64,000 nucleotides of DNA from the NCBI GenBank assembly GCA_030168575.1, contig CP115555.1:434001-498000 (forward strand), written 5' to 3'. Below are positions 1 through 64,000 of the stretch, piece by piece. The DNA is from Methanomassiliicoccales archaeon LGM-RCC1. Its GTDB lineage: Archaea; Thermoplasmatota; Thermoplasmata; Methanomassiliicoccales; Methanomethylophilaceae. Under the pieces are notes generated by a model. That model was not told the DNA's origin and did not search any database. It was given only the letters and a program-made list of their open reading frames with translations. Every line of letters begins with the position of its first letter. Positions within the stretch are counted from its first letter, which is position 1. Position numbers and translations under genes: made by a program.

Positions 1-332
1 TCCTGGATAGCTTCCGGTTTCAAAGGGGCTGAGTACTCCAATCCTGAATCCTCCTTCATCGACAGTCCGGAACCGATCGATTGAAGGAATCCTCCCAACT
101 CGATCAGAATCTCCTTGTCTAAAGGAATCCTCGCATACTTGCCGTCAACCAAAGAGACCAACCTTAGGAAGGGCTGGACGTACTCCTCAGAAACCTCGTC
201 GAATGGCGTTATCTGTCTGAGAAATATCCTGATGTTCCCCTTCTCGAAGGACACAAGATTCCTGACCTTGGTCCTCTTGTTCTTCCTGCTGCTCCCGGCC
301 TTGTAGGGCCCATACCTAGCTTTCGCTTTCAT
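1..332 (-). CDS. Unrecognised protein, N-terminal part, runs off left edge
   Basis: An open minus-strand frame starts at ATG 332 and continues to the left edge, giving about 110 residues. The N-terminus is strongly basic (K/R-rich over the first 25 residues), followed by a mixed, hydrophilic region with no membrane segment. I do not recognise the family. Its coding status rests on the uninterrupted frame and on codon use like that of neighbouring genes. About 270 bp without a recognisable gene separate it from the next gene to the right. Confidence 0.5.
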   Translation of the reverse strand, partial: MKAKARYGPYKAGSSRKNKRTKVRNLVSFEKGNIRIFLRQITPFDEVSEEYVQPFLRLVSLVDGKYARIPLDKEILIELGGFLQSIGSGLSMKEDSGLEYSAPLKPEAIQ

Positions 333-606
333 ATTGATTACCTCGCTCTGAGTGCAATGTTGAGGGAACGGCTGTACGGCCGTCGTTGTTCTCAGATCGA
401 GCGCTTAAAACCGGACCCACGCTACAAGGAATTCTTCCCTCTGTGTTCCCCACGGCATTTTTATCGCCAGAAATTCGACTCTTTATAGAATATTTTTCTG
501 TGATCTGGCTCAGTGAGATTTGGTTTCGGTAGGGCCCACCACTTTTTCATGTCATATGACTTACTCTCATGGACACAAAATAAGAGACGACCTTACAACG
601 GTTAAC

Positions 607-1034
607 TCATTCCTGACCATTGTGCTTCAGCTTGATCTTCTGCTCGGATTCGTCAATGGTAATGACGAATTTATCAAAGAAACCCTGTCTGCCCAAGAGC
701 GTAGGGGCGAAGAATTCCGTTTCTGAGAAAAGCACACGGAGGGGGATCTCATAAACGTAATGCTCATGACCCTTGGAGATCTCCACATGAATCCTGGTGA
801 CGACGGACTCGACCGGACCAGATACGCCGAATGTCTTCACCTTTTTCCTGTTAGGTCAAGCCCTAATTTCGTGGCGTACCTGTAATCCATAGCGCTCATG
901 TCAGCACCGCTATCGATCAGAGCATACTGCTCCAATTCCTTGTCGTTGTGAAAGAATCTGACGAGGACGTATGGACGCTTACTGATAGTCCCATTAGGGC
1001 TGGATGAATCCAGGTATCTGAAGTTCATCGTCAT
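607..1034 (-). pseudogene. Retropepsin-like aspartic protease, frame broken by one base
   Basis: Two minus-strand frames (1034-837 and 840-607) together make one retropepsin-like protein of about 141 residues. The first carries the catalytic loop DSGAD (residues 41-45) after a short beta-rich N-terminus. The second carries the C-terminal LLGRQGF segment typical of these proteins. They are out of register by one base at a run of five A residues (minus strand, about 847-851); six A residues would join them as LTGKKVKTFGVSG. Either the gene is recently inactivated, the run was miscalled, or slippage joins the halves. It follows the DUF5678 gene by 4 bp, as in other prokaryotic pairs of these families. 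Confidence 0.65.
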
Positions 1035-1038
1035 GCTA

Positions 1039-1236
1039 TCACAAAAGCATGCATTCCGCAGGTAGAACCTGAGTCACAAAAGGAACATATTTGTTGCCGC
1101 AAGCTTTGACGGTTTCATCATAGACCTCGTCGAACGACCTGGAGTGCGCTACGATAACACCTTCACACATGCCGACGAACTCGCCCTCGTAAAGGGTCTT
1201 ATCAAGCTTCATGAATGCATCGCCTGACTTACTCAT
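1039..1236 (-). CDS. DUF5678-family small protein
   Basis: A 65-residue protein with the DUF5678 pattern: an EGEFVGMCEG-like strand, an IVAHS turn, then a helix and a closing strand ending in a hydrophobic tail. The molecular function of the family is not known to me. DUF5678 genes commonly sit directly upstream of retropepsin-like genes, and here the stop lies 4 bp before the protease-like start, so the two are probably co-transcribed. A TATA-like TTTATTTAA lies about 25-30 bp before the ATG. Confidence 0.7.
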   Translation of the reverse strand: MSKSGDAFMKLDKTLYEGEFVGMCEGVIVAHSRSFDEVYDETVKACGNKYVPFVTQVLPAECMLL

Positions 1237-1257
1237 GATGATACGATATCATTCGAC

Positions 1258-1270
1258 TTAAATAAAGAAG
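1258..1270 (-). promoter_or_regulatory. TATA-like box for the DUF5678/retropepsin pair
   Basis: On the minus strand the sequence TTTATTTAAG is centred about 28 bp before the ATG at 1236. This spacing fits an archaeal promoter with a very short or absent 5' leader. Confidence 0.45.
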
Positions 1271-1473
1271 GTAGTTGTGGGGTCAGAATTTTACAAAAAA
1301 AACTTGTCCAAGGGGGTTGTTAAGCCGAGACTCACGCGTCCACCATTAGACTAAAACAATGCCGTTCTGATGGTGCAGTCGAGAATTAACACAAAAACAC
1401 GTTTTCCGTACTTCAAAACAACAGTTTGATATAATCCCAATAACTGCATGCATAATTATAGCGGGGGATAACC

Positions 1474-1752
1474 GTGAGGGAAGAGCTATTGAAAGGTCTG
1501 ACCGAGGAACAGAAAGAGATGATCAAGGACTGCAGGAGTATGGAAGAGCTGCTGTCCATTGCCAAAAGAGAGGGCGTGGAGCTCTCGGAAGAGCAGTTGG
1601 GCGCAGTGACCGGCGGCTGTGGTACGGAAGTCAATCCTGTCTGTCCCAATTGCGGATGTACCGAGTTCACTGAGACCATGAGCGGTGGCGTAGGATACTA
1701 CGAATGTCAGGGCTGCGGTACCAAGTACAACGGCATGCTCCAATACAAATGA
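1474..1752 (+). CDS. Nif11-like leader RiPP precursor A with Cys-rich core
   Basis: A 92-residue peptide with a GTG start. Residues 1-48 form a Nif11/NHLP-type leader: an amphipathic helix with LTEEQ, an EELLSIAKREGVEL segment and a terminal AVTGG, the double-glycine cut site of C39 peptidases. The 44-residue core begins at C49 and has six Cys (49, 57, 60, 62, 78, 81) arranged CPxCGC ... CxGCGTKYNG, a zinc-ribbon-like spacing. A second precursor, a radical SAM enzyme and a C39 exporter follow on the same strand, so this is probably a modified, exported peptide. An unmodified zinc-ribbon core cannot be excluded. Confidence 0.85.
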   Translation: MREELLKGLTEEQKEMIKDCRSMEELLSIAKREGVELSEEQLGAVTGGCGTEVNPVCPNCGCTEFTETMSGGVGYYECQGCGTKYNGMLQYK

Positions 1753-1774
1753 TGATTCTGTCAGGTGATTCTAA

Positions 1775-2053
1775 ATGAAATCGGAATTGCTGAAAGGTCT
1801 GACCGAGGAACAGCTCGAACTGGCCAAGAAATGTGAATCCACGGAGGAGTTGTTGGCATTGGCCAAGGCGGAAGGCGTAGAGCTCACCGATGAACAGATG
1901 GCGGCCGTTACCGGCAGCTGTGACACAAGAGTCCTCCCTGTCTGTCCCAAATGCGGATGCACCGAATACATCGAGACCATGAACGACGGTATCGGTTACT
2001 ATGAGTGCAAAGGCTGCGGTACCAAGTACAACGGCCTCCTGCAATATTCTTGA
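1775..2053 (+). CDS. Nif11-like leader RiPP precursor B with Cys-rich core
   Basis: A 92-residue paralogue of the peptide 22 bp upstream and of the same length. The leader repeats LLKGLTEEQ and ends AVTGS at residues 44-48, so the cut site is Gly-Ser rather than Gly-Gly. All six core Cys positions (49, 57, 60, 62, 78, 81) match precursor A, as does the leader Cys20, while many other positions differ. This conservation of Cys suggests that they are the modified or metal-binding residues. A GGTGA ribosome-binding site lies 6 bp before the ATG. The stop is 41 bp before the maturase start. Confidence 0.85.
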   Translation: MKSELLKGLTEEQLELAKKCESTEELLALAKAEGVELTDEQMAAVTGSCDTRVLPVCPKCGCTEYIETMNDGIGYYECKGCGTKYNGLLQYS

Positions 2054-2094
2054 AAATACCGAACGGATCCGAACAAAAGATCCCATGTGAAACC

Positions 2095-3489
2095 ATGTTC
2101 TACCGTCTGAAAGAGAACATCGCGCTGAGGAAATGGAAATACTTAGACGGTGCCGTGTACAAGAAAGGCACCGATCTGGCCTTGAGAGTCTCCAAAGACG
2201 AGTTCGGACTGCTCCTGAAGTGCGACGGCGAACATGATATCGGAACGGATCCTCTTGTGAACAGACTTATCGACAAGGGATTCATCGAAGTATGCAGCGA
2301 AGGCGACGGCCCGAGCGAGTGGTCAGCTCTGAAGGAATACGATAACCTCTATTTCCCGAGGATGAATCTGATGATCACCGGGCGGTGCAACATGAACTGC
2401 CTCCATTGCTTCAATGCGATGGACAACGCACCGCTCAACAGCGAGCTCTCCTACGAGCAGATAATGGACATCCTGGACCAAGCCAGGGACATCGGCGTCC
2501 ATGCGTTCACCGTGACCGGAGGAGAGCCTATGATGCACCGCAGGTTCCTGGACATCGTCAGGGCGATCTACGAGAGGAACATGCATATCTTCGAGCTCAA
2601 CACCAACGGGGTGCTGATAGACCAGAGCATGCTGGATGCTTTCAAAGAGATCGGATGCAGACCGGTGATCAAGATATCGTTCGACGGCATCGGCCATCAC
2701 AATTGGATCAGACAGAATCCGAAGGCGGAGGAGCTGGCGATCAAGGCCATAGAGCTCTGCATAAGTAACGGCTTCAGGGTCATGGCCCAGGTCCAGGTGA
2801 ACCGCAAGAATGTCGATGTCATGATGGATACGGCAAGGTTGCTCGACGGGCTCGGGGTGGAGAACATGAGGATCATCAGGACCACCGAAGCGCCCAGATG
2901 GGAGAAGTCCTCCCCGCACTCGAGTCTCACGATAGAGGAGTACTATGAGCGCATGACGGAGTTCTCCAAGGAGTACATGGCTTCGGGTCTGAAGATGAAC
3001 GTGGAGGTCTGGCAGCTCATCAGGATGGTCCCCAGGTTCAAGAACTACGAACTCGTCCCCGTATCGTGCAGCAAGGATAGGTTCAACATCCGCATCCCCA
3101 TGTGCAAGAGCAACCGCGGCATGATCGCCGTGACCAGCACCGGGGATGTCGTTCCGTGCCTGCAGATGTCCGGCTATCTCATGGACAAGGGGATCAGCCT
3201 GGGGAATCTGTTAGTGACTCCTCTCAAGGACCTCATCAGGAACAGCCCCTATCTCGACGTGGCCGTAGCGCCTCTTCTGGTCCAGATAATGAAGAACGAC
3301 AAATGTGCAGACTGCAAGTACTACAAGGCCTGCACCGGAGGCTGTCCGGCATTGGGTCTGCTGTATTCGCCTGACAGCGACTTCTATCACGAGGACATCA
3401 GCAAATGCATCTTCTTCGAGAACGGTTGGTATGAGAGGATCACAGATTCGCTCAAGGAATGGCAACTGATCAACCCCCTGGACATCTGA
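2095..3489 (+). CDS. Radical SAM/SPASM peptide-modifying enzyme
   Basis: A 464-residue radical SAM enzyme. Residues 10-70 resemble a PqqD-like peptide-recognition domain. The SAM cluster motif CNMNCLHC is at C98, C102 and C105, followed by the TGGEP motif. The C-terminus is a SPASM domain with Cys 404, 407, 413, 417 and 438 for auxiliary clusters. Such enzymes install thioether or other crosslinks in RiPP cores. The two Cys-rich precursors immediately upstream are the obvious substrates. An in-frame upstream extension to 2005 would overlap precursor B, so ATG 2095 is preferred. The exact chemistry cannot be told from sequence. Confidence 0.9.
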   Translation: MFYRLKENIALRKWKYLDGAVYKKGTDLALRVSKDEFGLLLKCDGEHDIGTDPLVNRLIDKGFIEVCSEGDGPSEWSALKEYDNLYFPRMNLMITGRCNMNCLHCFNAMDNAPLNSELSYEQIMDILDQARDIGVHAFTVTGGEPMMHRRFLDIVRAIYERNMHIFELNTNGVLIDQSMLDAFKEIGCRPVIKISFDGIGHHNWIRQNPKAEELAIKAIELCISNGFRVMAQVQVNRKNVDVMMDTARLLDGLGVENMRIIRTTEAPRWEKSSPHSSLTIEEYYERMTEFSKEYMASGLKMNVEVWQLIRMVPRFKNYELVPVSCSKDRFNIRIPMCKSNRGMIAVTSTGDVVPCLQMSGYLMDKGISLGNLLVTPLKDLIRNSPYLDVAVAPLLVQIMKNDKCADCKYYKACTGGCPALGLLYSPDSDFYHEDISKCIFFENGWYERITDSLKEWQLINPLDI

Positions 3490-3598
3490 GGGGCCCATAA
3501 TCGACTTTTCTTTAGAATGATCGTAGCAAAACAGCGGTCAGTACGTCGATTTTACATAGTTTCATTTTCTTCGCCATTTTAAGAACAGGTGTTCATTT

Positions 3599-5779
3599 TT
3601 GGTGGCTAAAGCTAAGAAGGTGAGGAAGCCCAAAACTTCCGGGGTAGCGAGCACTCCGCTCATCATGCAACTCGAGACACTCGAGTGCGGAGCTGCATCC
3701 TTAGCTATGGTCATGGCCTATTACGGCAAATGGGTCCCGCTGGAGCAGCTGAGGGTCGATTGCGGCGTCTCACGCAACGGGAGCAACGCCAAGAACATCC
3801 TCAAGGCCGCCCAGAAGTATGGATTCAAGACCAAGGGGTTCGCTTGCGGCATCGAGAAGCTGAAAGAGAAGGGCAAATTCCCTGCGATCATACACTGGAG
3901 CGGCGGTCACTTCGTCGTGCTCAACGGTTTCAAAGGGAACAAGGCCATAATCAACGACCCCGCGAAAGGACTGGTCAAGGTCGACCTGAAGACCTTCGAC
4001 GAGATGTACACCGGGATCTACCTCGAATTGGAACCAGGTGAGGATTTCGTTCCCAGCGGAGAGAGGAAATCGGTCATCGATTTCGCCAAGAAGAGGCTCA
4101 AGGGGAACATGAAGATAGTCGCATTCTTCTCGATCACGGCGATCCTCATCAACCTGGCCGGCGTGGTCAATCCGCTGATGGACAGGATATTCATCGATAA
4201 GGTGCTGGGCGGCGAGGATCCGGGATGGCTTCTACCTTTCATTCTGATCATAGCGGGAGTCGGGTTGTTCCAAGTTATATTGAAGATGATCCAATCCCTC
4301 TACCAGTACAAGATCAGGGGCGAGCTCGACATAGCCGGTTCCAAGACATACATGTGGACCATCCTGAGGCTGCCGATAGAGTTCTTCTCCCAGAGGATGG
4401 TAGGGGACCTGCAGAGACGCCAGTCGGAGAACGCCACTATAGCGGAGACTATGGTGAACGTCTTCGCCCCGCTGATGTACAGCGCCATCATGATCATCGT
4501 CTATCTGTTCTTCATGATCAAACAAAGCTGGATTCTGACGCTCGTAGGGGTTTCCGCGATCGTCCTGAACATCTTCATCTCACAGTACATCTCCAAGATC
4601 AGGGTGAACGTCTCGCGCGTCCAATTACGTGACGCTGCCAATCTGACTGCGATGACCTCCAAAGGCATCGAGATGGTGGAGACCATCAAATCGAACGGTT
4701 CCGAATCCTCTTATTTCGCATCCTGGTCCGCAGTGCAGGACGATGTGGTCAAAGGGAAGTTCAAGATGGCCAGGATCAATGCGACCTTGGGCCTTCTGCC
4801 CTCATTCATCTCTACGATGGCCAACTATGCGGTCCTGATCCTCGGAATATACCTTACCATGAACGACCAGTTCACAGTCGGTGCCATCGTGACCTTCCAG
4901 GGTCTGATGAGCCTGTTCATGTCACCTGCCATGACCGTCGTGTCCAGCGGGCAGACACTGCAGGAGATGCGCACCAAGATGGAGAGGGTGGACGATGTCC
5001 TGGAGAACCCTCTGGATGAGAACGTCATCAGGGAGATACCCACTGACCACGCCTCCAAGATCAGAGGCGACCTCGTGGTCAGGGACCTGACCTTCGGCTA
5101 TTCAATAATGGACAAGCCTACCATAGAGGGCTTCAGTTTGGAGGTCCAGCAGGGTCAGAAGGTCGCGATAGTCGGTTCCACGGGGAGCGGTAAATCGACG
5201 GTCTCCAGACTTATCTCCGGACTTTATTCGCCATGGAGCGGGGACATAATATTCAACGGACAGAGGATAAGCGAGATCGACCACGAGATATTCACATCAT
5301 CGATAGCCGTCGTGGATCAGGAGATAACCCTGTTCGAGGACACGATCAACAACAACATCAAGATGTGGGATGAATCGATAGCTGACTACGAGGTCATCAT
5401 GGCCTGCAACGATGCTCAGATCCACAGCACTATCATGAGCAGGGAGGGAGGGTACAACTCCCTCGTGTTGGAAGGCGGGAAGAACTTCTCCGGAGGGGAG
5501 AGGCAGAGGATCGAGATCGCCCGCTCACTCGCCAACGACCCCAGCCTGATAATACTGGATGAGGCGACGAGTGCCTTGGACGCCAAGACCGAATACGAGG
5601 TCGTCAACGCCATCAAGGCAAGGGGCATTACCACCATCGTCATAGCACACAGATTGTCCACGATCAGGGATGCTGACCTCATCGTGGTTCTGGACAAGGG
5701 ACACATAATCGAACGCGGCACCCATGACGAGCTCATGGCAGTCAAGGGATGCTACTACGATCTGGTAACGAATGGATGA
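3599..5779 (+). CDS. NHLM-type ABC exporter with N-terminal C39 peptidase
   Basis: A 726-residue peptidase-containing ATP-binding transporter. Residues 18-140 are a C39 peptidase with Cys30 (LECGAAS), His104 (GGHFVV) and Asp120 (NDP), which cuts leaders after Gly-Gly or Gly-Ser. An ABC transmembrane domain follows (about 160-460), then an ATPase with Walker A near residue 526 (GSTGSGKST), an FSGGERQR signature and ILDEATSALD Walker B. It would remove the leaders of the two upstream precursors and export the cores. The start is TTG 3599 or GTG 3602; an AGGTG site lies at 3586-3590. Confidence 0.92.
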   Translation: MVAKAKKVRKPKTSGVASTPLIMQLETLECGAASLAMVMAYYGKWVPLEQLRVDCGVSRNGSNAKNILKAAQKYGFKTKGFACGIEKLKEKGKFPAIIHWSGGHFVVLNGFKGNKAIINDPAKGLVKVDLKTFDEMYTGIYLELEPGEDFVPSGERKSVIDFAKKRLKGNMKIVAFFSITAILINLAGVVNPLMDRIFIDKVLGGEDPGWLLPFILIIAGVGLFQVILKMIQSLYQYKIRGELDIAGSKTYMWTILRLPIEFFSQRMVGDLQRRQSENATIAETMVNVFAPLMYSAIMIIVYLFFMIKQSWILTLVGVSAIVLNIFISQYISKIRVNVSRVQLRDAANLTAMTSKGIEMVETIKSNGSESSYFASWSAVQDDVVKGKFKMARINATLGLLPSFISTMANYAVLILGIYLTMNDQFTVGAIVTFQGLMSLFMSPAMTVVSSGQTLQEMRTKMERVDDVLENPLDENVIREIPTDHASKIRGDLVVRDLTFGYSIMDKPTIEGFSLEVQQGQKVAIVGSTGSGKSTVSRLISGLYSPWSGDIIFNGQRISEIDHEIFTSSIAVVDQEITLFEDTINNNIKMWDESIADYEVIMACNDAQIHSTIMSREGGYNSLVLEGGKNFSGGERQRIEIARSLANDPSLIILDEATSALDAKTEYEVVNAIKARGITTIVIAHRLSTIRDADLIVVLDKGHIIERGTHDELMAVKGCYYDLVTNG

Positions 5780-5791
5780 GGAGGTGAGGAG

Positions 5792-7981
5792 ATGGGTTGG
5801 TTCGAGGATCAGTTGAAGGAAAGGAAGAAGCTAGACGATGACCTGCTCAAGGAATCCTTCAAGTCACTGGCCGGGATGGAGGCTGCTGATCCGACCGATC
5901 TGAGCGAGAAGGCCGCCAGGGAGAACTACGCGATATCGCAGATCCTCTCCTACTTCAACCACCAGATGACGGACATCCCGACGAACATTACAGATTTCAC
6001 GGACAAGCTCAACTACGCTCTCGGCCAGTACGACGTACAGTACCGCAAGATAATGCTGGATGACTCGTACGCCGGCGATGATGAATGCCCGCTGCTCATC
6101 TTCACGATCGTCTCGAACAGCCCGGTGGTCATTTTCCCCAAGGGAACGAAGAGCTACTACTACGTGAACCACGAGACCGGAAAGAAGACCACCATCGATG
6201 CCAATCTCGTCAACAGGCTCGAGTTGGAGGCGTACAGCTTCTACAGGCCTCTTCCCAAGACGAAGGTCTCATTCAAGGAATACGCCAGCTACATATCCAA
6301 AGCCATCCGTCCGACGGACATAGCCCTGGTGATTCTCCTGTCGATCATTGCAACCGGGGTCGGGCTCCTTCTGCCTTACCTGATCAAGCTGATGACGGGA
6401 GATGTCGTTGGTTCGAAGGATATGGACCAATTCATCAGTGTATCCATATATCTGATCGCCACAGCGACCGGTCTGCTGATCATCAATGCGGCGAAGGCCT
6501 TCATCAACTCCCGCGTCGCCATAAGGATAGACCGTTCGGTACAGGAAGCGACGATGATGCGCACTCTGAGCCTTCCTACGTCGTTCTTCAAGCAGTACAA
6601 CACCGGAGAGCTCACCGCCAGGTTCAACAGCGTCGGGATGCTGTCGAACCTGATCGTCAACCAGATGTCGATAGCGCTGCTGTCGTTCGTGATGTCGCTG
6701 GCCTATATCGTCCAGTTGTTCAGCTTCGCACCCGTGCTGATCATCCCTGTGGTGATCATAGAGGTGGTATCGCTGGGATTCTCGGTTTACATCTCGTATG
6801 TCCAGAGGAGCCATACCAGGAAGGTGCTCGAGCTGTCCTCCAAGGAGGACGGAGTGACCTACGAGATCATCAACGGCATACAGAAGATCAGGCTGTCCGG
6901 TTCCGAGAAGAGGGCGTTCGCCAAATGGACCAGGGCGTACCTCAGGGCCACGAAGGTGACGTACAACCCTCCGCTCATCCTCAAACTGAACGCTGCGATC
7001 TCTCTGCTCATCACGTTGGTGGGAAGCATCGTCCTTTACCTGATAGCCGCAGAGAACAGCATCCCGGTCGGTAACTACGTGGCCTTCATCACCAGCTACG
7101 GTCTCATCACGGCCGCATTCCTCAACCTAGGTCAGATATTGGGAGCTGTGTTCTCCGCCCAGCCTCTCTTCGAGATGGCCAGACCCATAATGACCACAGA
7201 GCCGGAGAACAACAGCGACAAGATCAAGCTGGAATCGGTGTCCGGCAACATTGAACTGAAGGATGTCTCGTTCAGATACGAGGAGGACGGCCCGCTGATC
7301 CTGGATAACATGTCGTTGACCGTCAAGGAGGGAGAGTACGTTGCCATAGTCGGACAGAGCGGGTGCGGCAAATCCACATTGGTGAGGCTGCTGCTCGGAT
7401 TCGAGGAACCTGAGAGCGGAGAGATTCTCTACGACGGCATCAACATCAAGGACATCGACCTGACCTCTTTGAGGAGGAACATAGGTTCGGTCATCCAGAA
7501 CGGAACCCTCTTCCACGCCGATATCATGTCCAACATCCTCATCACCGCTCCGGATCTGAAGGAGAAGGATGCCTGGGAGGCGGCGGAGATCGCGGATCTG
7601 GCCGAGGACATCAGGGAGATGCCGATGGGCATGAGGACCATCATATCAGAAGGACAGGGCGGCATCTCCGGAGGACAGAAGCAGAGGATAATGATCGCCA
7701 GGGCCGTCGTGCACAAACCGAAGATCCTGATCTTCGACGAGGCGACCAGCGCTTTGGACAACAAAACGCAGAAAAAGGTCACTGAATCCATCCAGAAGCT
7801 CAATTGCTCGAGGATCGTCATAGCTCATAGATTGTCAACGATTATGAATGCGGACCGCATCATCATGCTCGAGGACGGCAGGATCATCGAAGAGGGCGAC
7901 TATCAGACCCTCATCGACAGAAATGGCAGATTCGCCGAACTGGTCGAGAGACAGAGATTGAACAGCGAGGGGAGAGCATGA
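5792..7981 (+). CDS. NHLM-type ABC transporter without peptidase domain
   Basis: A 729-residue half-transporter with a 160-residue soluble N-terminal region instead of the C39 domain, then six predicted membrane helices and an ATPase with Walker A GQSGCGKST, signature ISGGQKQR and ILIFDEATSALD. This architecture matches the second ABC protein of NHLM bacteriocin systems, which is usually encoded beside the peptidase-containing one; the two may form a heterodimer. A strong ribosome-binding site (GAGGAGGTGAGG) precedes the ATG, 12 bp after the preceding gene. Its stop overlaps the start of the STAS gene. Confidence 0.92.
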   Translation: MGWFEDQLKERKKLDDDLLKESFKSLAGMEAADPTDLSEKAARENYAISQILSYFNHQMTDIPTNITDFTDKLNYALGQYDVQYRKIMLDDSYAGDDECPLLIFTIVSNSPVVIFPKGTKSYYYVNHETGKKTTIDANLVNRLELEAYSFYRPLPKTKVSFKEYASYISKAIRPTDIALVILLSIIATGVGLLLPYLIKLMTGDVVGSKDMDQFISVSIYLIATATGLLIINAAKAFINSRVAIRIDRSVQEATMMRTLSLPTSFFKQYNTGELTARFNSVGMLSNLIVNQMSIALLSFVMSLAYIVQLFSFAPVLIIPVVIIEVVSLGFSVYISYVQRSHTRKVLELSSKEDGVTYEIINGIQKIRLSGSEKRAFAKWTRAYLRATKVTYNPPLILKLNAAISLLITLVGSIVLYLIAAENSIPVGNYVAFITSYGLITAAFLNLGQILGAVFSAQPLFEMARPIMTTEPENNSDKIKLESVSGNIELKDVSFRYEEDGPLILDNMSLTVKEGEYVAIVGQSGCGKSTLVRLLLGFEEPESGEILYDGINIKDIDLTSLRRNIGSVIQNGTLFHADIMSNILITAPDLKEKDAWEAAEIADLAEDIREMPMGMRTIISEGQGGISGGQKQRIMIARAVVHKPKILIFDEATSALDNKTQKKVTESIQKLNCSRIVIAHRLSTIMNADRIIMLEDGRIIEEGDYQTLIDRNGRFAELVERQRLNSEGRA

Positions 7982-8271
7982 AGCACACCATAGAGAATGG
8001 TACCCTGACCTTCTTCCTGGAAGGGGAACTGAATTCCTCCAATTCGGAAGAAGCGGAGAAGGAGATAGAGAGCGTAATGGCCAGCAGCACCTACGAGGCT
8101 ATCGTCCTGGATTTGAAGGACCTCAAATACACATCATCGGCGGGACTGAGGATAATCGTCAGATTGAAGCAGCAATGCGATGACACTTCACTGATCAACG
8201 TCCCCAAGGACATCTATTCCATCCTAGAGATGGTAGGTTTCCAGAATCTTCTCAAGATCGAAAAGCTCTGA
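7978..8271 (+). CDS. STAS-domain anti-anti-sigma-like protein
   Basis: A 97-residue single STAS domain of the SpoIIAA/RsbV type. The phosphoacceptor loop reads YTSSAGLRII, with Ser53 or Ser54 as the likely phosphorylated residue. In bacteria such proteins bind or release a kinase according to phosphorylation. Its ATG overlaps the transporter stop (ATGA), and a phosphatase/kinase fusion follows within 7 bp, so the three are translated together. No sigma factor exists in archaea, so the target must be something else, perhaps the transporter. Confidence 0.88.
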   Translation: MKHTIENGTLTFFLEGELNSSNSEEAEKEIESVMASSTYEAIVLDLKDLKYTSSAGLRIIVRLKQQCDDTSLINVPKDIYSILEMVGFQNLLKIEKL

Positions 8272-8277
8272 TTACAC

Positions 8278-10152
8278 GTGTTCATTATGACCGACGATGG
8301 ATATCTAAGTCCGTATGCGAAGAATGAGGCCGACGCCAATAGACACATGTGCCTGGTCCTGCTCCTGGCCGCGGCCCTGGCGATCCTGGTGTGGATGGCC
8401 TACATCCCAAACGTGTTCAAGGTCGGAGAGTTCACATACAATTTGACGATAACGATCCTTCCAATCGTGGTCGTGTTGCTGCTCACCCCCATGCTGTTCT
8501 ACAAGAGCAAGCATCTCTACAATCCCCTGTTCAAGTACTATGTGCTGTTCCTGTTCATCCTGACCATATCGATCCTGAACATCATAATGCCGAAGCATGG
8601 TATACTTGGGTGGGCCGTCTGTATCGCCCTTACAGGGCATTATTACAACCCCCGGGTCTGCATGATCGTCTTCGTGACCGTCATCACAGCGATGATATGC
8701 TGTCTGTATCTGGGAGTGTTCTATGGAGAATACGATTCCAACCTCCTTTCTGGTCAGGTCGATGTTCTCAGCGGTACCATCCACAACGAACTTCTGCCTG
8801 ACATCTATCCGGACACACCGGAGGGAAGGCAGCAATACCTGGATGCCCTGGCCTTAGCTGGAGAGAACAGATTCAACGTAATACTGACTGCGTATCTGGG
8901 AGGAAGGCTGCTGTTCATCATCCTGCTGTTCGCCGGAGTGATGTATCTCAACAAGAGGACGAAGACCCTCCTAGCGGATGAGGTCAACGCCAGCAACGAG
9001 GTTGAAAAGGGCAAGACCGAGCTGGAGGTCGCCAAGAAGATCCAGATGGAGACCTTGCCCAAGAAGAATCTGTCGATAAAAGGCATTGAGATCGTCGCAG
9101 AGCTGAAGGCTGCGAAAGAGGTCGGTGGAGACCTCTACGATTATCTGGAGATCGACAAGGACCATTTCGCATTCCTTATCGGAGATGTTTCTGGCAAGGG
9201 AGTTCCGGCAGCCATGTTCATGATGAAGACCATCACCGCCTTCAGGGACTTCGCGAAAGTAGGGAAAACTCCTTCCCAGATCCTGAATGAGATAAACGAT
9301 TCCATCAAGAAGGGTAACTCCGCCAGCATGTTCGTGACCTGTTTCTTGGCCATTCTGGACAAGAGGAACGGAGATATAGTGTTCGCCAACGCGGGACACA
9401 ACCCGGTATTGATCGGTTCCAACGGGAACTACCGCTATCTGAAATGCAACCCCGGGATCATGCTGGGATGCTTCAATAAGACCTTCATCGTCGATGAGGA
9501 GGTCGTTCTGAATCCTGGGGAGAGCATGACCCTCTACACCGACGGTGTGACCGAGGCCAGGAATACCGATGGCGATTTCTACGGAGACGAGAAACTTCTG
9601 AACACGATGAACGGTCAGGTCCATGAGTCCGTCATCAAACTCCATGACGCGATAAAGCATGATCTGGCGGAATTCGTCGGGGATACGCCTCAGAGCGATG
9701 ATATCACCCTTCTCACCGTGAAGTATCACGCCAACAAGGACTATTTCGAGGAGAGGAGTTTCGATGCCAAGATCGATAACATCCCTGAGATGCTGGAATA
9801 CATCGAAGTCTTCGGTAACGAGCACGGATTCCCCGAGGATTTCAAGAAGCAGATGGTCATAGTCGGCGATGAGCTGTTGTCCAACATTATCAAGTACGGG
9901 TACGAGAACAATGGCGGCGAGATCCTGGTGCGTCTGTCCTTCGATGACGAGAGCAGAGGATTCGTCCTGACGATAATCGATCATGCTAAACCCTTCAATC
10001 AGCTAGAGGTCGAAAATCATGCATACGAAGAGGGAGAGACCGACCTGCGCGCAGGCGGACTCGGCCTTATCATCGTCAATAGCATCATGGAAGAAAGCTC
10101 ATACGAATACAGGGACGGAACCAACATCCTGACCCTCAAGAAGCATTTCTGA
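8278..10152 (+). CDS. Membrane SpoIIE-type phosphatase with C-terminal RsbW-like kinase domain
   Basis: A 624-residue protein. Residues 20-235 hold about six membrane helices, followed by a short coiled-coil linker (about 240-265). A SpoIIE/PP2C phosphatase domain follows with GGDLYDY, GDVSGKGVPAA, YTDGVTEA and the metal-binding SDDIT motif. The last 130 residues are a GHKL ATPase of the RsbW/SpoIIAB type (VGDELLSNIIKYGYEN, then GGLGLII). It thus joins the opposing phosphatase and kinase activities of a partner switch in one polypeptide, next to its probable substrate, the STAS protein. The start is GTG 8278 or ATG 8287. Confidence 0.88.
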   Translation: MFIMTDDGYLSPYAKNEADANRHMCLVLLLAAALAILVWMAYIPNVFKVGEFTYNLTITILPIVVVLLLTPMLFYKSKHLYNPLFKYYVLFLFILTISILNIIMPKHGILGWAVCIALTGHYYNPRVCMIVFVTVITAMICCLYLGVFYGEYDSNLLSGQVDVLSGTIHNELLPDIYPDTPEGRQQYLDALALAGENRFNVILTAYLGGRLLFIILLFAGVMYLNKRTKTLLADEVNASNEVEKGKTELEVAKKIQMETLPKKNLSIKGIEIVAELKAAKEVGGDLYDYLEIDKDHFAFLIGDVSGKGVPAAMFMMKTITAFRDFAKVGKTPSQILNEINDSIKKGNSASMFVTCFLAILDKRNGDIVFANAGHNPVLIGSNGNYRYLKCNPGIMLGCFNKTFIVDEEVVLNPGESMTLYTDGVTEARNTDGDFYGDEKLLNTMNGQVHESVIKLHDAIKHDLAEFVGDTPQSDDITLLTVKYHANKDYFEERSFDAKIDNIPEMLEYIEVFGNEHGFPEDFKKQMVIVGDELLSNIIKYGYENNGGEILVRLSFDDESRGFVLTIIDHAKPFNQLEVENHAYEEGETDLRAGGLGLIIVNSIMEESSYEYRDGTNILTLKKHF

Positions 10153-10170
10153 TGTCCGGATCTTCGACGT

Positions 10171-10704
10171 TCAGGACTTCTTGTCGTCATCGTAACCGAA
10201 GATGTAATGGTACCTGCTGTCCTTGGTAAAATCCCACAGAATGTAGGGGATCCATTTCTTGGCCTCGGTAGTGCCGACCATCGGAGGAGTGTAGTACTTC
10301 CTCACATGCGGAAGGAACATGATGAGCATGCAGAGGATGCAGACGAATACGAATGGAACCTCGGATTGGATCAACGGGTTCCTTGCCCAGTTCCCGAACA
10401 CATAACCGTTCAGAAGGACCAGGAATATCTGCAGGATCATGGTCTTGTTGGCCAGCTGCCAGGACCTCTTCTGGGCCGAGGACAGCTTTACCATGGTCCT
10501 TATGGTCATCTCCGATGAGATGATGGTTGAGCCCAGGATGTAGAGGTACCTTACAGAGGACTCCAGAGTGGACAGGTCCAGCCCATACGAGAGGACGCTG
10601 AACTTGTAGATGTTGAACGACAGAACGTAGGCCAGGCATATTTCCACCAAGTATAGGATACGAGGCATCCTCGCAATACTGGTCCTTTCACCGCCCAACT
10701 CCAT
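10171..10704 (-). CDS. Unrecognised membrane protein
   Basis: A 177-residue protein with about four hydrophobic segments (roughly 17-35, 50-65, 88-105, 115-135) and a charged C-terminus ending DDDKKS. No family is recognised. It converges on the end of the SpoIIE-type gene and is divergent from the next membrane protein. The AT-rich 50 bp between the two starts probably hold promoters for both. Confidence 0.65.
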   Translation of the reverse strand: MELGGERTSIARMPRILYLVEICLAYVLSFNIYKFSVLSYGLDLSTLESSVRYLYILGSTIISSEMTIRTMVKLSSAQKRSWQLANKTMILQIFLVLLNGYVFGNWARNPLIQSEVPFVFVCILCMLIMFLPHVRKYYTPPMVGTTEAKKWIPYILWDFTKDSRYHYIFGYDDDKKS

Positions 10705-10753
10705 GCCGATCGGCTCAAAAATGGTTATTTACAATTAAAAATATCGTACCATT

Positions 10754-11788
10754 ATGGGCATGTCGGCAGAGGACAGATTCCTCGATTGCGTTCTACGCCG
10801 TGCTGGTAAGGACATATCGATTAATCCGTTAGTGTTGCTGCTGATAATCCCCGGTTCCCTGAGTTTCATCGTACTCCTGATCGTCAGGCTCTACATCGAA
10901 TCAGGGGTGTGGTTCGGTTTTTCGGATGCAGGCGAATACCTGATCGCACTGTTCTTCTCCATGGATGCGGCATTCATCACCTATGTGCTGATGAAATCCA
11001 TCAAGCTGCATACGGACCGTACCATAGTGTGGACCGATGCCCTATGCGAGTTCGTGGAGGACAACGACAAGGATTCCAGAGAACTCAGGTTGCTGGCAGA
11101 TGATGTGGCCTCTCAGCGCATCGTATGGGGAAGGATGGTCTCGTTCCTCATATTCGCCGCCATGGTGGCGATGATGGCCCTGAGTTTCTTCATATTGGAT
11201 TTCCGTTCGGGTTCTGGGGACGGCCAGTTCAAGACCCCGGAGACCATCGTCCTCGGGATCGCAGCCGCCAACCTCTGCATCACCAGTCTGTTCGGCGTTT
11301 ACAAGTTAAACAAGATAGATGACATCCTATGCAGGTTCACGGAATTGCTGAAAGGGACCTTCGACAGCAAAGGATTCCCCGAACCGATGAAACCCAGCAC
11401 GATGAAGAACAAGGTGGAGATCCAGGTCGCCTTGATTGTCATCTCCCTTGTGCTGACAACTGTGCTGAGATTCAGCATCAGATACGCGAACGGTCTGGGC
11501 TTCAGCATTCCGGAAGTTAACCCCATACTCATGGTCGTCGGCCTGTACTTCTCGTTCCTGTTCTTCTATGTCATCCATATACTGAACAGGCACATCAGGC
11601 ATCTATGGGAATATGAGAACAAACTGCTGGCCTGGATGGCCAGCCATGTCGGTGCGGATAGGATCGAGAGGATCCCGATCGAAGAGAAGAGGGAGAGGCC
11701 TGCCGGTCAAGGAAAGATATCGTTCATGCTGTCAGAGCTCATCCGTCAGACGAAGAGATGGTTCAAGGATTACTTCGATCTCATCTGA
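10754..11788 (+). CDS. Unrecognised multi-pass membrane protein
   Basis: A 344-residue protein (342 if ATG 10760 is used) with about six hydrophobic helices at residues 25-45, 60-80, 125-150, 170-190, 230-250 and 260-285, and a basic soluble C-terminus. No catalytic motif or known family is visible. An AT-rich AATTAAAAATATC lies about 20 bp before the start. Its topology (paired helices separated by charged cytoplasmic loops) would suit a sensor or channel, but nothing shows this. Confidence 0.7.
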   Translation: MGMSAEDRFLDCVLRRAGKDISINPLVLLLIIPGSLSFIVLLIVRLYIESGVWFGFSDAGEYLIALFFSMDAAFITYVLMKSIKLHTDRTIVWTDALCEFVEDNDKDSRELRLLADDVASQRIVWGRMVSFLIFAAMVAMMALSFFILDFRSGSGDGQFKTPETIVLGIAAANLCITSLFGVYKLNKIDDILCRFTELLKGTFDSKGFPEPMKPSTMKNKVEIQVALIVISLVLTTVLRFSIRYANGLGFSIPEVNPILMVVGLYFSFLFFYVIHILNRHIRHLWEYENKLLAWMASHVGADRIERIPIEEKRERPAGQGKISFMLSELIRQTKRWFKDYFDLI

Positions 11789-11824
11789 TGAACTGAAGAT
11801 GCCTTTATCTACGACATTCATGTA

Positions 11825-12691
11825 ATGATGATCATGACATCTGGAGTCCTCGGACTGATAGTCTGCCCCATGACCGATGACAATCTGACCTACAGTCTGG
11901 GCAAGGATCCCGAAGAGAAGAACATCATCGTTATCGACAACGATCACAACACCTCCATCAAGAACAAGCTGGAAGGCATCGGACAGAGCTACAGGCTCGT
12001 TCCATGGAACGACATCATCTCCAGGAACTTCGTTCCGGAACAGGACAGGTTCACCATCATCATCTACATGATCAACCTCGGACTCCATTCCAAACCTGAT
12101 GAACTGAAGAAGACCGTGGAGGGCATCACCGAGGAGATGCAGCCCTTCGTGGACGGCATAGGATTCTATCTGGGGACCTGCGGTAACTTCGAATGGAACA
12201 TCCCCAAGTGGTGCAGTGAAAAGGGCTACAAACCTGGCGCGATGTTCTGCGACAAGGAAGGCAAGCTCTGTCATGACTGCGTGGGGATAAACATCGCCGG
12301 AGGGCCCAAGTACATAGAGCTCCAGAAGAAGTACACTGGACATCTGTACATATTCCCTGCAATGGCCACCAACTACGACGAGTTCATGGAGGCAGATCAG
12401 GCCGAGTCCGCTGCCACTGAGGCCAGCCTCACCGACGAGATGAGGGAAGCTTTAGGGATAGCCCCAGGACGCGACGGCTACATGAGATGGCTGCTCTCTC
12501 TGGGCGGTTACGAGCACATACTGAAAATCGATACCGGGATCGGCGACAGGGAAGGTTTCGAGAGAGATATCCAAAAGGTTTCCGAGAGGACTGGGCTCAC
12601 CATAAGGATGGCCGAGGATGGATGGGCAGACCTACAGCCCACCGATGACCTTTACAGCAGATGCAAATCATTCCTGAAGAAAAACGAATGA
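11825..12691 (+). CDS. DUF1638-family protein
   Basis: A 288-residue soluble protein resembling DUF1638 proteins, which occur in methanogens and some methyl-metabolising bacteria. Typical features are the N-terminal GVLGLIVCPM strand, a central YLGTCGN motif and a CHDC pair near residue 140, suggesting Cys-based metal binding. The biochemical role of the family is not established to my knowledge. The start is uncertain because three ATG codons fall within the first four codons. A promoter probably lies in the 36-bp gap after the preceding gene. Confidence 0.7.
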   Translation: MMIMTSGVLGLIVCPMTDDNLTYSLGKDPEEKNIIVIDNDHNTSIKNKLEGIGQSYRLVPWNDIISRNFVPEQDRFTIIIYMINLGLHSKPDELKKTVEGITEEMQPFVDGIGFYLGTCGNFEWNIPKWCSEKGYKPGAMFCDKEGKLCHDCVGINIAGGPKYIELQKKYTGHLYIFPAMATNYDEFMEADQAESAATEASLTDEMREALGIAPGRDGYMRWLLSLGGYEHILKIDTGIGDREGFERDIQKVSERTGLTIRMAEDGWADLQPTDDLYSRCKSFLKKNE

Positions 12692-12719
12692 ACTGTAAGA
12701 CCTGCGAGATTGAGTCCTA

Positions 12720-13073
12720 TCACTTCTTCGACTGGGGACTCGTGAACTTCTCCAGCCCGTCCACCTGCTCTATGAACTCCATATCCTCGAACTTGAACTG
12801 ACCGCGATATGTCCTGATGAGCAAACGTGAGAGGACAGCGCATACATGCCCTTTCATCGTCAGCGAGAAGAACCTGATCTTCCTCCCGGTCTCCATCGTC
12901 CTCATCGTCAGGAGCCCGTCCGCTATCAGTTGGTTCAAACGGGGTTCCAGTGCCCTCCAGGTCGCTAGATGGAAAAGGTCTGATGCCTTAGCCTCATCAT
13001 GATCGAGCAGATACTCAAGAATCTGATGGGACACCGGGTCATATGCCGGCGGCGGATTCTTGGACATGCTCAT
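12720..13073 (-). CDS. Winged-helix transcriptional regulator
   Basis: A 117-residue protein with one winged-helix domain over residues 13-95: a helix-turn-helix (ILEYLLDHDEAKASDLFHL) and a wing with a basic tip (TMRTMETGRKIRFFSLT). The C-terminal tail could support dimerisation. It is divergent from the EamA transporter gene, with a 17-bp palindrome between them, so it probably regulates that gene and itself. Confidence 0.75.
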   Translation of the reverse strand: MSMSKNPPPAYDPVSHQILEYLLDHDEAKASDLFHLATWRALEPRLNQLIADGLLTMRTMETGRKIRFFSLTMKGHVCAVLSRLLIRTYRGQFKFEDMEFIEQVDGLEKFTSPQSKK

Positions 13074-13121
13074 TCATATAACAATTTAACAAATATTAAT
13101 TACTGGATTTTTAGTCAATTA

Positions 13122-13138
13122 TTTGATTAATAATCAAA
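13122..13138. promoter_or_regulatory. Perfect 8-bp palindrome between regulator and transporter genes
   Basis: TTTGATTA-A-TAATCAAA is a perfect inverted repeat with a 1-bp centre. It lies between the divergent wHTH regulator and EamA transporter genes, 49 bp from the regulator start and 67 bp from the transporter start. A TTTAAATTA TATA-like element follows at about 13153. It has the size and position of an operator for a dimeric winged-helix protein. Confidence 0.55.
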
Positions 13139-13204
13139 CGCTGGCACATAGTTTAAATTATCGAACCATCTGATGAACCCAGCCATCGTTGAATATTTAT
13201 TATC

Positions 13205-14104
13205 ATGACCGTTCGCAGGAACGATAGCATGAGGTCCGATCTCCTTCCAGCGATATACGTCATGATAGGTGCATCGCTCTGGGGAATCATCGGGATCTTC
13301 ACACGTTCTCTCTACGCATACGACGTGTCCCCTCTGCAGATGACCTTCACGAGGTGCCTCATCACACTGGTTGCTATGTTCCTTGTCATACTCTCGGTAG
13401 ACAAGAAGAAGCTCAGAATAGAGCCCAGGGACATATGGATGTTCGTGGGCACGGGTCTCTTCAGCATCGTGTTCTTCAACATCATGTACTTCACGACGCA
13501 GCAGATGGTCTCGCTTTCCACGGCATCGGTCCTGCTGTACACCGCGCCGTGCTTCGTGGTCGTCATGTCGGCCATACTGTTCAAGGAGAAGATGACCAAG
13601 AACAAGGTGCTGGCACTGGTCATCGCGTTCATCGGATGCGTTTTCACCACAGGCCTAGGATTCGGCGACCTCAACATAGGAATCGCGTTCGGAGTGCTGG
13701 CCGGATTCGGCTACTCCCTCTACTCGATATTCGGGAAGTACGCACTGGAGAAGTACAGTCTGCTAACGGTGCTGTTCTACACGTTCCTTGTCGCAACGTT
13801 ATGCCTGGTGCCGTTCACCGATGTGCCTTATGTCCTGGGAGCCTGCATGAATACCGATATCCTGCTCAATGTGCTCGGACTGGGCATAGTGTCCACGATC
13901 CTGCCGTACTTCTTCTACACAACCGGACTGAGGGGCATGGAGGCCGGCAAGGCATCCATAATAGCGTTCGTCGAGCCGATGGTCGCTACCGTCCTCAGCA
14001 TAATCGTCGGCGACGAGTTCGGGTGGATGAATGTACTCGGTATAGCTCTGATCCTGGTATCGGTGATAATGCTGAACACCAGGAAGGACACCGCATTCAG
14101 ATGA
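13205..14104 (+). CDS. EamA/DMT-family transporter
   Basis: A 299-residue permease with ten predicted membrane helices made of two EamA repeats. GASLWGIIGIF opens the first repeat and GVLAGFGYSLYSIFGK the second, with the typical closing FVEPMVA-TVLS segment. Members export amino acids or metabolites; the substrate cannot be inferred. The gene overlaps the 3' end of the converging AAA-4-type gene by 8 bp. Control by the neighbouring wHTH regulator is likely. Confidence 0.88.
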   Translation: MTVRRNDSMRSDLLPAIYVMIGASLWGIIGIFTRSLYAYDVSPLQMTFTRCLITLVAMFLVILSVDKKKLRIEPRDIWMFVGTGLFSIVFFNIMYFTTQQMVSLSTASVLLYTAPCFVVVMSAILFKEKMTKNKVLALVIAFIGCVFTTGLGFGDLNIGIAFGVLAGFGYSLYSIFGKYALEKYSLLTVLFYTFLVATLCLVPFTDVPYVLGACMNTDILLNVLGLGIVSTILPYFFYTTGLRGMEAGKASIIAFVEPMVATVLSIIVGDEFGWMNVLGIALILVSVIMLNTRKDTAFR

Positions 14105-15266
14105 GCTCGTACCTGGCAGAACGCGTGCTGCCCTCGGACTTCCTCACCCTGCCGTCCTTCCTAAGATTCTGGAGGATGTTAGTGGCCTTGACCGACAGTT
14201 GCTCGTCTGTCAGTCCCTTCCTGTCCCTGAATCTCAGAACGTCCACCACATCCGCACGGGTGACCGAGCCATTCTCCTTGATCAGATTCAGAACAGCGCT
14301 CTGATCGGAACCTTTGCTGAAAAGGGACGAGGGATCCTCGTGGGAGAGGTTTATGCAGGGGACCCCGTCATAGACCGTGACCAGTCCCTCTGAGATCAGC
14401 GCCTGCATCCTCCTGTCGGGGATGTACCTCCCTGAATCCAAACGGTCGAGGTCCAGGATGTCCTGCACGGACATGTTCGAATGGATGTCCAACGCACGCG
14501 CCACTGCTCCTTCCCTTCTTCCCGGGAATGTGACTGAGACGGAATCGTCGGTTATGGTGAAATGCGGCAAGGGGAAATGCTTGTGCATCTGGGAGAGGTA
14601 GAAGTTGCGGATACCGGCACCGGAATTGGTCACCAGGCCTATCTCGGTCATGGCCTTGATGAGGAAGGCATTCCTGGAGGCCATGGTCTGATTCTGACCT
14701 TTTACGAAGGACTCCGGCTGCATTTCCGGGAAGGATCCTTTGCTCATCACGGTCACGGATTCGTTCTCGCGCTCGATGACGTCTATGGTCCCTCCCATGG
14801 TGTAGTCCTGATGCTGCAAAGCGTTGAACATCGCCTCCGTGAGGGATGCGACACGGTAGGTGCTGACGAATGTCTGGCCCTCATCGGATTCTATCTTCAC
14901 CGTTGAGTTGCTGATGATGGATGCGACCTTCCTTATGGCCAATACCATGGAGCCGTTCACAGTACGGGTATCGACTACAGAGCCGTCCACGTCAAGGAGC
15001 TTCCATCTGATGCATACGGTGGAGGGGATCACCCTCTCTGACGCCTTTCCCATGAGTATCATGGAGGCCACCGTCACCTTGCCCCTCTTCAGGACTCCGA
15101 TGCGGGACAGGAACTCCTGATCGTCCATGCCGGCGATCTCGTCCCTGTGCTCGGAATGCTCGGACACATAGGTCGCCCTGATCGCTCTCAATGCCTCCGG
15201 GTCGAAGCTGCGCATGTCCGCTTCGGGGACGACGTTCCCTGTCCAATCGTCGTAGACGCTCTTCAC
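14097..15266 (-). CDS. AlbA_2/AAA-4-family DNA-binding protein lacking its N-terminal domain
   Basis: A 389-residue protein matching the C-terminal two thirds of AlbA_2 (Schlafen-type, 'divergent AAA-4') regulators: an HATPase-like segment with ALQHQDYTMGG and GAGIRNF, then winged-helix domains (LNLIKENGSVTRADVVDVL, near residue 320). The usual AlbA_2 domain of about 130 residues is absent. An in-frame TGA lies shortly upstream of GTG 15266, so no domain is hidden there. A TTTATAT box about 34 bp before the start suggests that the short form is expressed. Confidence 0.75.
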   Translation of the reverse strand: MKSVYDDWTGNVVPEADMRSFDPEALRAIRATYVSEHSEHRDEIAGMDDQEFLSRIGVLKRGKVTVASMILMGKASERVIPSTVCIRWKLLDVDGSVVDTRTVNGSMVLAIRKVASIISNSTVKIESDEGQTFVSTYRVASLTEAMFNALQHQDYTMGGTIDVIERENESVTVMSKGSFPEMQPESFVKGQNQTMASRNAFLIKAMTEIGLVTNSGAGIRNFYLSQMHKHFPLPHFTITDDSVSVTFPGRREGAVARALDIHSNMSVQDILDLDRLDSGRYIPDRRMQALISEGLVTVYDGVPCINLSHEDPSSLFSKGSDQSAVLNLIKENGSVTRADVVDVLRFRDRKGLTDEQLSVKATNILQNLRKDGRVRKSEGSTRSARYELI

Positions 15267-15424
15267 GGGGACATGATGGCTGTACAGATATAAATCTCAT
15301 TTATTCTCATTACAACATCCCGCAGACGGCCGGGATTGCCTATCCCACCCTATAATACTTAAATAAGGTGAATCGGTGGAACATCCATTACATCCGGAGC
15401 ACCCCCGCTCCAAGAGGAATAAGA

Positions 15425-16645
15425 ATGCCAGAATTAATGGGACTCAAAATCATAAACATGCCTCAGATCTCGCAGGAACTCACACAGTGCGTTCAGTGCG
15501 GATACTGTATCGATGTCTGCGAGGCTCACGCCCAGACACCTTGGGACTCAGTCACCCCCAGGGGAAAGATCTACTACCTCAAGCAGCTGGACCTGATGGG
15601 ACGCGGCGGAATGGACAAGATGCTCGGAAGGCCCGTATCACTCAGCCCTGAGTTCGTTGACGCCATGTACAAGTGCACAGGATGCGGAAACTGTGAGGTT
15701 GTCTGTCACGCCAAGATCCGCCTCGTCGACCTCTGGGAGACGATGAGGAAGTGGATGGTGGAGATCGGAATCGGACCCATGCCCGCAGCGGTCATGATGG
15801 GAAAGAGCATCCACGCCAACCACAACCCCTACAACGAGCCCGACTCGAAGAGGGATGCATGGTGGCCCGAGGATGTCGAGAGGCACCTCCCTGCTAACGT
15901 CATCTTCTTCGCAGGATGTACCGGATCCTACAGGATGCAGCACATCGCACAGGCCGGAGTCAGGGTCCTGGACCGCGCAGGCGTCCAGATGAACTGCCTC
16001 GGACCCGACGAGTGGTGCTGTTCGTCACCCCTCATCAGGACAGGAAACGAGAAGGAGTCCACAGACTGCGCCCAGCACAACGTCGAGAAGGCGGATGGAA
16101 TGGGAGCGAAGGACATGGTCATGACCTGTTCCGGATGCTACAAGACAGTCTCCTGCGACTTCGGAAGGTTCTACGCGAAGGCCGGACAGAACGTCTACCA
16201 CTTCTCTCAGTACGTGGAGCAGCTCATCAACGACAGGAAGCTCCCGCTGAACAACGAGTTCAACCACAAGGTCACATACCACGACCCCTGCCACCTCGGA
16301 AGGCACTCCGGTGTCTACGACGCACCCAGGAACGTCCTCAAGAAGATCAAGGGCGTCGAGTTCGTCGAGATGGAGAGGTCCAGGGAGAACTCCAGGTGCT
16401 GCGGTGCCGGAGGAGGATACAAGAGCACATACCCCGATTTCGCTCTCAACATCGGAATCGAGAGGGTGCACGATGCGGAGGAGACCGGAGCGGACGTCCT
16501 CGTCAGCTGCTGTCCTTTCTGTGCCCTGAACCTCAGCCAGGCCGCTAAGAAGATCGGCTCGCCCATCAAGGTCATGGATCTCTCACAGGTCCTCCTCGAG
16601 GTCACCGCGCCCAAACCCGAAGAGCCCGCAGCGGACAAAGCCTGA
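15425..16645 (+). CDS. hdrD: CoB-CoM heterodisulfide reductase subunit D (HdrD-type)
   Basis: A 406-residue protein, the usual HdrD length. Two ferredoxin-type [4Fe-4S] motifs occupy C22/C25/C28/C32 and C84/C87/C90/C94, and two CCG domains follow, with WCCSSP, CSGCYK, RCCGAGGG and SCCPFC. HdrD reduces the CoM-S-S-CoB heterodisulfide formed in the last step of methanogenesis. In Methanomassiliicoccales it is thought to pair with an Fpo-like complex rather than HdrE; no hdrE is adjacent here. ATG 15425 is chosen because GAGGAAT precedes it. A TATA-like TATAATACTTAAATAA lies at 15350-15365. Confidence 0.88.
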   Translation: MPELMGLKIINMPQISQELTQCVQCGYCIDVCEAHAQTPWDSVTPRGKIYYLKQLDLMGRGGMDKMLGRPVSLSPEFVDAMYKCTGCGNCEVVCHAKIRLVDLWETMRKWMVEIGIGPMPAAVMMGKSIHANHNPYNEPDSKRDAWWPEDVERHLPANVIFFAGCTGSYRMQHIAQAGVRVLDRAGVQMNCLGPDEWCCSSPLIRTGNEKESTDCAQHNVEKADGMGAKDMVMTCSGCYKTVSCDFGRFYAKAGQNVYHFSQYVEQLINDRKLPLNNEFNHKVTYHDPCHLGRHSGVYDAPRNVLKKIKGVEFVEMERSRENSRCCGAGGGYKSTYPDFALNIGIERVHDAEETGADVLVSCCPFCALNLSQAAKKIGSPIKVMDLSQVLLEVTAPKPEEPAADKA

Positions 16646-16662
16646 AACCCGAACATATCAAA

Positions 16663-16693
16663 GGGGGCTCCGGCCCCCTATCTTACGTTTTTC
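16663..16693 (+). terminator. GC-rich hairpin followed by T-rich tail after hdrD
   Basis: GGGGGC-TCCG-GCCCCC forms a 6-bp all-GC stem at 16663-16678, followed by a T-rich stretch ending TTTTT. It lies 17 bp past the hdrD stop and directly before the helicase start, so it probably ends or attenuates hdrD transcription. Confidence 0.55.
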
Positions 16694-19438
16694 ATGACAT
16701 TCCCCGAACTCTGCCCCGACATCGTACGCGTCCTGGCGGAGAAGGGGATAACCGAACCGACACCTCCCCAGGCCGACTCCATCCCCAGGATCATCAGGGG
16801 AGAGAACCTGCTTCTCGTGGCCCCGACCGGAATAGGGAAGACGGAGGCCGCCATCCTGCCCATCCTGGAGATGATCAAGAGATCGCAGGGGAAGCCCGGG
16901 ATCAGATGCATCTACATCACTCCCCTCAGGGCCCTGAACAGGGACATGCTGAAGAGGATGGAGGACTACGGCAGGGAACTGGGCATAACGGTTGGCGTGA
17001 GGCACGGGGACACATCCCAAGCCGAGAGGAACAAGCAGTCCGAGCATCCCCCCGAGATCCTAATCACCACTCCGGAGACCCTACAGGTGATGTTCACCGG
17101 CAAGAGGCTCGCCCAGCACATGAAGAATGTGGAATGGGTGATCGTGGACGAGATACATGAGCTGGCCAACACCGAGAGAGGGGCCCAGATGAGCGTAGGT
17201 CTTGAAAGACTGGTGCTCCTGGCGGGCAACTATCAGAGGATCGGCCTTTCCGCCACCGTCGGTAATATCGAGAATGTAGCGAATTTCCTGGCGGGCAACA
17301 ACAGGGAGGTCGTCGTGAGGAAGCATGACACCTTCAGGGAATTCGACATAAAGGTCGAGAGCCCAGAGCCTGCCGATAAGGATTCGGAGCTCATCGACAA
17401 GCTCCAGAGCGACCCCGACATACTGGCGGTGATGAAGAGAGCCAGACAGATAGTCGAGAGCGGCAATTCCACACTGTTCTTCGTGAACACCAGGGAGACG
17501 GCCGAGTGGCTCGCCGCCCGTTACCACCTTTGGGATGACAACATATCGATCGAGGTCCACCACGGATCCCTGTCCAAGGAGAACAGGATGGAGATGGAGG
17601 ACCGCTTCAAAAGAGGGGACGTGAAGTGCCTCATCTGCACATCGTCCCTGGAATTGGGAATAGATGTCGGTACCACGGAGATGGTAATCCAATACAATTC
17701 CCCCAGACAGGTCTCCCGTATGATTCAGCGCGCTGGACGGGCCGGCCACAGGATCGGGGAGGTCATCAGGGCGAAGATAATCGCTACCGCACCTGACGAG
17801 GTGGCGGAGGCCATGGTCGTCGCCAGGAAATCAGACTCCAAGGAGCTGGAGTTCTTCGAGGGCAGGGAATGCCCGCTATCAGTGGTGGCCAACCAGCTCA
17901 TCGCCATGACCATGAGCGGCGCTATGGACAAGGAGCTGGCCTACAAGGTCATGAGGAACGCCTATCCATTCAGGAACCTGACCATGGGTCAGATGCTGGA
18001 TGTGCTGGAGCAGCTGAAGAGCATCAAGATGGTCTTCGACGACGGCAACACCTTCAAGCGCTCCAAGAAAGGGATGAACTACTTCTACGACAACATCTCG
18101 ATGATCCCTGACGAGAGGACGTATCTTATCCGCGACATCGGGACCAGGGCAATAATCGGTACGCTGGACGAAAGCTTCGTCGCATCGTTCGCCGAGGAAT
18201 ACGCCATGTTCATCGCCAAAGGACGCACCTGGCGCATAGTCGAGATGAGGGAGGACGAGATCCTGGTCGAGGAGGCCAAGGAGGTTGGTTCAGTCCCGAA
18301 CTGGGTGGGATCGGATATCCCTGTTCCCTTCGAGATCGCCATGGAGGTCGGCAGGATGAGGAGGCTCAGGAACTTCGGCGACTATCCCGGCGACGAAGGA
18401 TGCGTGAGGGTCCTGAAGCAATACTTCGCGGAACAGGACGAGAAATCGATCATGCCCACCGACAAGATGGTCACGATAGACCTGGCCCAGCAGATGGCGA
18501 TAGTCAACTGCTGCTTCGGGAGCAGGGTGAACGAGACTCTGGGGAAGATCTACTCAGCTCTCCTGAGCGCACGCCTCGGGGAATCCATAGGTGTGACGAC
18601 CGATCCCTACCGTATCATCCTCGAATTGCCCAGATACGTGGACAAGGACACCATGATGAACACCATCAGGTCCGTCAAACCGGGAACCGTGGAAGCATTG
18701 GCCAGGATGACCATCCTCAACTCATCGTTCCTGAGATGGAGATTCGTCTATGTGGCGAAGAAGTTCGGTATCGTGGAGAAGGAGGCGGACCATCGCTTCA
18801 TGAACTTCGGAAGGCTGTTCGACCTCCACAAGGACACACCGGCTTACACCGAGGCGATTAACAAGGTCCTGTGGGAGGATCTGGACATCCCCAACACCGA
18901 GAAGGTCGTGAAGATGATCGCCGACGGTGAGATAGAGATGAAGGTCCAGAGGCTGTCGCATATCGCTCTAGAAGGGATCACGAGATCGAAGGAACTGATG
19001 CAGCCTGTGCGTGCGGACCATTCCATCCTGATGGCGCTGAAGAAGAGGCTGGAGGATGAGATCCTGTTCGCATCTTGCATGCACTGCGGTTCCCAGACCA
19101 GGTTCAGGGTCGGGGATGCCCCGAAGAAATTCAAATGCCCCCAATGCGGAGGAGTTATGATCGCAGCTCTGAAGAACTACGAGAGGGATACGGTGAAGCT
19201 GATCAAGGAACCCGCCCTTTCTAAACAGGAGAAGCTGGACCTCCAGAAGATGAGCCGCAATGCGAATCTCATCGCTGAACAAGGCAACAGGGCAGCCCTT
19301 GTACTGGCAGGAAGAGGGATCGGCCCGGATACAGCGGCCAGGATCCTTCGTACACTGCACACTGACGAGGATGAGTTCCTCAGAGAGATCATGAATGCGG
19401 AGATACTCTTCGCGAAGAACAAGAGATTCTGGGATTGA
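16694..19438 (+). CDS. Lhr-family superfamily 2 helicase (standard length)
   Basis: A 914-residue SF2 helicase. Motif I is VAPTGIGKTEA (about residues 42-52), motif II VDEIHE, motif III LSATVG, and motif VI QRAGRAGHR. The C-terminal half resembles the Lhr core (winged helix, then the conserved Lhr module), and residues near 800 form a zinc ribbon (CMHCG ... CPQCG). Archaeal Lhr proteins unwind DNA and RNA:DNA hybrids in repair. A second, much longer Lhr is encoded at 41842-47202. The start lies only 15 bp after the hdrD hairpin. Confidence 0.85.
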   Translation: MTFPELCPDIVRVLAEKGITEPTPPQADSIPRIIRGENLLLVAPTGIGKTEAAILPILEMIKRSQGKPGIRCIYITPLRALNRDMLKRMEDYGRELGITVGVRHGDTSQAERNKQSEHPPEILITTPETLQVMFTGKRLAQHMKNVEWVIVDEIHELANTERGAQMSVGLERLVLLAGNYQRIGLSATVGNIENVANFLAGNNREVVVRKHDTFREFDIKVESPEPADKDSELIDKLQSDPDILAVMKRARQIVESGNSTLFFVNTRETAEWLAARYHLWDDNISIEVHHGSLSKENRMEMEDRFKRGDVKCLICTSSLELGIDVGTTEMVIQYNSPRQVSRMIQRAGRAGHRIGEVIRAKIIATAPDEVAEAMVVARKSDSKELEFFEGRECPLSVVANQLIAMTMSGAMDKELAYKVMRNAYPFRNLTMGQMLDVLEQLKSIKMVFDDGNTFKRSKKGMNYFYDNISMIPDERTYLIRDIGTRAIIGTLDESFVASFAEEYAMFIAKGRTWRIVEMREDEILVEEAKEVGSVPNWVGSDIPVPFEIAMEVGRMRRLRNFGDYPGDEGCVRVLKQYFAEQDEKSIMPTDKMVTIDLAQQMAIVNCCFGSRVNETLGKIYSALLSARLGESIGVTTDPYRIILELPRYVDKDTMMNTIRSVKPGTVEALARMTILNSSFLRWRFVYVAKKFGIVEKEADHRFMNFGRLFDLHKDTPAYTEAINKVLWEDLDIPNTEKVVKMIADGEIEMKVQRLSHIALEGITRSKELMQPVRADHSILMALKKRLEDEILFASCMHCGSQTRFRVGDAPKKFKCPQCGGVMIAALKNYERDTVKLIKEPALSKQEKLDLQKMSRNANLIAEQGNRAALVLAGRGIGPDTAARILRTLHTDEDEFLREIMNAEILFAKNKRFWD

Positions 19439-19441
19439 TAT

Positions 19442-20062
19442 TCATCTGACCTTGTTGGTCAGAGTGCCCACGTTCTGAATTTTCGCTACGACGGTGTCAC
19501 CGGGCTTGATCTCGGATACACCTTCAGGTGTGCCCGTGATTAGGATGTCGCCCTCGTACATCGTGATGAACCTGGAGACGTAAGAGACCATCCATGGCAG
19601 GGTGAAGATCATGTTGGCGGTGTTGCCCTTCTGCCTGACCTCGCCGTTGACCGTCAGCTCGAGTTCTAGGTTCTGCAGGTCGCCTGCGTTCTCGATCGGC
19701 ACGGGATCGGACATCGGTCCGAAGGTGTCCATGCCCTTGGCCAAATCCCATGTGTTGCCTTCATCACGTGCCTTCCACTGCATATCCCTGGCGGACACAT
19801 CATTGAAAACAGCTACATGGGAGATGTATGACATCGCGTCCTTCTCAGAGACGTCCTTGCAGTCCTTTCCGTAGATGAGCGCCAGTTCCACCTCGTGCTG
19901 CACATTCGTCACACCTTCCGGGATCACTATCTCGTCACCGTCTCCAATCAAGCAACTGGTGGGTTTGAAGAATATCGTAGGCACCTCAGGGAGCTTGGAC
20001 TTGAGCTCGGAGACATGCGATTTGTAGTTCCATCCGATGCAGACGATCTTAGTAGGTTTCAT
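19442..20062 (-). CDS. Fumarylacetoacetate hydrolase family protein
   Basis: A 206-residue FAH-domain protein with the opening IVCIGWNYKSHV, PTIFFKP, EVELALIYGK and the metal-binding segment ending ITGTPEGVSEIKPGD. Family members hydrolyse or decarboxylate beta-diketo acids, for example acylpyruvates or oxaloacetate; the substrate here is unknown. It follows rlmE with a 4-bp ATGA overlap, so the two are co-translated. Confidence 0.88.
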   Translation of the reverse strand: MKPTKIVCIGWNYKSHVSELKSKLPEVPTIFFKPTSCLIGDGDEIVIPEGVTNVQHEVELALIYGKDCKDVSEKDAMSYISHVAVFNDVSARDMQWKARDEGNTWDLAKGMDTFGPMSDPVPIENAGDLQNLELELTVNGEVRQKGNTANMIFTLPWMVSYVSRFITMYEGDILITGTPEGVSEIKPGDTVVAKIQNVGTLTNKVR

Positions 20063-20742
20063 ATGAATCCGCCTTTGACCGTGAACTCCGGCTTCTTCTC
20101 CTTCTCGGTGACATCCTTCAGCTTGACGGATTTGCCGTAGAATCCCTGGGCGATCACATAGACCTCCGAAGATGTAGGTCTGGACGCATCCGGCGAATGG
20201 ACCTTAACCGATTGGAAGCGCTTCTCAAGCTCTTCCTTCAGCGAATCGAACATGTCTCCCATGAAGACCTTCATGACCAGCTTCCCTTCCTTCTTCAGGA
20301 TGCGGTCGCAGACATCGACAGCGAACATGCAGAGATTGATGGATCTGGCGTGATCGGTTGAATAATGGCCGGCGATATTGGGCGCCATATCGGATAGGAC
20401 GACGTCCGCCTTCCCGTGGAACCTGTTGAGGAGCTCCCTCATGGTGGAATCCTCGGTGATGTCGCCGATGATGAACTCCACGCCGTCCATGGGCTTGATA
20501 TACCTCAGGTCGACACCGATGACATGGCCGTTGGGCCAGGTCCTCTCCTGGGCGACCTGACACCATCCTCCGGGACATGCTCCCAGGTCCACAACTGAGT
20601 CGCCTTCCTTGAAAATGCCGAACCTCTCGTCGATCTGGATGAGCTTGAAGGATGCCCTGGAGCGGTAATTGAGCTTCTTGGCGAGCTTGTAGTAGTGCTC
20701 GTTCCTCCTCTCTGCAACCCAACGGTCGTGTAGGTCGGCCAT
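20059..20742 (-). CDS. rlmE: rRNA ribose 2'-O-methyltransferase RlmE/FtsJ
   Basis: A 227-residue RrmJ/FtsJ methyltransferase that methylates the 2'-OH of a uridine in 23S rRNA using SAM. Visible features are the SRASFKLIQID segment with the first catalytic Lys, the SAM-binding VVDLGACPGGW, VLSDMAPN with the catalytic Asp, and KLVMKVF with the second Lys. A short C-terminal extension is present; no TRAM domain follows. A TATA-like CTTAATATGA lies about 25 bp before the ATG. Confidence 0.92.
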   Translation of the reverse strand: MADLHDRWVAERRNEHYYKLAKKLNYRSRASFKLIQIDERFGIFKEGDSVVDLGACPGGWCQVAQERTWPNGHVIGVDLRYIKPMDGVEFIIGDITEDSTMRELLNRFHGKADVVLSDMAPNIAGHYSTDHARSINLCMFAVDVCDRILKKEGKLVMKVFMGDMFDSLKEELEKRFQSVKVHSPDASRPTSSEVYVIAQGFYGKSVKLKDVTEKEKKPEFTVKGGFI

Positions 20743-20998
20743 GAATCTGGTTACGGGGTTCTCATATTAAGGTTGTCGGGAATGCTCCAACCCTCCCCAT
20801 CGTCAGCTTGAGCACCTTTTGGATGACATACACGCTGACATCCGACATTGATGCATCTGCGTCGTAAATTTCGATTTGTTCAGGTAAAGAATGCGAAATT
20901 ATACCTGAGTAGCGAACGATAATCGACGCCTGACCACGATTCGTACCTGAATTATCCCATGAATAGATTATATGCGAACATGCCAATCCCCCTCCATC

Positions 20999-21505
20999 AT
21001 GTCCAACATCATCATACTGAATGCAGCCGCAAGGAAGAACGGAAACACGGCCGCCCTGGTCGAATCGTTCACCAAGGGAGCCAAGGAATCCGGGAACTCT
21101 GTGAAGGAGTTCTACCTTCAGACAATGAGCATCCGCGGATGCCTCGCATGCATGGGATGCACCCGCAATGCGGATCCATGCGCTCAGAAGGATGAGATGA
21201 CGCAGATCTACGACGCATTCAAGGAGTGCGATGTCGTGGTCCTGTCCTCGCCTGTGTACTTCCTGGGAGTGGCCGGACCCCTCAAGACCACCGTCGACAG
21301 ATTGTTCGCGATGTTCTCCAAATACGGCTTCGAGGCCTGCCAGAGGGACTGCGCCCTGCTGATGACATCGGACGATCCGCAGTATGACCTGTCGGTGGAT
21401 TGGTACAGGAACTTCGTGGACAGCGTGGGATGGAACAGCCTCGGAGAGGTACTGGGATCCGGAGGGACCCAACAGGCCCACGACCTCGGTGCATCGATCA
21501 ACTGA
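20999..21505 (+). CDS. Iron-sulfur flavoprotein (NADPH-dependent FMN reductase family)
   Basis: A 168-residue flavodoxin-like protein. The N-terminus (IIILNAAARKNGNTAAL) is the FMN phosphate loop. A compact Cys motif CLACMGCTRNADPC (CX2CX2CX6C), near residues 50-63, matches the [4Fe-4S] site of methanogen iron-sulfur flavoproteins. SSPVYFLGVAG forms the second flavin loop. Such proteins reduce quinones, O2 or peroxide. A TTATAT box about 29 bp before the ATG supports this start over an upstream one at 20972. Confidence 0.85.
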   Translation: MSNIIILNAAARKNGNTAALVESFTKGAKESGNSVKEFYLQTMSIRGCLACMGCTRNADPCAQKDEMTQIYDAFKECDVVVLSSPVYFLGVAGPLKTTVDRLFAMFSKYGFEACQRDCALLMTSDDPQYDLSVDWYRNFVDSVGWNSLGEVLGSGGTQQAHDLGASIN

Positions 21506-21537
21506 CGATTTGTGGCGTATCCAAAGGAAGTGCCTCC

Positions 21538-22716
21538 GTGATAGAACTGCAGTTCGATATGTATCAAAGCGCCGCCATCGGTGCGATAGTTCTAGTTTTC
21601 GGAGGATACCTCATCAACAAGATCCCTGCGCTCAGGAAGTTCTGCATACCCGCAGCGGTGGTAGGCGGACTCATCTTCTCTCTGGCGATGCTGATATTGC
21701 ATTCCGGGAGCGTGGCCGAGATCACCTTCGACGAGACGATCAAGGACATCTGCATGAGAGTGTTCTTCTGCTCGGTGGGTTTCATGGCATCCTTCAAGAT
21801 GCTGAAGTCCGGCGGCAGGATCCTCGTGGTCATGGTCATCCTGGCCCTCATGATGGTCGTCATGCAGGATGTCATAGGCATCGTGAGCGTGAGCGCGTTC
21901 GGCCTGGACCCCAAGTACGGATTGGCCCTGGGCTCGATATCGTTGACAGGCGGTCACGGAACGGCAGCAGCCTACGGCCAGGTCCTTGTGGAGGACTACG
22001 GACTCGTGGGAGGCGATGTCGTTGCCATAGCGGCCGCGACGTTCGGACTGGCCATAGCAGGTATGCTGGGCGGACCCCTTGGAAGGCGCCTTGTGAAGAA
22101 ACACAATCTCGTTTCCGAAGGAGAGATCGATGAAAAGGAGGAGATGAAGGAGAGGATCATATCGCCGCATGAATTCCTGGTCGCTTTCCTTCTGCTGGTG
22201 ATCTGTATGGGTCTGGGAACCCTCATCAACAATGCCTTGAGCATGGTCGGAATTGCATTGCCGACCTATCTGGGGGCATTGATCGTGGCGATAATCGTCA
22301 GGAATGTGGCCGATGTCCTCGGTTTCACCCTGCCCAACAAGGAGATCGAGACCATAGGATGGGTCTGCCTCAGTCTGTTCCTCTCCATGGCCCTCATGTC
22401 CATCAAGCTGTGGCAGCTGGCGGATCTGGCGGCCGTGATGGTGATCACCCTCCTCATACAGACGGTGGCGCTGAGCATCTTCGCCTACCATCTGGTGTTC
22501 AGATTCACCGGTGCCAACTTCGATTCGGCCGCACTGGTATCGGGAACAATGGGGTTCGGTATGGGTGCGACGCCGAACGCCGTCGCCAACGTTGAAGCGA
22601 TGATATCGGAGAACGGTCCCGCCCCGGTCGCCTACTTCATAGTGCCCCTCATAGGAGGGGTCTTCATGGACCTCATCAACGTCAGCGTTCTGACGGTCCT
22701 GCTGAACGTACTGTGA
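21538..22716 (+). CDS. gltS: Sodium/glutamate symporter GltS
   Basis: A 392-residue membrane protein with about ten helices in two inverted halves. Characteristic are the GGHGTAAAYG reentrant loop near residue 145 and the C-terminal GFGMGATPNAVAN loop, which bind substrate and Na+. It imports glutamate with sodium. GTG 21538 is chosen because AAGGAAG precedes it by about 7 bp. It ends back-to-back with the converging gene at 22717. Confidence 0.92.
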   Translation: MIELQFDMYQSAAIGAIVLVFGGYLINKIPALRKFCIPAAVVGGLIFSLAMLILHSGSVAEITFDETIKDICMRVFFCSVGFMASFKMLKSGGRILVVMVILALMMVVMQDVIGIVSVSAFGLDPKYGLALGSISLTGGHGTAAAYGQVLVEDYGLVGGDVVAIAAATFGLAIAGMLGGPLGRRLVKKHNLVSEGEIDEKEEMKERIISPHEFLVAFLLLVICMGLGTLINNALSMVGIALPTYLGALIVAIIVRNVADVLGFTLPNKEIETIGWVCLSLFLSMALMSIKLWQLADLAAVMVITLLIQTVALSIFAYHLVFRFTGANFDSAALVSGTMGFGMGATPNAVANVEAMISENGPAPVAYFIVPLIGGVFMDLINVSVLTVLLNVL

Positions 22717-23211
22717 TCATTCCGGGATCTCGAATCCCAAGGCCAGATACTCTTCCTTGGAGAACCTGTGATAGGTCACCCGTCCCAATTCTTCTGAAAG
22801 ACAGTACACATCGTCATCCAGCCCTTCAGGGAAAGTCAGTATCCAGTCGAAATCGATGTAGCCCGACTTCACCATCTTGGAATCCGGATACCTGCTGCCG
22901 ATGTATTCCTTCACGGCATCGATGCCTGTCCCGCCTTTGGTGATCGTCACCATGTCCCTGATGGTTTCCTTGACGGGCATCTTCGATATGCGGACACAAT
23001 CCTTCTCGCTGACTGTCACCCTCAGACGCTGTGGCAGCCTCTCCAGTAACATATCCGGGAAATCGGCTGCGGCATGACGGAACTCATCCTCGATGGGATC
23101 ATCGCTCTCGAAAGGATAGTAGAGCGACACGCTCCCGTAGGAATCCCCGATCTTCAGATACATCTCCTGGATGGTGGTGATCACCCTGGAGAACAGTTCG
23201 TCTCCGTTCAT
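22717..23211 (-). CDS. Unrecognised soluble protein, possibly DUF3877-like
   Basis: A 164-residue acidic protein beginning MNGDELFSRVITTIQEMY, with no membrane segment or catalytic motif. It resembles what I remember of DUF3877 proteins, but this is tentative. Its ATG overlaps the stop of the Fe-S scaffold gene (ATGA at 23211-23208), so it belongs to the metA-nifS-nifU operon and may serve sulfur or Fe-S metabolism. An alternative start is 9 bp upstream. Confidence 0.65.
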   Translation of the reverse strand: MNGDELFSRVITTIQEMYLKIGDSYGSVSLYYPFESDDPIEDEFRHAAADFPDMLLERLPQRLRVTVSEKDCVRISKMPVKETIRDMVTITKGGTGIDAVKEYIGSRYPDSKMVKSGYIDFDWILTFPEGLDDDVYCLSEELGRVTYHRFSKEEYLALGFEIPE

Positions 23212-23648
23212 ATGGTGCACTCATCGTTGATGTCCGCCTTTGGAGGTTTCAATCCCTCGATTACGGTGCCTGTCTTTTGACAGTAATCCCAAAGCGCCGC
23301 ATGGATTGCTTCCTCCGCCAGAAGGGAGCAGTGTATCTTGACAACAGGGAGTCCGTCCAGAGCCTGCATTACCGCCTTGTTGGTGATCTCCATGGCCTCC
23401 TGCACGGATTTGCCTTTGACCATCTCTGTGGCCATGCTGCTGCTGGCGACGGCTGCTCCGCACCCGAAGGTCTTGAACTTGCAATCCCTGATGATTCCGT
23501 TCTCATCGATGTTGAGGAAGATCCTCATTATGTCCCCGCACTTCGCGTTTCCGACCGTTCCCACTCCCGAGGGATTCTCGATCTCCCCGACATTCCTGGG
23601 GTTGGTGAAGTGGTCGATCACCTTGTCGCTGTATTCTCCGTCGTACAT
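23208..23648 (-). CDS. nifU: NifU/IscU-type Fe-S cluster assembly scaffold
   Basis: A 146-residue IscU-type scaffold on which Fe-S clusters are built from sulfur supplied by the cysteine desulfurase encoded just upstream. The three ligand cysteines lie in VGNAKCGD, TFGCGAA and HCSLLAEE, followed by a WDYC segment. There is no C-terminal Nfu or ferredoxin domain. ATG 23648 has a GGGAG site 5-6 bp upstream; GTG 23654, overlapping the nifS stop, is the alternative. Confidence 0.92.
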   Translation of the reverse strand: MYDGEYSDKVIDHFTNPRNVGEIENPSGVGTVGNAKCGDIMRIFLNIDENGIIRDCKFKTFGCGAAVASSSMATEMVKGKSVQEAMEITNKAVMQALDGLPVVKIHCSLLAEEAIHAALWDYCQKTGTVIEGLKPPKADINDECTI

Positions 23649-23650
23649 GT

Positions 23651-24841
23651 TCACTCCCTCTGTTTTCTGATAAAATCGTCATATAGCGGAGAGATGGCCC
23701 TCATGCTCTCTACCGTCTGCTTCAGACAGTCGGCCGCATAGTCTATCTGCTCCATGGTGGTGCCCTCCGGTATCGATACCCTGATGGAACCGTGGGCTAT
23801 CTCGTGCGGAAGTCCGATCCCCAACAGCACATGGGAAGGGTCGAGCGATCCTGATGCGCATGCGGATCCTGTTGAGATGAAAACGCCTTTCATGCCCAGG
23901 CTCATCAGCATGGACTCCCCCTCGATGAACTCGAAGCTGAAGTCCGCGTTGCTTGGAAGCCTCTTGTCCCTTGAACCGTTGAGCCTGGAATACGGAATCT
24001 CGGTAAGGACACGGTCGATGAGATGGTCGCGGAGTTCCGTGAGCTTTGTCGCGTTGTCGGCCATTTCCCTACATGAGATCTCGGCTGCGACTCCCATCCC
24101 GACTATGCCGGGAACGTTCGTCGTACCTGCCCTGCGGCCTTCTTCCTGCTCCCCTCCATGCATGAAAGGAGGCAGTCTGATCCCCTTCTTCACGTAAAGG
24201 AAGCCGACACCTTTGGGTGCACCGAACTTGTGGCCGCTGGCACTCATCATATCAATATCCATGGACTTGACATCGAGCGGGATGTGTCCGAATGCCTGCA
24301 CCGCATCCGTATGGAACAGGATGCCCTTCTCATGCGCGAGTTTCCCTATCTTCGCGATAGGCTGTATGGAACCGATCTCATTGTTCGCTGTCATCACCGA
24401 GATCAGAACTGTATCCGGTCTGATGGCCTTCTCCAGCTCATCCATTCTGATGATTCCATCGGAATCCACCCCGACTCTCGTCACCTCGAATCCCCTCTTC
24501 TCCAGATAGTAGGAGGTCTCCAGGATCGCATGGTGCTCTATGGTGGAGATTATCAGATGCTTTCCCTTCTTCTCCAGCATCTCCATTCCGGAGATTAGAG
24601 CCCAGTTGTCCGATTCGGTACCGCCTGAAGTGAAGAATATCTCCGACGGGTCCGCATTGATGCATGACGCTATCTGCTCCCTGGCCTTCTTCACCGCCGC
24701 CCTGGGGTTCCTTGACATCGCGTGGATGCTGGACGGATTCGCGTATTCGTCCATGAAATACGGGAGCATGGCATCCAGTGCCTCTTTCTTCATGCGTGCG
24801 GTCGCTGCATTATCAAGATATACGTTCTGCATAACTGTCAT
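23651..24841 (-). CDS. nifS: Cysteine desulfurase NifS/IscS
   Basis: A 396-residue PLP enzyme that removes sulfur from cysteine for Fe-S and other sulfur biosynthesis. Visible are the N-terminal YLDNAATA, TSGGTESDNWAL, the PLP-lysine site SASGHKFGAPKG and the catalytic loop TGSACASG holding the persulfide Cys. ATG 24841 overlaps the metA stop as ATGA, which supports this start, although ATG 24832 is possible. It sits between metA and nifU in one operon. Confidence 0.93.
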   Translation of the reverse strand: MTVMQNVYLDNAATARMKKEALDAMLPYFMDEYANPSSIHAMSRNPRAAVKKAREQIASCINADPSEIFFTSGGTESDNWALISGMEMLEKKGKHLIISTIEHHAILETSYYLEKRGFEVTRVGVDSDGIIRMDELEKAIRPDTVLISVMTANNEIGSIQPIAKIGKLAHEKGILFHTDAVQAFGHIPLDVKSMDIDMMSASGHKFGAPKGVGFLYVKKGIRLPPFMHGGEQEEGRRAGTTNVPGIVGMGVAAEISCREMADNATKLTELRDHLIDRVLTEIPYSRLNGSRDKRLPSNADFSFEFIEGESMLMSLGMKGVFISTGSACASGSLDPSHVLLGIGLPHEIAHGSIRVSIPEGTTMEQIDYAADCLKQTVESMRAISPLYDDFIRKQRE

Positions 24842-25764
24842 CCTCTGATCTTTCCGGCTTTGCCGATGTCGTAAGGCGTGAGCTGATAGACATAATAGTT
24901 CAGCCAATTGGTGAAAATCAATGTGGAATAGCTCCTCCAGCTCAGGATAGGGTCGAACTGGGGATCGTCACCCGGATAGTAGTTCACCGGGAAGGCCGGG
25001 GTTATTCCTTTTGCGACATCCCTCTGATATTCGTTGGCCAGAGTGTTGAGGTCGTATTCCATGTGCCCCGTGATGTAGATCTCCGCGTTGTCGGAGATCA
25101 CGACAGCCACATCCCTGTTGTCGTCGATGGCTGCGATGTGGAGCTTCGGGCAGGCGAGGATATCGTCCGCTAGGACGGTGGCGTATCTGGACTGAGGCAC
25201 TCTGAAGATGTCGTCGATCCCTCTCATGAGAGGCTCGCTGGGCATCGTGTTCCTATATCCGAAGATACCCGCCTTCTTGGCAGGAAGGGATTGCTTCCCG
25301 ATGCCGTAGTTGTGGTAGAGCCCGGCAAGTGACGCCCAGCAGATGTAGATGGTGGTGGTCACGTGCGTCTTGGACCAATCCATGATAGCACAGAGCTCAT
25401 CCCAGTAGTCCACCTCCTCGAACTCGATGTCCTCCAGCGGGGCCCCGGTGATGATCAGACCGTCCAGATTGCCTTCCTTGATGTCATCGAATGTCCTGTA
25501 GAACCTCTCCAGGTATTCGTGGGAGGTGTTCTTGGAATCATGTGTCGCCGGGATCAGCAAGGTGATGTCTATCTGGAGAGGGGTGTTGCTGAGTAGCCTC
25601 ATGAGCTGAATCTCGGTTTCCACCTTCGTAGGCATAAGATTCAATATTCCTATCTTAAGAGGCCTGATATCCTGACTTAGAGCCCTCGTCTCCTTCATCA
25701 CGAATATGTTCTCATCCTCCAGGGCCTTGAAGGCCGGGAGTCCGTCTGGTATGTTGATCGGCAT
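24838..25764 (-). CDS. metA: Homoserine O-acyltransferase MetA, predicted acetyl-specific
   Basis: A 308-residue MetA-family enzyme that acylates homoserine in methionine synthesis. The catalytic Cys lies in YICWASLAG, and the His-x-Glu pair in TGHMEYD. At the position that decides the acyl donor, ITGAPLEDIEF has Glu where E. coli MetA has Gly; published work links Glu here to acetyl-CoA. This agrees with the acetylhomoserine sulfhydrylase encoded divergently. ATG 25764 fits the family start (MPINIP) and has GGTGGAG upstream; GTG 25773 is the alternative. Confidence 0.9.
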   Translation of the reverse strand: MPINIPDGLPAFKALEDENIFVMKETRALSQDIRPLKIGILNLMPTKVETEIQLMRLLSNTPLQIDITLLIPATHDSKNTSHEYLERFYRTFDDIKEGNLDGLIITGAPLEDIEFEEVDYWDELCAIMDWSKTHVTTTIYICWASLAGLYHNYGIGKQSLPAKKAGIFGYRNTMPSEPLMRGIDDIFRVPQSRYATVLADDILACPKLHIAAIDDNRDVAVVISDNAEIYITGHMEYDLNTLANEYQRDVAKGITPAFPVNYYPGDDPQFDPILSWRSYSTLIFTNWLNYYVYQLTPYDIGKAGKIRG

Positions 25765-25809
25765 CTGCTCCACCTATCCACCTCAACCCAAACTGCGTAT
25801 TTAGTAATT

Positions 25810-25830
25810 CCTACCAATTTAATAGGTAGG
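25810..25830. promoter_or_regulatory. CCTACC-N9-GGTAGG palindrome, probable Rrf2/CymR-type operator
   Basis: A perfect 6-bp inverted repeat with a 9-bp AT-rich centre lies between divergent metA and metY. It is immediately followed by a TTTTTAT TATA-like element about 35 bp before the metY ATG. Size, symmetry and place suit the Rrf2 regulator encoded three genes downstream, which would then control both operons. Confidence 0.55.
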
Positions 25831-25869
25831 TTTTTATCCAACATTCTTGTTATAGCCTTTGGTGAACCA

Positions 25870-27165
25870 ATGACAACACCGAATGGATACAAACTCGAGA
25901 CACTGCAGGTACATGCTGGTCAGGAGGAGGCCGATCCTGCGACCGACTCCCGCGCTGTACCCATCTATATGACCACATCCTACGTATTCAAGGACTCGGC
26001 GACTGCGGCAGGACGCTTCGCACTCACCGAACCCGGTAACATCTACACAAGGCTCATGAACCCCACCTCTTCCGTACTGGAGGAGAGAATTGCAGCTTTG
26101 GAAGGAGGAGTGGCGGCTCTGGCGACATCGTCAGGCTCTTCGGCCATAACGTATGCCATACAGAACATAGCCTTGGCAGGCGACCATGTCGTCGCGTCTA
26201 CCAACCTCTATGGGGGTACATTCAATCTATTGGCCAACACGCTCAGGGAACAGGGCATCGAGACCACTTTCGTCGACCCTTCCGATCCCGAGAACTTCAG
26301 GAAAGCGATCAAGAAGAACACCAAGCTGCTGTACACCGAGGTGCTGGGGAACCCCAACTCCGATGTCGCCGATATCGATGCGATCTCCAAGATAGCGCAT
26401 GGGAACGGGATCCCTCTGATCGTCGACAGCACGTTCAGCCCTCCTTCGGTCTTCAGGCCGATAGAGCACGGAGCGGACATCGTGGTGCACTCCGCGACCA
26501 AATTCATCGGCGGTCACGGTGTGGCGATGGGAGGTGTGATAGTCGACAGCGGCAACTTCGACTGGGCACAGAACGACAAGTTCCCGACTCTCTCCAAACC
26601 GAATCCGTCCTACCACGGAGTGGTGTTCACGGAAGCCGTCGGCAAGGCTGCATTCGTCGTGAAGATCCGCACCACCCTCATGAGGGACCAGGGAGCCGCC
26701 ATCTCACCGTTCAACTCTTTCCTCCTGCTGTTGGGATTGGAGACGCTGTCCCTCCGTACGGACCGTCACATCGAGAACGCGCTGAAGGTGGTGGAATTCC
26801 TCAAGAACCATCCTCAGGTGGAGAAGGTCAACCATCCCTCTTTGGAGACTGGAAAGAAGAAGGAGCTCTACGACAGGTACTTCCCCAAAGGAGCGGGATC
26901 TATCTTCACCTTCGAGATCAAAGGGGATGCGGACACGGCGAAGAAATTCACAGAATCGCTGAAGCTTTTCTCCCTCCTGGCCAACGTGGCGGACGTAAAA
27001 TCCCTGGTGATACACCCCGCATCCACGACGCATTCGCAGCTGGACGAGAAGGATCTGCTGGCATGCGGGATCAAACCGACGACCATACGCCTGTCGATCG
27101 GAACGGAGCACATAGACGATATCATAAACGACCTCAAACAAGGATTCGAAGCAGTCAAAGAGTGA
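25870..27165 (+). CDS. metY: O-acetylhomoserine sulfhydrylase MetY
   Basis: A 431-residue Cys/Met-metabolism PLP enzyme that makes homocysteine from O-acetylhomoserine and sulfide. Features are LQVHAGQEEADPATDSRAVP at the N-terminus, YTRLMNPT, the PLP-lysine site VVHSATKFIGGHG and the C-terminal THSQLDEKDL followed by TIRLSIGTEHIDDI. The length is typical of MetY rather than the shorter MetB/MetZ. It opens the metY-cysK-rrf2 operon. Confidence 0.93.
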   Translation: MTTPNGYKLETLQVHAGQEEADPATDSRAVPIYMTTSYVFKDSATAAGRFALTEPGNIYTRLMNPTSSVLEERIAALEGGVAALATSSGSSAITYAIQNIALAGDHVVASTNLYGGTFNLLANTLREQGIETTFVDPSDPENFRKAIKKNTKLLYTEVLGNPNSDVADIDAISKIAHGNGIPLIVDSTFSPPSVFRPIEHGADIVVHSATKFIGGHGVAMGGVIVDSGNFDWAQNDKFPTLSKPNPSYHGVVFTEAVGKAAFVVKIRTTLMRDQGAAISPFNSFLLLLGLETLSLRTDRHIENALKVVEFLKNHPQVEKVNHPSLETGKKKELYDRYFPKGAGSIFTFEIKGDADTAKKFTESLKLFSLLANVADVKSLVIHPASTTHSQLDEKDLLACGIKPTTIRLSIGTEHIDDIINDLKQGFEAVKE

Positions 27166-27170
27166 GATAC

Positions 27171-28097
27171 ATGTTGTACACATCGATAGATCAAACGATC
27201 GGAGGAACTCCCCTGGTGGAGCTCAAAAGGATAAAACAGGAGCTGGGGCTGAAGGCCAACATCTACGGTAAGATAGAGTTCTTCAACCCGGCCGGTTCCG
27301 TCAAGGACAGGATCGCGAAGGCGATGATCGACGAACTGGAGAAGCAGGGTAAGATAAACAAGGACACTGTCCTCATCGAACCGACCTCCGGGAACACCGG
27401 TATCGCCCTGGCATCGATAGCGACCGCCCGCGGCTACAAGATCAAACTGGTCATGCCCGAGACCATGTCCATCGAGCGCCGCAAGCTCATCCAGGCTTAC
27501 GGGGCAGAACTGGTCCTTACAGAGGGGGCCAAGGGAATGAAGGGAGCAGTTGCGAAAGCCGAGGAGCTGGTGAAGGAGATCCCCAACTCTGTGATACCCG
27601 GACAGTTCGTGAATCCTGCCAACCCCGAGATCCACTTCAAGACGACCGGCCCGGAGATCTACAAGGATCTGGACGGGAAGGTCGACATCCTGGTGGCCGG
27701 AGTCGGTACCGGAGGTACAATCTCGGGAACAGGGAAGTATCTGAAATCCAAGAACCCGAACGTGAAGGTCGTGGCTGTGGAGCCCAAGGGATCACCTCTC
27801 CTCTCCGAGGGCAAGACCGGGCCTCACAAGATACAGGGAATCGGTGCGGGATTCGTCCCCGACACCCTCGATACCGGGATCTACGACCAGGTCATCGCCG
27901 TAGAGGATAACGATGCATTCATAAACGGTAGACTCATTGGAAAGACCGAGGGCATCCTCGTAGGGATCTCCGCCGGAGCGGCATTGGCTGCGGCCATCCA
28001 GCTGGCGAAGGATCCCGCCAACGAGGGCAAGAACATCGTCGCGATATTCGCCGACACGGGCGAGAGGTATCTGTCCACAGCACTGTTCGAGGCATGA
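27171..28097 (+). CDS. cysK: Cysteine synthase (O-acetylserine sulfhydrylase)
   Basis: A 308-residue PLP enzyme that forms cysteine from O-acetylserine and sulfide. The PLP lysine lies in NPAGSVKDRIA, followed by the substrate loop PTSGNTGIAL, the phosphate-binding GVGTGGTISGTGKYL and the closing GISAGAALAAA. It starts 5 bp after metY. No serine acetyltransferase gene is in the window, so the acetylserine source is not shown here. Confidence 0.93.
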   Translation: MLYTSIDQTIGGTPLVELKRIKQELGLKANIYGKIEFFNPAGSVKDRIAKAMIDELEKQGKINKDTVLIEPTSGNTGIALASIATARGYKIKLVMPETMSIERRKLIQAYGAELVLTEGAKGMKGAVAKAEELVKEIPNSVIPGQFVNPANPEIHFKTTGPEIYKDLDGKVDILVAGVGTGGTISGTGKYLKSKNPNVKVVAVEPKGSPLLSEGKTGPHKIQGIGAGFVPDTLDTGIYDQVIAVEDNDAFINGRLIGKTEGILVGISAGAALAAAIQLAKDPANEGKNIVAIFADTGERYLSTALFEA

Positions 28098-28098
28098 A

Positions 28099-28500
28099 AT
28101 GAGTTATCTGGTATCCACAAAGGGAAGGTACGCGTTGCGCGTGATGCTTGACATGGCCGAGCAGGGCGAGGGCGCCACCGTCCCTTTGAAGGATATCGCC
28201 GAGAGACAGGAACTGTCCCTCAAGTACCTGGAATCCATAATGCCGAACCTAAAGGAATCCGGTCTGGTGACCGGTGTGGCAGGCAAGGGCGGCGGTTACA
28301 AGCTGTCCAAGCCTGCCGACCAGTATACGGTCGGCGAGATCCTCAGGGTATCCGAGGACCAGATGGCCCCTGTGGCATGCCTCACTGGAGGATTCGTCTG
28401 CCCCAAGGCGGACACCTGCAAGACCCTTCCCATGTGGAAGAAGCTGGACGATATCATGTCCGACTATCTAGACACCGTCAAGCTGACGGATCTCATGTGA
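28099..28500 (+). CDS. Rrf2-family transcriptional regulator, CymR-like
   Basis: A 133-residue Rrf2 regulator with an N-terminal winged helix (STKGRYALRVMLDMAE, then LKDIAERQELSLKYLESI and GGGYKLSKP). A later segment has Cys residues (VACLTGGFVCPKADTC), which could hold an Fe-S cluster as in IscR or simply sense redox state. It follows cysK with one base between them, so it is in the operon that it most likely regulates, through the palindrome at 25810-25830. Confidence 0.88.
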   Translation: MSYLVSTKGRYALRVMLDMAEQGEGATVPLKDIAERQELSLKYLESIMPNLKESGLVTGVAGKGGGYKLSKPADQYTVGEILRVSEDQMAPVACLTGGFVCPKADTCKTLPMWKKLDDIMSDYLDTVKLTDLM

Positions 28501-28567
28501 AGCTTTTCCAGAGCACAATCCCAACCCATAAAAACCCTCTATCCATACCCTTCTCCAGAGGATCACG

Positions 28568-29584
28568 ATGAGCGGTTGGACCTACGAGAAATCGGGCGTG
28601 AGCATCGATCAGAAATCGAACGCGATCAAGGCATTGGTCGACAAGCTGGAGTACAAGAGGGATGGCATCGGTCAGAACGTCCGCATGCCCGGACTCTTCG
28701 CAAGCCTGATCGATTTCGGAGACAAGTACATCACACTCGCCACAGACGGTGTCGGTACGAAGCTCATGATCGCCGAGGCCTTGAACAAATGGGACACCGT
28801 AGGTATAGACTGCATCGCCATGAACGTCAACGACACCATCTGCGTGAACGCGGAGCCCACTTCTTTCGTTGACTACATCGCCATCGACAAGCCCAACGAG
28901 GACATCACCAAGGAGATCGGTATCGGACTCCAGAAGGGTGCGGAGCTGTCCAACATGGAGATCGTCGGAGGGGAGATAGCCGTCCTCCCCGAGATCGTGA
29001 ACGGCGTCGACCTCTCGGGAACCTGCCTCGGATACGTGGAGAAGGACAAGATCATCACCGGATCCACCTGCGAGGAGGGTGACCTCATCGTATCCCTGAG
29101 ATCCTCCGGAATCCACTCAAACGGACTTACACTGGCAAGGAAGATCGTAGAGGCCAACAACATCGGTTGGAACGACAAGGTATCCGGTCTGTCCAAGACC
29201 ATCGGAGAAGAGCTCCTCACACCCACCGAGATCTATGTCAAGCAGGTCCTCGAGATCACCTCCAACTTCAACGTCCACGGATTGGTGGACATCACCGGCG
29301 GCGGACTGAGGAACATCCTCCGTATGAGGAAGGGACTCCAGTACGTCATCAGCGATCCCGTCAAGCCCGCGCCCATCTTCACCAAGCTCCAGGAGCTGGG
29401 AGAGGTCGAGGACAAGGAGATCTACCAGACCCTCAACATGAGCATGGGATTCACCATAATCGCCCCTGCCGAGGATGCTGAGCAGATCGCGAAGAAGTAT
29501 CAGAACGCCGAGGTAGTCGGACGCGTCCAGAAGGGCGACGGGGTACTGTTGGAACCCGGAAACATACTGTACGATCACTACTGA
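28568..29584 (+). CDS. purM: Phosphoribosylformylglycinamidine cyclo-ligase PurM
   Basis: A 338-residue AIR synthetase that closes the imidazole ring in purine synthesis, using ATP. Family features are YEKSGVSIDQKSNAI at the N-terminus, the ATDGVGTKLMIA loop, DCIAMNVND and the C-terminal HGLVDITGGGLRNI. Length is normal. It stands alone here; a CATAAAAACC element lies about 35 bp upstream. Confidence 0.93.
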   Translation: MSGWTYEKSGVSIDQKSNAIKALVDKLEYKRDGIGQNVRMPGLFASLIDFGDKYITLATDGVGTKLMIAEALNKWDTVGIDCIAMNVNDTICVNAEPTSFVDYIAIDKPNEDITKEIGIGLQKGAELSNMEIVGGEIAVLPEIVNGVDLSGTCLGYVEKDKIITGSTCEEGDLIVSLRSSGIHSNGLTLARKIVEANNIGWNDKVSGLSKTIGEELLTPTEIYVKQVLEITSNFNVHGLVDITGGGLRNILRMRKGLQYVISDPVKPAPIFTKLQELGEVEDKEIYQTLNMSMGFTIIAPAEDAEQIAKKYQNAEVVGRVQKGDGVLLEPGNILYDHY

Positions 29585-30544
29585 TCAGCTCAGCCTGTTC
29601 AGGTTGAGCTCGGCCAGCTGTATTAGCGAGGTCTTGTACTCGCTGTCGGGGATAACGGAAAGACAGTCCACAGCCTCATCTACATAATCCTTGATGATCA
29701 GCTTGCAGTCATCCACGGCCTCGGTCTGGAGGATCATATCGCGGATCTCGTCCAGAGAGGCTCCCTTCTTGATCTTTCCGCGGATCTTGTTGCCGATCTT
29801 GACGTCGCGGATGGCAAGGATTGTGGGCAGTGTTATGACCCCTTCGCTGAGGTCCCTCATAGCCGTCTTACCGGAGACCTTCTCGGAACCGAACAGGTCT
29901 ATGAGATCGTCCGCTATCTGGAATGCCATGCCGTACAGCTGTCCGAAGCGTCCCATCTCCTCGATGAGCTCGTCGGATGCACCTGCTGCTATGGCGCCGG
30001 TCTTTGCACATTCGGCCAGGAAGGCCGCTGTCTTACCGGAGATGACCTGATAGTACTCCTGCTCGAGGATGTCCAGGTCGAACTTGTGGTTGTACTGGAG
30101 GAACTCGCTGTCCGCAAGGGACGAACCCATGTCGATGATGCTCTGCAGGAGCTGAGGGTTTGAATCGAACAGTGACATCGCCTTGACCAGCATGACATCC
30201 CCTGTCGTGAGTGCCTTGCGGACACCGTACTTCCTGTACGTCGCAAGCTTCCCGCGGCGGTTCTCGCTCTCATCGTTGATGTCGTCGTGGATCAGTGTGG
30301 CCATGTGTGCCAGCTCTGCCGCTGCGGCGTACTTCTTGGCATGGATGTCGGGCTTCTTACCGCATGCATTGCACACGAGCAGGACCATAGAGGGACGTAT
30401 GAGCTTGCCGGGAGAATCGAGTGCGTAGTCCATGACTTCCTGCACCTCCGCATTCCCGTCGCGGGTGGCCTCACGCATGATCTTGGAAACTTCCACCAGA
30501 TCATCGGAGATAACATCTTGCCAGCCGCGAGATCCCTCAGCCAT
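29585..30544 (-). CDS. Polyprenyl (geranylgeranyl-type) diphosphate synthase
   Basis: A 319-residue isoprenyl diphosphate synthase that chains isopentenyl diphosphate units, supplying archaeal ether-lipid side chains. The first Asp-rich motif is DDIND (residues 87-91) and the second DDLIDLFG, with KLIRPSM near residue 47. Chain length cannot be set with certainty from sequence. A TTTATTATAATA box lies about 25 bp before the ATG, so the mRNA is probably leaderless. It converges on purM with no gap. Confidence 0.88.
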   Translation of the reverse strand: MAEGSRGWQDVISDDLVEVSKIMREATRDGNAEVQEVMDYALDSPGKLIRPSMVLLVCNACGKKPDIHAKKYAAAAELAHMATLIHDDINDESENRRGKLATYRKYGVRKALTTGDVMLVKAMSLFDSNPQLLQSIIDMGSSLADSEFLQYNHKFDLDILEQEYYQVISGKTAAFLAECAKTGAIAAGASDELIEEMGRFGQLYGMAFQIADDLIDLFGSEKVSGKTAMRDLSEGVITLPTILAIRDVKIGNKIRGKIKKGASLDEIRDMILQTEAVDDCKLIIKDYVDEAVDCLSVIPDSEYKTSLIQLAELNLNRLS

Positions 30545-30802
30545 AGGCCACGGATGCGCTCGGTATTATAATAAAATTGGTCATGACGAAGCCTTCTATC
30601 CAGGGGGTTCACGTGTCGAGGAACGACATAGAGTAGGATATCGATGAGGTCTTCCTAGGTCATGCTCTCGTGAAGTATTGACGTTGTCAGGCGGGTTGAA
30701 CAGAATTTAGTTCATGCCCTTGTTCTTCTCTCCTTGCAACGGCCAAGCCGGATTATAGGCAAGAGTGCCGCATTGACCCCAGATGAAGTGACTGGAATGC
30801 GG

Positions 30803-31342
30803 TCAGTAGTTGAGCTTGGAGTATAGCGCCCCGACCACGGATCCAAGGGCTGCGCATGTCTCTAACGAGAATCCCCCGGTGGTGATGTCCAAGTTGTATC
30901 TCGGGATCTTCATGACATCCTTGGGCACTCCGTGCGGGCCTATGCCGAACACAAGGAGGATGCTCTGGCCGTTCTCCACCATGTCCGTGAGCTGCCCCAC
31001 GGTCACCTTCTTGGATTCCTCGGCCCTGCATGTGGTGAGCACGGGCTCGCCGAGCTGCGGAGGGAAACCCTTTGAGGGATAGGGGTACTTCTGGAAGCGC
31101 CCCTTCTCGGCGAGGTCCACGAAGTAGTCGCCGTGATGGCCGATGCTGGTGGTTCCGGCGATCCAATTGGCCACCTCCACCGGCGTGCGGGTGTCCTCCG
31201 GGATCGGGAAACCGAAAAGAGCCAGATTCATATCGAAGGCCATGGCGAGGTCCCCTGCACGTGCGATGATGCGCCTGTGAGGCTCCCTGAAGTTCTGATC
31301 GTAGGAGTTGTACAGACCTATGGTTATCCTTCCTCTTCCCAT
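30803..31342 (-). CDS. DUF531-family archaeal protein
   Basis: A 179-residue protein of the archaeal DUF531 family, recognised from the N-terminal ITIGLYNSYD, the HRRIIARAGDLAMAFD segment and GHHGDYFVDL. The central LLVFGIGPHGVPKD region resembles a SPOUT-type knot loop, so an RNA methyltransferase role is conceivable but unproven. ATG 31342 fits the family start. The first bases overlap the last codons of the small gene upstream. Confidence 0.78.
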   Translation of the reverse strand: MGRGRITIGLYNSYDQNFREPHRRIIARAGDLAMAFDMNLALFGFPIPEDTRTPVEVANWIAGTTSIGHHGDYFVDLAEKGRFQKYPYPSKGFPPQLGEPVLTTCRAEESKKVTVGQLTDMVENGQSILLVFGIGPHGVPKDVMKIPRYNLDITTGGFSLETCAALGSVVGALYSKLNY

Positions 31343-31500
31343 CGCTCCTTCCTCCTCCTTCCGACTATAGCGTAAGCGTCTCCGTCCATGAAGATCTCGT
31401 ACTCGGGATACTGCTTCTGCAGCTCGGCCACCTTGTTTATGACCTGCATCATCGTCATGCTCTCCTCGCGGAAGTTTATGAAGATGCGGTCGGGTTCCAT
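31324..31500 (-). CDS. Small conserved-looking protein upstream of DUF531
   Basis: A 58-residue frame starts at ATG 31500 and ends with TAA at 31326-31324, overlapping the DUF531 start by 19 bp. It reads as a compact alpha/beta unit (an MMQVINKVAELQKQY helix, an EIFMDGDAYAIVG hairpin) with a basic then acidic tail. Codon use matches its neighbours, and the overlap suggests translational coupling. I do not know the family. Confidence 0.65.
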   Translation of the reverse strand: MEPDRIFINFREESMTMMQVINKVAELQKQYPEYEIFMDGDAYAIVGRRRKERWEEEG

Positions 31501-31532
31501 GAGATGGCCTCAAAACGATATGATAGAAGAGA

Positions 31533-31608
31533 TGGTGCCGTGAGCCGGGCTCGAACCAGCGACTTCGTGATCTTCAGTCACGCACTCTCCCAACTGAGTT
31601 ACCACGGC
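31533..31608 (-). tRNA. tRNA-Phe (anticodon GAA), CCA encoded
   Basis: A full cloverleaf folds on the minus strand: acceptor GCCGTGG with TCACGGC, D stem ACTC/GAGT, anticodon stem CGTGA/TCACG around loop CTGAAGA (anticodon GAA), and T arm GCTGG-TTCGAGC-CCGGC. The discriminator is A and the CCA end is encoded at 31535-31533. No intron is seen. Confidence 0.95.
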
Positions 31609-31630
31609 GCAATTTCCCCCTATGGACATT

Positions 31631-31640
31631 CTATTTATAA
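31631..31640 (-). promoter_or_regulatory. TATA box of tRNA-Phe
   Basis: TTATAAATAG on the minus strand lies about 25 bp before the 5' end of the mature tRNA-Phe, the standard spacing for an archaeal promoter. Confidence 0.6.
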
Positions 31641-31659
31641 GCCTTTTTGAACCTTTCCA

Positions 31660-31675
31660 GGGGGCTTGAGCCCCC
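31660..31675 (-). terminator. GC hairpin after gyrA
   Basis: GGGGGC-TCAA-GCCCCC on the minus strand forms a 6-bp stem 9 bp past the gyrA stop. It resembles the hdrD hairpin but has no T tract on the gyrA strand, so it may stabilise the 3' end rather than terminate. Confidence 0.4.
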
Positions 31676-31683
31676 TTTCAGGT

Positions 31684-34191
31684 TCACTGTTGGTTGTCTC
31701 CGCCCTCGGGTGCTGGGGCCTCCTCGGCGGGAGCCTCGATGTCCTCGGGCTCCGCATCCTCGGCCATGACAGGCTCGACAGCGATGATCTTGTCGCCGTC
31801 GCGCATGTCCATTACCCTCACTCCCTTGGCGTTGCGTCCGGTCTCGCGGATGCTGTCGGTCTGCATGCGGATGATCTTTCCGCTCTTGGACTGCAGCATG
31901 AGCTCATCGCCGTTGACGACCTTCCTGACGCTCACGACGTTTCCGTTGCGCTCGTCGGTCTTGATGGTGATGACTCCCTTTCCTCCGCGCTTGGTCTTGC
32001 GGTAATCGTCCACGTCGGAGATCTTACCGTATCCGTTCTCGGACACCGTCAGCAGCTTGTCGCCGGGTTTCACCACTGCCATGGACACGACCCTGTCACC
32101 GTCGGAGAGGGTCATTCCCTTGACTCCCATGGTGTCACGGCCGAGAGGCCTGGCGTCGGTCTCGTCGAACCTGACTGCCTGTCCTCCTGCGGATGCGATG
32201 ATGATCTGGTCCTCACCGTCCGTGATTCCCATTCCGATCAGCTCGTCGCCCTCGTCCAGCTTGATGGCCTTGATTCCCCTGGACCTGACGTTTCCGTATG
32301 CGGACATCACGGTCTTCTTGAACAGTCCGTTCCTGGTGCAGAACACCAGGTACCTGTCGTCGGGGAAGTCGTGGGTGGTGATGGAGTTGATGATCTTCTC
32401 GTCCTCCTCTAGATCGGGGATCAGGTTGACGATCGGCTTACCCTTGGCCTGCCTGCTTCCCTCGGGGATCCTGTATCCCTTCAGCCACTGCATGCGTCCC
32501 TTGTTGGTGATGAAGAGGATGTAGTCGTGCGACATCATGACGAACATGGCTGCCACGTGATCCTCCTCCTTGGTCTGCATAGCCGTGAGGCCGACTCCGC
32601 CCCTGGACTGCGCCCTGTAGGTGTTCAGCGGGATCCTCTTGATGTAGTTGTCATTGGAGACCGTGACGACGACCTTCTCGTTGGGGATCAGGTCCTCCTC
32701 GTCGGCATCGATCTCGTTGGGATCGATCTCGGTGCGGCGCTCGTCTCCGTAGGTCTCGGACATGTTCTTGAGCTCGTCCTTGATGATGTTCAGGACCCTC
32801 TGCTCGTGAGCGAGGATGTCCTTCAGGTCATCCATCAGGATCCTCAGCTGCTCGTACTCCTGCTTGATGGAGTCCAACTCGAGTCCGGTCAGCTTCTGGA
32901 GCCTCATGTCCAGGATGGCCTTGGCCTGCTCCTGGTCGATGCCCAGCAGATTCTGCAGCCCGAGGTTGGCCGCCTCACCGTCCGCGGATTCGCGGATGAG
33001 TGCGATGGTCTCGTCCAGCATGTTGATGGCCTTCATCAGACCCTCGAGTATGTGGAACCTCTTCGCCGCCTGGTCCAGCTCGTACTGCGTCCTCCTGGTG
33101 ACGACGGACTTCCTGTGCTTGATGTACTGGACGATGAGCTCCTTCAGACCGAGGAGGGCGGGCTTGTTGTCCACCAGTGCGATGTTGATGACACCGTAGG
33201 TGATCTCCATGTTGGTCTTCCTCCAGAGGTTCTCGAGGACGACGTTGGGGATCGCATCCTTGTGGAGCTCGATGACTATGCGCATTCCGTGCCTGTCCGA
33301 TTCATCCCTGAGATCTGTGATACCTTCGATCTCCTTGTCCTTCACGCGGTCGGCGATCTGGATGATCAGCATGGCCTTGTTGACCTGGTAGGGGATCTCG
33401 TCGACGATGATCCTGGTCTTTCCGTTGTCCATGTCCTCGAAGTGGACCTTGGACCTTACCCTGAGCTTTCCCTTTCCGGTCTCGTATGCGGACCTGATTC
33501 CGGAGAGTCCGTAGATGGTTCCTCCGGTGGGGAAATCGGGACCCTTGACGTACTGCATCAGGTCGTCCACGGTCGCCTCGGGGTTGTCGATCGTGTATGT
33601 GATGGCGTTGCAGACCTCGGTGAGGTTGTGGGGCGGCATCTTGGTCGCCATTCCGACGGCGATACCGTCTGATCCGTTCACCAGCAGGTTGGGGAACTTG
33701 GACGGGAGGACGGAAGGCTCCTTCAGGGAACCGTCGTAGTTGTCCACCATGTCCACGGTCTCCTTGTCCAGATCCAGCAGGAGATCGCTGGCCATCTTGG
33801 TCATCCTGGCCTCTGTGTAACGCATGGCCGCGGCCGAGTCTCCGTCGACCGAACCGAAGTTACCCTGTCCGTCCACCAGAGTATACCTGAGGGAGAAGGG
33901 CTGCGCGAGCCTGACCATCGCCTCGTACGCGGCGGAATCGCCGTGGGGGTGGTACTTTCCTAAAACCTCTCCGACAACTGTGGCGGACTTCTTGTGGGGC
34001 CTGTTGTAGGTGAGACCGATCTGGTCCATCGCGTACAGGATCCTCCTGTGGACCGGCTTCAGTCCGTCACGGACGTCCGGAAGGGCACGTCCTACTATGA
34101 CACTCATGGAGTAGTCGATGTAGGAGCGCTGCATCTCCTGCTCGACCGTCTGGTTGATTATCCTCTTTGTGGGTTGCTGTTCCTCGTCCAT
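31684..34191 (-). CDS. gyrA: DNA gyrase subunit A
   Basis: An 835-residue GyrA (839 if ATG 34203 is used), the DNA-cutting subunit of the enzyme that introduces negative supercoils. The catalytic Tyr lies in [26 protein letters not shown] marks the N-terminus. The C-terminal beta-pinwheel has a changed GyrA box, QSRGGVG instead of QRRGGKG, and ends in an acidic Glu/Pro-rich tail. Gyrase in Thermoplasmata is known to be of bacterial origin. It overlaps or abuts gyrB and is co-transcribed with it. Confidence 0.95.
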
Positions 34192-34195
34192 GGTA

Positions 34196-37535
<3,340 letters not shown>

Positions 37536-37553
37536 AAGGTCTGAAGAAGAGGA

Positions 37554-37628
37554 TGGAGCCGCTGAAGGGATTTGAACCCTCGGCCTTCTGATTACGAATC
37601 AGATGCTATACCACTAAGCCACAGCGGC
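37554..37628 (-). tRNA. tRNA-Thr (anticodon CGT), CCA encoded
   Basis: A full cloverleaf folds on the minus strand: acceptor GCCGCTG with CAGCGGC, anticodon stem TCTGA/TCAGA around loop TTCGTAA (anticodon CGT), T arm GAGGG-TTCAAAT-CCCTT, discriminator T and encoded CCA at 37556-37554. A TTTTATAC TATA-like element lies about 25 bp upstream, near 37651-37660. No intron is seen. Confidence 0.95.
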
Positions 37629-37742
37629 CTCAAGGCTAGTGATATTATCACCGTATAAAATAGGCTCGGACGGTATGTCGAGAGTGCTCACGCTGATATC
37701 CTCTGGTCGTTAGGGCTGATAAAGCGCTGATTCCGGAAGGAT

Positions 37743-38093
37743 TTACTGGTCGGCTTTGGGTTCGGCCTCGGCTTGGTCGGCCTTGGGCGTAGGACCCATG
37801 AACGTGACGGACGGAATCTCCACGATGTATCCCTTACCAAGCTCGTCCATGCGGCCGACCTCCGATATGAGCTTCGTGATGTCATCCACCATGGAATGGT
37901 CCACCACGCAGACGATCTCGACGACCTCGTCGTTCAACCGAACCCCGAGGAAGCCTCTCTCATCGGTCTTTCCGGATCCGTAGAAAATAGACACTTTGGA
38001 TTGCGCTATCTCGTACACCTGGGATGCAACCTCGTCGGCGACGCTCTTGTCGACCATCGAGACTATCATCACCATGTTCTGATTAGTTTCCAT
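37743..38093 (-). CDS. PII-like signalling protein
   Basis: A 116-residue protein with a ferredoxin-like fold pattern of PII proteins: a first strand MVMIVSMVDKSVADEV, GFLGVRLNDEVVEIVCVVD, then a strand-helix repeat, and a low-complexity tail rich in Lys/Ala/Asp/Glu (two KADQ copies). The classical uridylylation T-loop sequence is absent. It ends in TAA, rare in this window. The DUF1538 membrane protein gene lies 4 bp upstream, a known pairing, so it likely gates that protein in response to a nucleotide or ion. Confidence 0.7.
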   Translation of the reverse strand: METNQNMVMIVSMVDKSVADEVASQVYEIAQSKVSIFYGSGKTDERGFLGVRLNDEVVEIVCVVDHSMVDDITKLISEVGRMDELGKGYIVEIPSVTFMGPTPKADQAEAEPKADQ

Positions 38094-38097
38094 CGTC

Positions 38098-39567
38098 TCA
38101 GTTCCTGTTAATTGATTTCCTTTTCAGACGTATATAGATTCCCATTATCGATAATGCAATGATCGGCGCTAAGGCTATCAGGGCGATGACTCCGAACGCA
38201 TTCTCCGATGCGATATCCCCGCCCAGCTCCTCTGCCATCGCCGTGTACATGGACATTATGACCGCTACGGACATGGGTCCGGTGGCCACGCCTCCCGCGT
38301 CGTAAGCGATTCCCACGAGACTGTCGTCCATGAACCACAGCATGACCAAAGCCACGACATATATCGGCAGGATGTAGTATATGGACATCCAGCCCTGCGA
38401 CATGGCGTACATGCCTATTCCGACGAACACAGATACCCCGATACCGACGACTATCATTATCGTCTTCGATGTTATCATGTTCCTGGATACGCTCTCCACC
38501 TGCGATCCCAGGATCTTCACCGCGGGCTCCGCCGCGATGACCAGGAATCCCAGGATGAGTCCTATGGCAAGTATCCATATCCCTGCTCCGTGTTGGATCA
38601 GGTAGACCCCGGTCTCCTGGGCCATGGGCATGAAACCGGCATAGACGCCTGTGAGGAAAAACACCATCCCCGCCATGGTGATCCCCATTCCCGCTAACGT
38701 GATCCTCACGTCGTGCCAAGTCCCGTGGAGATAGAACTTCAGCAGGAGCAGGAATATCACGAGAAGCGGTATGACCGAACCCAGGGTGTCCACGAATGCC
38801 TCCGATAGATAGCGGATCAGGGTCTCCTTGCTGATGTCGTCGATCTCCGCGGCGGCGACGGGGGTCATCAGGTCCGATATTCCGGCTAACTGACCGTAGA
38901 GCATGACCGTTATCAGCGGGCCTATCGATGCCAACCCGACCATCCCGAAGCTGTTCATCGGATCGGAGCTGCGGGATGTGGCCATCCCTATTCCCATTCC
39001 CAATGCCATGAGGACGGGGATGGTTATCGGGCCGGTGGTGACCCCTCCCGAATCGAAAGCTATCCCCAGGATGTACTTGGGGACCACGAGCCCCAGGATG
39101 ATAACGATGACATAACCTATCGTGATCAGTTTCTTCATGGAGTAATTCAGATAGATCCTCAGAGCCGCGAGCACGAGCATGACCGCCACTCCGACGGCGA
39201 TGGATGCTATCAGCATACCGTAGTTCACATCATGGAACAACAGATCGACCGTGGATGCGAAAACGGTCACATCCGGCTCGGCCACCGTGACGACGACACT
39301 GATAACGAACACGATCAGGATCATCGGCAGGACGGATTTCCTGTGGGATATCTCGGAACCCACGACCCTCCCCATGGGGATCACTCCTATGTCCACCCCG
39401 TACAGGAACAGGGAGAACCCGGTTATGACCAACATGACGCATAGCAGCTCGATAGCGAACTGCTCGGGGTTGGTGCCTACGGTCAAGGTGTCGATCGCAA
39501 GGATGAAAATTGCGATAGGCAAAGTAGTCTTACTCACCTCCGACAGATAACCCCTGACCTCCCTCAA
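38098..39567 (-). CDS. DUF1538 duplicated membrane transporter
   Basis: A 489-residue membrane protein with about twelve helices in two homologous halves. Each half has a glycine-rich loop: FDSGGVTTGPITIPVLMALG near residue 205 and YDAGGVATGPMSV near 440, each followed by a Met-rich helix. This duplicated layout with discontinuous helices is typical of ion-coupled transporters. DUF1538 proteins are commonly encoded beside PII-like proteins, as here. The substrate is unknown. Confidence 0.85.
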   Translation of the reverse strand: MREVRGYLSEVSKTTLPIAIFILAIDTLTVGTNPEQFAIELLCVMLVITGFSLFLYGVDIGVIPMGRVVGSEISHRKSVLPMILIVFVISVVVTVAEPDVTVFASTVDLLFHDVNYGMLIASIAVGVAVMLVLAALRIYLNYSMKKLITIGYVIVIILGLVVPKYILGIAFDSGGVTTGPITIPVLMALGMGIGMATSRSSDPMNSFGMVGLASIGPLITVMLYGQLAGISDLMTPVAAAEIDDISKETLIRYLSEAFVDTLGSVIPLLVIFLLLLKFYLHGTWHDVRITLAGMGITMAGMVFFLTGVYAGFMPMAQETGVYLIQHGAGIWILAIGLILGFLVIAAEPAVKILGSQVESVSRNMITSKTIMIVVGIGVSVFVGIGMYAMSQGWMSIYYILPIYVVALVMLWFMDDSLVGIAYDAGGVATGPMSVAVIMSMYTAMAEELGGDIASENAFGVIALIALAPIIALSIMGIYIRLKRKSINRN

Positions 39568-39692
39568 CCAGTAACACCCAGCTTAACATCGCTTTGAAAT
39601 GATAAAAAGATATGGCCGAATCCATCCAACGTCAGAGGATATCTGTCCATTGACGAAATCAGAAAGTACAATGGAGCGCACAGCGTTACCGT

Positions 39693-40505
39693 TCACTGAC
39701 GGTACTTGGGGAACATGTCCCTGAACACCACGGCGTCCTTCTCTATCATCGGCGATTCGCAAATGAAGTTGCACTCCTGCTTGCTGTCCGCGAGAACATT
39801 CGCAAGGAGCTGGAGGTCGGGGTCCTTGGACTCCAGAGGCAGATGGGAGATCTCCCCTTTATCGCCGTACTTTATGCAGCTGATGTGGAAATGGGCTATG
39901 TCCCCTGCAAGGGGGAAGAACTCGTCGATGAGACCTTTCATGTCCTCCTCGGTCTTCAGGTACCCGTGGCCCCTGGCGTGGACGTGAGCTACATCCAGTA
40001 CCGGGTGGACCCCGTCGACCTCGTCCATGACCTTGCCGATCTCTGCGAGCGTCCCGAACTGTCCGAGCTTGCCCATGGTCTCCACCCCGAGGATGACGTC
40101 CTTGATCCCCTCGTCGTCAAGCATGTCCTTGCATTTGGACAGCCCGGCGATGACATTGGGAAGTGCGGTCTCCGGCGTCTTGCCGTATGCGGCAGCATGG
40201 ATGACGATAATGTAGGCTCCCAGATTGTGTGCGGCGCGGGCGGTATCCATCACCCAATTGATGCTCTTGTCGCGGGTCTCCATGCTGTCTGAGTTGAAGC
40301 TGATGAAATACGGTGCGTGGCAGCTGAGCCTGATGTCGAGCTCCTTCGCCTTCGCTCCGACCGCCTGCGCCCTCTCGGGACTGATGCGGGCTCCGCGGAC
40401 GAACTCCACCTCCAAAGCGTTGAGGCCCAAGCCTTTGGTGTACTCAAGGGAGCCTTCAGGCGTCTTTCCTGCCGAGGGGTATCCTGCGGGACCGAATCTC
40501 ATCAT
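39693..40505 (-). CDS. nfo: Apurinic endonuclease IV-type protein
   Basis: A 270-residue TIM-barrel protein of the AP endonuclease 2 superfamily. Metal-ligand positions appear in SCHAPYFI, VIHAAAYG, GVETMGK, VLDVAHVHARG, HFHIS and ICESPM, as in archaeal endonuclease IV proteins that cut DNA 5' of abasic sites. The divergent OGG gene 57 bp away would supply such sites by removing 8-oxoguanine. ATG 40505 or 40502 is the start; longer versions upstream run into the promoter of the OGG gene. Confidence 0.85.
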   Translation of the reverse strand: MMRFGPAGYPSAGKTPEGSLEYTKGLGLNALEVEFVRGARISPERAQAVGAKAKELDIRLSCHAPYFISFNSDSMETRDKSINWVMDTARAAHNLGAYIIVIHAAAYGKTPETALPNVIAGLSKCKDMLDDEGIKDVILGVETMGKLGQFGTLAEIGKVMDEVDGVHPVLDVAHVHARGHGYLKTEEDMKGLIDEFFPLAGDIAHFHISCIKYGDKGEISHLPLESKDPDLQLLANVLADSKQECNFICESPMIEKDAVVFRDMFPKYRQ

Positions 40506-40562
40506 GCGGGGGCGATGTCCCTGACCGAATAAATGATTATCTGGAAGCGATATCGGGTAACC

Positions 40563-41366
40563 ATGAGGATCGATCTGGAGGTATCGCTGGACCCCACATT
40601 GGGATGCGGACAGGCCCACCGCTGGCATAAGCTGGACGACGGCAGCTGGGAAGGTGTCTGGAGGAACCAGATCATTACCATGAAGCAGATATCCCCCACA
40701 TCCGTGGAGGTCATCGGTACGGATGACCGCAAGGGGATCACCAGATACCTCGGAGGGGACGATGATCTGGAGACCATCATCTCCGAGATCTCCAAGAGGG
40801 ATGAGTACGTAGCATCCCTGGCGGACAGATGTCCAGGCATGCGCATACTCCGCCAGGACCATTGGGAGTGCCTGGCCACATATCTTCTAGCCACCAACGC
40901 CAACGTCAAGAGGATAGGTCAGATGGTTGAATCTGTCTGCGACCACTTCGGGGACGATCTGGGAAGGAGGCACGGCTTCCCCACGCCCAAGCAGATCCTG
41001 GACGGATGCGGATGTATAGCGGAATGCAGGCTCGGCTTCAGGGAATCGAGGTTCGTCACCCTCGCCGAGAGGGTGGAGTCCGGGGACATCGATGTGGAAT
41101 CCTTTTCGGAGATGAATTATGAGGAATGCGTTGTCGCCCTTCAGGACATCAACGGCATCGGGCCGAAGGTGGCTGACTGCGTGGCGCTGTTCGCATTCGA
41201 GCACATGGAGGCCTTCCCCATAGACGCCAGGATATCCAAGGTCATGGAGGACATCTACGGCGTGACCGGCAACTACAAGGCGGTCTCCGCATACGGACGT
41301 GAGAAGTTCGGGGAATATGCAGGATATGCTCAAGAGTTCCTGTATCACGCCGATTTCATTTCTTGA
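40563..41366 (+). CDS. ogg: 8-oxoguanine DNA glycosylase (OGG1-type)
   Basis: A 267-residue HhH-GPD glycosylase/lyase. The helix-hairpin-helix LQDINGIGPKVADCVALF holds the catalytic Lys202, and the activating Asp221 lies in AFPIDARI. The N-terminal antiparallel domain (DPTLGCGQAHRW) matches OGG1 rather than the compact AGOG. It removes 8-oxoguanine and nicks the strand. Its 3' end overlaps the converging HTH gene by 11 bp. Confidence 0.9.
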   Translation: MRIDLEVSLDPTLGCGQAHRWHKLDDGSWEGVWRNQIITMKQISPTSVEVIGTDDRKGITRYLGGDDDLETIISEISKRDEYVASLADRCPGMRILRQDHWECLATYLLATNANVKRIGQMVESVCDHFGDDLGRRHGFPTPKQILDGCGCIAECRLGFRESRFVTLAERVESGDIDVESFSEMNYEECVVALQDINGIGPKVADCVALFAFEHMEAFPIDARISKVMEDIYGVTGNYKAVSAYGREKFGEYAGYAQEFLYHADFIS

Positions 41367-41751
41367 CAGGCGCGATCGCGCAACCCATGTCATTGCAGTT
41401 GGCAGAAGTGTCGCCAGTCTGCTTGAGGCTCACCTCGTTCAGAAGACCCGAGTTGCGCACCGTTCCGCAGAGCCTGCAGAGCTCCAGTTCGAAGTCCGCA
41501 TCCTCAACAACTATGCGCCTGGCAGATTCCCTTATGGATGCCTGGAATTCCGCATAGGCCTCGCTCTCCTCGATGATGGCGCTGTCCCCGCGTTTCTTCT
41601 TGAGATACTGGGAGATGGCGGCATCTGTGACGCTGAACCTGCGTGCCACCTCGGCCTGAGTCATGTGGTGTACGTTGACCAATTCGTTGGCAATCTCCCT
41701 GCGGATTATCGGGAGAATATACCATACAATTATCTCGCAGGGGATCTTCAT
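41356..41751 (-). CDS. Archaeal helix-turn-helix regulator with C-terminal Cys residues
   Basis: A 131-residue protein. Residues 28-55 form a helix-turn-helix (HHMTQAEVARRFSVTDAAIS) of a kind common in archaeal regulators. A possible long helix follows (EESEAYAEFQASIRESARR), then a Cys-containing end (LCRLCGTV near residue 95, NCNDMGC near 120) which could bind metal or an Fe-S cluster. The target is unknown. Its upstream region is AT-rich with a TATAAAAT element. Confidence 0.7.
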   Translation of the reverse strand: MKIPCEIIVWYILPIIRREIANELVNVHHMTQAEVARRFSVTDAAISQYLKKKRGDSAIIEESEAYAEFQASIRESARRIVVEDADFELELCRLCGTVRNSGLLNEVSLKQTGDTSANCNDMGCAIAPVKK

Positions 41752-41841
41752 GCTGGATTCGAAATTGTTTGAGTATAAAATGCTTGACTATTTTTCAAAT
41801 ACAATTAACCGACCTTGAACCGTTGGCTAGAGCCGGCTAGC

Positions 41842-44800
41842 TCATGCGCCCGTATTGACCTTGGTGTAGAACTCGGAGACGTCCCAATCCTCGTCCTCAC
41901 GGTCCCTCTTGGTGTCCAACCTGGTTCCCAAAGACTGCGCCGCCTCCTTCATCATGCGGTTGGCGCGGTCGGATCCCTCGAACTCCTCCACCTTCGCTCC
42001 GGAGGCGCATATCTTACCCTGGAAGGAGCCTATGATCTTGTTGTTGGCGAAGATCACGGATTTGGTGGAGCCGACCTCCCTCTTGATCATGTCGCGGAGA
42101 TAGGCGTGAAGGTTGTCCTGCGAGTTCAGGATGAAAGACTCCCCTGCCCTGCGGCTGGTCTTCCCGACGTCCTTGGCCAGCATCCATCTGAGAGTGGGAT
42201 CGTCGGCGACGAAGAATCCCTTCTTCACCATTCCCTCGTCCTCCAGCTCCCTCAGTACCCTGCGTGTGACCGACATCCTGCTGCCGATGAACATGGACAT
42301 GTCCTCGGCGGTGAAGATGCCGAAGTCGCGCATGTGCATCCTGGCGACTTCCTTGGTGGCCTCCATCTGGTCCATTCCGTTGTCCGGGACGATGTTGAAC
42401 CCTCCGTCGGCATCCTGGTAGAGCACCGACATCCTGTTGAGCTCGCCTAGGATCTCGTTGGTCCTCTCTAAGGAAAGCGGGGACTCCTCGACTATCTTCT
42501 TCTTGGATACGGGCTGCTTCATGACGATGAGGGACAGTAGGGTCTTGGCGTCCTCGTCGGGAACGTATCCCTTCTGTGCCCTGAACAAACTGGCGTGATC
42601 GGAATCGGTGTATCCCTGATACATGGGGGTGAGGGTCATCTTCATCAGGTAGCCCTTCTCCATCTGCTTCTTCATCAGCGTCTTCTCGGACACCCTGGTG
42701 AAGACCTCCTGGTCGCCGCGGATGTATCCGCGCTTGGCCACGCAGTCGGCGACCGAGGGGTACATGTTCGCCCTGTTGACCTTCTGGTTGGCGAAGATGT
42801 ACGAGAGCATCTGCTCCTCGGTCATGGTCCAGGGATCGAAGCGTCCCTTGGCGTAGAATCCGTTGACGAAGGCGTATCCGCTATCCTCCAGGGCCTTGAC
42901 CTTGGCGTCGTCCAGATCCGCAACATCCACGCTGAGGACCTCCCTGATGCGGACGATGTCGATTCCCTTCTGGTTGTAGAATCCCATCATGTGGTCGATG
43001 GTCTTCAGCACCTCCGGGAACATCTCCGGGTCGTCCATATCCATGGATCTGACCTCGATGCATCCCGACATCTCCCAGATCTCCAGCGCACCGACGATCA
43101 TTGTCCCTTTAACCAAGGGGAAAATCCAGCGGTCGCCGTAACGAGCGGCGATCTCGGCCCATTTGGATCCCAGGTCTGGATCGAACAATGACAACAATCT
43201 GAGGGGGTATTCCTCCTCCTTGACAGCGTCAAGGGCGGGGATCTCGTCCTCCATGATGTACATGGGCGACTGGCCGTCACCCACAGCGATGACCTTGGCA
43301 CCGATATCGGCCGCAGTGGATTCGACGACGTCCAAAGGTGCACCGACGATGTAACGCAAACCCTGAGCAGGAATCGGACCGTAGGCCCTGATGGCTTTGG
43401 CGATGAGGTCCTTAGCGGGATCCCCTTCGGGGATTCCCGGTCTGAAGACTGCATAGGTGTTCTCCGTTCCCCAGTCCTCCTTCTCGCTGAATGCGCGGAT
43501 GATGCGGAGGGACCTGTCCAGACGCATAACTGAATCGCGGATAATATCCTTGTCCTTGCCCGTCTCGGCGACGAGCTGGCGGAGGGTGGCCATGCCCATT
43601 CCGTCTATGAGGTTCAGAAGCTCCAGGTCCTCCGGGGCGGTCTCGTCCATCCTCACGGCGGCATACCTGTCAGCGTCGTCCTTCATGACGAACCTGACCC
43701 TTCCCCTGACGAAGCGTCCCAATTGGATCTCGCCGGCCGCGCGAAGCCTGTACCACTCGTCGAGGTCGAAGTTCTCGACCCTGTTGTACACGTCCAGCTC
43801 GTTCCCTGCGGAACCGTGGAAGTCGAAGAACTCCTTGATGGTCTTGAAATGCTGGCCTTTGGTTAGCCTGTACCTCTCCACGGCCTCATAGCTGTAGATG
43901 TTGTCCTTTCCGGCCTTAAGCCTCATGTGGTCGATCTTCAGCATGTACTGGTCGTTCTCGGAGACCAGGAACCTTCCCTTGACGACCTCCTCGTTGGCGA
44001 CCAGCGATTCCAATGACTGGCGGGCCTTGTCGTCCGTTAGGGACAGCGCGAATGCGACCTCCTGCACGGATGCGGGCGCGAAGCAGTCCAGATATCTCAT
44101 GACGATGCGGTCCGTGGCCTCGTCGATATCCATCTTCGGATAATCGACCCTGCCGAAGACCCATTTGTTGTTCACGAGGTCGGATCTGGTGATGAGGTAC
44201 ATCGATTCCAGCTTCCTGATGGACCTGATGGCCATGTCCTCGCTGATCTCCAGCTTCTCGGCCACCTCGTTCATCGGTACGTCCATGTCTATCAGGTCGT
44301 AGACTGCCTGGTCGGTCTCGTTGAGCTCCCTCTCCTTCCTCGTGGCCGCGGCATAATATGGGATCTCATCGGCCACCATGATGTGGGGCTCGTCCAGGAA
44401 CACGGTGCCTATCTCGCCTGAGTGCATCAGCTCGCGGACCCAGCCATCCAGCACCTTCCTGTCCTCGTCCGAATACGAATAGATGTTCCTTCCCCTCTCG
44501 CGAAGCGCCTGGAGCGGTCCGGTCTCCATGAGGAGCTTGGGGATGTCGTCCTTGCATGTGATGCGGGTGGGCTTCTGAGCGTAGTAGGGGACGATCTGGT
44601 CCTCATCGAACTCGAACTCCCTGACGGAGTCTCCCAACGCACGGTAGAGGACCTTCCTGTGGAGCTCCCTGAGCAGTGCGGAACGGTCCTCCATGAGGAC
44701 TATATCCGAGAATCCGGACAGGATCGCTGAGTGGGCGAAGGGTGAAGGAGTTCCGGAATAGCGGATTAGGCTGAGCTGCATCTCGCCGGAATCCAGCAGG

Positions 44801-47202
44801 TTGAGGACGTGCTGGGCGTTCTTGATGTCCATGTCATCCTCCATGACCTCCCTGTAGGTCTCCTCGATGACGGGGACACCTTCCATTCCTCCCAATGCTT
44901 CCAGGAGATAGGTGGATCTGACCTGCTGCCTGTTGACGCTTATCGGCCTGCCCATGTAGTTCCTGAGGATCATGAACGACCTGGCGGCCGTGTGCCTGAA
45001 CCTGAGCTTGAATATCTCGGAATCCTTCAGCGATTTCCTCAGGACCGTCTCCAGCTCGCTCGCTTTGATAAGTCCGGGCAGCTGGTCGATATCGAATGTC
45101 CTGGGGCATCCGAGCATGAAGCTATCATCTGAAATTGTGACGGATACGTTCGCACCCAGGAGGTTGGTGAGTCTGTGGGCGTATGCGCGGGACAGGGCAT
45201 CGTTGACCCTGCGTCCGAACGGGAAGTGGAACACCAGCTTCTGGTTGCCGGAGGGGTCGATGTACTCCTCGACGGCCAGCTTCCTGTCGTCCGGGATGAA
45301 ACCTGCGACTGCGTCCTGTTCCTTGAAGTATGAATAGATCGAACGGGCGGAACCCTCGTCCACGTCGAACTCCTGGGAGATCTTAGCAATGGCCTCGGTC
45401 TCGTTCTCCAGGATCCTCTGCGACATCTCCCTCCTGAAGATGGCGACGTCCATCGACAGATCGAAGGACCTGGGCAGCATCTCTCCTGCCCAGGAGGGAA
45501 CGGTGGGCTTCCTGCCGTTGGCCTCCTTCACATATGCCGTCATTCCTTTGGAGCGGACGAACTCGAACGAGCGTCCTCCCAGTACGAAGACGTCCCTGGG
45601 TGACAGCCTCTCGACGAACTTCTCTGATAATTCCCCAGCCACCGATCCGTGGTTCGTGATCACACGGTAGTTGGCTTCCTCCGGGATCGTTCCCAGATTC
45701 ATGAAGTAGATCATGCGGGAACCCTTCTTCTTTCCGAAGGTGTTCTCCTCCTCGTCGTACCATATCTTGGAGTACACTCCCTCGAAGTCATCCTTGCTTC
45801 CCAGGTACTTTATGACCTGCATGAAGCTCTCCTTCGAGAGGTTGCGGTAGCAGTACGAGCCCTTCACGAGATCGTATGCGTCATCGATATCCCATCTGTT
45901 GTCCAGCGACATGCCGACGACGGTCTGAGAGAGTACATCCAGTGCGTTCTCGGGGATACCGACACGGTCTATGTCTCCCCTGTGGGCAGCACGGCACATG
46001 ACGGCGCATTCCACTAGGTCGTCGGGATCGAAGACCAGCAGCCTTCCCTTGGCCACCTTTCCGAAGCTGTGACCGCTCCTTCCAATCCTCTGCAGCCCCT
46101 TCGCGACTGACTTGGGAGAACCTATCTGGCACACCAGGTCGACCGAACCTATGTCGATACCCAATTCCAATGAGGTGGATGACACCACGCACTTGATCTC
46201 TCCGTGCTTGAGACGCTCCTCGACGTCGAGCCTGATGTCCCTTCCCAATGAGCTGTGGTGGACCTCGATGTTCTCCAGTCCCCTCTCCTTCAGCTTGTAG
46301 ACGACGCTCTCGGCTCCGGACCTGGTGTTGGTGAAGACCAGCGTCGTGTCGTGCGTATCGATCAGTTCCTTCAGGGTGTCGTACATCATCGAGTTGACGA
46401 TGTCCGATGAGAGTGTGGTCAGGTCCCTTGTCGGGCATATCACCTGAAGGTCCAGCGTCTTCTTGGAACCTGATTCTATCAGCGCCACGTCCCTGGGCTT
46501 CCCGTCGGGCTCGCATCCCACAAGGTATGCGGCTATCTCCTCTATGGGGGCCAGCGTTGCGGATAATCCTATGCGGACGAAATCGTTCTCGCAGTGCCTC
46601 CTGAGGCGCTCCAGCGTGAGCGATAGGAAAGCTCCTCTCTTGGAATCGCAGATGTCGTGGATCTCGTCCAGGATCACCCATTCGACCTTGTTGAAGGCAT
46701 CCTTGAACTTGGGTGCCGCTAGGATGAGCGCCAGGCTCTCCGGCGTAGTGATAAGAATGTGGGGAGGATGGCGGACCATCTTCTGCCTCTCGGCCTGGGG
46801 GGTATCTCCTGACCTAACGGCCACGGTGATGTTCGGGATGTTCATTCCGTGCCTGTGCGCAACCTCCCTCATCTCGGCCAGCGGGGTGTTGAGGTTGCGG
46901 TTGACATCGTTTCCGAGGGCTTTCAGCGGAGATACGTAGATGCAGTAGACGCGCTCCTCGAGGGTCCCCTCCCTGGCGTAGCGGGTGAGCTCGTTGATGA
47001 TGCTTGTGAAGGCCGTGAGGGTCTTACCGGATCCTGTAGGAGAGGAAACTAAAACATTACGCCTCTGATGGATCACGGGGATAGCTTTCGCCTGAGGAAT
47101 GGTGAGATCGTCGTATTTCTCATTGAACCATGTTGAGATGAGGGGCTCCATCATGCCCATGACCTCATCTTTACTGTATGTCCTGTCTACCCTCTCGACC
47201 AT
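41842..47202 (-). CDS. lhr: Very long Lhr-family helicase with extended C-terminal module
   Basis: A 1786-residue protein. The N-terminal 860 residues are a canonical Lhr core: SSPTGSGKT (about 53-61), LDEIHD, LSATLAP, TNTRSGAE and QRIGRSGHS, then winged-helix and Lhr-specific modules. The remaining 900 residues hold repeated winged-helix segments (for example EVAEKLEISEDMAIRSIRKL near residue 1015) and a region resembling the AlkZ/HTH_42-like end of long bacterial Lhr, for which glycosylase activity has been reported in E. coli. It is longer than E. coli Lhr (about 1540) and almost double the usual archaeal size. A role in DNA repair is likely. Confidence 0.85.
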   Translation of the reverse strand: MVERVDRTYSKDEVMGMMEPLISTWFNEKYDDLTIPQAKAIPVIHQRRNVLVSSPTGSGKTLTAFTSIINELTRYAREGTLEERVYCIYVSPLKALGNDVNRNLNTPLAEMREVAHRHGMNIPNITVAVRSGDTPQAERQKMVRHPPHILITTPESLALILAAPKFKDAFNKVEWVILDEIHDICDSKRGAFLSLTLERLRRHCENDFVRIGLSATLAPIEEIAAYLVGCEPDGKPRDVALIESGSKKTLDLQVICPTRDLTTLSSDIVNSMMYDTLKELIDTHDTTLVFTNTRSGAESVVYKLKERGLENIEVHHSSLGRDIRLDVEERLKHGEIKCVVSSTSLELGIDIGSVDLVCQIGSPKSVAKGLQRIGRSGHSFGKVAKGRLLVFDPDDLVECAVMCRAAHRGDIDRVGIPENALDVLSQTVVGMSLDNRWDIDDAYDLVKGSYCYRNLSKESFMQVIKYLGSKDDFEGVYSKIWYDEEENTFGKKKGSRMIYFMNLGTIPEEANYRVITNHGSVAGELSEKFVERLSPRDVFVLGGRSFEFVRSKGMTAYVKEANGRKPTVPSWAGEMLPRSFDLSMDVAIFRREMSQRILENETEAIAKISQEFDVDEGSARSIYSYFKEQDAVAGFIPDDRKLAVEEYIDPSGNQKLVFHFPFGRRVNDALSRAYAHRLTNLLGANVSVTISDDSFMLGCPRTFDIDQLPGLIKASELETVLRKSLKDSEIFKLRFRHTAARSFMILRNYMGRPISVNRQQVRSTYLLEALGGMEGVPVIEETYREVMEDDMDIKNAQHVLNLLDSGEMQLSLIRYSGTPSPFAHSAILSGFSDIVLMEDRSALLRELHRKVLYRALGDSVREFEFDEDQIVPYYAQKPTRITCKDDIPKLLMETGPLQALRERGRNIYSYSDEDRKVLDGWVRELMHSGEIGTVFLDEPHIMVADEIPYYAAATRKERELNETDQAVYDLIDMDVPMNEVAEKLEISEDMAIRSIRKLESMYLITRSDLVNNKWVFGRVDYPKMDIDEATDRIVMRYLDCFAPASVQEVAFALSLTDDKARQSLESLVANEEVVKGRFLVSENDQYMLKIDHMRLKAGKDNIYSYEAVERYRLTKGQHFKTIKEFFDFHGSAGNELDVYNRVENFDLDEWYRLRAAGEIQLGRFVRGRVRFVMKDDADRYAAVRMDETAPEDLELLNLIDGMGMATLRQLVAETGKDKDIIRDSVMRLDRSLRIIRAFSEKEDWGTENTYAVFRPGIPEGDPAKDLIAKAIRAYGPIPAQGLRYIVGAPLDVVESTAADIGAKVIAVGDGQSPMYIMEDEIPALDAVKEEEYPLRLLSLFDPDLGSKWAEIAARYGDRWIFPLVKGTMIVGALEIWEMSGCIEVRSMDMDDPEMFPEVLKTIDHMMGFYNQKGIDIVRIREVLSVDVADLDDAKVKALEDSGYAFVNGFYAKGRFDPWTMTEEQMLSYIFANQKVNRANMYPSVADCVAKRGYIRGDQEVFTRVSEKTLMKKQMEKGYLMKMTLTPMYQGYTDSDHASLFRAQKGYVPDEDAKTLLSLIVMKQPVSKKKIVEESPLSLERTNEILGELNRMSVLYQDADGGFNIVPDNGMDQMEATKEVARMHMRDFGIFTAEDMSMFIGSRMSVTRRVLRELEDEGMVKKGFFVADDPTLRWMLAKDVGKTSRRAGESFILNSQDNLHAYLRDMIKREVGSTKSVIFANNKIIGSFQGKICASGAKVEEFEGSDRANRMMKEAAQSLGTRLDTKRDREDEDWDVSEFYTKVNTGA

Positions 47203-47351
47203 GAGAATATCCGTCTGACAGAAACATTATAGATTAAAACCTTTTGTTAAAAAGGTAACTGAATCCACCCGTGAATTGTAGCTTTAAGGACCTACGATTC
47301 TGATAATCTGGCCGATATCCGTTCAAATACCAAGACCATGATACGGTGTGT

Positions 47352-47840
47352 ATGTTCGGTTTCGGCAAGAAGAACGAGACGAAGAGGTATGGGCTCACCG
47401 GTGACGATGACGTCATCACGACGATCAGGAAGGCATTGGAATCCAACGATATGAAATACCAATACTCCGACGATTACAAGATGTTCACAGTGCCGATACA
47501 GGGCGATGACCTGCCTATCATGATGAACATGGTCGTGCAGGATGCGGCCATCCATTTCGTGTGCCCCCTGGCCCTGAAGGCCGAACCCAACAACTTCGAG
47601 AAAGTGGCCTGGGAGCTGAACGGCATCAACAAGACGCTGCCGTTCGGAGCGTTCTTCCTGGACCCGGACGAGGGACTGATATCCTTCGAGTACGGCTATA
47701 TCTTCGTTGAGACCAAGATGTCGCAGGAGTTCGTCCTGTCGATGATGAAGCACATGGTCAAGACCGTGGACCAGCACGACGGCGACCTGAAGAAGCTCGC
47801 TGAAGAGGTCTCCAAGATACCTGACGCGATGTATGGATGA
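47352..47840 (+). CDS. YbjN-like protein
   Basis: A 162-residue soluble protein resembling YbjN/type III chaperone-like folds: a helix (TTIRKALESNDMKY), a beta sheet (FTVPIQGDDLPIMMNMVVQD), and a central helix with WELNGINKTLPFGAFFLD before a strand and final amphipathic helices (HMVKTVDQHDGDLKKL). Such domains are thought to act as chaperones or adaptors; no partner is shown here. ATG 47352 is preferred over GTG 47346. Confidence 0.65.
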   Translation: MFGFGKKNETKRYGLTGDDDVITTIRKALESNDMKYQYSDDYKMFTVPIQGDDLPIMMNMVVQDAAIHFVCPLALKAEPNNFEKVAWELNGINKTLPFGAFFLDPDEGLISFEYGYIFVETKMSQEFVLSMMKHMVKTVDQHDGDLKKLAEEVSKIPDAMYG

Positions 47841-47885
47841 TCCTTACATTCCACTTAAATAACTGTCAGGACCTTCACATCCATC

Positions 47886-48752
47886 ATGAAGAGGCAGTTC
47901 CTTCTCGCATTGCTCGGTTTCGCCCTGCTTTTCTCAGGCGTAGCCATCAGCGCAGAGGATGCCTCGGCCGACGATGGGGCGCAATCCCCGATCGCATCCC
48001 TGCACGGCTACGTGCACGAGATCCCTCCCCAGGAGAACCACAGGGCCCTGGAAGGAGTGAGCGTGAAGACATGGGCATCCCTCGATCAGGATCCCCTGCA
48101 GGAAGTTACGAGCACCGATAACGGATCGTTCACCGTGAGGTACGACACCAGCCTGAGGTACATCACATTCACGCTCGAAGGGTATTCCGTGCAGAGCTAC
48201 TGCTCGGAACTGGTCCGCCTGGGAGACAGCAACGTGTACGAGATCGTCCTGAAGGACGAGACCGAGACCGAAGGCGTCCATGAGCTGTACGACGACTACG
48301 GGGTCACCGCGCTCCTGGCCCGTACGAACGGAACCATATTCGGAACGGTCACCACCATGATCGAGAACCGTGTTGTGCCCGTTGAAGGAGCTTTGATCAC
48401 CATCGTCTCCGGACAGTACAACCTGACAGGCACCAGCAACAATGCGGGTCACTACCACATAGACTGCCCGACGGGAACCACCTACGACGTGACCGTCGCC
48501 AAGGGAGGCCTGGAGGACGTGACCGTGAGCAATGTGGATCCCTCGCTGAACATGACGACCAACGTCCAGATGGTACAGAAGAGTCACATCGGTGTGCTCG
48601 GAATGGATATGGCGCACACCCTGGCCCTGTTCGGACTTCTGATATCTGTCCTTGTCGCGCTCTTCGGAATATACATGGCCAGAAAGCCCGAGAAGGAGAA
48701 CGGCATCTATGTGCTGAACGACCTTCCCGAGACCAAGGCCAAGAAGAAGTGA
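47886..48752 (+). CDS. Surface protein with carboxypeptidase-regulatory-like repeats
   Basis: A 288-residue secreted protein anchored by its C-terminus. A signal peptide (MKRQFLLALLGFALLFSG, cut near residue 23) precedes two beta-sandwich CarboxypepD_reg-like domains (about 38-125 and 150-230; GHYHIDCPTGTTYDVTV is typical). A membrane helix at 242-265 and a basic cytoplasmic tail end the protein. It would display the two domains outside the cell. The function is unknown; adhesion or cell-wall association is plausible. Confidence 0.75.
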   Translation: MKRQFLLALLGFALLFSGVAISAEDASADDGAQSPIASLHGYVHEIPPQENHRALEGVSVKTWASLDQDPLQEVTSTDNGSFTVRYDTSLRYITFTLEGYSVQSYCSELVRLGDSNVYEIVLKDETETEGVHELYDDYGVTALLARTNGTIFGTVTTMIENRVVPVEGALITIVSGQYNLTGTSNNAGHYHIDCPTGTTYDVTVAKGGLEDVTVSNVDPSLNMTTNVQMVQKSHIGVLGMDMAHTLALFGLLISVLVALFGIYMARKPEKENGIYVLNDLPETKAKKK

Positions 48753-48757
48753 GCCGA

Positions 48758-49324
48758 TTACGGCCTTACAAGATTGCTGTTCACCTTTTCGTAGAGGCTG
48801 TTGCCGTTGGCATCAATGGCTACCACCAACGGTCCGAAGCGGTCGCTCTGGAATCTCCACATGGCCTCTGCCATGCCCAGGTCCAACCATTCGCAGCCGG
48901 TGCATTTGCTCAATCCCTCTGCGAGGCTGACGGCTGCTCCTCCGGTCGCGGCCAGATAGACGCATCCGCATTCCTTCATCGCTGCGATGGTATCGGCGGA
49001 CATGCCTCCCTTTCCGATGATCGCGCGGATCTTGAACCTCCTGATGAACTCAGGCTCGAGCTTGTTCATCCTGGCGGATGTTGTGGGTCCGGCTGCGATG
49101 ACGGACCATGAGCCGTCCTCTCTCTGGAGCATGATGGGTCCGCAATGGAACAGGACCGATTCCTCTATGTCCTTGGGGACCTCCTTTCCTTCCCTGGCGT
49201 ACTCCAGGGCGCGGATGTGCATCTCATCGCGGCCGGTGATGACCGGTCCGGATATGAAGACGGTCTCTCCCAGTTTGAGGGCTCTTGCGTCCTCCTCCTT
49301 CAGAGGTGCGGTTATGACCTTCAG
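48758..49324 (-). CDS. Fumarate hydratase (class I) beta subunit, probable CTG start
   Basis: A 188-residue C-terminal subunit of two-part class I fumarase/tartrate dehydratase. The start of the family sequence (KVITAPLKEEDARALKLG) is reached directly after a CTG at 49324, which overlaps the alpha-subunit stop as CTGA. No ATG, GTG or TTG is in frame near it. Catalytic features are HCGPIM, AAGPTTSARM and IGKGGMS. With the alpha subunit it interconverts fumarate and malate. It ends in TAA. Confidence 0.85.
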   Translation of the reverse strand: MKVITAPLKEEDARALKLGETVFISGPVITGRDEMHIRALEYAREGKEVPKDIEESVLFHCGPIMLQREDGSWSVIAAGPTTSARMNKLEPEFIRRFKIRAIIGKGGMSADTIAAMKECGCVYLAATGGAAVSLAEGLSKCTGCEWLDLGMAEAMWRFQSDRFGPLVVAIDANGNSLYEKVNSNLVRP

Positions 49325-50190
49325 AACTTCACCCCCTGGGCGTATTCCACTCCGTCGGCTGTGATCTTGGCGGATGCACGGCGGGTTGCCCAGCATCCGA
49401 TGTTGACAGCAACTGGAAGGCTGGCCGTGTGGCAGGCGCACTTCTTGATCCTCACTCCGAGGGAAGTGGTTGATCCTCCGAGGCCCATGGGGCCCAGGCC
49501 TGAGTTGTTCAGTGCGACGAAGAGGTCCTCCTCCAGCTTCCTGAGGACGGGGTCGGGATTCTCCTCATCAATCGGGACCATCAATGCCTCCTTGGCCATC
49601 GCGACGCAGACGTCTGATGTCCCTCCGATTCCGATACCGACGATGGTCGGCGGGCAGGGACGCCCTCCGGCGTCCAGAACGGAGTCTATGATGAATTTCT
49701 TGATCCCTTCCACGCCATCTGCGGGGTTCAGCATGCCCAGGCGGGTCATGTTCTCCGATCCCGCTCCCTTCGGCAGAACGGTGATCTGCGTGAAGTCATC
49801 ATCTGTAGGGATGTAATGGATGATCGGCATTCCGGGCCCGAGATTCAATCCACAGTTCTCCCTGGTGATGGGATCGACTGTGTTGGGCCTGAGAGGGATC
49901 TCTTTCGTCGCCCTCTCGACTGCCTTCGCTATGGCCTTGCCGATGGAAGAATCGAACTTCCCCTTGACATAGAACACCGGTATGCCGGTATCCTGGCACA
50001 TCGGGATGCCTATGTGCTCTGCCTTCTTGACGTTGTCCATGATGGCCCCTAGCTGCGTGTAGGCGATCTCGTTCTGCTCCCAACCGGAAGCAGCCTCCAT
50101 GGCCCATCCGATATCCTCGGGAAGTTTCGTGTTGGCCAAACGCAGGAGGTTGTAGACGACATCCTCCACGGGCTCAGGCAGTTTTATCAT
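49321..50190 (-). CDS. Fumarate hydratase (class I) alpha subunit
   Basis: A 289-residue N-terminal subunit carrying the [4Fe-4S] cluster that binds the substrate. Cluster cysteines are likely in PMCQDTG, ENCGLN and KCACHTAS; GIGIGGTSD and GLGPMGLGG are family loops. ATG 50190 is chosen because the protein then starts at the usual place and a CATATAT box lies about 25 bp upstream. Its stop is shared with the beta-subunit start. Confidence 0.9.
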   Translation of the reverse strand: MIKLPEPVEDVVYNLLRLANTKLPEDIGWAMEAASGWEQNEIAYTQLGAIMDNVKKAEHIGIPMCQDTGIPVFYVKGKFDSSIGKAIAKAVERATKEIPLRPNTVDPITRENCGLNLGPGMPIIHYIPTDDDFTQITVLPKGAGSENMTRLGMLNPADGVEGIKKFIIDSVLDAGGRPCPPTIVGIGIGGTSDVCVAMAKEALMVPIDEENPDPVLRKLEEDLFVALNNSGLGPMGLGGSTTSLGVRIKKCACHTASLPVAVNIGCWATRRASAKITADGVEYAQGVKF

Positions 50191-50343
50191 GATGGAGGAG
50201 AAGAAGTGACCGATATATGACTGTGACCATCGAAGGTACATGGTGTTGAAGACGATCATCGCTCTACAGACCTGAAAAATAGGATTTGAGTTCCGTACCA
50301 GTTCCGCCATCTGTTTTAACTAGTAAAGGACTATTTCACCATC

Positions 50344-50886
50344 GTGATCAAGGAAATCCCCCCAATGCTATCGTTCTCGAGGATCGGGATATCCCTGATT
50401 TTGCCTTTCATCGAGGTCTTCTCGCCGCTTTTCCTGCTATTGGTAGCGGTTGCCGCCCTGACAGATGTGTTCGACGGGATAATCTCCAGGAGGATGGGTT
50501 TCCCTGCGGAGAAGGGACGCATGCTCGACAGCATCGCGGACGGATTCTTCGTGGTGAGCCTGCTGATATGCATCATACCGAACATAGTCCTGGAGGACTG
50601 GATGATCATCTGGATAGCGGCCTTGGCGATATCCCGCATAATCGCCATAGCTGTCGGATCGATTAGATTCGGCAAGGCCGCCTTCCTGCACTCGTACCTA
50701 AACAAGGCCACAAGCGCGGGGATCTATCTCTCACCGGTGCTGATCGCCTTCATAGGCGTTCCAGCCACCATCGTCATCCTCGGCATCCTGGCGACCGTGT
50801 CGACCATGGAGCACTTCTACTACAACCTGACCAGCGATGAATACGATCCCAATGCAAAAGGCGTATTCTTCGTGAAGAAGAACTGA
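50344..50886 (+). CDS. CDP-alcohol phosphatidyltransferase
   Basis: A 180-residue membrane enzyme with about five helices. The family signature is complete: Asp41, Asp44-Gly45, Arg49, Gly58, Asp62 and Asp66 (in DVFDGIISRR ... GRMLDSIAD), with Ser in place of the usual Ala before Arg49. Such enzymes attach a polar alcohol (for example inositol phosphate or glycerol phosphate) to a CDP-activated archaeal lipid; the alcohol is not identifiable. The start is GTG 50344. The gene ends 2 bp from converging nmd3. Confidence 0.85.
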   Translation: MIKEIPPMLSFSRIGISLILPFIEVFSPLFLLLVAVAALTDVFDGIISRRMGFPAEKGRMLDSIADGFFVVSLLICIIPNIVLEDWMIIWIAALAISRIIAIAVGSIRFGKAAFLHSYLNKATSAGIYLSPVLIAFIGVPATIVILGILATVSTMEHFYYNLTSDEYDPNAKGVFFVKKN

Positions 50887-50888
50887 GA

Positions 50889-51920
50889 TCACGGTACGAG
50901 GTACAGGACATCGTCGATGATGACCGTTTTCACGGTCTCCCCTGCCTCATATCCCTCGGGGACCCTGAGGTCCACGGTCGAGAAATTGTCTGGATGGAGG
51001 ACCTGTATCTCCTGACCGCTGGCGTTGATGACGGTGGCCTCCTTCAGGTCATCGGCCTTCTCGTAGAGCTTGATCTCCGTCATGTCGGATTTCCTGACGG
51101 ACTTCTCCCTGAAGTTCATCAGGTCCAATACGCGCCCGCCGTTGCCTGAGACGCGTGTGAGCTTGCAGTACCTGTTCTCGAAGATCACGACATCGCCTAC
51201 ATGGTACTCCGGCAGGCGGACCAGATAGGTCAAGCGGTACATGTCCTGGCCGTCAGTGGTCTGTCCGACCAGCTTGGGGGATTCCTTCGTCTCTGCGCAG
51301 TAGACCTCGGAGAACTCCTTGGCCAGGTTCTTTCCGAGAGAGATGGATGATAGATAGACATCTACACCTCCGGTGACGATCTCCATCTTGGTTATGAACA
51401 GGGATTTGTTGGTGGATGCCGCCCTTGCGACATACTCCTCGGTGAACGCCAGGGATTCCTCCCTCTGCTCCTTGGTCAGGCCTCCCTTCGCACCGGTGCG
51501 GATCTGGAGGATGGCCTCGTAATAGCTGCCTAGCTGCCTGGAGCACCTCTTGCAGACGTTGTTCTTGATACGGACGATGGTGGAGGCCACATCGCTAGTC
51601 TCGTAGCCCATCACATCGCAGTCCGTGTGGACATTGACCACATAGACGTAGGGATCCTGACATTCGTACGAGGTCGCGACCCCTAGGACCTTCGCATCGC
51701 GGATAACCGACAGTGCATCGACTGCCGCATCCTGGACGGCCTCGGTGAGCTCCTTCTTCACCCATCTGTCGCCGAACATGAACTCGCCGCAGTTGGTGCA
51801 CACCTTCAGGTCGACATGGTGCGGAAGCTCGGTCAGTTTGCGGCCGTCCAGCCAGCAGTCTATGCACAGACCCTGGAGGGACTCCTCGCAATCACGGCCG
51901 CACTTCACGCAGAAGTTCAC
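50889..51920 (-). CDS. NMD3-family ribosome-associated protein
   Basis: A 343-residue archaeal NMD3 homologue. The N-terminus has the two zinc-binding CxxC pairs of NMD3 (FCVKCG ... GLCIDCW; VCTNCGEFMFG), followed by VCKRCSRQLGSYYEAILQIR and eIF5A-like domains. In eukaryotes NMD3 binds the 60S subunit; the archaeal form is thought to aid large-subunit maturation. It overlaps the DUF424 gene by 4 bp in a conserved mcm-DUF424-nmd3 order. Confidence 0.9.
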   Translation of the reverse strand: MNFCVKCGRDCEESLQGLCIDCWLDGRKLTELPHHVDLKVCTNCGEFMFGDRWVKKELTEAVQDAAVDALSVIRDAKVLGVATSYECQDPYVYVVNVHTDCDVMGYETSDVASTIVRIKNNVCKRCSRQLGSYYEAILQIRTGAKGGLTKEQREESLAFTEEYVARAASTNKSLFITKMEIVTGGVDVYLSSISLGKNLAKEFSEVYCAETKESPKLVGQTTDGQDMYRLTYLVRLPEYHVGDVVIFENRYCKLTRVSGNGGRVLDLMNFREKSVRKSDMTEIKLYEKADDLKEATVINASGQEIQVLHPDNFSTVDLRVPEGYEAGETVKTVIIDDVLYLVP

Positions 51921-52207
51921 AATAGCACGACCTGAACATGTTTTACGCCGGCTATGACGATGACATCCTCCTCGGAGGCGTATCCTTCCTCGATGGCCAC
52001 CGTCACCGTTTCATCGCCGACTAGGTTCATGATGTCCACCGACTTCATGCGCTGGACAAGACCGTTCCTGTCGAGGGCTTCGCCCCTGTAGAATATCTCG
52101 TTGACGTCCAGCTTCCTGTCGCCGTCCCTGAAGGTCTGTCCGACCAGATCCTCATCGCATGCAGCCAGAATAACGGCCTGCTCATCCCTGTGAAGCTTCA
52201 CGAACAT
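51917..52207 (-). CDS. DUF424-family protein
   Basis: A 96-residue protein of the archaeal DUF424 family, with the typical start MFVKLHRDEQAVILAACDEDLVG and the FYRGE motif. DUF424 genes usually lie between mcm or translation genes and nmd3; function in translation or ribosome assembly is suspected. The start is 4 bp after the mcm stop, and the end overlaps nmd3 by 4 bp. Confidence 0.88.
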   Translation of the reverse strand: MFVKLHRDEQAVILAACDEDLVGQTFRDGDRKLDVNEIFYRGEALDRNGLVQRMKSVDIMNLVGDETVTVAIEEGYASEEDVIVIAGVKHVQVVLL

Positions 52208-52211
52208 GTTA

Positions 52212-54302
52212 TCAATCCAGCATTTTGAAGAATCCAGGCTTTGGTTCGTATATCTCGTTATTGGCCTTCATCTTCTTGAAAGCATCATGGATCTGGTCCT
52301 CCGTCAGACCTTCTGACTGACATCTGGCGATGACTTCTTCGAGAGATATTCCCGTGTCGCTGGCCATTCTGATGACGTCCTTGATCATCTTCAGACCGCT
52401 GCGCTCCCTGGCGCTGTGCTCTGAAGCGATCCTATCGATGTCCAGGCTGCCGTCGTCGCTTCCTGCGATCCTGTAAAGGTACGACTCTATGAGCTCGGCT
52501 GCGTTGTTAGCGTCGATCTCGTTCACGGTATCTGATAAGCGCATCCTTGCGGAGGCCTCGGCCAGACGGACGTATCCTTCCAGCTGCCTCGCCGTGATGG
52601 TCACGACTCCGTTGCCTCCCAGATTCCTAATCCTCAGGAAACTGTCCTGGATGATCTTGTATGCATCGTTGCTCATGACCGGAACTATCCTCTTGGAGTA
52701 CGCGACGTACTTCCTCAGCTCCTCTATCTCGTAGACCGGTTTCAGCTCCCCGGTGTCGTTGAGGATCCTATTCACATCCACGCCCTTGATCTCCTTTCCC
52801 TCGGGGATCATCCTGACCTCACCGCGCATCTGCGTGTTCAGAATGTGGCTGGACAGCTTCTCGTCACGCTTCTTATCAGGCTTATCGGTCAATATCTCGA
52901 TCAGGTCGAAACGGGACACCAACGGCGGCGGGAGATTGATCTGTTTGATGACGGTCTCTTCCTCCTCGAACCTTCCGTACATGGGGTTGGCAGCTGCCAG
53001 CATGGAGCATCTGCACTGCAACGTGGCGTTGATACCGGCCTTGGCGACGGAGATCCTCTGGGCTTCCATCGCCTCGTGCAGGGACGACCTGTCCTGTTCG
53101 CTCATCTTGTCCAACTCATCGACGCATGCCAGTCCCTTATCGGCCAGGACCAGCGCCCCTGCCTCCAGAGTCCACCTTCCGTCTCCGAAGTCGTCTCTGA
53201 CCGCAGCCGCTGTCAATCCAGCCGCTGAAGCTGACTTTCCAGATGCATAGATCCCTCTTGGTGCGAGCCTGCTCATGTACCTGAGGATCTGCGACTTAGC
53301 GACTCCGGGGTCTCCGACCAACAGGATGTGGATGTCTCCTCTCAGGCTCGTTCCGTCGTCCATCTCCTTGTGGCATCCTCCGAACAGCTGGAGCGCGATG
53401 GCCTTCTTCTGCTCCTCCATCCCGAAGATGGATGGCGCTATCGATCTGATGATGTTATCATAGAGGTTGGGGTCTTTGGACATCCTTAGGATCTTCTCCT
53501 CGTCCTCCTCTGTGATGGTGATCTCATCATACTCGTGCTGCTCGAACTCCACCGAGATGATGTCCAGATATGTCTCGAAGACCGTGGACTTATCCCTCTC
53601 GTACTTCTCTACCGAGCGGAGCACACCGTTCAACGTGATGCTGTTACCGGCCGTCACGATTCCGGCTATATCGTCTTCGACGTAGCCCACCAGCCTCTCG
53701 GGCTGGGATCCTCCCCTGAGTCCCTCGGGCCTCTCCTGAATCTCGATCTTCTGAGTGTCGATGTATGTAGATGCCTTCAGGTCCTCGATGAAACGAGTGG
53801 ACTGCTTGTTGCAGCTTCCGTCGGGATTGTTGCACATCAGGGGCTCCTTCATGATCATACCGGTCTGCGGGACCCATATCTCGGAACCGCATCTGGCACA
53901 CCTGAACAATGCGTATGTCATACGGGGCTTTACGGTGGTGACCTTCCTGACCAGTCCCTCCACCGCGACCAGCCTTCCGAGGTGGTCGGCCCTGAGGTTC
54001 CTGATGTCAACTTTCGCGTCTCTAGGGAGATTGATGATCCTGACGTTGATGGTGTGTCCCGGACGGTCGATGTTGGGGACCAGCTCCATGACTGCCTTCC
54101 TTGCGATCTCGAGGCACCTATCCGGCTCCTCAAGGAGATAGGCGGAGAATTCGACATCCTGCATGGTGATGTCCTCGAAATCGACCTTGACGCTCTTCTT
54201 CTGAGGATAATTGTCTGTTATGTCCGCTATCATCACACGGTACTTGTCAGTACTGAGCAGCGTGGTCCACAGCTTCTCGATCTCGTTATCCTCGTACGTC
54301 AT
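52212..54302 (-). CDS. mcm: Replicative DNA helicase MCM
   Basis: A 696-residue archaeal MCM. The N-terminal domain includes a zinc-binding region (FRCARCGSEIW ... MCNNPDGSCNK). The AAA+ domain has Walker A GDPGVAKSQ, Walker B ACVDELDKM and the arginine-finger MCM signature SRFDLIEIL. A C-terminal winged helix closes the protein (ISLEEVIARCQSEGL). It unwinds DNA ahead of the fork as a hexamer. It overlaps the small upstream gene by 4 bp. Confidence 0.96.
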   Translation of the reverse strand: MTYEDNEIEKLWTTLLSTDKYRVMIADITDNYPQKKSVKVDFEDITMQDVEFSAYLLEEPDRCLEIARKAVMELVPNIDRPGHTINVRIINLPRDAKVDIRNLRADHLGRLVAVEGLVRKVTTVKPRMTYALFRCARCGSEIWVPQTGMIMKEPLMCNNPDGSCNKQSTRFIEDLKASTYIDTQKIEIQERPEGLRGGSQPERLVGYVEDDIAGIVTAGNSITLNGVLRSVEKYERDKSTVFETYLDIISVEFEQHEYDEITITEEDEEKILRMSKDPNLYDNIIRSIAPSIFGMEEQKKAIALQLFGGCHKEMDDGTSLRGDIHILLVGDPGVAKSQILRYMSRLAPRGIYASGKSASAAGLTAAAVRDDFGDGRWTLEAGALVLADKGLACVDELDKMSEQDRSSLHEAMEAQRISVAKAGINATLQCRCSMLAAANPMYGRFEEEETVIKQINLPPPLVSRFDLIEILTDKPDKKRDEKLSSHILNTQMRGEVRMIPEGKEIKGVDVNRILNDTGELKPVYEIEELRKYVAYSKRIVPVMSNDAYKIIQDSFLRIRNLGGNGVVTITARQLEGYVRLAEASARMRLSDTVNEIDANNAAELIESYLYRIAGSDDGSLDIDRIASEHSARERSGLKMIKDVIRMASDTGISLEEVIARCQSEGLTEDQIHDAFKKMKANNEIYEPKPGFFKMLD

Positions 54303-54574
54303 TGTTCTCCCCTCTCGGAACGGCAGTCGTCATCCACCCACCAGACCCATCCGCCGGCCTCCATGGAGATCTCCCCTTTGACCGTCCCCTCCTTGCGGTA
54401 CTTGGACAGGGTCTTGGCGAGATCGTCCGGGCAGCGGTAGCCGAACAGGTGGTCCAGCCTCTCGCTGGCCTCCCTGGTGGTCAGTCTATCGTCCCCCAAG
54501 GACTCCCAAATCATGGAAAGCAGACTGTCGTTCATGTGCTCTAAGTCGTAGGAACGATGGGGTATATTAGGCAT
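54299..54574 (-). CDS. Small winged-helix-like protein in the mcm operon
   Basis: A 91-residue protein with a probable winged helix: LTTREASERLDHLFGYRCPDDLAKTL as the helical part and the wing EGTVKGEISMEAGGWVWWV, ending in a charged tail. Its last codons overlap the mcm start (ATGA). In related archaea GINS genes often precede mcm, but this protein shows no GINS domain. It may regulate the operon or assist MCM. Confidence 0.65.
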   Translation of the reverse strand: MPNIPHRSYDLEHMNDSLLSMIWESLGDDRLTTREASERLDHLFGYRCPDDLAKTLSKYRKEGTVKGEISMEAGGWVWWVDDDCRSERGEQ

Positions 54575-54675
54575 TGTCTGACCCGTTAATTGGTCGTGAC
54601 CTACGGGGTAAAATATGGGTTGCGAAGAAATGGAAGATTAGGGGCCCGGAACCTTCATCATGGTATAGAACGGGC

Positions 54676-55983
54676 TCAGCATCCCAAAGAGGTGATCGGT
54701 ATCACGTAGACCCCGTCCTCGCGCCTGTACACGGCGCTCTCCATACCGCTCAGCACGCACAGGAACTCCGGAGGACGTCCGCTGCCGTCATTGGTTATCA
54801 TCTCTTTGATGTTGATCAATTCCTCGGCCGCGGCATCCGTTTGGTTGGCTCCCAGTTTGATCTCGAACGCCCCCCATCTCCTGTCGGGAAGCTCCACCAC
54901 GGCATCTATCTCGCGGCCCTTCGCATCACGGTAGTGGTGAAGGTGCCCCCTCATGGAATTCGCATAGATCTGCAGGTCGCGCTCGCACATGGCCTCGAAC
55001 ATGAATCCGAACAGGTTCAGATCGTCCACCAGCATATCCTTGCTCAGTTCCATGGCAGCTATGGACAGCGCGGGGTCCGTCAGATGCCTCTTCGGGCTCT
55101 TGCCGACACGGACCGAGGATCTCAGATTGGGATTGAAGGCCGGCTGGTCCTCTATCAGGTGCATCCTGTCAAGGACGGACATGTAGCTCTTGACGGTCTC
55201 GTCGGACATCACCTCGTCGTCGAACTCCTTCATATCACGGGATATGGTGGAATAATTGGCGAGGGTGCTCTCGTTGCGTGACAGCGAACGCATCAGCATC
55301 TTCATCTTGGAAGGCGATTTGCTGTCATCCACACGGGGAAGGTCCTTCTCGCAGATCTCGTTTGGATAACGGGAGACGGCCAACAGGCGGTGTTCGATGT
55401 CCAGACTGAGGTTCCCGGGCCATCCGCCGCCCATGACCAGATCGACTATGCGGTCCAGTTTCTGCTCCCTGCATACGGATGTGGGGACATCGCCGTCGAA
55501 AAGGTCCTTCAGTCTGACCTTGCCGTCGGACGCTCCGATCTCCAGAAGCGACATTGTACGCATGCGCACGGCTGCGATACGCCCTAGACCGCTGTGAAGA
55601 CTCCCCTTCCTGATCTGCTCCAAGGGATCGTCGCTTCTCCCCCTCTCAGGTGTCGATGATCCGCTGAGGATGTATTTCCCGGGACCGTTCTCGGAATCAA
55701 CTGCCCTCCTCACCGAATCCCATATCGCCGGGACGAGCTGCCATTCGTCGATCAGATGGGGCTTGTCCCCTTCAAGGGCCACCTTCGGATCCATGGAGGC
55801 TATCCTTAGGTTCCTGTAATTGCCATCGGTGTCGTCCAAGGCGAACATGCTGGCCGAATGGGTCCTGGATGTCCAGGTCTTGCCGCAGTACTTCGGCCCC
55901 TCTATCGATACCGCCCCGTAGGCCTGGATCAACTGCTCTATCTCTTTGTCCACTACCCTCGGGATGTATCCGTCCACCTTCAT
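54676..55983 (-). CDS. AAA_14/DUF4143-family ATPase
   Basis: A 435-residue protein with an N-terminal P-loop (SIEGPKYCGKTWTS, about residues 26-40), Walker B-like LIDEWQLVPAIW, the sensor LSGSSTPERG, a helical middle, and the C-terminal DUF4143 nuclease-like domain (GREIDAVVELPDRRWGAFEIKLG). The Glu and Lys of EIKLG sit where PD-(D/E)XK nucleases have catalytic residues. These ATPases are abundant in gut microbes and of unknown role. Three 23-bp repeats lie upstream of its start. It ends near the tail of the mcm operon region. Confidence 0.82.
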   Translation of the reverse strand: MKVDGYIPRVVDKEIEQLIQAYGAVSIEGPKYCGKTWTSRTHSASMFALDDTDGNYRNLRIASMDPKVALEGDKPHLIDEWQLVPAIWDSVRRAVDSENGPGKYILSGSSTPERGRSDDPLEQIRKGSLHSGLGRIAAVRMRTMSLLEIGASDGKVRLKDLFDGDVPTSVCREQKLDRIVDLVMGGGWPGNLSLDIEHRLLAVSRYPNEICEKDLPRVDDSKSPSKMKMLMRSLSRNESTLANYSTISRDMKEFDDEVMSDETVKSYMSVLDRMHLIEDQPAFNPNLRSSVRVGKSPKRHLTDPALSIAAMELSKDMLVDDLNLFGFMFEAMCERDLQIYANSMRGHLHHYRDAKGREIDAVVELPDRRWGAFEIKLGANQTDAAAEELINIKEMITNDGSGRPPEFLCVLSGMESAVYRREDGVYVIPITSLGC

Positions 55984-56040
55984 GCGATGCCTCTGACGTT
56001 AAGGTATGTGTTCAAAGTATTTAGTGAAATATCCCATGTG

Positions 56041-56109
56041 ACTTGGGAACTTTTTCCCGTATAACTTGGGAACTTTCACCGTTTTCACTTGGGAACTTTC
56101 ACCGAATCG
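56041..56109. repeat. Three tandem 23-bp iteron-like repeats
   Basis: The 13-bp core ACTTGGGAACTTT occurs three times without change, starting at 56041, 56064 and 56087, so the period is exactly 23 bp (about two helical turns). The flanking 10 bp differ. The array begins 58 bp upstream of the DUF4143 ATPase start and ends 22 bp from the converging end of the next gene, placing it where a repressor or activator array of that ATPase gene would lie. Confidence 0.75.
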
Positions 56110-56130
56110 AGGTAGTAATTCCCGTAAAAC

Positions 56131-56400
56131 TCATTCTGATTTGACGTTGATGTAATAGGTGTTCAGACCAAGCAGGTTGGAATGCGTCACACCCTCCGGG
56201 ACGGCCGTGCCCGATTGGGAATCGTCCCTCACGATGACGTTCAGACCGTCATCCTTCCTTACGACCACGTCCTCGTCGCTCAGCCATACTCCAGTGATGA
56301 AGGTGTTGATGAACGTCGACACTGTGGATGTGAGCGATACCAGGATCGTGATGGGAAGGTACGTGAGCAGGATGCGTCTGATAAGCAGGTTATGTTCCAT
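56131..56400 (-). CDS. Short membrane protein, unrecognised
   Basis: An 89-residue protein with one or two hydrophobic segments at residues 8-38 (RRILLTYLPITILVSLTSTV) and a polar remainder probably outside the cell. The first 40 residues faintly recall a MATE transporter N-terminus, but the rest does not, so this may be a remnant. Against that, a TTTATAT box about 30 bp upstream and a normal frame suggest an expressed small gene. Confidence 0.45.
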   Translation of the reverse strand: MEHNLLIRRILLTYLPITILVSLTSTVSTFINTFITGVWLSDEDVVVRKDDGLNVIVRDDSQSGTAVPEGVTHSNLLGLNTYYINVKSE

Positions 56401-56449
56401 CTTCGGAACACGGTAACCGATGATAGTAGATATAAATCATCAGAAAAAG

Positions 56450-56469
56450 GCATTCCAGATTAGGAATGC
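56450..56469. promoter_or_regulatory. 7-bp inverted repeat upstream of a TATA box
   Basis: GCATTCC-AGATTA-GGAATGC is a perfect 7-bp inverted repeat. It lies about 15 bp upstream of the TTTATAT box of the minus-strand gene starting at 56400, in the place expected for an activator or repressor site. Confidence 0.4.
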
Positions 56470-56671
56470 TGGCCGCATATATTCATAATCTCAATATTTT
56501 CACTAACATTATATTGTTACAGATTGTCCTCGCCTCGTACACGAAGTACGGAGCGGATCTGAACGGTTCCATCGAATCTGGTGCGGCCTGCGGCATTTCC
56601 TCGACATAACAGATCGTGTGAACTTTGACTGCATTCGAAAATGAGATCGACGACAGAAAAAAGCTGATTAC

Positions 56672-56974
56672 ATGTATTGCAGAAATTGTGGCAAGATGGT
56701 TCCGGACAATGCCGCATATTGTCCAGAATGCGGAGCTTCACAGGTGAACGGCCCCGGCCCTTCATACTACAATCAGAACTATGATTCCGGAAGCATAGGC
56801 TGGGCCGTTCTGGGCTTCTTCATTCCCCTGGTGGGATTCATCCTATGGCTGATTTGGATGGACAGCAAACCCAAGTGTGCCAGGATGGCAGGCATAGGTG
56901 CCTTGGTATCGGTGGCTTTGAATATCGTTTTGGTCGTGATATGGTTTATTTTTGCTGCCACCATTCATCCGTGA
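56672..56974 (+). CDS. Zinc-ribbon membrane protein
   Basis: A 100-residue protein. Residues 1-22 are a zinc ribbon (CRNCG ... CPECGAS), followed by a Gly/Pro/Tyr/Asn-rich linker and two membrane helices (about 42-62 and 73-96). Proteins of this layout are common in archaea and are presumed membrane adaptors. About 270 bp before it hold no other gene. Confidence 0.8.
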   Translation: MYCRNCGKMVPDNAAYCPECGASQVNGPGPSYYNQNYDSGSIGWAVLGFFIPLVGFILWLIWMDSKPKCARMAGIGALVSVALNIVLVVIWFIFAATIHP

Positions 56975-56996
56975 ACCGAACTAATGCCTGAAAATC

Positions 56997-57011
56997 GGGG
57001 TCTCCGGCCCC
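56997..57011. terminator. GC hairpin between converging genes
   Basis: GGGGTC-TCC-GGCCCC can form a 6-bp stem with one wobble pair. It resembles the hdrD hairpin (GGGGGC-TCCG-GCCCCC) and lies between the ends of two converging genes. No long T tract follows. Confidence 0.35.
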
Positions 57012-57038
57012 TGTCTTCGCATCCGCCATACCGATAGG

Positions 57039-57554
57039 TCATCCCTTGGTTATCGCTTCGATGTACTCATTCTGGATGCGGACCACTTCCGCGGAATCCT
57101 TGGCTTTGGAATAATCCTCGAGCATCTCCCCGTTGAGCCTCATGAACTCTGGGGCCCAGTTGAACCTGCCCAAGAACTCAGCGGCCTGGTCCTTCTCCCC
57201 TAGGATGTACAATGCCGCCATGACGGCCTCGGCGCTGTTCAGCTCCATCGGCCTGCCCCAGTTGATGGGATTGGAAGCGAGCAGGTACGGCAATGCCCTC
57301 TCCTCTACGTTCTTCAGCCTGGGGAACTCGTCTATGTTGGTCCATGTGAGGTCCATGACCACCAGTCCCTTCCTGGCGTGGTGGATGTCCGCCGGGGACA
57401 TGGCTTTATCTGAAAAGGGGGACAGTACTATCGATCCCTTCGGGATGGCCCCCAAGGTCTTGGCCTCCTTTCCGAGGCCGAACTTCATCATCCGCTTCGC
57501 GGTGCACTTCTTCGGGTCGCACTGACATTTGTCGAAGATGATTACCGGTATCAT
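57039..57554 (-). CDS. tsr3: Tsr3-type rRNA aminocarboxypropyltransferase
   Basis: A 171-residue DUF367/Tsr3 protein, which transfers an aminocarboxypropyl group from SAM to small-subunit rRNA. Family hallmarks are DKCQCDPKKCTAKRM at the N-terminus, VVMDLTWTNI, LLASNPINWGRPMELNSAEAV and the FNWAPEFMRLN end. Length is normal. It overlaps the preceding LMW-phosphatase-like gene by 4 bp (ATGA). Confidence 0.9.
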   Translation of the reverse strand: MIPVIIFDKCQCDPKKCTAKRMMKFGLGKEAKTLGAIPKGSIVLSPFSDKAMSPADIHHARKGLVVMDLTWTNIDEFPRLKNVEERALPYLLASNPINWGRPMELNSAEAVMAALYILGEKDQAAEFLGRFNWAPEFMRLNGEMLEDYSKAKDSAEVVRIQNEYIEAITKG

Positions 57555-58030
57555 GCCGTGACCAGCGCAGACAGCTTATCGGGGTCGGCCAGGTTCTCCT
57601 TCACCCATTCCCTGACCTGATCGATGACCTTGACGTAATCGTCGAAGAGCTCGGCGTCGTCGGTGGCAGTGAAGTCCTCCCTGTTCATCATGGGGGCGAG
57701 GATCTGCTTGCCCTGCCAAGGGGATTTCTTGGAGAATTCGTCGAAGATCGGCTGCTCCAAATATACAACGAAATCATAGAAATCGTCCTTGGGAAGGAGC
57801 TCGGTGTTCTTCAGGTCCTTGGCGACCTGGCGCCTCATGTCCTCCCCGTTCTGATACATCACGGAGATCATGTCGCAGTCGATGATGTCATGCTCGAAAC
57901 CGGCGCTGTACACCTCGTACTTGTTCTCGTAGAACTGGTTGGCGAAGTACTCCGCCAGCTGTGAGGTGTAGTCGTTCTTCCTGTCGAGGAACAGGATGCG
58001 CAGCTTCTTCTCGGTCTTCTTTCCGAACAT
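57551..58030 (-). CDS. LMW phosphatase-like protein lacking catalytic Cys and Arg
   Basis: A 159-residue protein with the fold pattern of LMW tyrosine phosphatases and arsenate reductases: RILFLDRKNDYTSQLAEYF followed by YEVYSAGFE. The P-loop CX5R is destroyed: Asp16 stands at the Cys position and Thr22 at the Arg position. It cannot act as a thiol phosphatase and is probably a binding or adaptor protein. Co-translation with tsr3 hints at a link to ribosome biogenesis. A TTTATAT box lies about 30 bp before the ATG. Confidence 0.7.
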   Translation of the reverse strand: MFGKKTEKKLRILFLDRKNDYTSQLAEYFANQFYENKYEVYSAGFEHDIIDCDMISVMYQNGEDMRRQVAKDLKNTELLPKDDFYDFVVYLEQPIFDEFSKKSPWQGKQILAPMMNREDFTATDDAELFDDYVKVIDQVREWVKENLADPDKLSALVTA

Positions 58031-58128
58031 GGTACCAACGGGTCTCGGTATGGCATCGGATATAAAGTATGATTCGGGAAGAGTCCGTGATTCTCGGATC
58101 GGACGGCGTTGTTCCCGCTCCAGGATTT

Positions 58129-58190
58129 GGGAAAAATGTATTTTTCTCCATTTTTCCGCGCGTAAAAATGTATTTTTCTACATTTTTCCC
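58129..58190. repeat. Two tandem palindromic elements (AAAAATGTA ... TACATTTTT)
   Basis: A 26-bp unit occurs at 58132-58157 and 58164-58189, 32 bp apart, with a single mismatch. The second copy is a perfect palindrome (9-bp arms AAAAATGTA and TACATTTTT, 6-bp centre); the first has 7-bp arms. The pair is itself bounded by GGG and CCC. It lies between divergent genes starting at 58030 and 58329, so it resembles a double operator. Confidence 0.65.
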
Positions 58191-58328
58191 AATGATGCAT
58201 AGAGACAATATCCTGAGATTATGACATCCCGGTTCCGCCATCTGCCGCTGTTCGCATCAGCGTTCATGGACGAACTGGACGGATGACCTTCGGACAGGTA
58301 CTTATGCTATGAAAGGGGATTACGTACC

Positions 58329-58790
58329 ATGACCTTCTGTCCCTACTGCGGGGAGGAACTGACCTCCAAGGACACCGAATGCCCCAGATGCCACGGGCCG
58401 CTGATGATAACGGCTCCCACGGTGTACAAGTGCTTCTCCTGCGGGGAGGAGATCGACGACGAGTACAGGTTCTGCCCGCACTGCGGTGCGGACCAGAGCA
58501 AGAGGAACAAGGTACCTCCGAAGACCAGGGAGGGATCCGCCGTGGTGAAGGAGAAGGACGAGGTGGTGGCGATCATCCTGTCGGTGATATTCACAGGGTT
58601 CGGGACGCTCTACGCTGGTTCCGTGACCAGGGGGATAACCCTGATGTTCGCCCAGGTCCTGATGCTGGTGATAACGTTCTTCGTGTTCTACACCTTCCCG
58701 ATATGCTTCGTGCTGTGGATATACGGCATATACGACGGCTACAAGGAGACGCACAGGATCAACGAGATGCTCAGAGAGTACAACTCCTGA
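58329..58790 (+). CDS. Double zinc-ribbon membrane protein
   Basis: A 153-residue protein with two zinc ribbons (FCPYCGEEL ... CPRCHG, residues 4-24, and KCFSCGEEI ... FCPHCGADQ, residues 34-57), a basic linker, and two or three membrane helices (about 77-95, 100-130) ending in a charged tail. The helical part recalls TM2-type domains. AAGGGGAT precedes the ATG. It is divergent from the Tsr3 operon across the palindrome pair. Confidence 0.78.
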   Translation: MTFCPYCGEELTSKDTECPRCHGPLMITAPTVYKCFSCGEEIDDEYRFCPHCGADQSKRNKVPPKTREGSAVVKEKDEVVAIILSVIFTGFGTLYAGSVTRGITLMFAQVLMLVITFFVFYTFPICFVLWIYGIYDGYKETHRINEMLREYNS

Positions 58791-58929
58791 GCGTCAGGCT
58801 TTTTATCGTTGCTAACGGTAACGAACGATGCCACGGTGATGATCGTTTTTTCGTGCTGATCGTTGATGATAGACGGGCGAGCTGAGTGGCAAATCACCAT
58901 ACTGCTGGATAACCATTCTCAGAATGATC

Positions 58930-59340
58930 TCAGTCTATCATTATCATGGATTTCAGATCCTCTTCCATCTCTCCGCCGCAACCCGGACATCTGATCTCAC
59001 CGCTCTCTTTCAGAGGTCTCATCCTCTTATTGCATACCGGGCACATGTGCTCGGATGAGTAGTAGACCTCGGGCTTGGACAGGTCGTTGCTCATCATCAC
59101 GAGGCTCTTACAGGCCTCAATATGCCCGCATCTGCAGATGAATGGATGATCCTCCAGATGGCATAGGGCCTCCTGGTGGGATCCGCGGACCTCCTTGGCC
59201 TTCCGCCCATATTTGCCGCTGTCAATCCGTTCCAAGAGCTCGGTGTTCCCCCATCCGTACAGATAGCTCATCCCCCATGCGAGCTCGATCCTCTTCCCGC
59301 ACTTCTCGCAGATGAAAAAGCGCGCATAGCCCACGGTCAT
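58930..59340 (-). CDS. Cys-rich zinc-binding protein, unrecognised
   Basis: A 136-residue soluble protein with three Cys clusters: FICEKCGKRI at the N-terminus, CHLEDHPFICRCGHIEAC in the middle and MCPVCNKRM ... RCPGCGGEM at the end. They probably bind two or three zinc ions. No enzyme motif is visible. Its ATG overlaps the stop of a 53-residue gene upstream, so the two are translated together. Confidence 0.7.
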   Translation of the reverse strand: MTVGYARFFICEKCGKRIELAWGMSYLYGWGNTELLERIDSGKYGRKAKEVRGSHQEALCHLEDHPFICRCGHIEACKSLVMMSNDLSKPEVYYSSEHMCPVCNKRMRPLKESGEIRCPGCGGEMEEDLKSMIMID

Positions 59341-59498
59341 TCCTCCTTCTTGCGGTTCTTCGAGGGACCAGGGACATAGTTGCAGCGCTCTGCGAAATCG
59401 GGTACGTCCCTGGTCCAGGAATCATAATCGCTAAGATTAGCAGGCTGTGAACATAATCTAGCGATTTGTCTCTTCATCTCTTCAGTTACTTCCGTCAT
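59337..59498 (-). CDS. 53-residue protein coupled to the Cys-rich gene
   Basis: A short frame starts at ATG 59498 and ends with a TGA that overlaps the next ATG (ATGA at 59340-59337). The N-terminal half is acidic then basic, with a single Cys, and the end is Lys/Arg/Glu-rich; a GAGG ribosome-binding site for the next gene is embedded in its last codons. No family is recognised. The overlap and the absence of a competing frame support it. Confidence 0.55.
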   Translation of the reverse strand: MTEVTEEMKRQIARLCSQPANLSDYDSWTRDVPDFAERCNYVPGPSKNRKKEE

Positions 59499-59610
59499 GA
59501 TTGAGAATCGGAAGAGACGTATTTGGATGGAGCGACATTAGCCGTGTTAGCGGTTTTAGTCGGGTTAGGTTTGTTTCGAGAAATATGATTCCATCAACAA
59601 GAGATAAGAG

Positions 59611-59631
59611 GGCCTTCCCACAGGGAAGGCC
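59611..59631. terminator. 9-bp perfect hairpin
   Basis: GGCCTTCCC-ACA-GGGAAGGCC is a perfect 9-bp stem with a 3-base loop, followed on the plus strand by GTTTTA. It lies 12 bp past the end of the minus-strand secreted-protein gene, for which it would act as a 3' end hairpin. Confidence 0.5.
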
Positions 59632-59642
59632 GTTTTACGGTT

Positions 59643-60107
59643 TCAGCAGACGAATGTGGAGGAACGGCCGGTCCCTTGCGGGACGGCCGTGATCTTCATC
59701 AGAACCTCTCCATCCGCCTCCGGCGTCCTGCCGGAGAGCTCGAAGGATACTCCAGAGGACATGCCCTTGTAGGTCACCGTACACACACCGTCCGAGAAGG
59801 TTCCCGAGACTATCCTTGATACGCTACCTGCCTTGAATATCAGCTCCACCGTGGTCCCATCCTCTGCATCCGAATAGAATGTGAACTCCGCATCAGCTGG
59901 AATCCCGGAAGAATCCGTGTAGGACAACGTGCAGGGACCGTTGTCCGTGAACCAGACAGCACCATCTGAGAAGACGATCCCCTCCGAATCGCATGTCACC
60001 ACGCAATACTCCGATTCGATGGAATTGAAGTAGGACGTGATCTGCACTGCATTCACTGCGGATACCGTCACCATCAATAAGGCCAGCATGACTGCCGACG
60101 ACTTCAT
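59643..60107 (-). CDS. Small secreted protein of the signal-peptidase operon
   Basis: A 154-residue protein with a signal peptide (MKSSAVMLALLMVTVSAVNA, cleavage near residue 20) and a beta-rich, Ser/Thr/Gly-rich mature part with several Cys that could form disulfides. No family is recognised. Its start overlaps the stop of the preceding TasA-like gene by 4 bp, so it is co-translated with a putative SipW-type peptidase and its substrate. Confidence 0.65.
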   Translation of the reverse strand: MKSSAVMLALLMVTVSAVNAVQITSYFNSIESEYCVVTCDSEGIVFSDGAVWFTDNGPCTLSYTDSSGIPADAEFTFYSDAEDGTTVELIFKAGSVSRIVSGTFSDGVCTVTYKGMSSGVSFELSGRTPEADGEVLMKITAVPQGTGRSSTFVC

Positions 60108-60790
60108 GATTCGACTGCCCTCACCGCTGTGAACTCGATCTCCAGCCCGGATGCGACGAACTCGTCCACGAACTCCGTCTTGGGAACGTAGACTCCGGTG
60201 CTCCCGTTCGACAGCTCCATCCCAACCGTATGCAGCTTGAGGTACACATCGAAATGGTATGTCCCCGTAGACAGGGCGGCCTCCGTCAGGACGTTCGGCC
60301 TCACCAGTTCGTCGTATTGGTTCGTCTCATAGGCGTACAGCCTGTACTCGGTGCCGGAAGCCAGTATCCCGAAGTACGCAGGCCTTGCAGCATCCCCTAC
60401 GGTCACCTCGAAGTAGTACTCGCAGCTTATTGTATCAGTATCCTGTGTCCAGGTCAGCGGATTGAACGGCGCATCTATCCTCAGGTTGTATGTGCTGTCG
60501 GTGCTGTCCTCGATGGTTATTGTGTATGGTTCCTCGTTCAGCTTCAGGGTGTCCTGGTCCTCCCCGATGAGCAGGATGTAGTACAGGTCGCCCTCATCGG
60601 TGTAGGTGTCGTACTCCTGGGTGTAGTTCAGAATCGCCGCGGATCCGTTCGCCGCGGTCAATGTCACATAGTGCCCCTCGACTGCGTTGCCCCCGCTGGT
60701 GATCGACGATTGGTACGCATAACCGACACCTACCATCGACACCAGGCAAAGGACGATCACGACAAGAGGGAGCGTTATCCTTCTTCTCAT
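60104..60790 (-). CDS. Secreted beta-rich protein, TasA/camelysin-like candidate
   Basis: A 228-residue protein beginning with MRRRITLPLVVIVLCLVSMV, a basic-hydrophobic signal ending at GVGYAYQSS, like the signal of SipW-processed proteins. The mature part is beta-rich with many Thr/Tyr residues. The gene for an S26 signal peptidase overlaps its start by 4 bp, the arrangement seen for SipW and TasA-type matrix proteins. ATG 60790 is chosen for this signal peptide and overlap. Homology to TasA is inferred from context, not from clear sequence identity. Confidence 0.6.
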   Translation of the reverse strand: MRRRITLPLVVIVLCLVSMVGVGYAYQSSITSGGNAVEGHYVTLTAANGSAAILNYTQEYDTYTDEGDLYYILLIGEDQDTLKLNEEPYTITIEDSTDSTYNLRIDAPFNPLTWTQDTDTISCEYYFEVTVGDAARPAYFGILASGTEYRLYAYETNQYDELVRPNVLTEAALSTGTYHFDVYLKLHTVGMELSNGSTGVYVPKTEFVDEFVASGLEIEFTAVRAVES

Positions 60791-61281
60791 ATCTCTTCCT
60801 CCTCGCGGATGTATTGTATTGAGCGGAACAGGATCGCGAGGATCAGGGTGAGCCCGATCAGGTAGAAGGCGTGGGTCCTGAGGAAGAATATCAGCCTCCC
60901 GATCAGGGGATACACACCGATGACCTTCCCGACCACATCGGAGTCTGCTATCAGCTCGGAGGTGGGCGCATTGTCCCCCTTGAGCACATAGCCCCCATCC
61001 GTTATCTCCGACACGCGGTGCAGGAAGGGTTCCTCCATCCCCGGAATCCTGTAACCGATGACATCCCCCACACCGATGCATTCCGGGTCCTCCTGAAGGA
61101 GCACCAGGCTGTGCAACGGGATGGTCTGGATGCCGTAAGGCATGGGATTCCCATCCATGGATCCGGTCATCACTATCAGAAGACGAAAGCCGGGCATCGG
61201 GCAATAGGTGATGAAGGCTGCAAGAATGAAGGCGATCGTCGCTGCCGATAGTGCGATTATGAGCGCTGTCCTGCGATCCAT
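60787..61281 (-). CDS. Signal peptidase I (S26B, SipW/ER type)
   Basis: A 164-residue membrane serine peptidase. A membrane helix (10-30) precedes the catalytic Ser41 in MTGSMDG. The second catalytic residue is His88 (LHRV), as in archaeal, ER and SipW peptidases rather than Lys, with Asp103 in KGDN. A second membrane helix ends the protein. It probably matures the two secreted proteins encoded directly downstream. Confidence 0.85.
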   Translation of the reverse strand: MDRRTALIIALSAATIAFILAAFITYCPMPGFRLLIVMTGSMDGNPMPYGIQTIPLHSLVLLQEDPECIGVGDVIGYRIPGMEEPFLHRVSEITDGGYVLKGDNAPTSELIADSDVVGKVIGVYPLIGRLIFFLRTHAFYLIGLTLILAILFRSIQYIREEEEI

Positions 61282-61370
61282 TTCCGGGAACCTGCCTCGG
61301 ATGCTTCTGCATCCTTAAGGTTCACTGTGGAACGGATATAATGGGATGTGACGGATGGTTCGTACAGGAT

Positions 61371-61922
61371 TCATCGTTCATCGGTGGATAGTCTGGCACA
61401 GAGGATGAGGTCCGAAAAGGTACCGTCCGGGTTCCTTTGTCCGTCACGGATCGTCCCCTCATATTTCATGCCGACCTTATCAAGGACCCTGGCGGATGCC
61501 TTGTTATCCGGATGGTACGTTGCCTGCACCCTATGCAGGCGGATGCTCTCGAAGGCGTACCTCAGAACGGCGTTGACTGATTCGGTTGCATAGCCTTTCC
61601 CCCACCATCTGCTTCCTAGACTGTATCCGATCTCGCAAGATTCGGATTCCTTGTCGATGTCGAAAAGCCCTATGGATCCGATGACTTTCCCGTCAAAAGA
61701 GATTGCCCATCCGTAGAAGTCGGGATCGTCCATGTAGCGGATGATATGGCCTCCTATGAACTCTCTGGTGCCTTCGATTGTGGAACAGGGGGCGAAGCTG
61801 ATGTACCTGTTCACGAGGGGATCGGAACCGTAATTGCGGAAGGTGTCCTCTATGTCGGATTCAGTGAAACGGCGAAGGGCAAGCCTCTCGGTCTCGATCC
61901 TGCAGGTCCCCAGGCTTTGCAT
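61371..61922 (-). CDS. GNAT acetyltransferase, RimJ/RimL-like
   Basis: A 183-residue acetyltransferase. The N-terminus ETERLALRRFTESD and the acetyl-CoA loop GSRWWGKGYATE are typical of RimJ/RimL-type GNAT proteins, as is HPDNKASARVLDKVGMKYEG. It may acetylate a protein N-terminus or a small amine; the substrate is not evident. It stands alone, between the signal-peptidase operon and the AT-rich right end. Confidence 0.88.
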   Translation of the reverse strand: MQSLGTCRIETERLALRRFTESDIEDTFRNYGSDPLVNRYISFAPCSTIEGTREFIGGHIIRYMDDPDFYGWAISFDGKVIGSIGLFDIDKESESCEIGYSLGSRWWGKGYATESVNAVLRYAFESIRLHRVQATYHPDNKASARVLDKVGMKYEGTIRDGQRNPDGTFSDLILCARLSTDER

Positions 61923-62011
61923 ACTGTCGGTATGGATGTGGGGATATTTGAATCAACGAACGATCACCGAGGCCATAATGGCATCACATGGTCATTTCAT
62001 CCAAAGAAACA

Positions 62012-62323
62012 CTAGAGGTCATCCTGCGAGATAGTGCCCACACGATACAACAATTGATTTCTGCCAACCTTAATAGGCTCATGGTCAAGATACGTATCCT
62101 TCTCTAAACCAGCTTCTTCCAAATCCAGAATCCTATATCTGTTTCTGTAGTCCTTAGGTTTCGTTGTACATTTGTAACAGATGAACGAATCACCTTCACG
62201 ACGCCTGATCATCACCGGACGACTCTTAGAACCACTGCCATCATCGAAAGAAAGAGAATCGGCCAACCATACCTCTCCGCTCTGTGGTGAGCTTTTGCTC
62301 TTGACAAACTTATGGTTTTTCAA
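62012..62323 (-). CDS. PemK/MazF-like protein, ends in TAG
   Basis: A 103-residue SH3-barrel-like protein with the pattern of PemK/MazF toxins: SGEVWLADSLSFDD, SKSRPVMIRR, FICYKCTTKP and a final IKVGRNQLLYRVGTIS. Such proteins are usually mRNA-cutting toxins. No typical antitoxin is seen; the two small upstream genes may play that part. It ends with TAG, rare in this window; reading through would add only four residues before TGA. It overlaps the gene before it by 14 bp. Confidence 0.7.
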   Translation of the reverse strand: MKNHKFVKSKSSPQSGEVWLADSLSFDDGSGSKSRPVMIRRREGDSFICYKCTTKPKDYRNRYRILDLEEAGLEKDTYLDHEPIKVGRNQLLYRVGTISQDDL

Positions 62324-62519
62324 GACGTGCGCCCCCTTCGAGTCCGATATCGTAGATGCGACACTTGCAGCCCCTACAAATTCTTGATCCGATCAGAAGA
62401 CAATAGAGAAGGTAAATGATGATGCTCCCTGTAAGCACTGTCAAAAGGACCATCCACCAGTTGACTAAACGCGTCTCGACTTTCTTGCTACAATAAGGGC
62501 AATACATCTCCTTAGACAT
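62310..62519 (-). CDS. Small zinc-ribbon membrane protein
   Basis: A 69-residue protein with a CPYCSKK motif at residues 7-10, a membrane helix (about 22-43) and a second CRGCKC motif at 53-58. The two Cys pairs lie on opposite ends of the helix segment, so it may bind zinc as a hairpin. It is sandwiched between a 57-residue gene and the PemK-like gene, all overlapping or within 2 bp, so the three form one unit. Confidence 0.6.
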   Translation of the reverse strand: MSKEMYCPYCSKKVETRLVNWWMVLLTVLTGSIIIYLLYCLLIGSRICRGCKCRIYDIGLEGGARLEKP

Positions 62520-62520
62520 G

Positions 62521-62694
62521 TCATTCCTCCTTCTCGATTACTATGTAGCCGCGAGATTTCCAATACTCCTTATTGTTAGGGTTCAACTGATTTGCACGAT
62601 TGTCCCTGGCAGCCTTGTTCATCTTGTTATTCGGATTCTTCACATATGCTCTCTGATTTTTCATTATATCATCTATGCCCAATGAACCGGACAT
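62521..62694 (-). CDS. 57-residue NQxNP-type small protein
   Basis: A frame starting at ATG 62694 and ending with TGA at 62523-62521, 1 bp before the next ATG. It contains NKAARDNRANQLNPNNKEYW followed by KSRGY, a motif that I recall from many small proteins of unknown role. The charge is balanced, with a Lys/Glu-rich end. It is the first gene of the unit leading to the PemK-like protein. Confidence 0.6.
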   Translation of the reverse strand: MSGSLGIDDIMKNQRAYVKNPNNKMNKAARDNRANQLNPNNKEYWKSRGYIVIEKEE

Positions 62695-62771
62695 GATTGC
62701 CTAGACATATTGCTGATTTATATGCGTTCCTAGTTTTGTATTTTTAATTTAAAATCACAAAACTAGAATTG

Positions 62772-62777
62772 TTTATA
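62772..62777 (+). promoter_or_regulatory. TATA box for the UAG-containing gene
   Basis: TTTATA lies 25 bp before ATG 62802, matching the leaderless spacing seen elsewhere in the window and pointing to this start rather than the ATG at 62769. Confidence 0.5.
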
Positions 62778-62801
62778 ACCTATCGTCAGAATATTGTAAC
62801 G

Positions 62802-64000
62802 ATGAGTGCGGATACTAAAAAGACCAGATATAGAAGTTCCAAAAGGAAAATCTGGGTACTTAATCATCTGTTTAACAACCTGTATCGTCCAGCAATGCTG
62901 AATGAATACATGAGCGATAATAACCGCATAAGATTCGACAATTTTGGAATCGTTATCGACGATGCAAACGATCAAGAAATTCCTATTCTCAACTCAATTA
63001 ATGGAATGGTTGGATGCTATAAAGTCCAAATAGGCGGATCTGAATCGAAATCTACGCTTTATTCGAACTTTCTTGATATTTGCAATTCATTGGAAGATGA
63101 TGGGTTGATAAAATCCAAATCGCGCAGGAGTAACCAATACAGATTCTTCCCTATAGAAAGTTCTGAAACCTTTGTAAAATATCTGAACATACTATATTCG
63201 AATAATGACGACAAGGTCGAGAATCACATCTTGAAGAATTCTGTTTATTATCATCTGATGGTCAACAGACAACTGGTTCTGAATCTGCTCAAATCAAATG
63301 ATATCAAAATCAGAATGGATTAGGTTTACGACGGCGACCTTTATTCTATGACGGTACCAACGTTAGGAAGATTCCGTAAAATATTCGAAATGAGCAATGA
63401 AATGGATCTATTCATTAGTAAATTGATGGATGTCAAAAATACTCTTTCAAATTCCCCGAGCGGGACTAAGGATATCGTTGAAAAACTCTTCTCCAATCAG
63501 AAAAAAGTCAAATGTATCGAGAAGAAAAAACTCGGTAAGAAGGAATGCTCGGAGATGTTATCATCCATTTCAAACCTGGTAGAACACCTAAGGAAAATAA
63601 AGGATGAAATGGAAAGCCTTTCAGAATTGGCTCTTGAAAAAGAATGTCTTTCTAATGAAACGTATAATCCTCTAGATTGGTTCATAACTGATCAAAAACT
63701 ATTCAGACGTGAAGCATTCTGGGAAGAACTGATCTTATCAGAAGATGAGAGAAAAATTCTCGAATCCGCAACCATCATAAAATGCGGCAAAGATGGATAG
63801 GAACAATCTGATGACAGGATTGTCCGTGATTTGTTCCTAGATTGTTACCCGCTCTATCTGGAAAACAACTTCATCCTACCAATATTCTGTCTTTTGGAGA
63901 TCTCGCCAACAGCAGCTGAAAAGATTCTGATTAACAATATGGATGAATTCTCAATCAAAGGGAAAACATTCGTTCTGAATTATCGCACAGACACGTACAG
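62802..64000 (+). CDS. Single frame with two in-frame TAG codons, probable pyrrolysine read-through; partial
   Basis: From ATG 62802 one reading frame runs to the right edge, interrupted only by TAG at 63321-63323 and TAG at 63798-63800. It is free of TAA and TGA through 173, then 158, then at least 66 codons. The pieces read as one hydrophilic protein: an N-terminal part that may be a helix-turn-helix (SSKRKIWVLNHLFNNLY), a central coiled coil (roughly 63560-63630), and a hydrophobic stretch after the second TAG. If UAG is pyrrolysine, it is one protein of 399 or more residues. If not, there are separate 173- and 150-residue proteins (the latter from ATG 63348). The family is not recognised, and composition is AT-rich, suggesting transfer. 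Confidence 0.65.

Follow-up and report, generated by a model that had tools for sequence, protein, structure and literature searches.

The window, that is, the whole stretch of DNA analyzed here, spans 64,000 nucleotides of the genome of Methanomassiliicoccales archaeon LGM-RCC1. On its minus strand, at positions 54676–55983, it carries a gene of the DUF4143/PDC-S01 family that encodes a protein of 435 amino acids with an ATPase, a winged helix-turn-helix (HTH), and a nuclease-like domain. The start codon of this gene (ATG at 55983) is preceded, at a distance of 57 bp, by an operator-like array of direct repeats (56041–56104, in minus-strand orientation like the gene) that comprises 2.8 units of 23 bp with the gene-sense core AAAGTTCCCAAGT. 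Three copies of this core, all in the orientation of the gene, are found at 56041–56053 (the copy closest to the gene), 56064–56076, and 56087–56099; on the plus strand, they read ACTTGGGAACTTT, are exact, and follow each other in steps of exactly 23 bp. A putative TATA-like box (TAAATA; 56018–56023, minus strand) can be inferred from the sequence 40 nt upstream of the ATG, a position in rough agreement with that in archaeal homologs. Between the array and this promoter lies a degenerate inverted unit (GTGAAATATCCCATGT; 56024–56039, plus strand) with three mismatches, and inspection by eye revealed a similar inverted stretch at a homolog with 74% identity (L012/L092). Elsewhere in the window, an AT-rich segment (58129–58190) in which GGGAAAAATGTA...TTTTTCC blocks recur and come close to palindromes, located 5' of an ORF of 159 amino acids (57551–58030, minus strand), looks like a further operator, and a palindrome (GCATTCC-N6-GGAATGC; 56450–56469) is situated 5' of a small ORF (56131–56400, minus strand).

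The protein matches the PDC-S01/DUF4143 family profile over its whole length. Pfam matches were obtained to DUF4143 (108.5 bits; cut-off 28.1) and AAA_14 (31.4 bits; cut-off 27), and the PADLOC model PDC-S01, which represents a single-gene phage-defence candidate, matches residues 5–399 with an E value of 6.6e-59; sequence searches of the PDB and of NCBIfam with the protein yielded no matches. The AlphaFold2 model of the protein is confident (mean pLDDT 92.6), and its secondary structure places the winged HTH at about residues 224–301, with the presumed recognition helix at 261–273. This segment is preceded by a P-loop ATPase of the STAND type (about residues 1–218) and followed by the PD-(D/E)XK nuclease-like domain (about residues 304–435). 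An alignment of 58 homologs (A1) shows residues G29, K31, G34, K35, T36, E80, W81, and Q82 to be invariant and D79 to be almost so; both Walker motifs of the P-loop ATPase, A and B, are intact. The nearest solved folds for residues 1–312 are those of the archaeal STAND-type ATPases PAB2304 (2qen; Z 14.7, rmsd 4.5, 256 residues) and SSO1545 (2fna; Z 13.4, rmsd 4.4, 253 residues), at 14–19% identity and with an aligned range that stops short of the C-terminal nuclease-like domain. The Foldseek list also contains Cdc6/Orc1 and NLR proteins, a community of fold that shows no function. Since the C-terminal part was barely tested in the comparison of the whole model, we folded and searched it by itself. 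The separate model (pLDDT 91.6) resembles the PD-(D/E)XK nucleases Card1, Cdn1, Can2, McrC, and EndoMS (McrC: Z 9.4, rmsd 2.8 over 108 residues; Can2: Z 8.6, rmsd 3.8 over 129 residues), and its top Z score (10.0; rmsd 3.0, 91 residues) belongs to 2czr, a TBP-interacting protein. Residues D360, E364, and E374-x-K376 are invariant in the 58 rows of A1; by its modeled fold and its D...ExK motif, the domain falls into the PD-(D/E)XK superfamily as a putative nuclease.

The initial annotation had described three exact 13-bp repeats with a 23-bp period, a description that is confirmed by the exact copies, by TRF analysis, and by the count of the core in the genome. No tandem repeat of the window scores higher in TRF than the array (86), and the 13-mer occurs three times in the whole 1.66-Mb genome, each time within the array; a reversed control pattern of the 13-mer does not occur in the same genome. 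Dinucleotide shuffles of the window gave a chance expectation of 0.79 matches for the 13-mer, even when up to two mismatches were allowed. A search with a 16-bp version and up to three mismatches retrieved the three array copies, scattered single matches, and one degenerate inverted copy. The identity of the cores thus stands, but not their extent of 13 bp: the conserved unit is longer and reads approximately (CGGtG)AAAGTTCCCAAGT in gene sense (minus strand), and a CCG in the spacer is kept as well. When the exact double repeat was sought in 100 related genomes, it was present in the genome of the window alone, without a match in the other 99. The initial annotation had taken absence of the core near homologous genes as grounds for refutation, and this result seemed to be one; the upstream regions of nearly all homologs, however, possess arrays of their own that are spelled differently. 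Hence, the exact core is private to the window gene, and it is the 23-bp architecture that is found at most homologs.

For the comparison of upstream regions, a set of 380 loci gave 378 hits, 355 of them near full length and 350 of these with at least 150 bp of upstream sequence; dropping sequences with at least 90% identity left 284 non-redundant homologs, of which 246 score at least 350 bits with A1. An array was recorded when a tandem repeat inside 250 bp of the start codon reached a score of 12, and this threshold for the counts, as well as that of 9.5 used for registration, was set after the first data had been seen. By this measure, 203 of the 246 homolog genes, from both archaea and bacteria, carry an array before the start codon, with a period of 23 bp in 192 and of 24 bp in 11. 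Each of the other periods from 15 to 22 and from 25 to 45 bp was met in 0 to 4 of the 246, and a period of 46 bp, twice 23, in 136. Downstream control regions passed in 5 of 231 cases at 23 bp and in 1 of 231 at 24 bp, and upstream regions of neighboring ORFs in 1 of 224 (an earlier, smaller set). The remaining 43 homologs stayed under the threshold, perhaps in some cases on account of a wrongly assigned start codon or a decayed array. Among lower-scoring relatives, 6 of 20 with 150–350 bits pass at 23 bp and one at 24 bp, and 3 of 18 with less than 150 bits pass; counted below 250 bits, 6 of 28 non-redundant members reach the threshold at period 23. The arrays contain between one and nine recognized cores, most commonly three (86 of 214). 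At L127, L147, L151, and L162, two repeat spellings alternate upstream of the gene, with a best period of 46 or 48 bp, a pattern that would suit the use of two sites or of a heteromer.

We also fetched six named records, picked from the records with a homolog among plasmids (245) and phages (6) and covering Bacteroidota, Actinomycetota, Bacillota, and Chlorobiota; their proteins are 38% to 25% identical to that of the window, and one of the six is an unverified phage record. In all six, including the Lentilactobacillus hilgardii homolog with 25% identity, the best period is 23 bp, and the array on the Bacteroides ovatus plasmid consists of perfect copies. The architecture of the array is a trait of the family across archaea and bacteria, and its spelling is private to each gene. 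Brought into a common register, 214 arrays yield the consensus AAAATCACGGAATAAAATTGCGA (positions 0–22), whose A-rich flanks are conserved and whose middle is variable. The spelling of the repeat varies among homologs and stays constant inside each array, and related proteins have related cores. The copies of an array change jointly: GTTCCCAAG in the window corresponds to GTTTCCGAA at the homolog with 74% identity, in all copies.

Residues by which the protein contacts its own array, should it bind there, are expected to change along with the repeat. Among 385 variable columns of the protein, residue 262 showed the best correlation with core similarity across the 214 arrays after correction for overall protein identity (0.250; second-best column 0.142); it was also the top column for repeat positions 6, 7, 8, and 9, each taken alone, and the ten best windows of 15 residues all lie inside residues 233–269. 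Residue 262 had already been at the top in the first 104 arrays (0.31, with 0.23 for the next), a set largely contained in the 214 and hence no independent replication. The spacer between the cores gave no comparable peak in the correlation with protein columns. Permutation of the arrays within clades failed to reach 0.25 in any column in 200 trials at each of three clade cut-offs, the largest value being 0.165. In a tree-aware analysis of co-change, based on a tree that was built with the HTH left out, columns 261, 260, and 262 rank first, second, and fourth among the columns tested for core positions 6–9, and the pairing of residue 260 with base 9 has a z of 4.9, the highest of the top pairs listed across the 23 repeat positions. 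Of 103 arrays whose protein has aspartate or glutamate at residue 262, 82 have G at position 9, compared with 29 of the 111 arrays with any other residue at this site. Two results count against this picture: in the tree test, residue 262 drops to rank 142 for base 7 and to rank 65 for base 8, and the top pairs in an MI-APC analysis consist of other columns together with repeat positions 0 and 20. Outside the core, A-rich positions correlate with many protein columns, probably through phylogeny. As far as sequence comparison can tell, the co-variation of recognition helix and repeat implies binding, and we consider recognition of the array by its own protein likely, with good confidence.

The homologs are distributed patchily, often with several copies per genome: they occur in 34 of 60 related genomes, in 39 of 299 genomes in the family of a Lachnospiraceae locus (E ≤ 1e-100), and in 53 of 396 and 25 of 296 genomes of two phyla inferred to be Actinomycetota and Spirochaetota (E ≤ 1e-30), and 15 full-length copies were counted in one archaeon from a termite gut. 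Homologs are present on 245 of 72,556 plasmid records and on 6 of 50,697 phage records (tblastn), where the family is rare; a scan of IMG/VR with A1 returned 20 pattern matches and no relatives. In each of three genomes tested, an array was found at its own gene only, so that each protein seems to have a single target, namely itself. A truncated paralog in the genome of the window (L182; 791478–791765, about 97 N-terminal residues) keeps a 23-bp array in a different spelling, that of AAAAATCATCAAT. We also considered whether distinct cores insulate paralogs from each other, an idea that is unsupported in G107, a genome with 15 full-length paralogs and 12 arrays in register. There, a core ATCA(T)CAA is common to three paralogs and a GTGATA core to two (by eye), and core likeness in pairs within and between genomes at equal identity amounted to 0.367 and 0.313, 0.301 and 0.350, and 0.465 and 0.370, respectively, so that the pairs from one genome were not the less similar ones throughout.

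The arrays tend toward a fixed relation to the promoters. The split between archaea and bacteria in the following counts relies on a hand-made list of loci, drawn up partly by kinship, and MAG contigs in it may be misbinned. Of 138 bacterial arrays, 86 are accompanied by a sigma70-like promoter that matches at 9 or more of 12 positions, and 69 of these 86 promoters have the -35 box at unit phase 17–19. As the -35 and -10 boxes are typically 23 bp apart from start to start, both fall into spacers with one core between them. The scan is slightly biased toward a 17-bp spacing and the unit itself resembles TTGnnA; the -10 box was therefore scored separately and was found at phase 17–18 in 40 of 91 cases, where about 8 are expected for a uniform distribution. 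A TATA-like box was recognized at 52 of the 76 archaeal arrays; it begins at the end of the array, with a median offset of 0.5 bp, and is situated about 32 nt upstream of the start codon. By position and phase, the candidate binding sites are located at the gene's own promoter. A protein residing on the last core should hinder the access of RNA polymerase or of TBP/TFB, for which reason repression is preferred to activation as the more probable outcome.

The initial annotation had compared the layout of the repeats to a cooperative operator array that may belong to the ATPase, and the comparison with the homologs supports this proposal. We regard it as probable that the array is the operator of its own gene, to which the DUF4143 protein would bind cooperatively via its winged HTH, most likely with autorepression as the outcome. 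The bases of the core would be read by residues 260–262, at the N-terminal end of the recognition helix, and several subunits would bind next to each other in steps of 23 bp, probably by way of the ATPase module. The bound protein would block the promoter, by occupying the spacer between -35 and -10 in bacteria and the TATA/BRE side in archaea, and the gene would most likely be autorepressed. Release may take place upon titration of the protein, upon a change in its nucleotide state, or upon its diversion by a trigger, e.g., foreign DNA. When a single mechanism has to be named, autorepression is the one toward which we lean.

The bound protein might instead activate its own promoter from the same self-operator, as in a positive feedback loop or switch. 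Such a role would fit the position of the array 5' of the archaeal TATA box, since sites just upstream of TATA/BRE can activate in archaea, as well as the 52 of 138 bacterial loci that stay under 9 of 12 promoter matches and the weak -35 box of some array-bearing bacterial promoters. However, the last core in bacteria is preferentially placed between the -35 and -10 boxes, a site that the protein could scarcely share with RNA polymerase, and several of the promoters have TTGACA with a 17-bp spacing and would not need an activator. Positive feedback is, in our estimation, a serious but rather improbable alternative. We see a still smaller chance that the array serves as a parking place on which the ATPase-nuclease subunits assemble in register and are kept inactive. 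An invader that degrades, remodels, or outcompetes the array DNA would then free the assembly and derepress the gene, whereupon the nuclease domain would fire; the private spelling of each array would amount to an own "password" for each protein.

That another regulator, either a host factor or the product of a neighboring gene, binds the array in place of the ATPase would accord with the DUF4143 locus on a Collinsella plasmid, which is adjoined by an HTH gene. The repeat, however, diversifies along with the recognition helix of the DUF4143 protein itself, and the array accompanies the gene across phyla and domains, which leaves such a regulator quite unlikely. The resemblance of the repeats to iterons, also raised in the initial annotation, would imply that the ATPase initiates replication in the manner of Orc/Rep proteins, with the array as the origin. 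Direct repeats do adjoin the gene of a winged-helix ATPase, the structural matches include Cdc6/Orc1, and homologs reside on the plasmid records counted above. Against this speak the location of the window copy within a single 1.66-Mb contig, the frequent presence of several homologs per genome, the phasing of the array to the promoter boxes in bacterial homologs, and the invariance of the C-terminal nuclease motif in A1. The iteron option is therefore regarded as very improbable; an iteron origin on a plasmid-type replicon beside a recognized rep gene was looked for and rejected, given the chromosomal contig, Pfam matches that include no Rep family, and the multicopy occurrence. Chance, or a neutral tandem duplication retained through common descent, has a negligible probability: slippage does give rise to tandem repeats, but the 23-bp period is constant while the sequence changes completely among homologs, the co-variation with the HTH exceeds that in clade-restricted permutations, and the period statistics refute this explanation.

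Distant DUF4143 genes (100–150 bits with A1, or missed by it) are mostly without a 23-bp array. This also holds, in the sequence examined, for the gene at 9854–11074 of L387 (Thermus thermophilus HB27 pTT27), which we take to be TT_P0211; a short palindrome (TGAATGA-N3-TCATTCA) is located immediately 5' of its start. RNA of TT_P0211 was reported to increase 6.6-fold in the presence of a plasmid, solely when TtAgo was present (PMC4406477), a response that we note as a lead only. Other elements precede the start codons of several distant DUF4143 genes that share one genome, among them a perfect 28-bp palindrome at L008, direct repeats of 33 bp at L006 and 39 bp at L007, and an inverted pair at L009; these repeats and palindromes were recognized partly by eye and carry no statistic.

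Autoregulation through operator repeats is of a known kind. The controllers of toxin-antitoxin and restriction-modification systems have autoregulated operators that are bound by a DNA-binding protein, at repeats in their own promoters, as proposed here, and keep a potentially harmful activity low. In PDC-S01, by contrast, the putative binder, the ATPase, and the nuclease-like domain are one protein, and the site is an array of fixed period whose spelling varies among homologs. Plasmid iterons, direct repeats of about 20 bp bound by an autoregulating winged-helix Rep protein, likewise lie beside the gene of their binder; unlike them, the arrays of PDC-S01 are chromosomal, phased to promoters, and associated with multicopy paralogs, with no sign of an origin.

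A study of archaeal defence counted PDC-S01 9,986 times in archaea and 29,494 times in bacteria, ranked it as the fourth most common defence system or candidate in prokaryotes, and described the validation of most PDCs as pending (PMC12988326); as an anti-phage defence system, it has the status of a candidate. The fusion of an ATPase with a PD-(D/E)XK domain in these DUF4143/COG1373 proteins of PADLOC has been published already, and no description of a cis element was found in that paper, whose main text contains none of the terms promoter, operator, or autoregul- (PMC12988326). No report of 23-bp arrays was found in the searchable literature, whose scope included few subscription papers and no preprints. 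What we have not seen described is a fixed 23-bp lattice that is common to the members of one family in archaea and in bacteria and whose spelling diverges together with the recognition helix.

For the PDC-S01 family, these data provide a concrete starting point at the molecular level, in that each member is assigned a predicted DNA target, together with a candidate reading helix and the geometry of the promoter. The question of what PDC-S01 binds is thereby reduced to a simple gel shift. Moreover, hundreds of natural pairs of recognition helix and operator that share a common geometry in archaea and bacteria would constitute a resource for deciphering the HTH-DNA code, and matched pairs of this type may prove useful toward orthogonal regulators.
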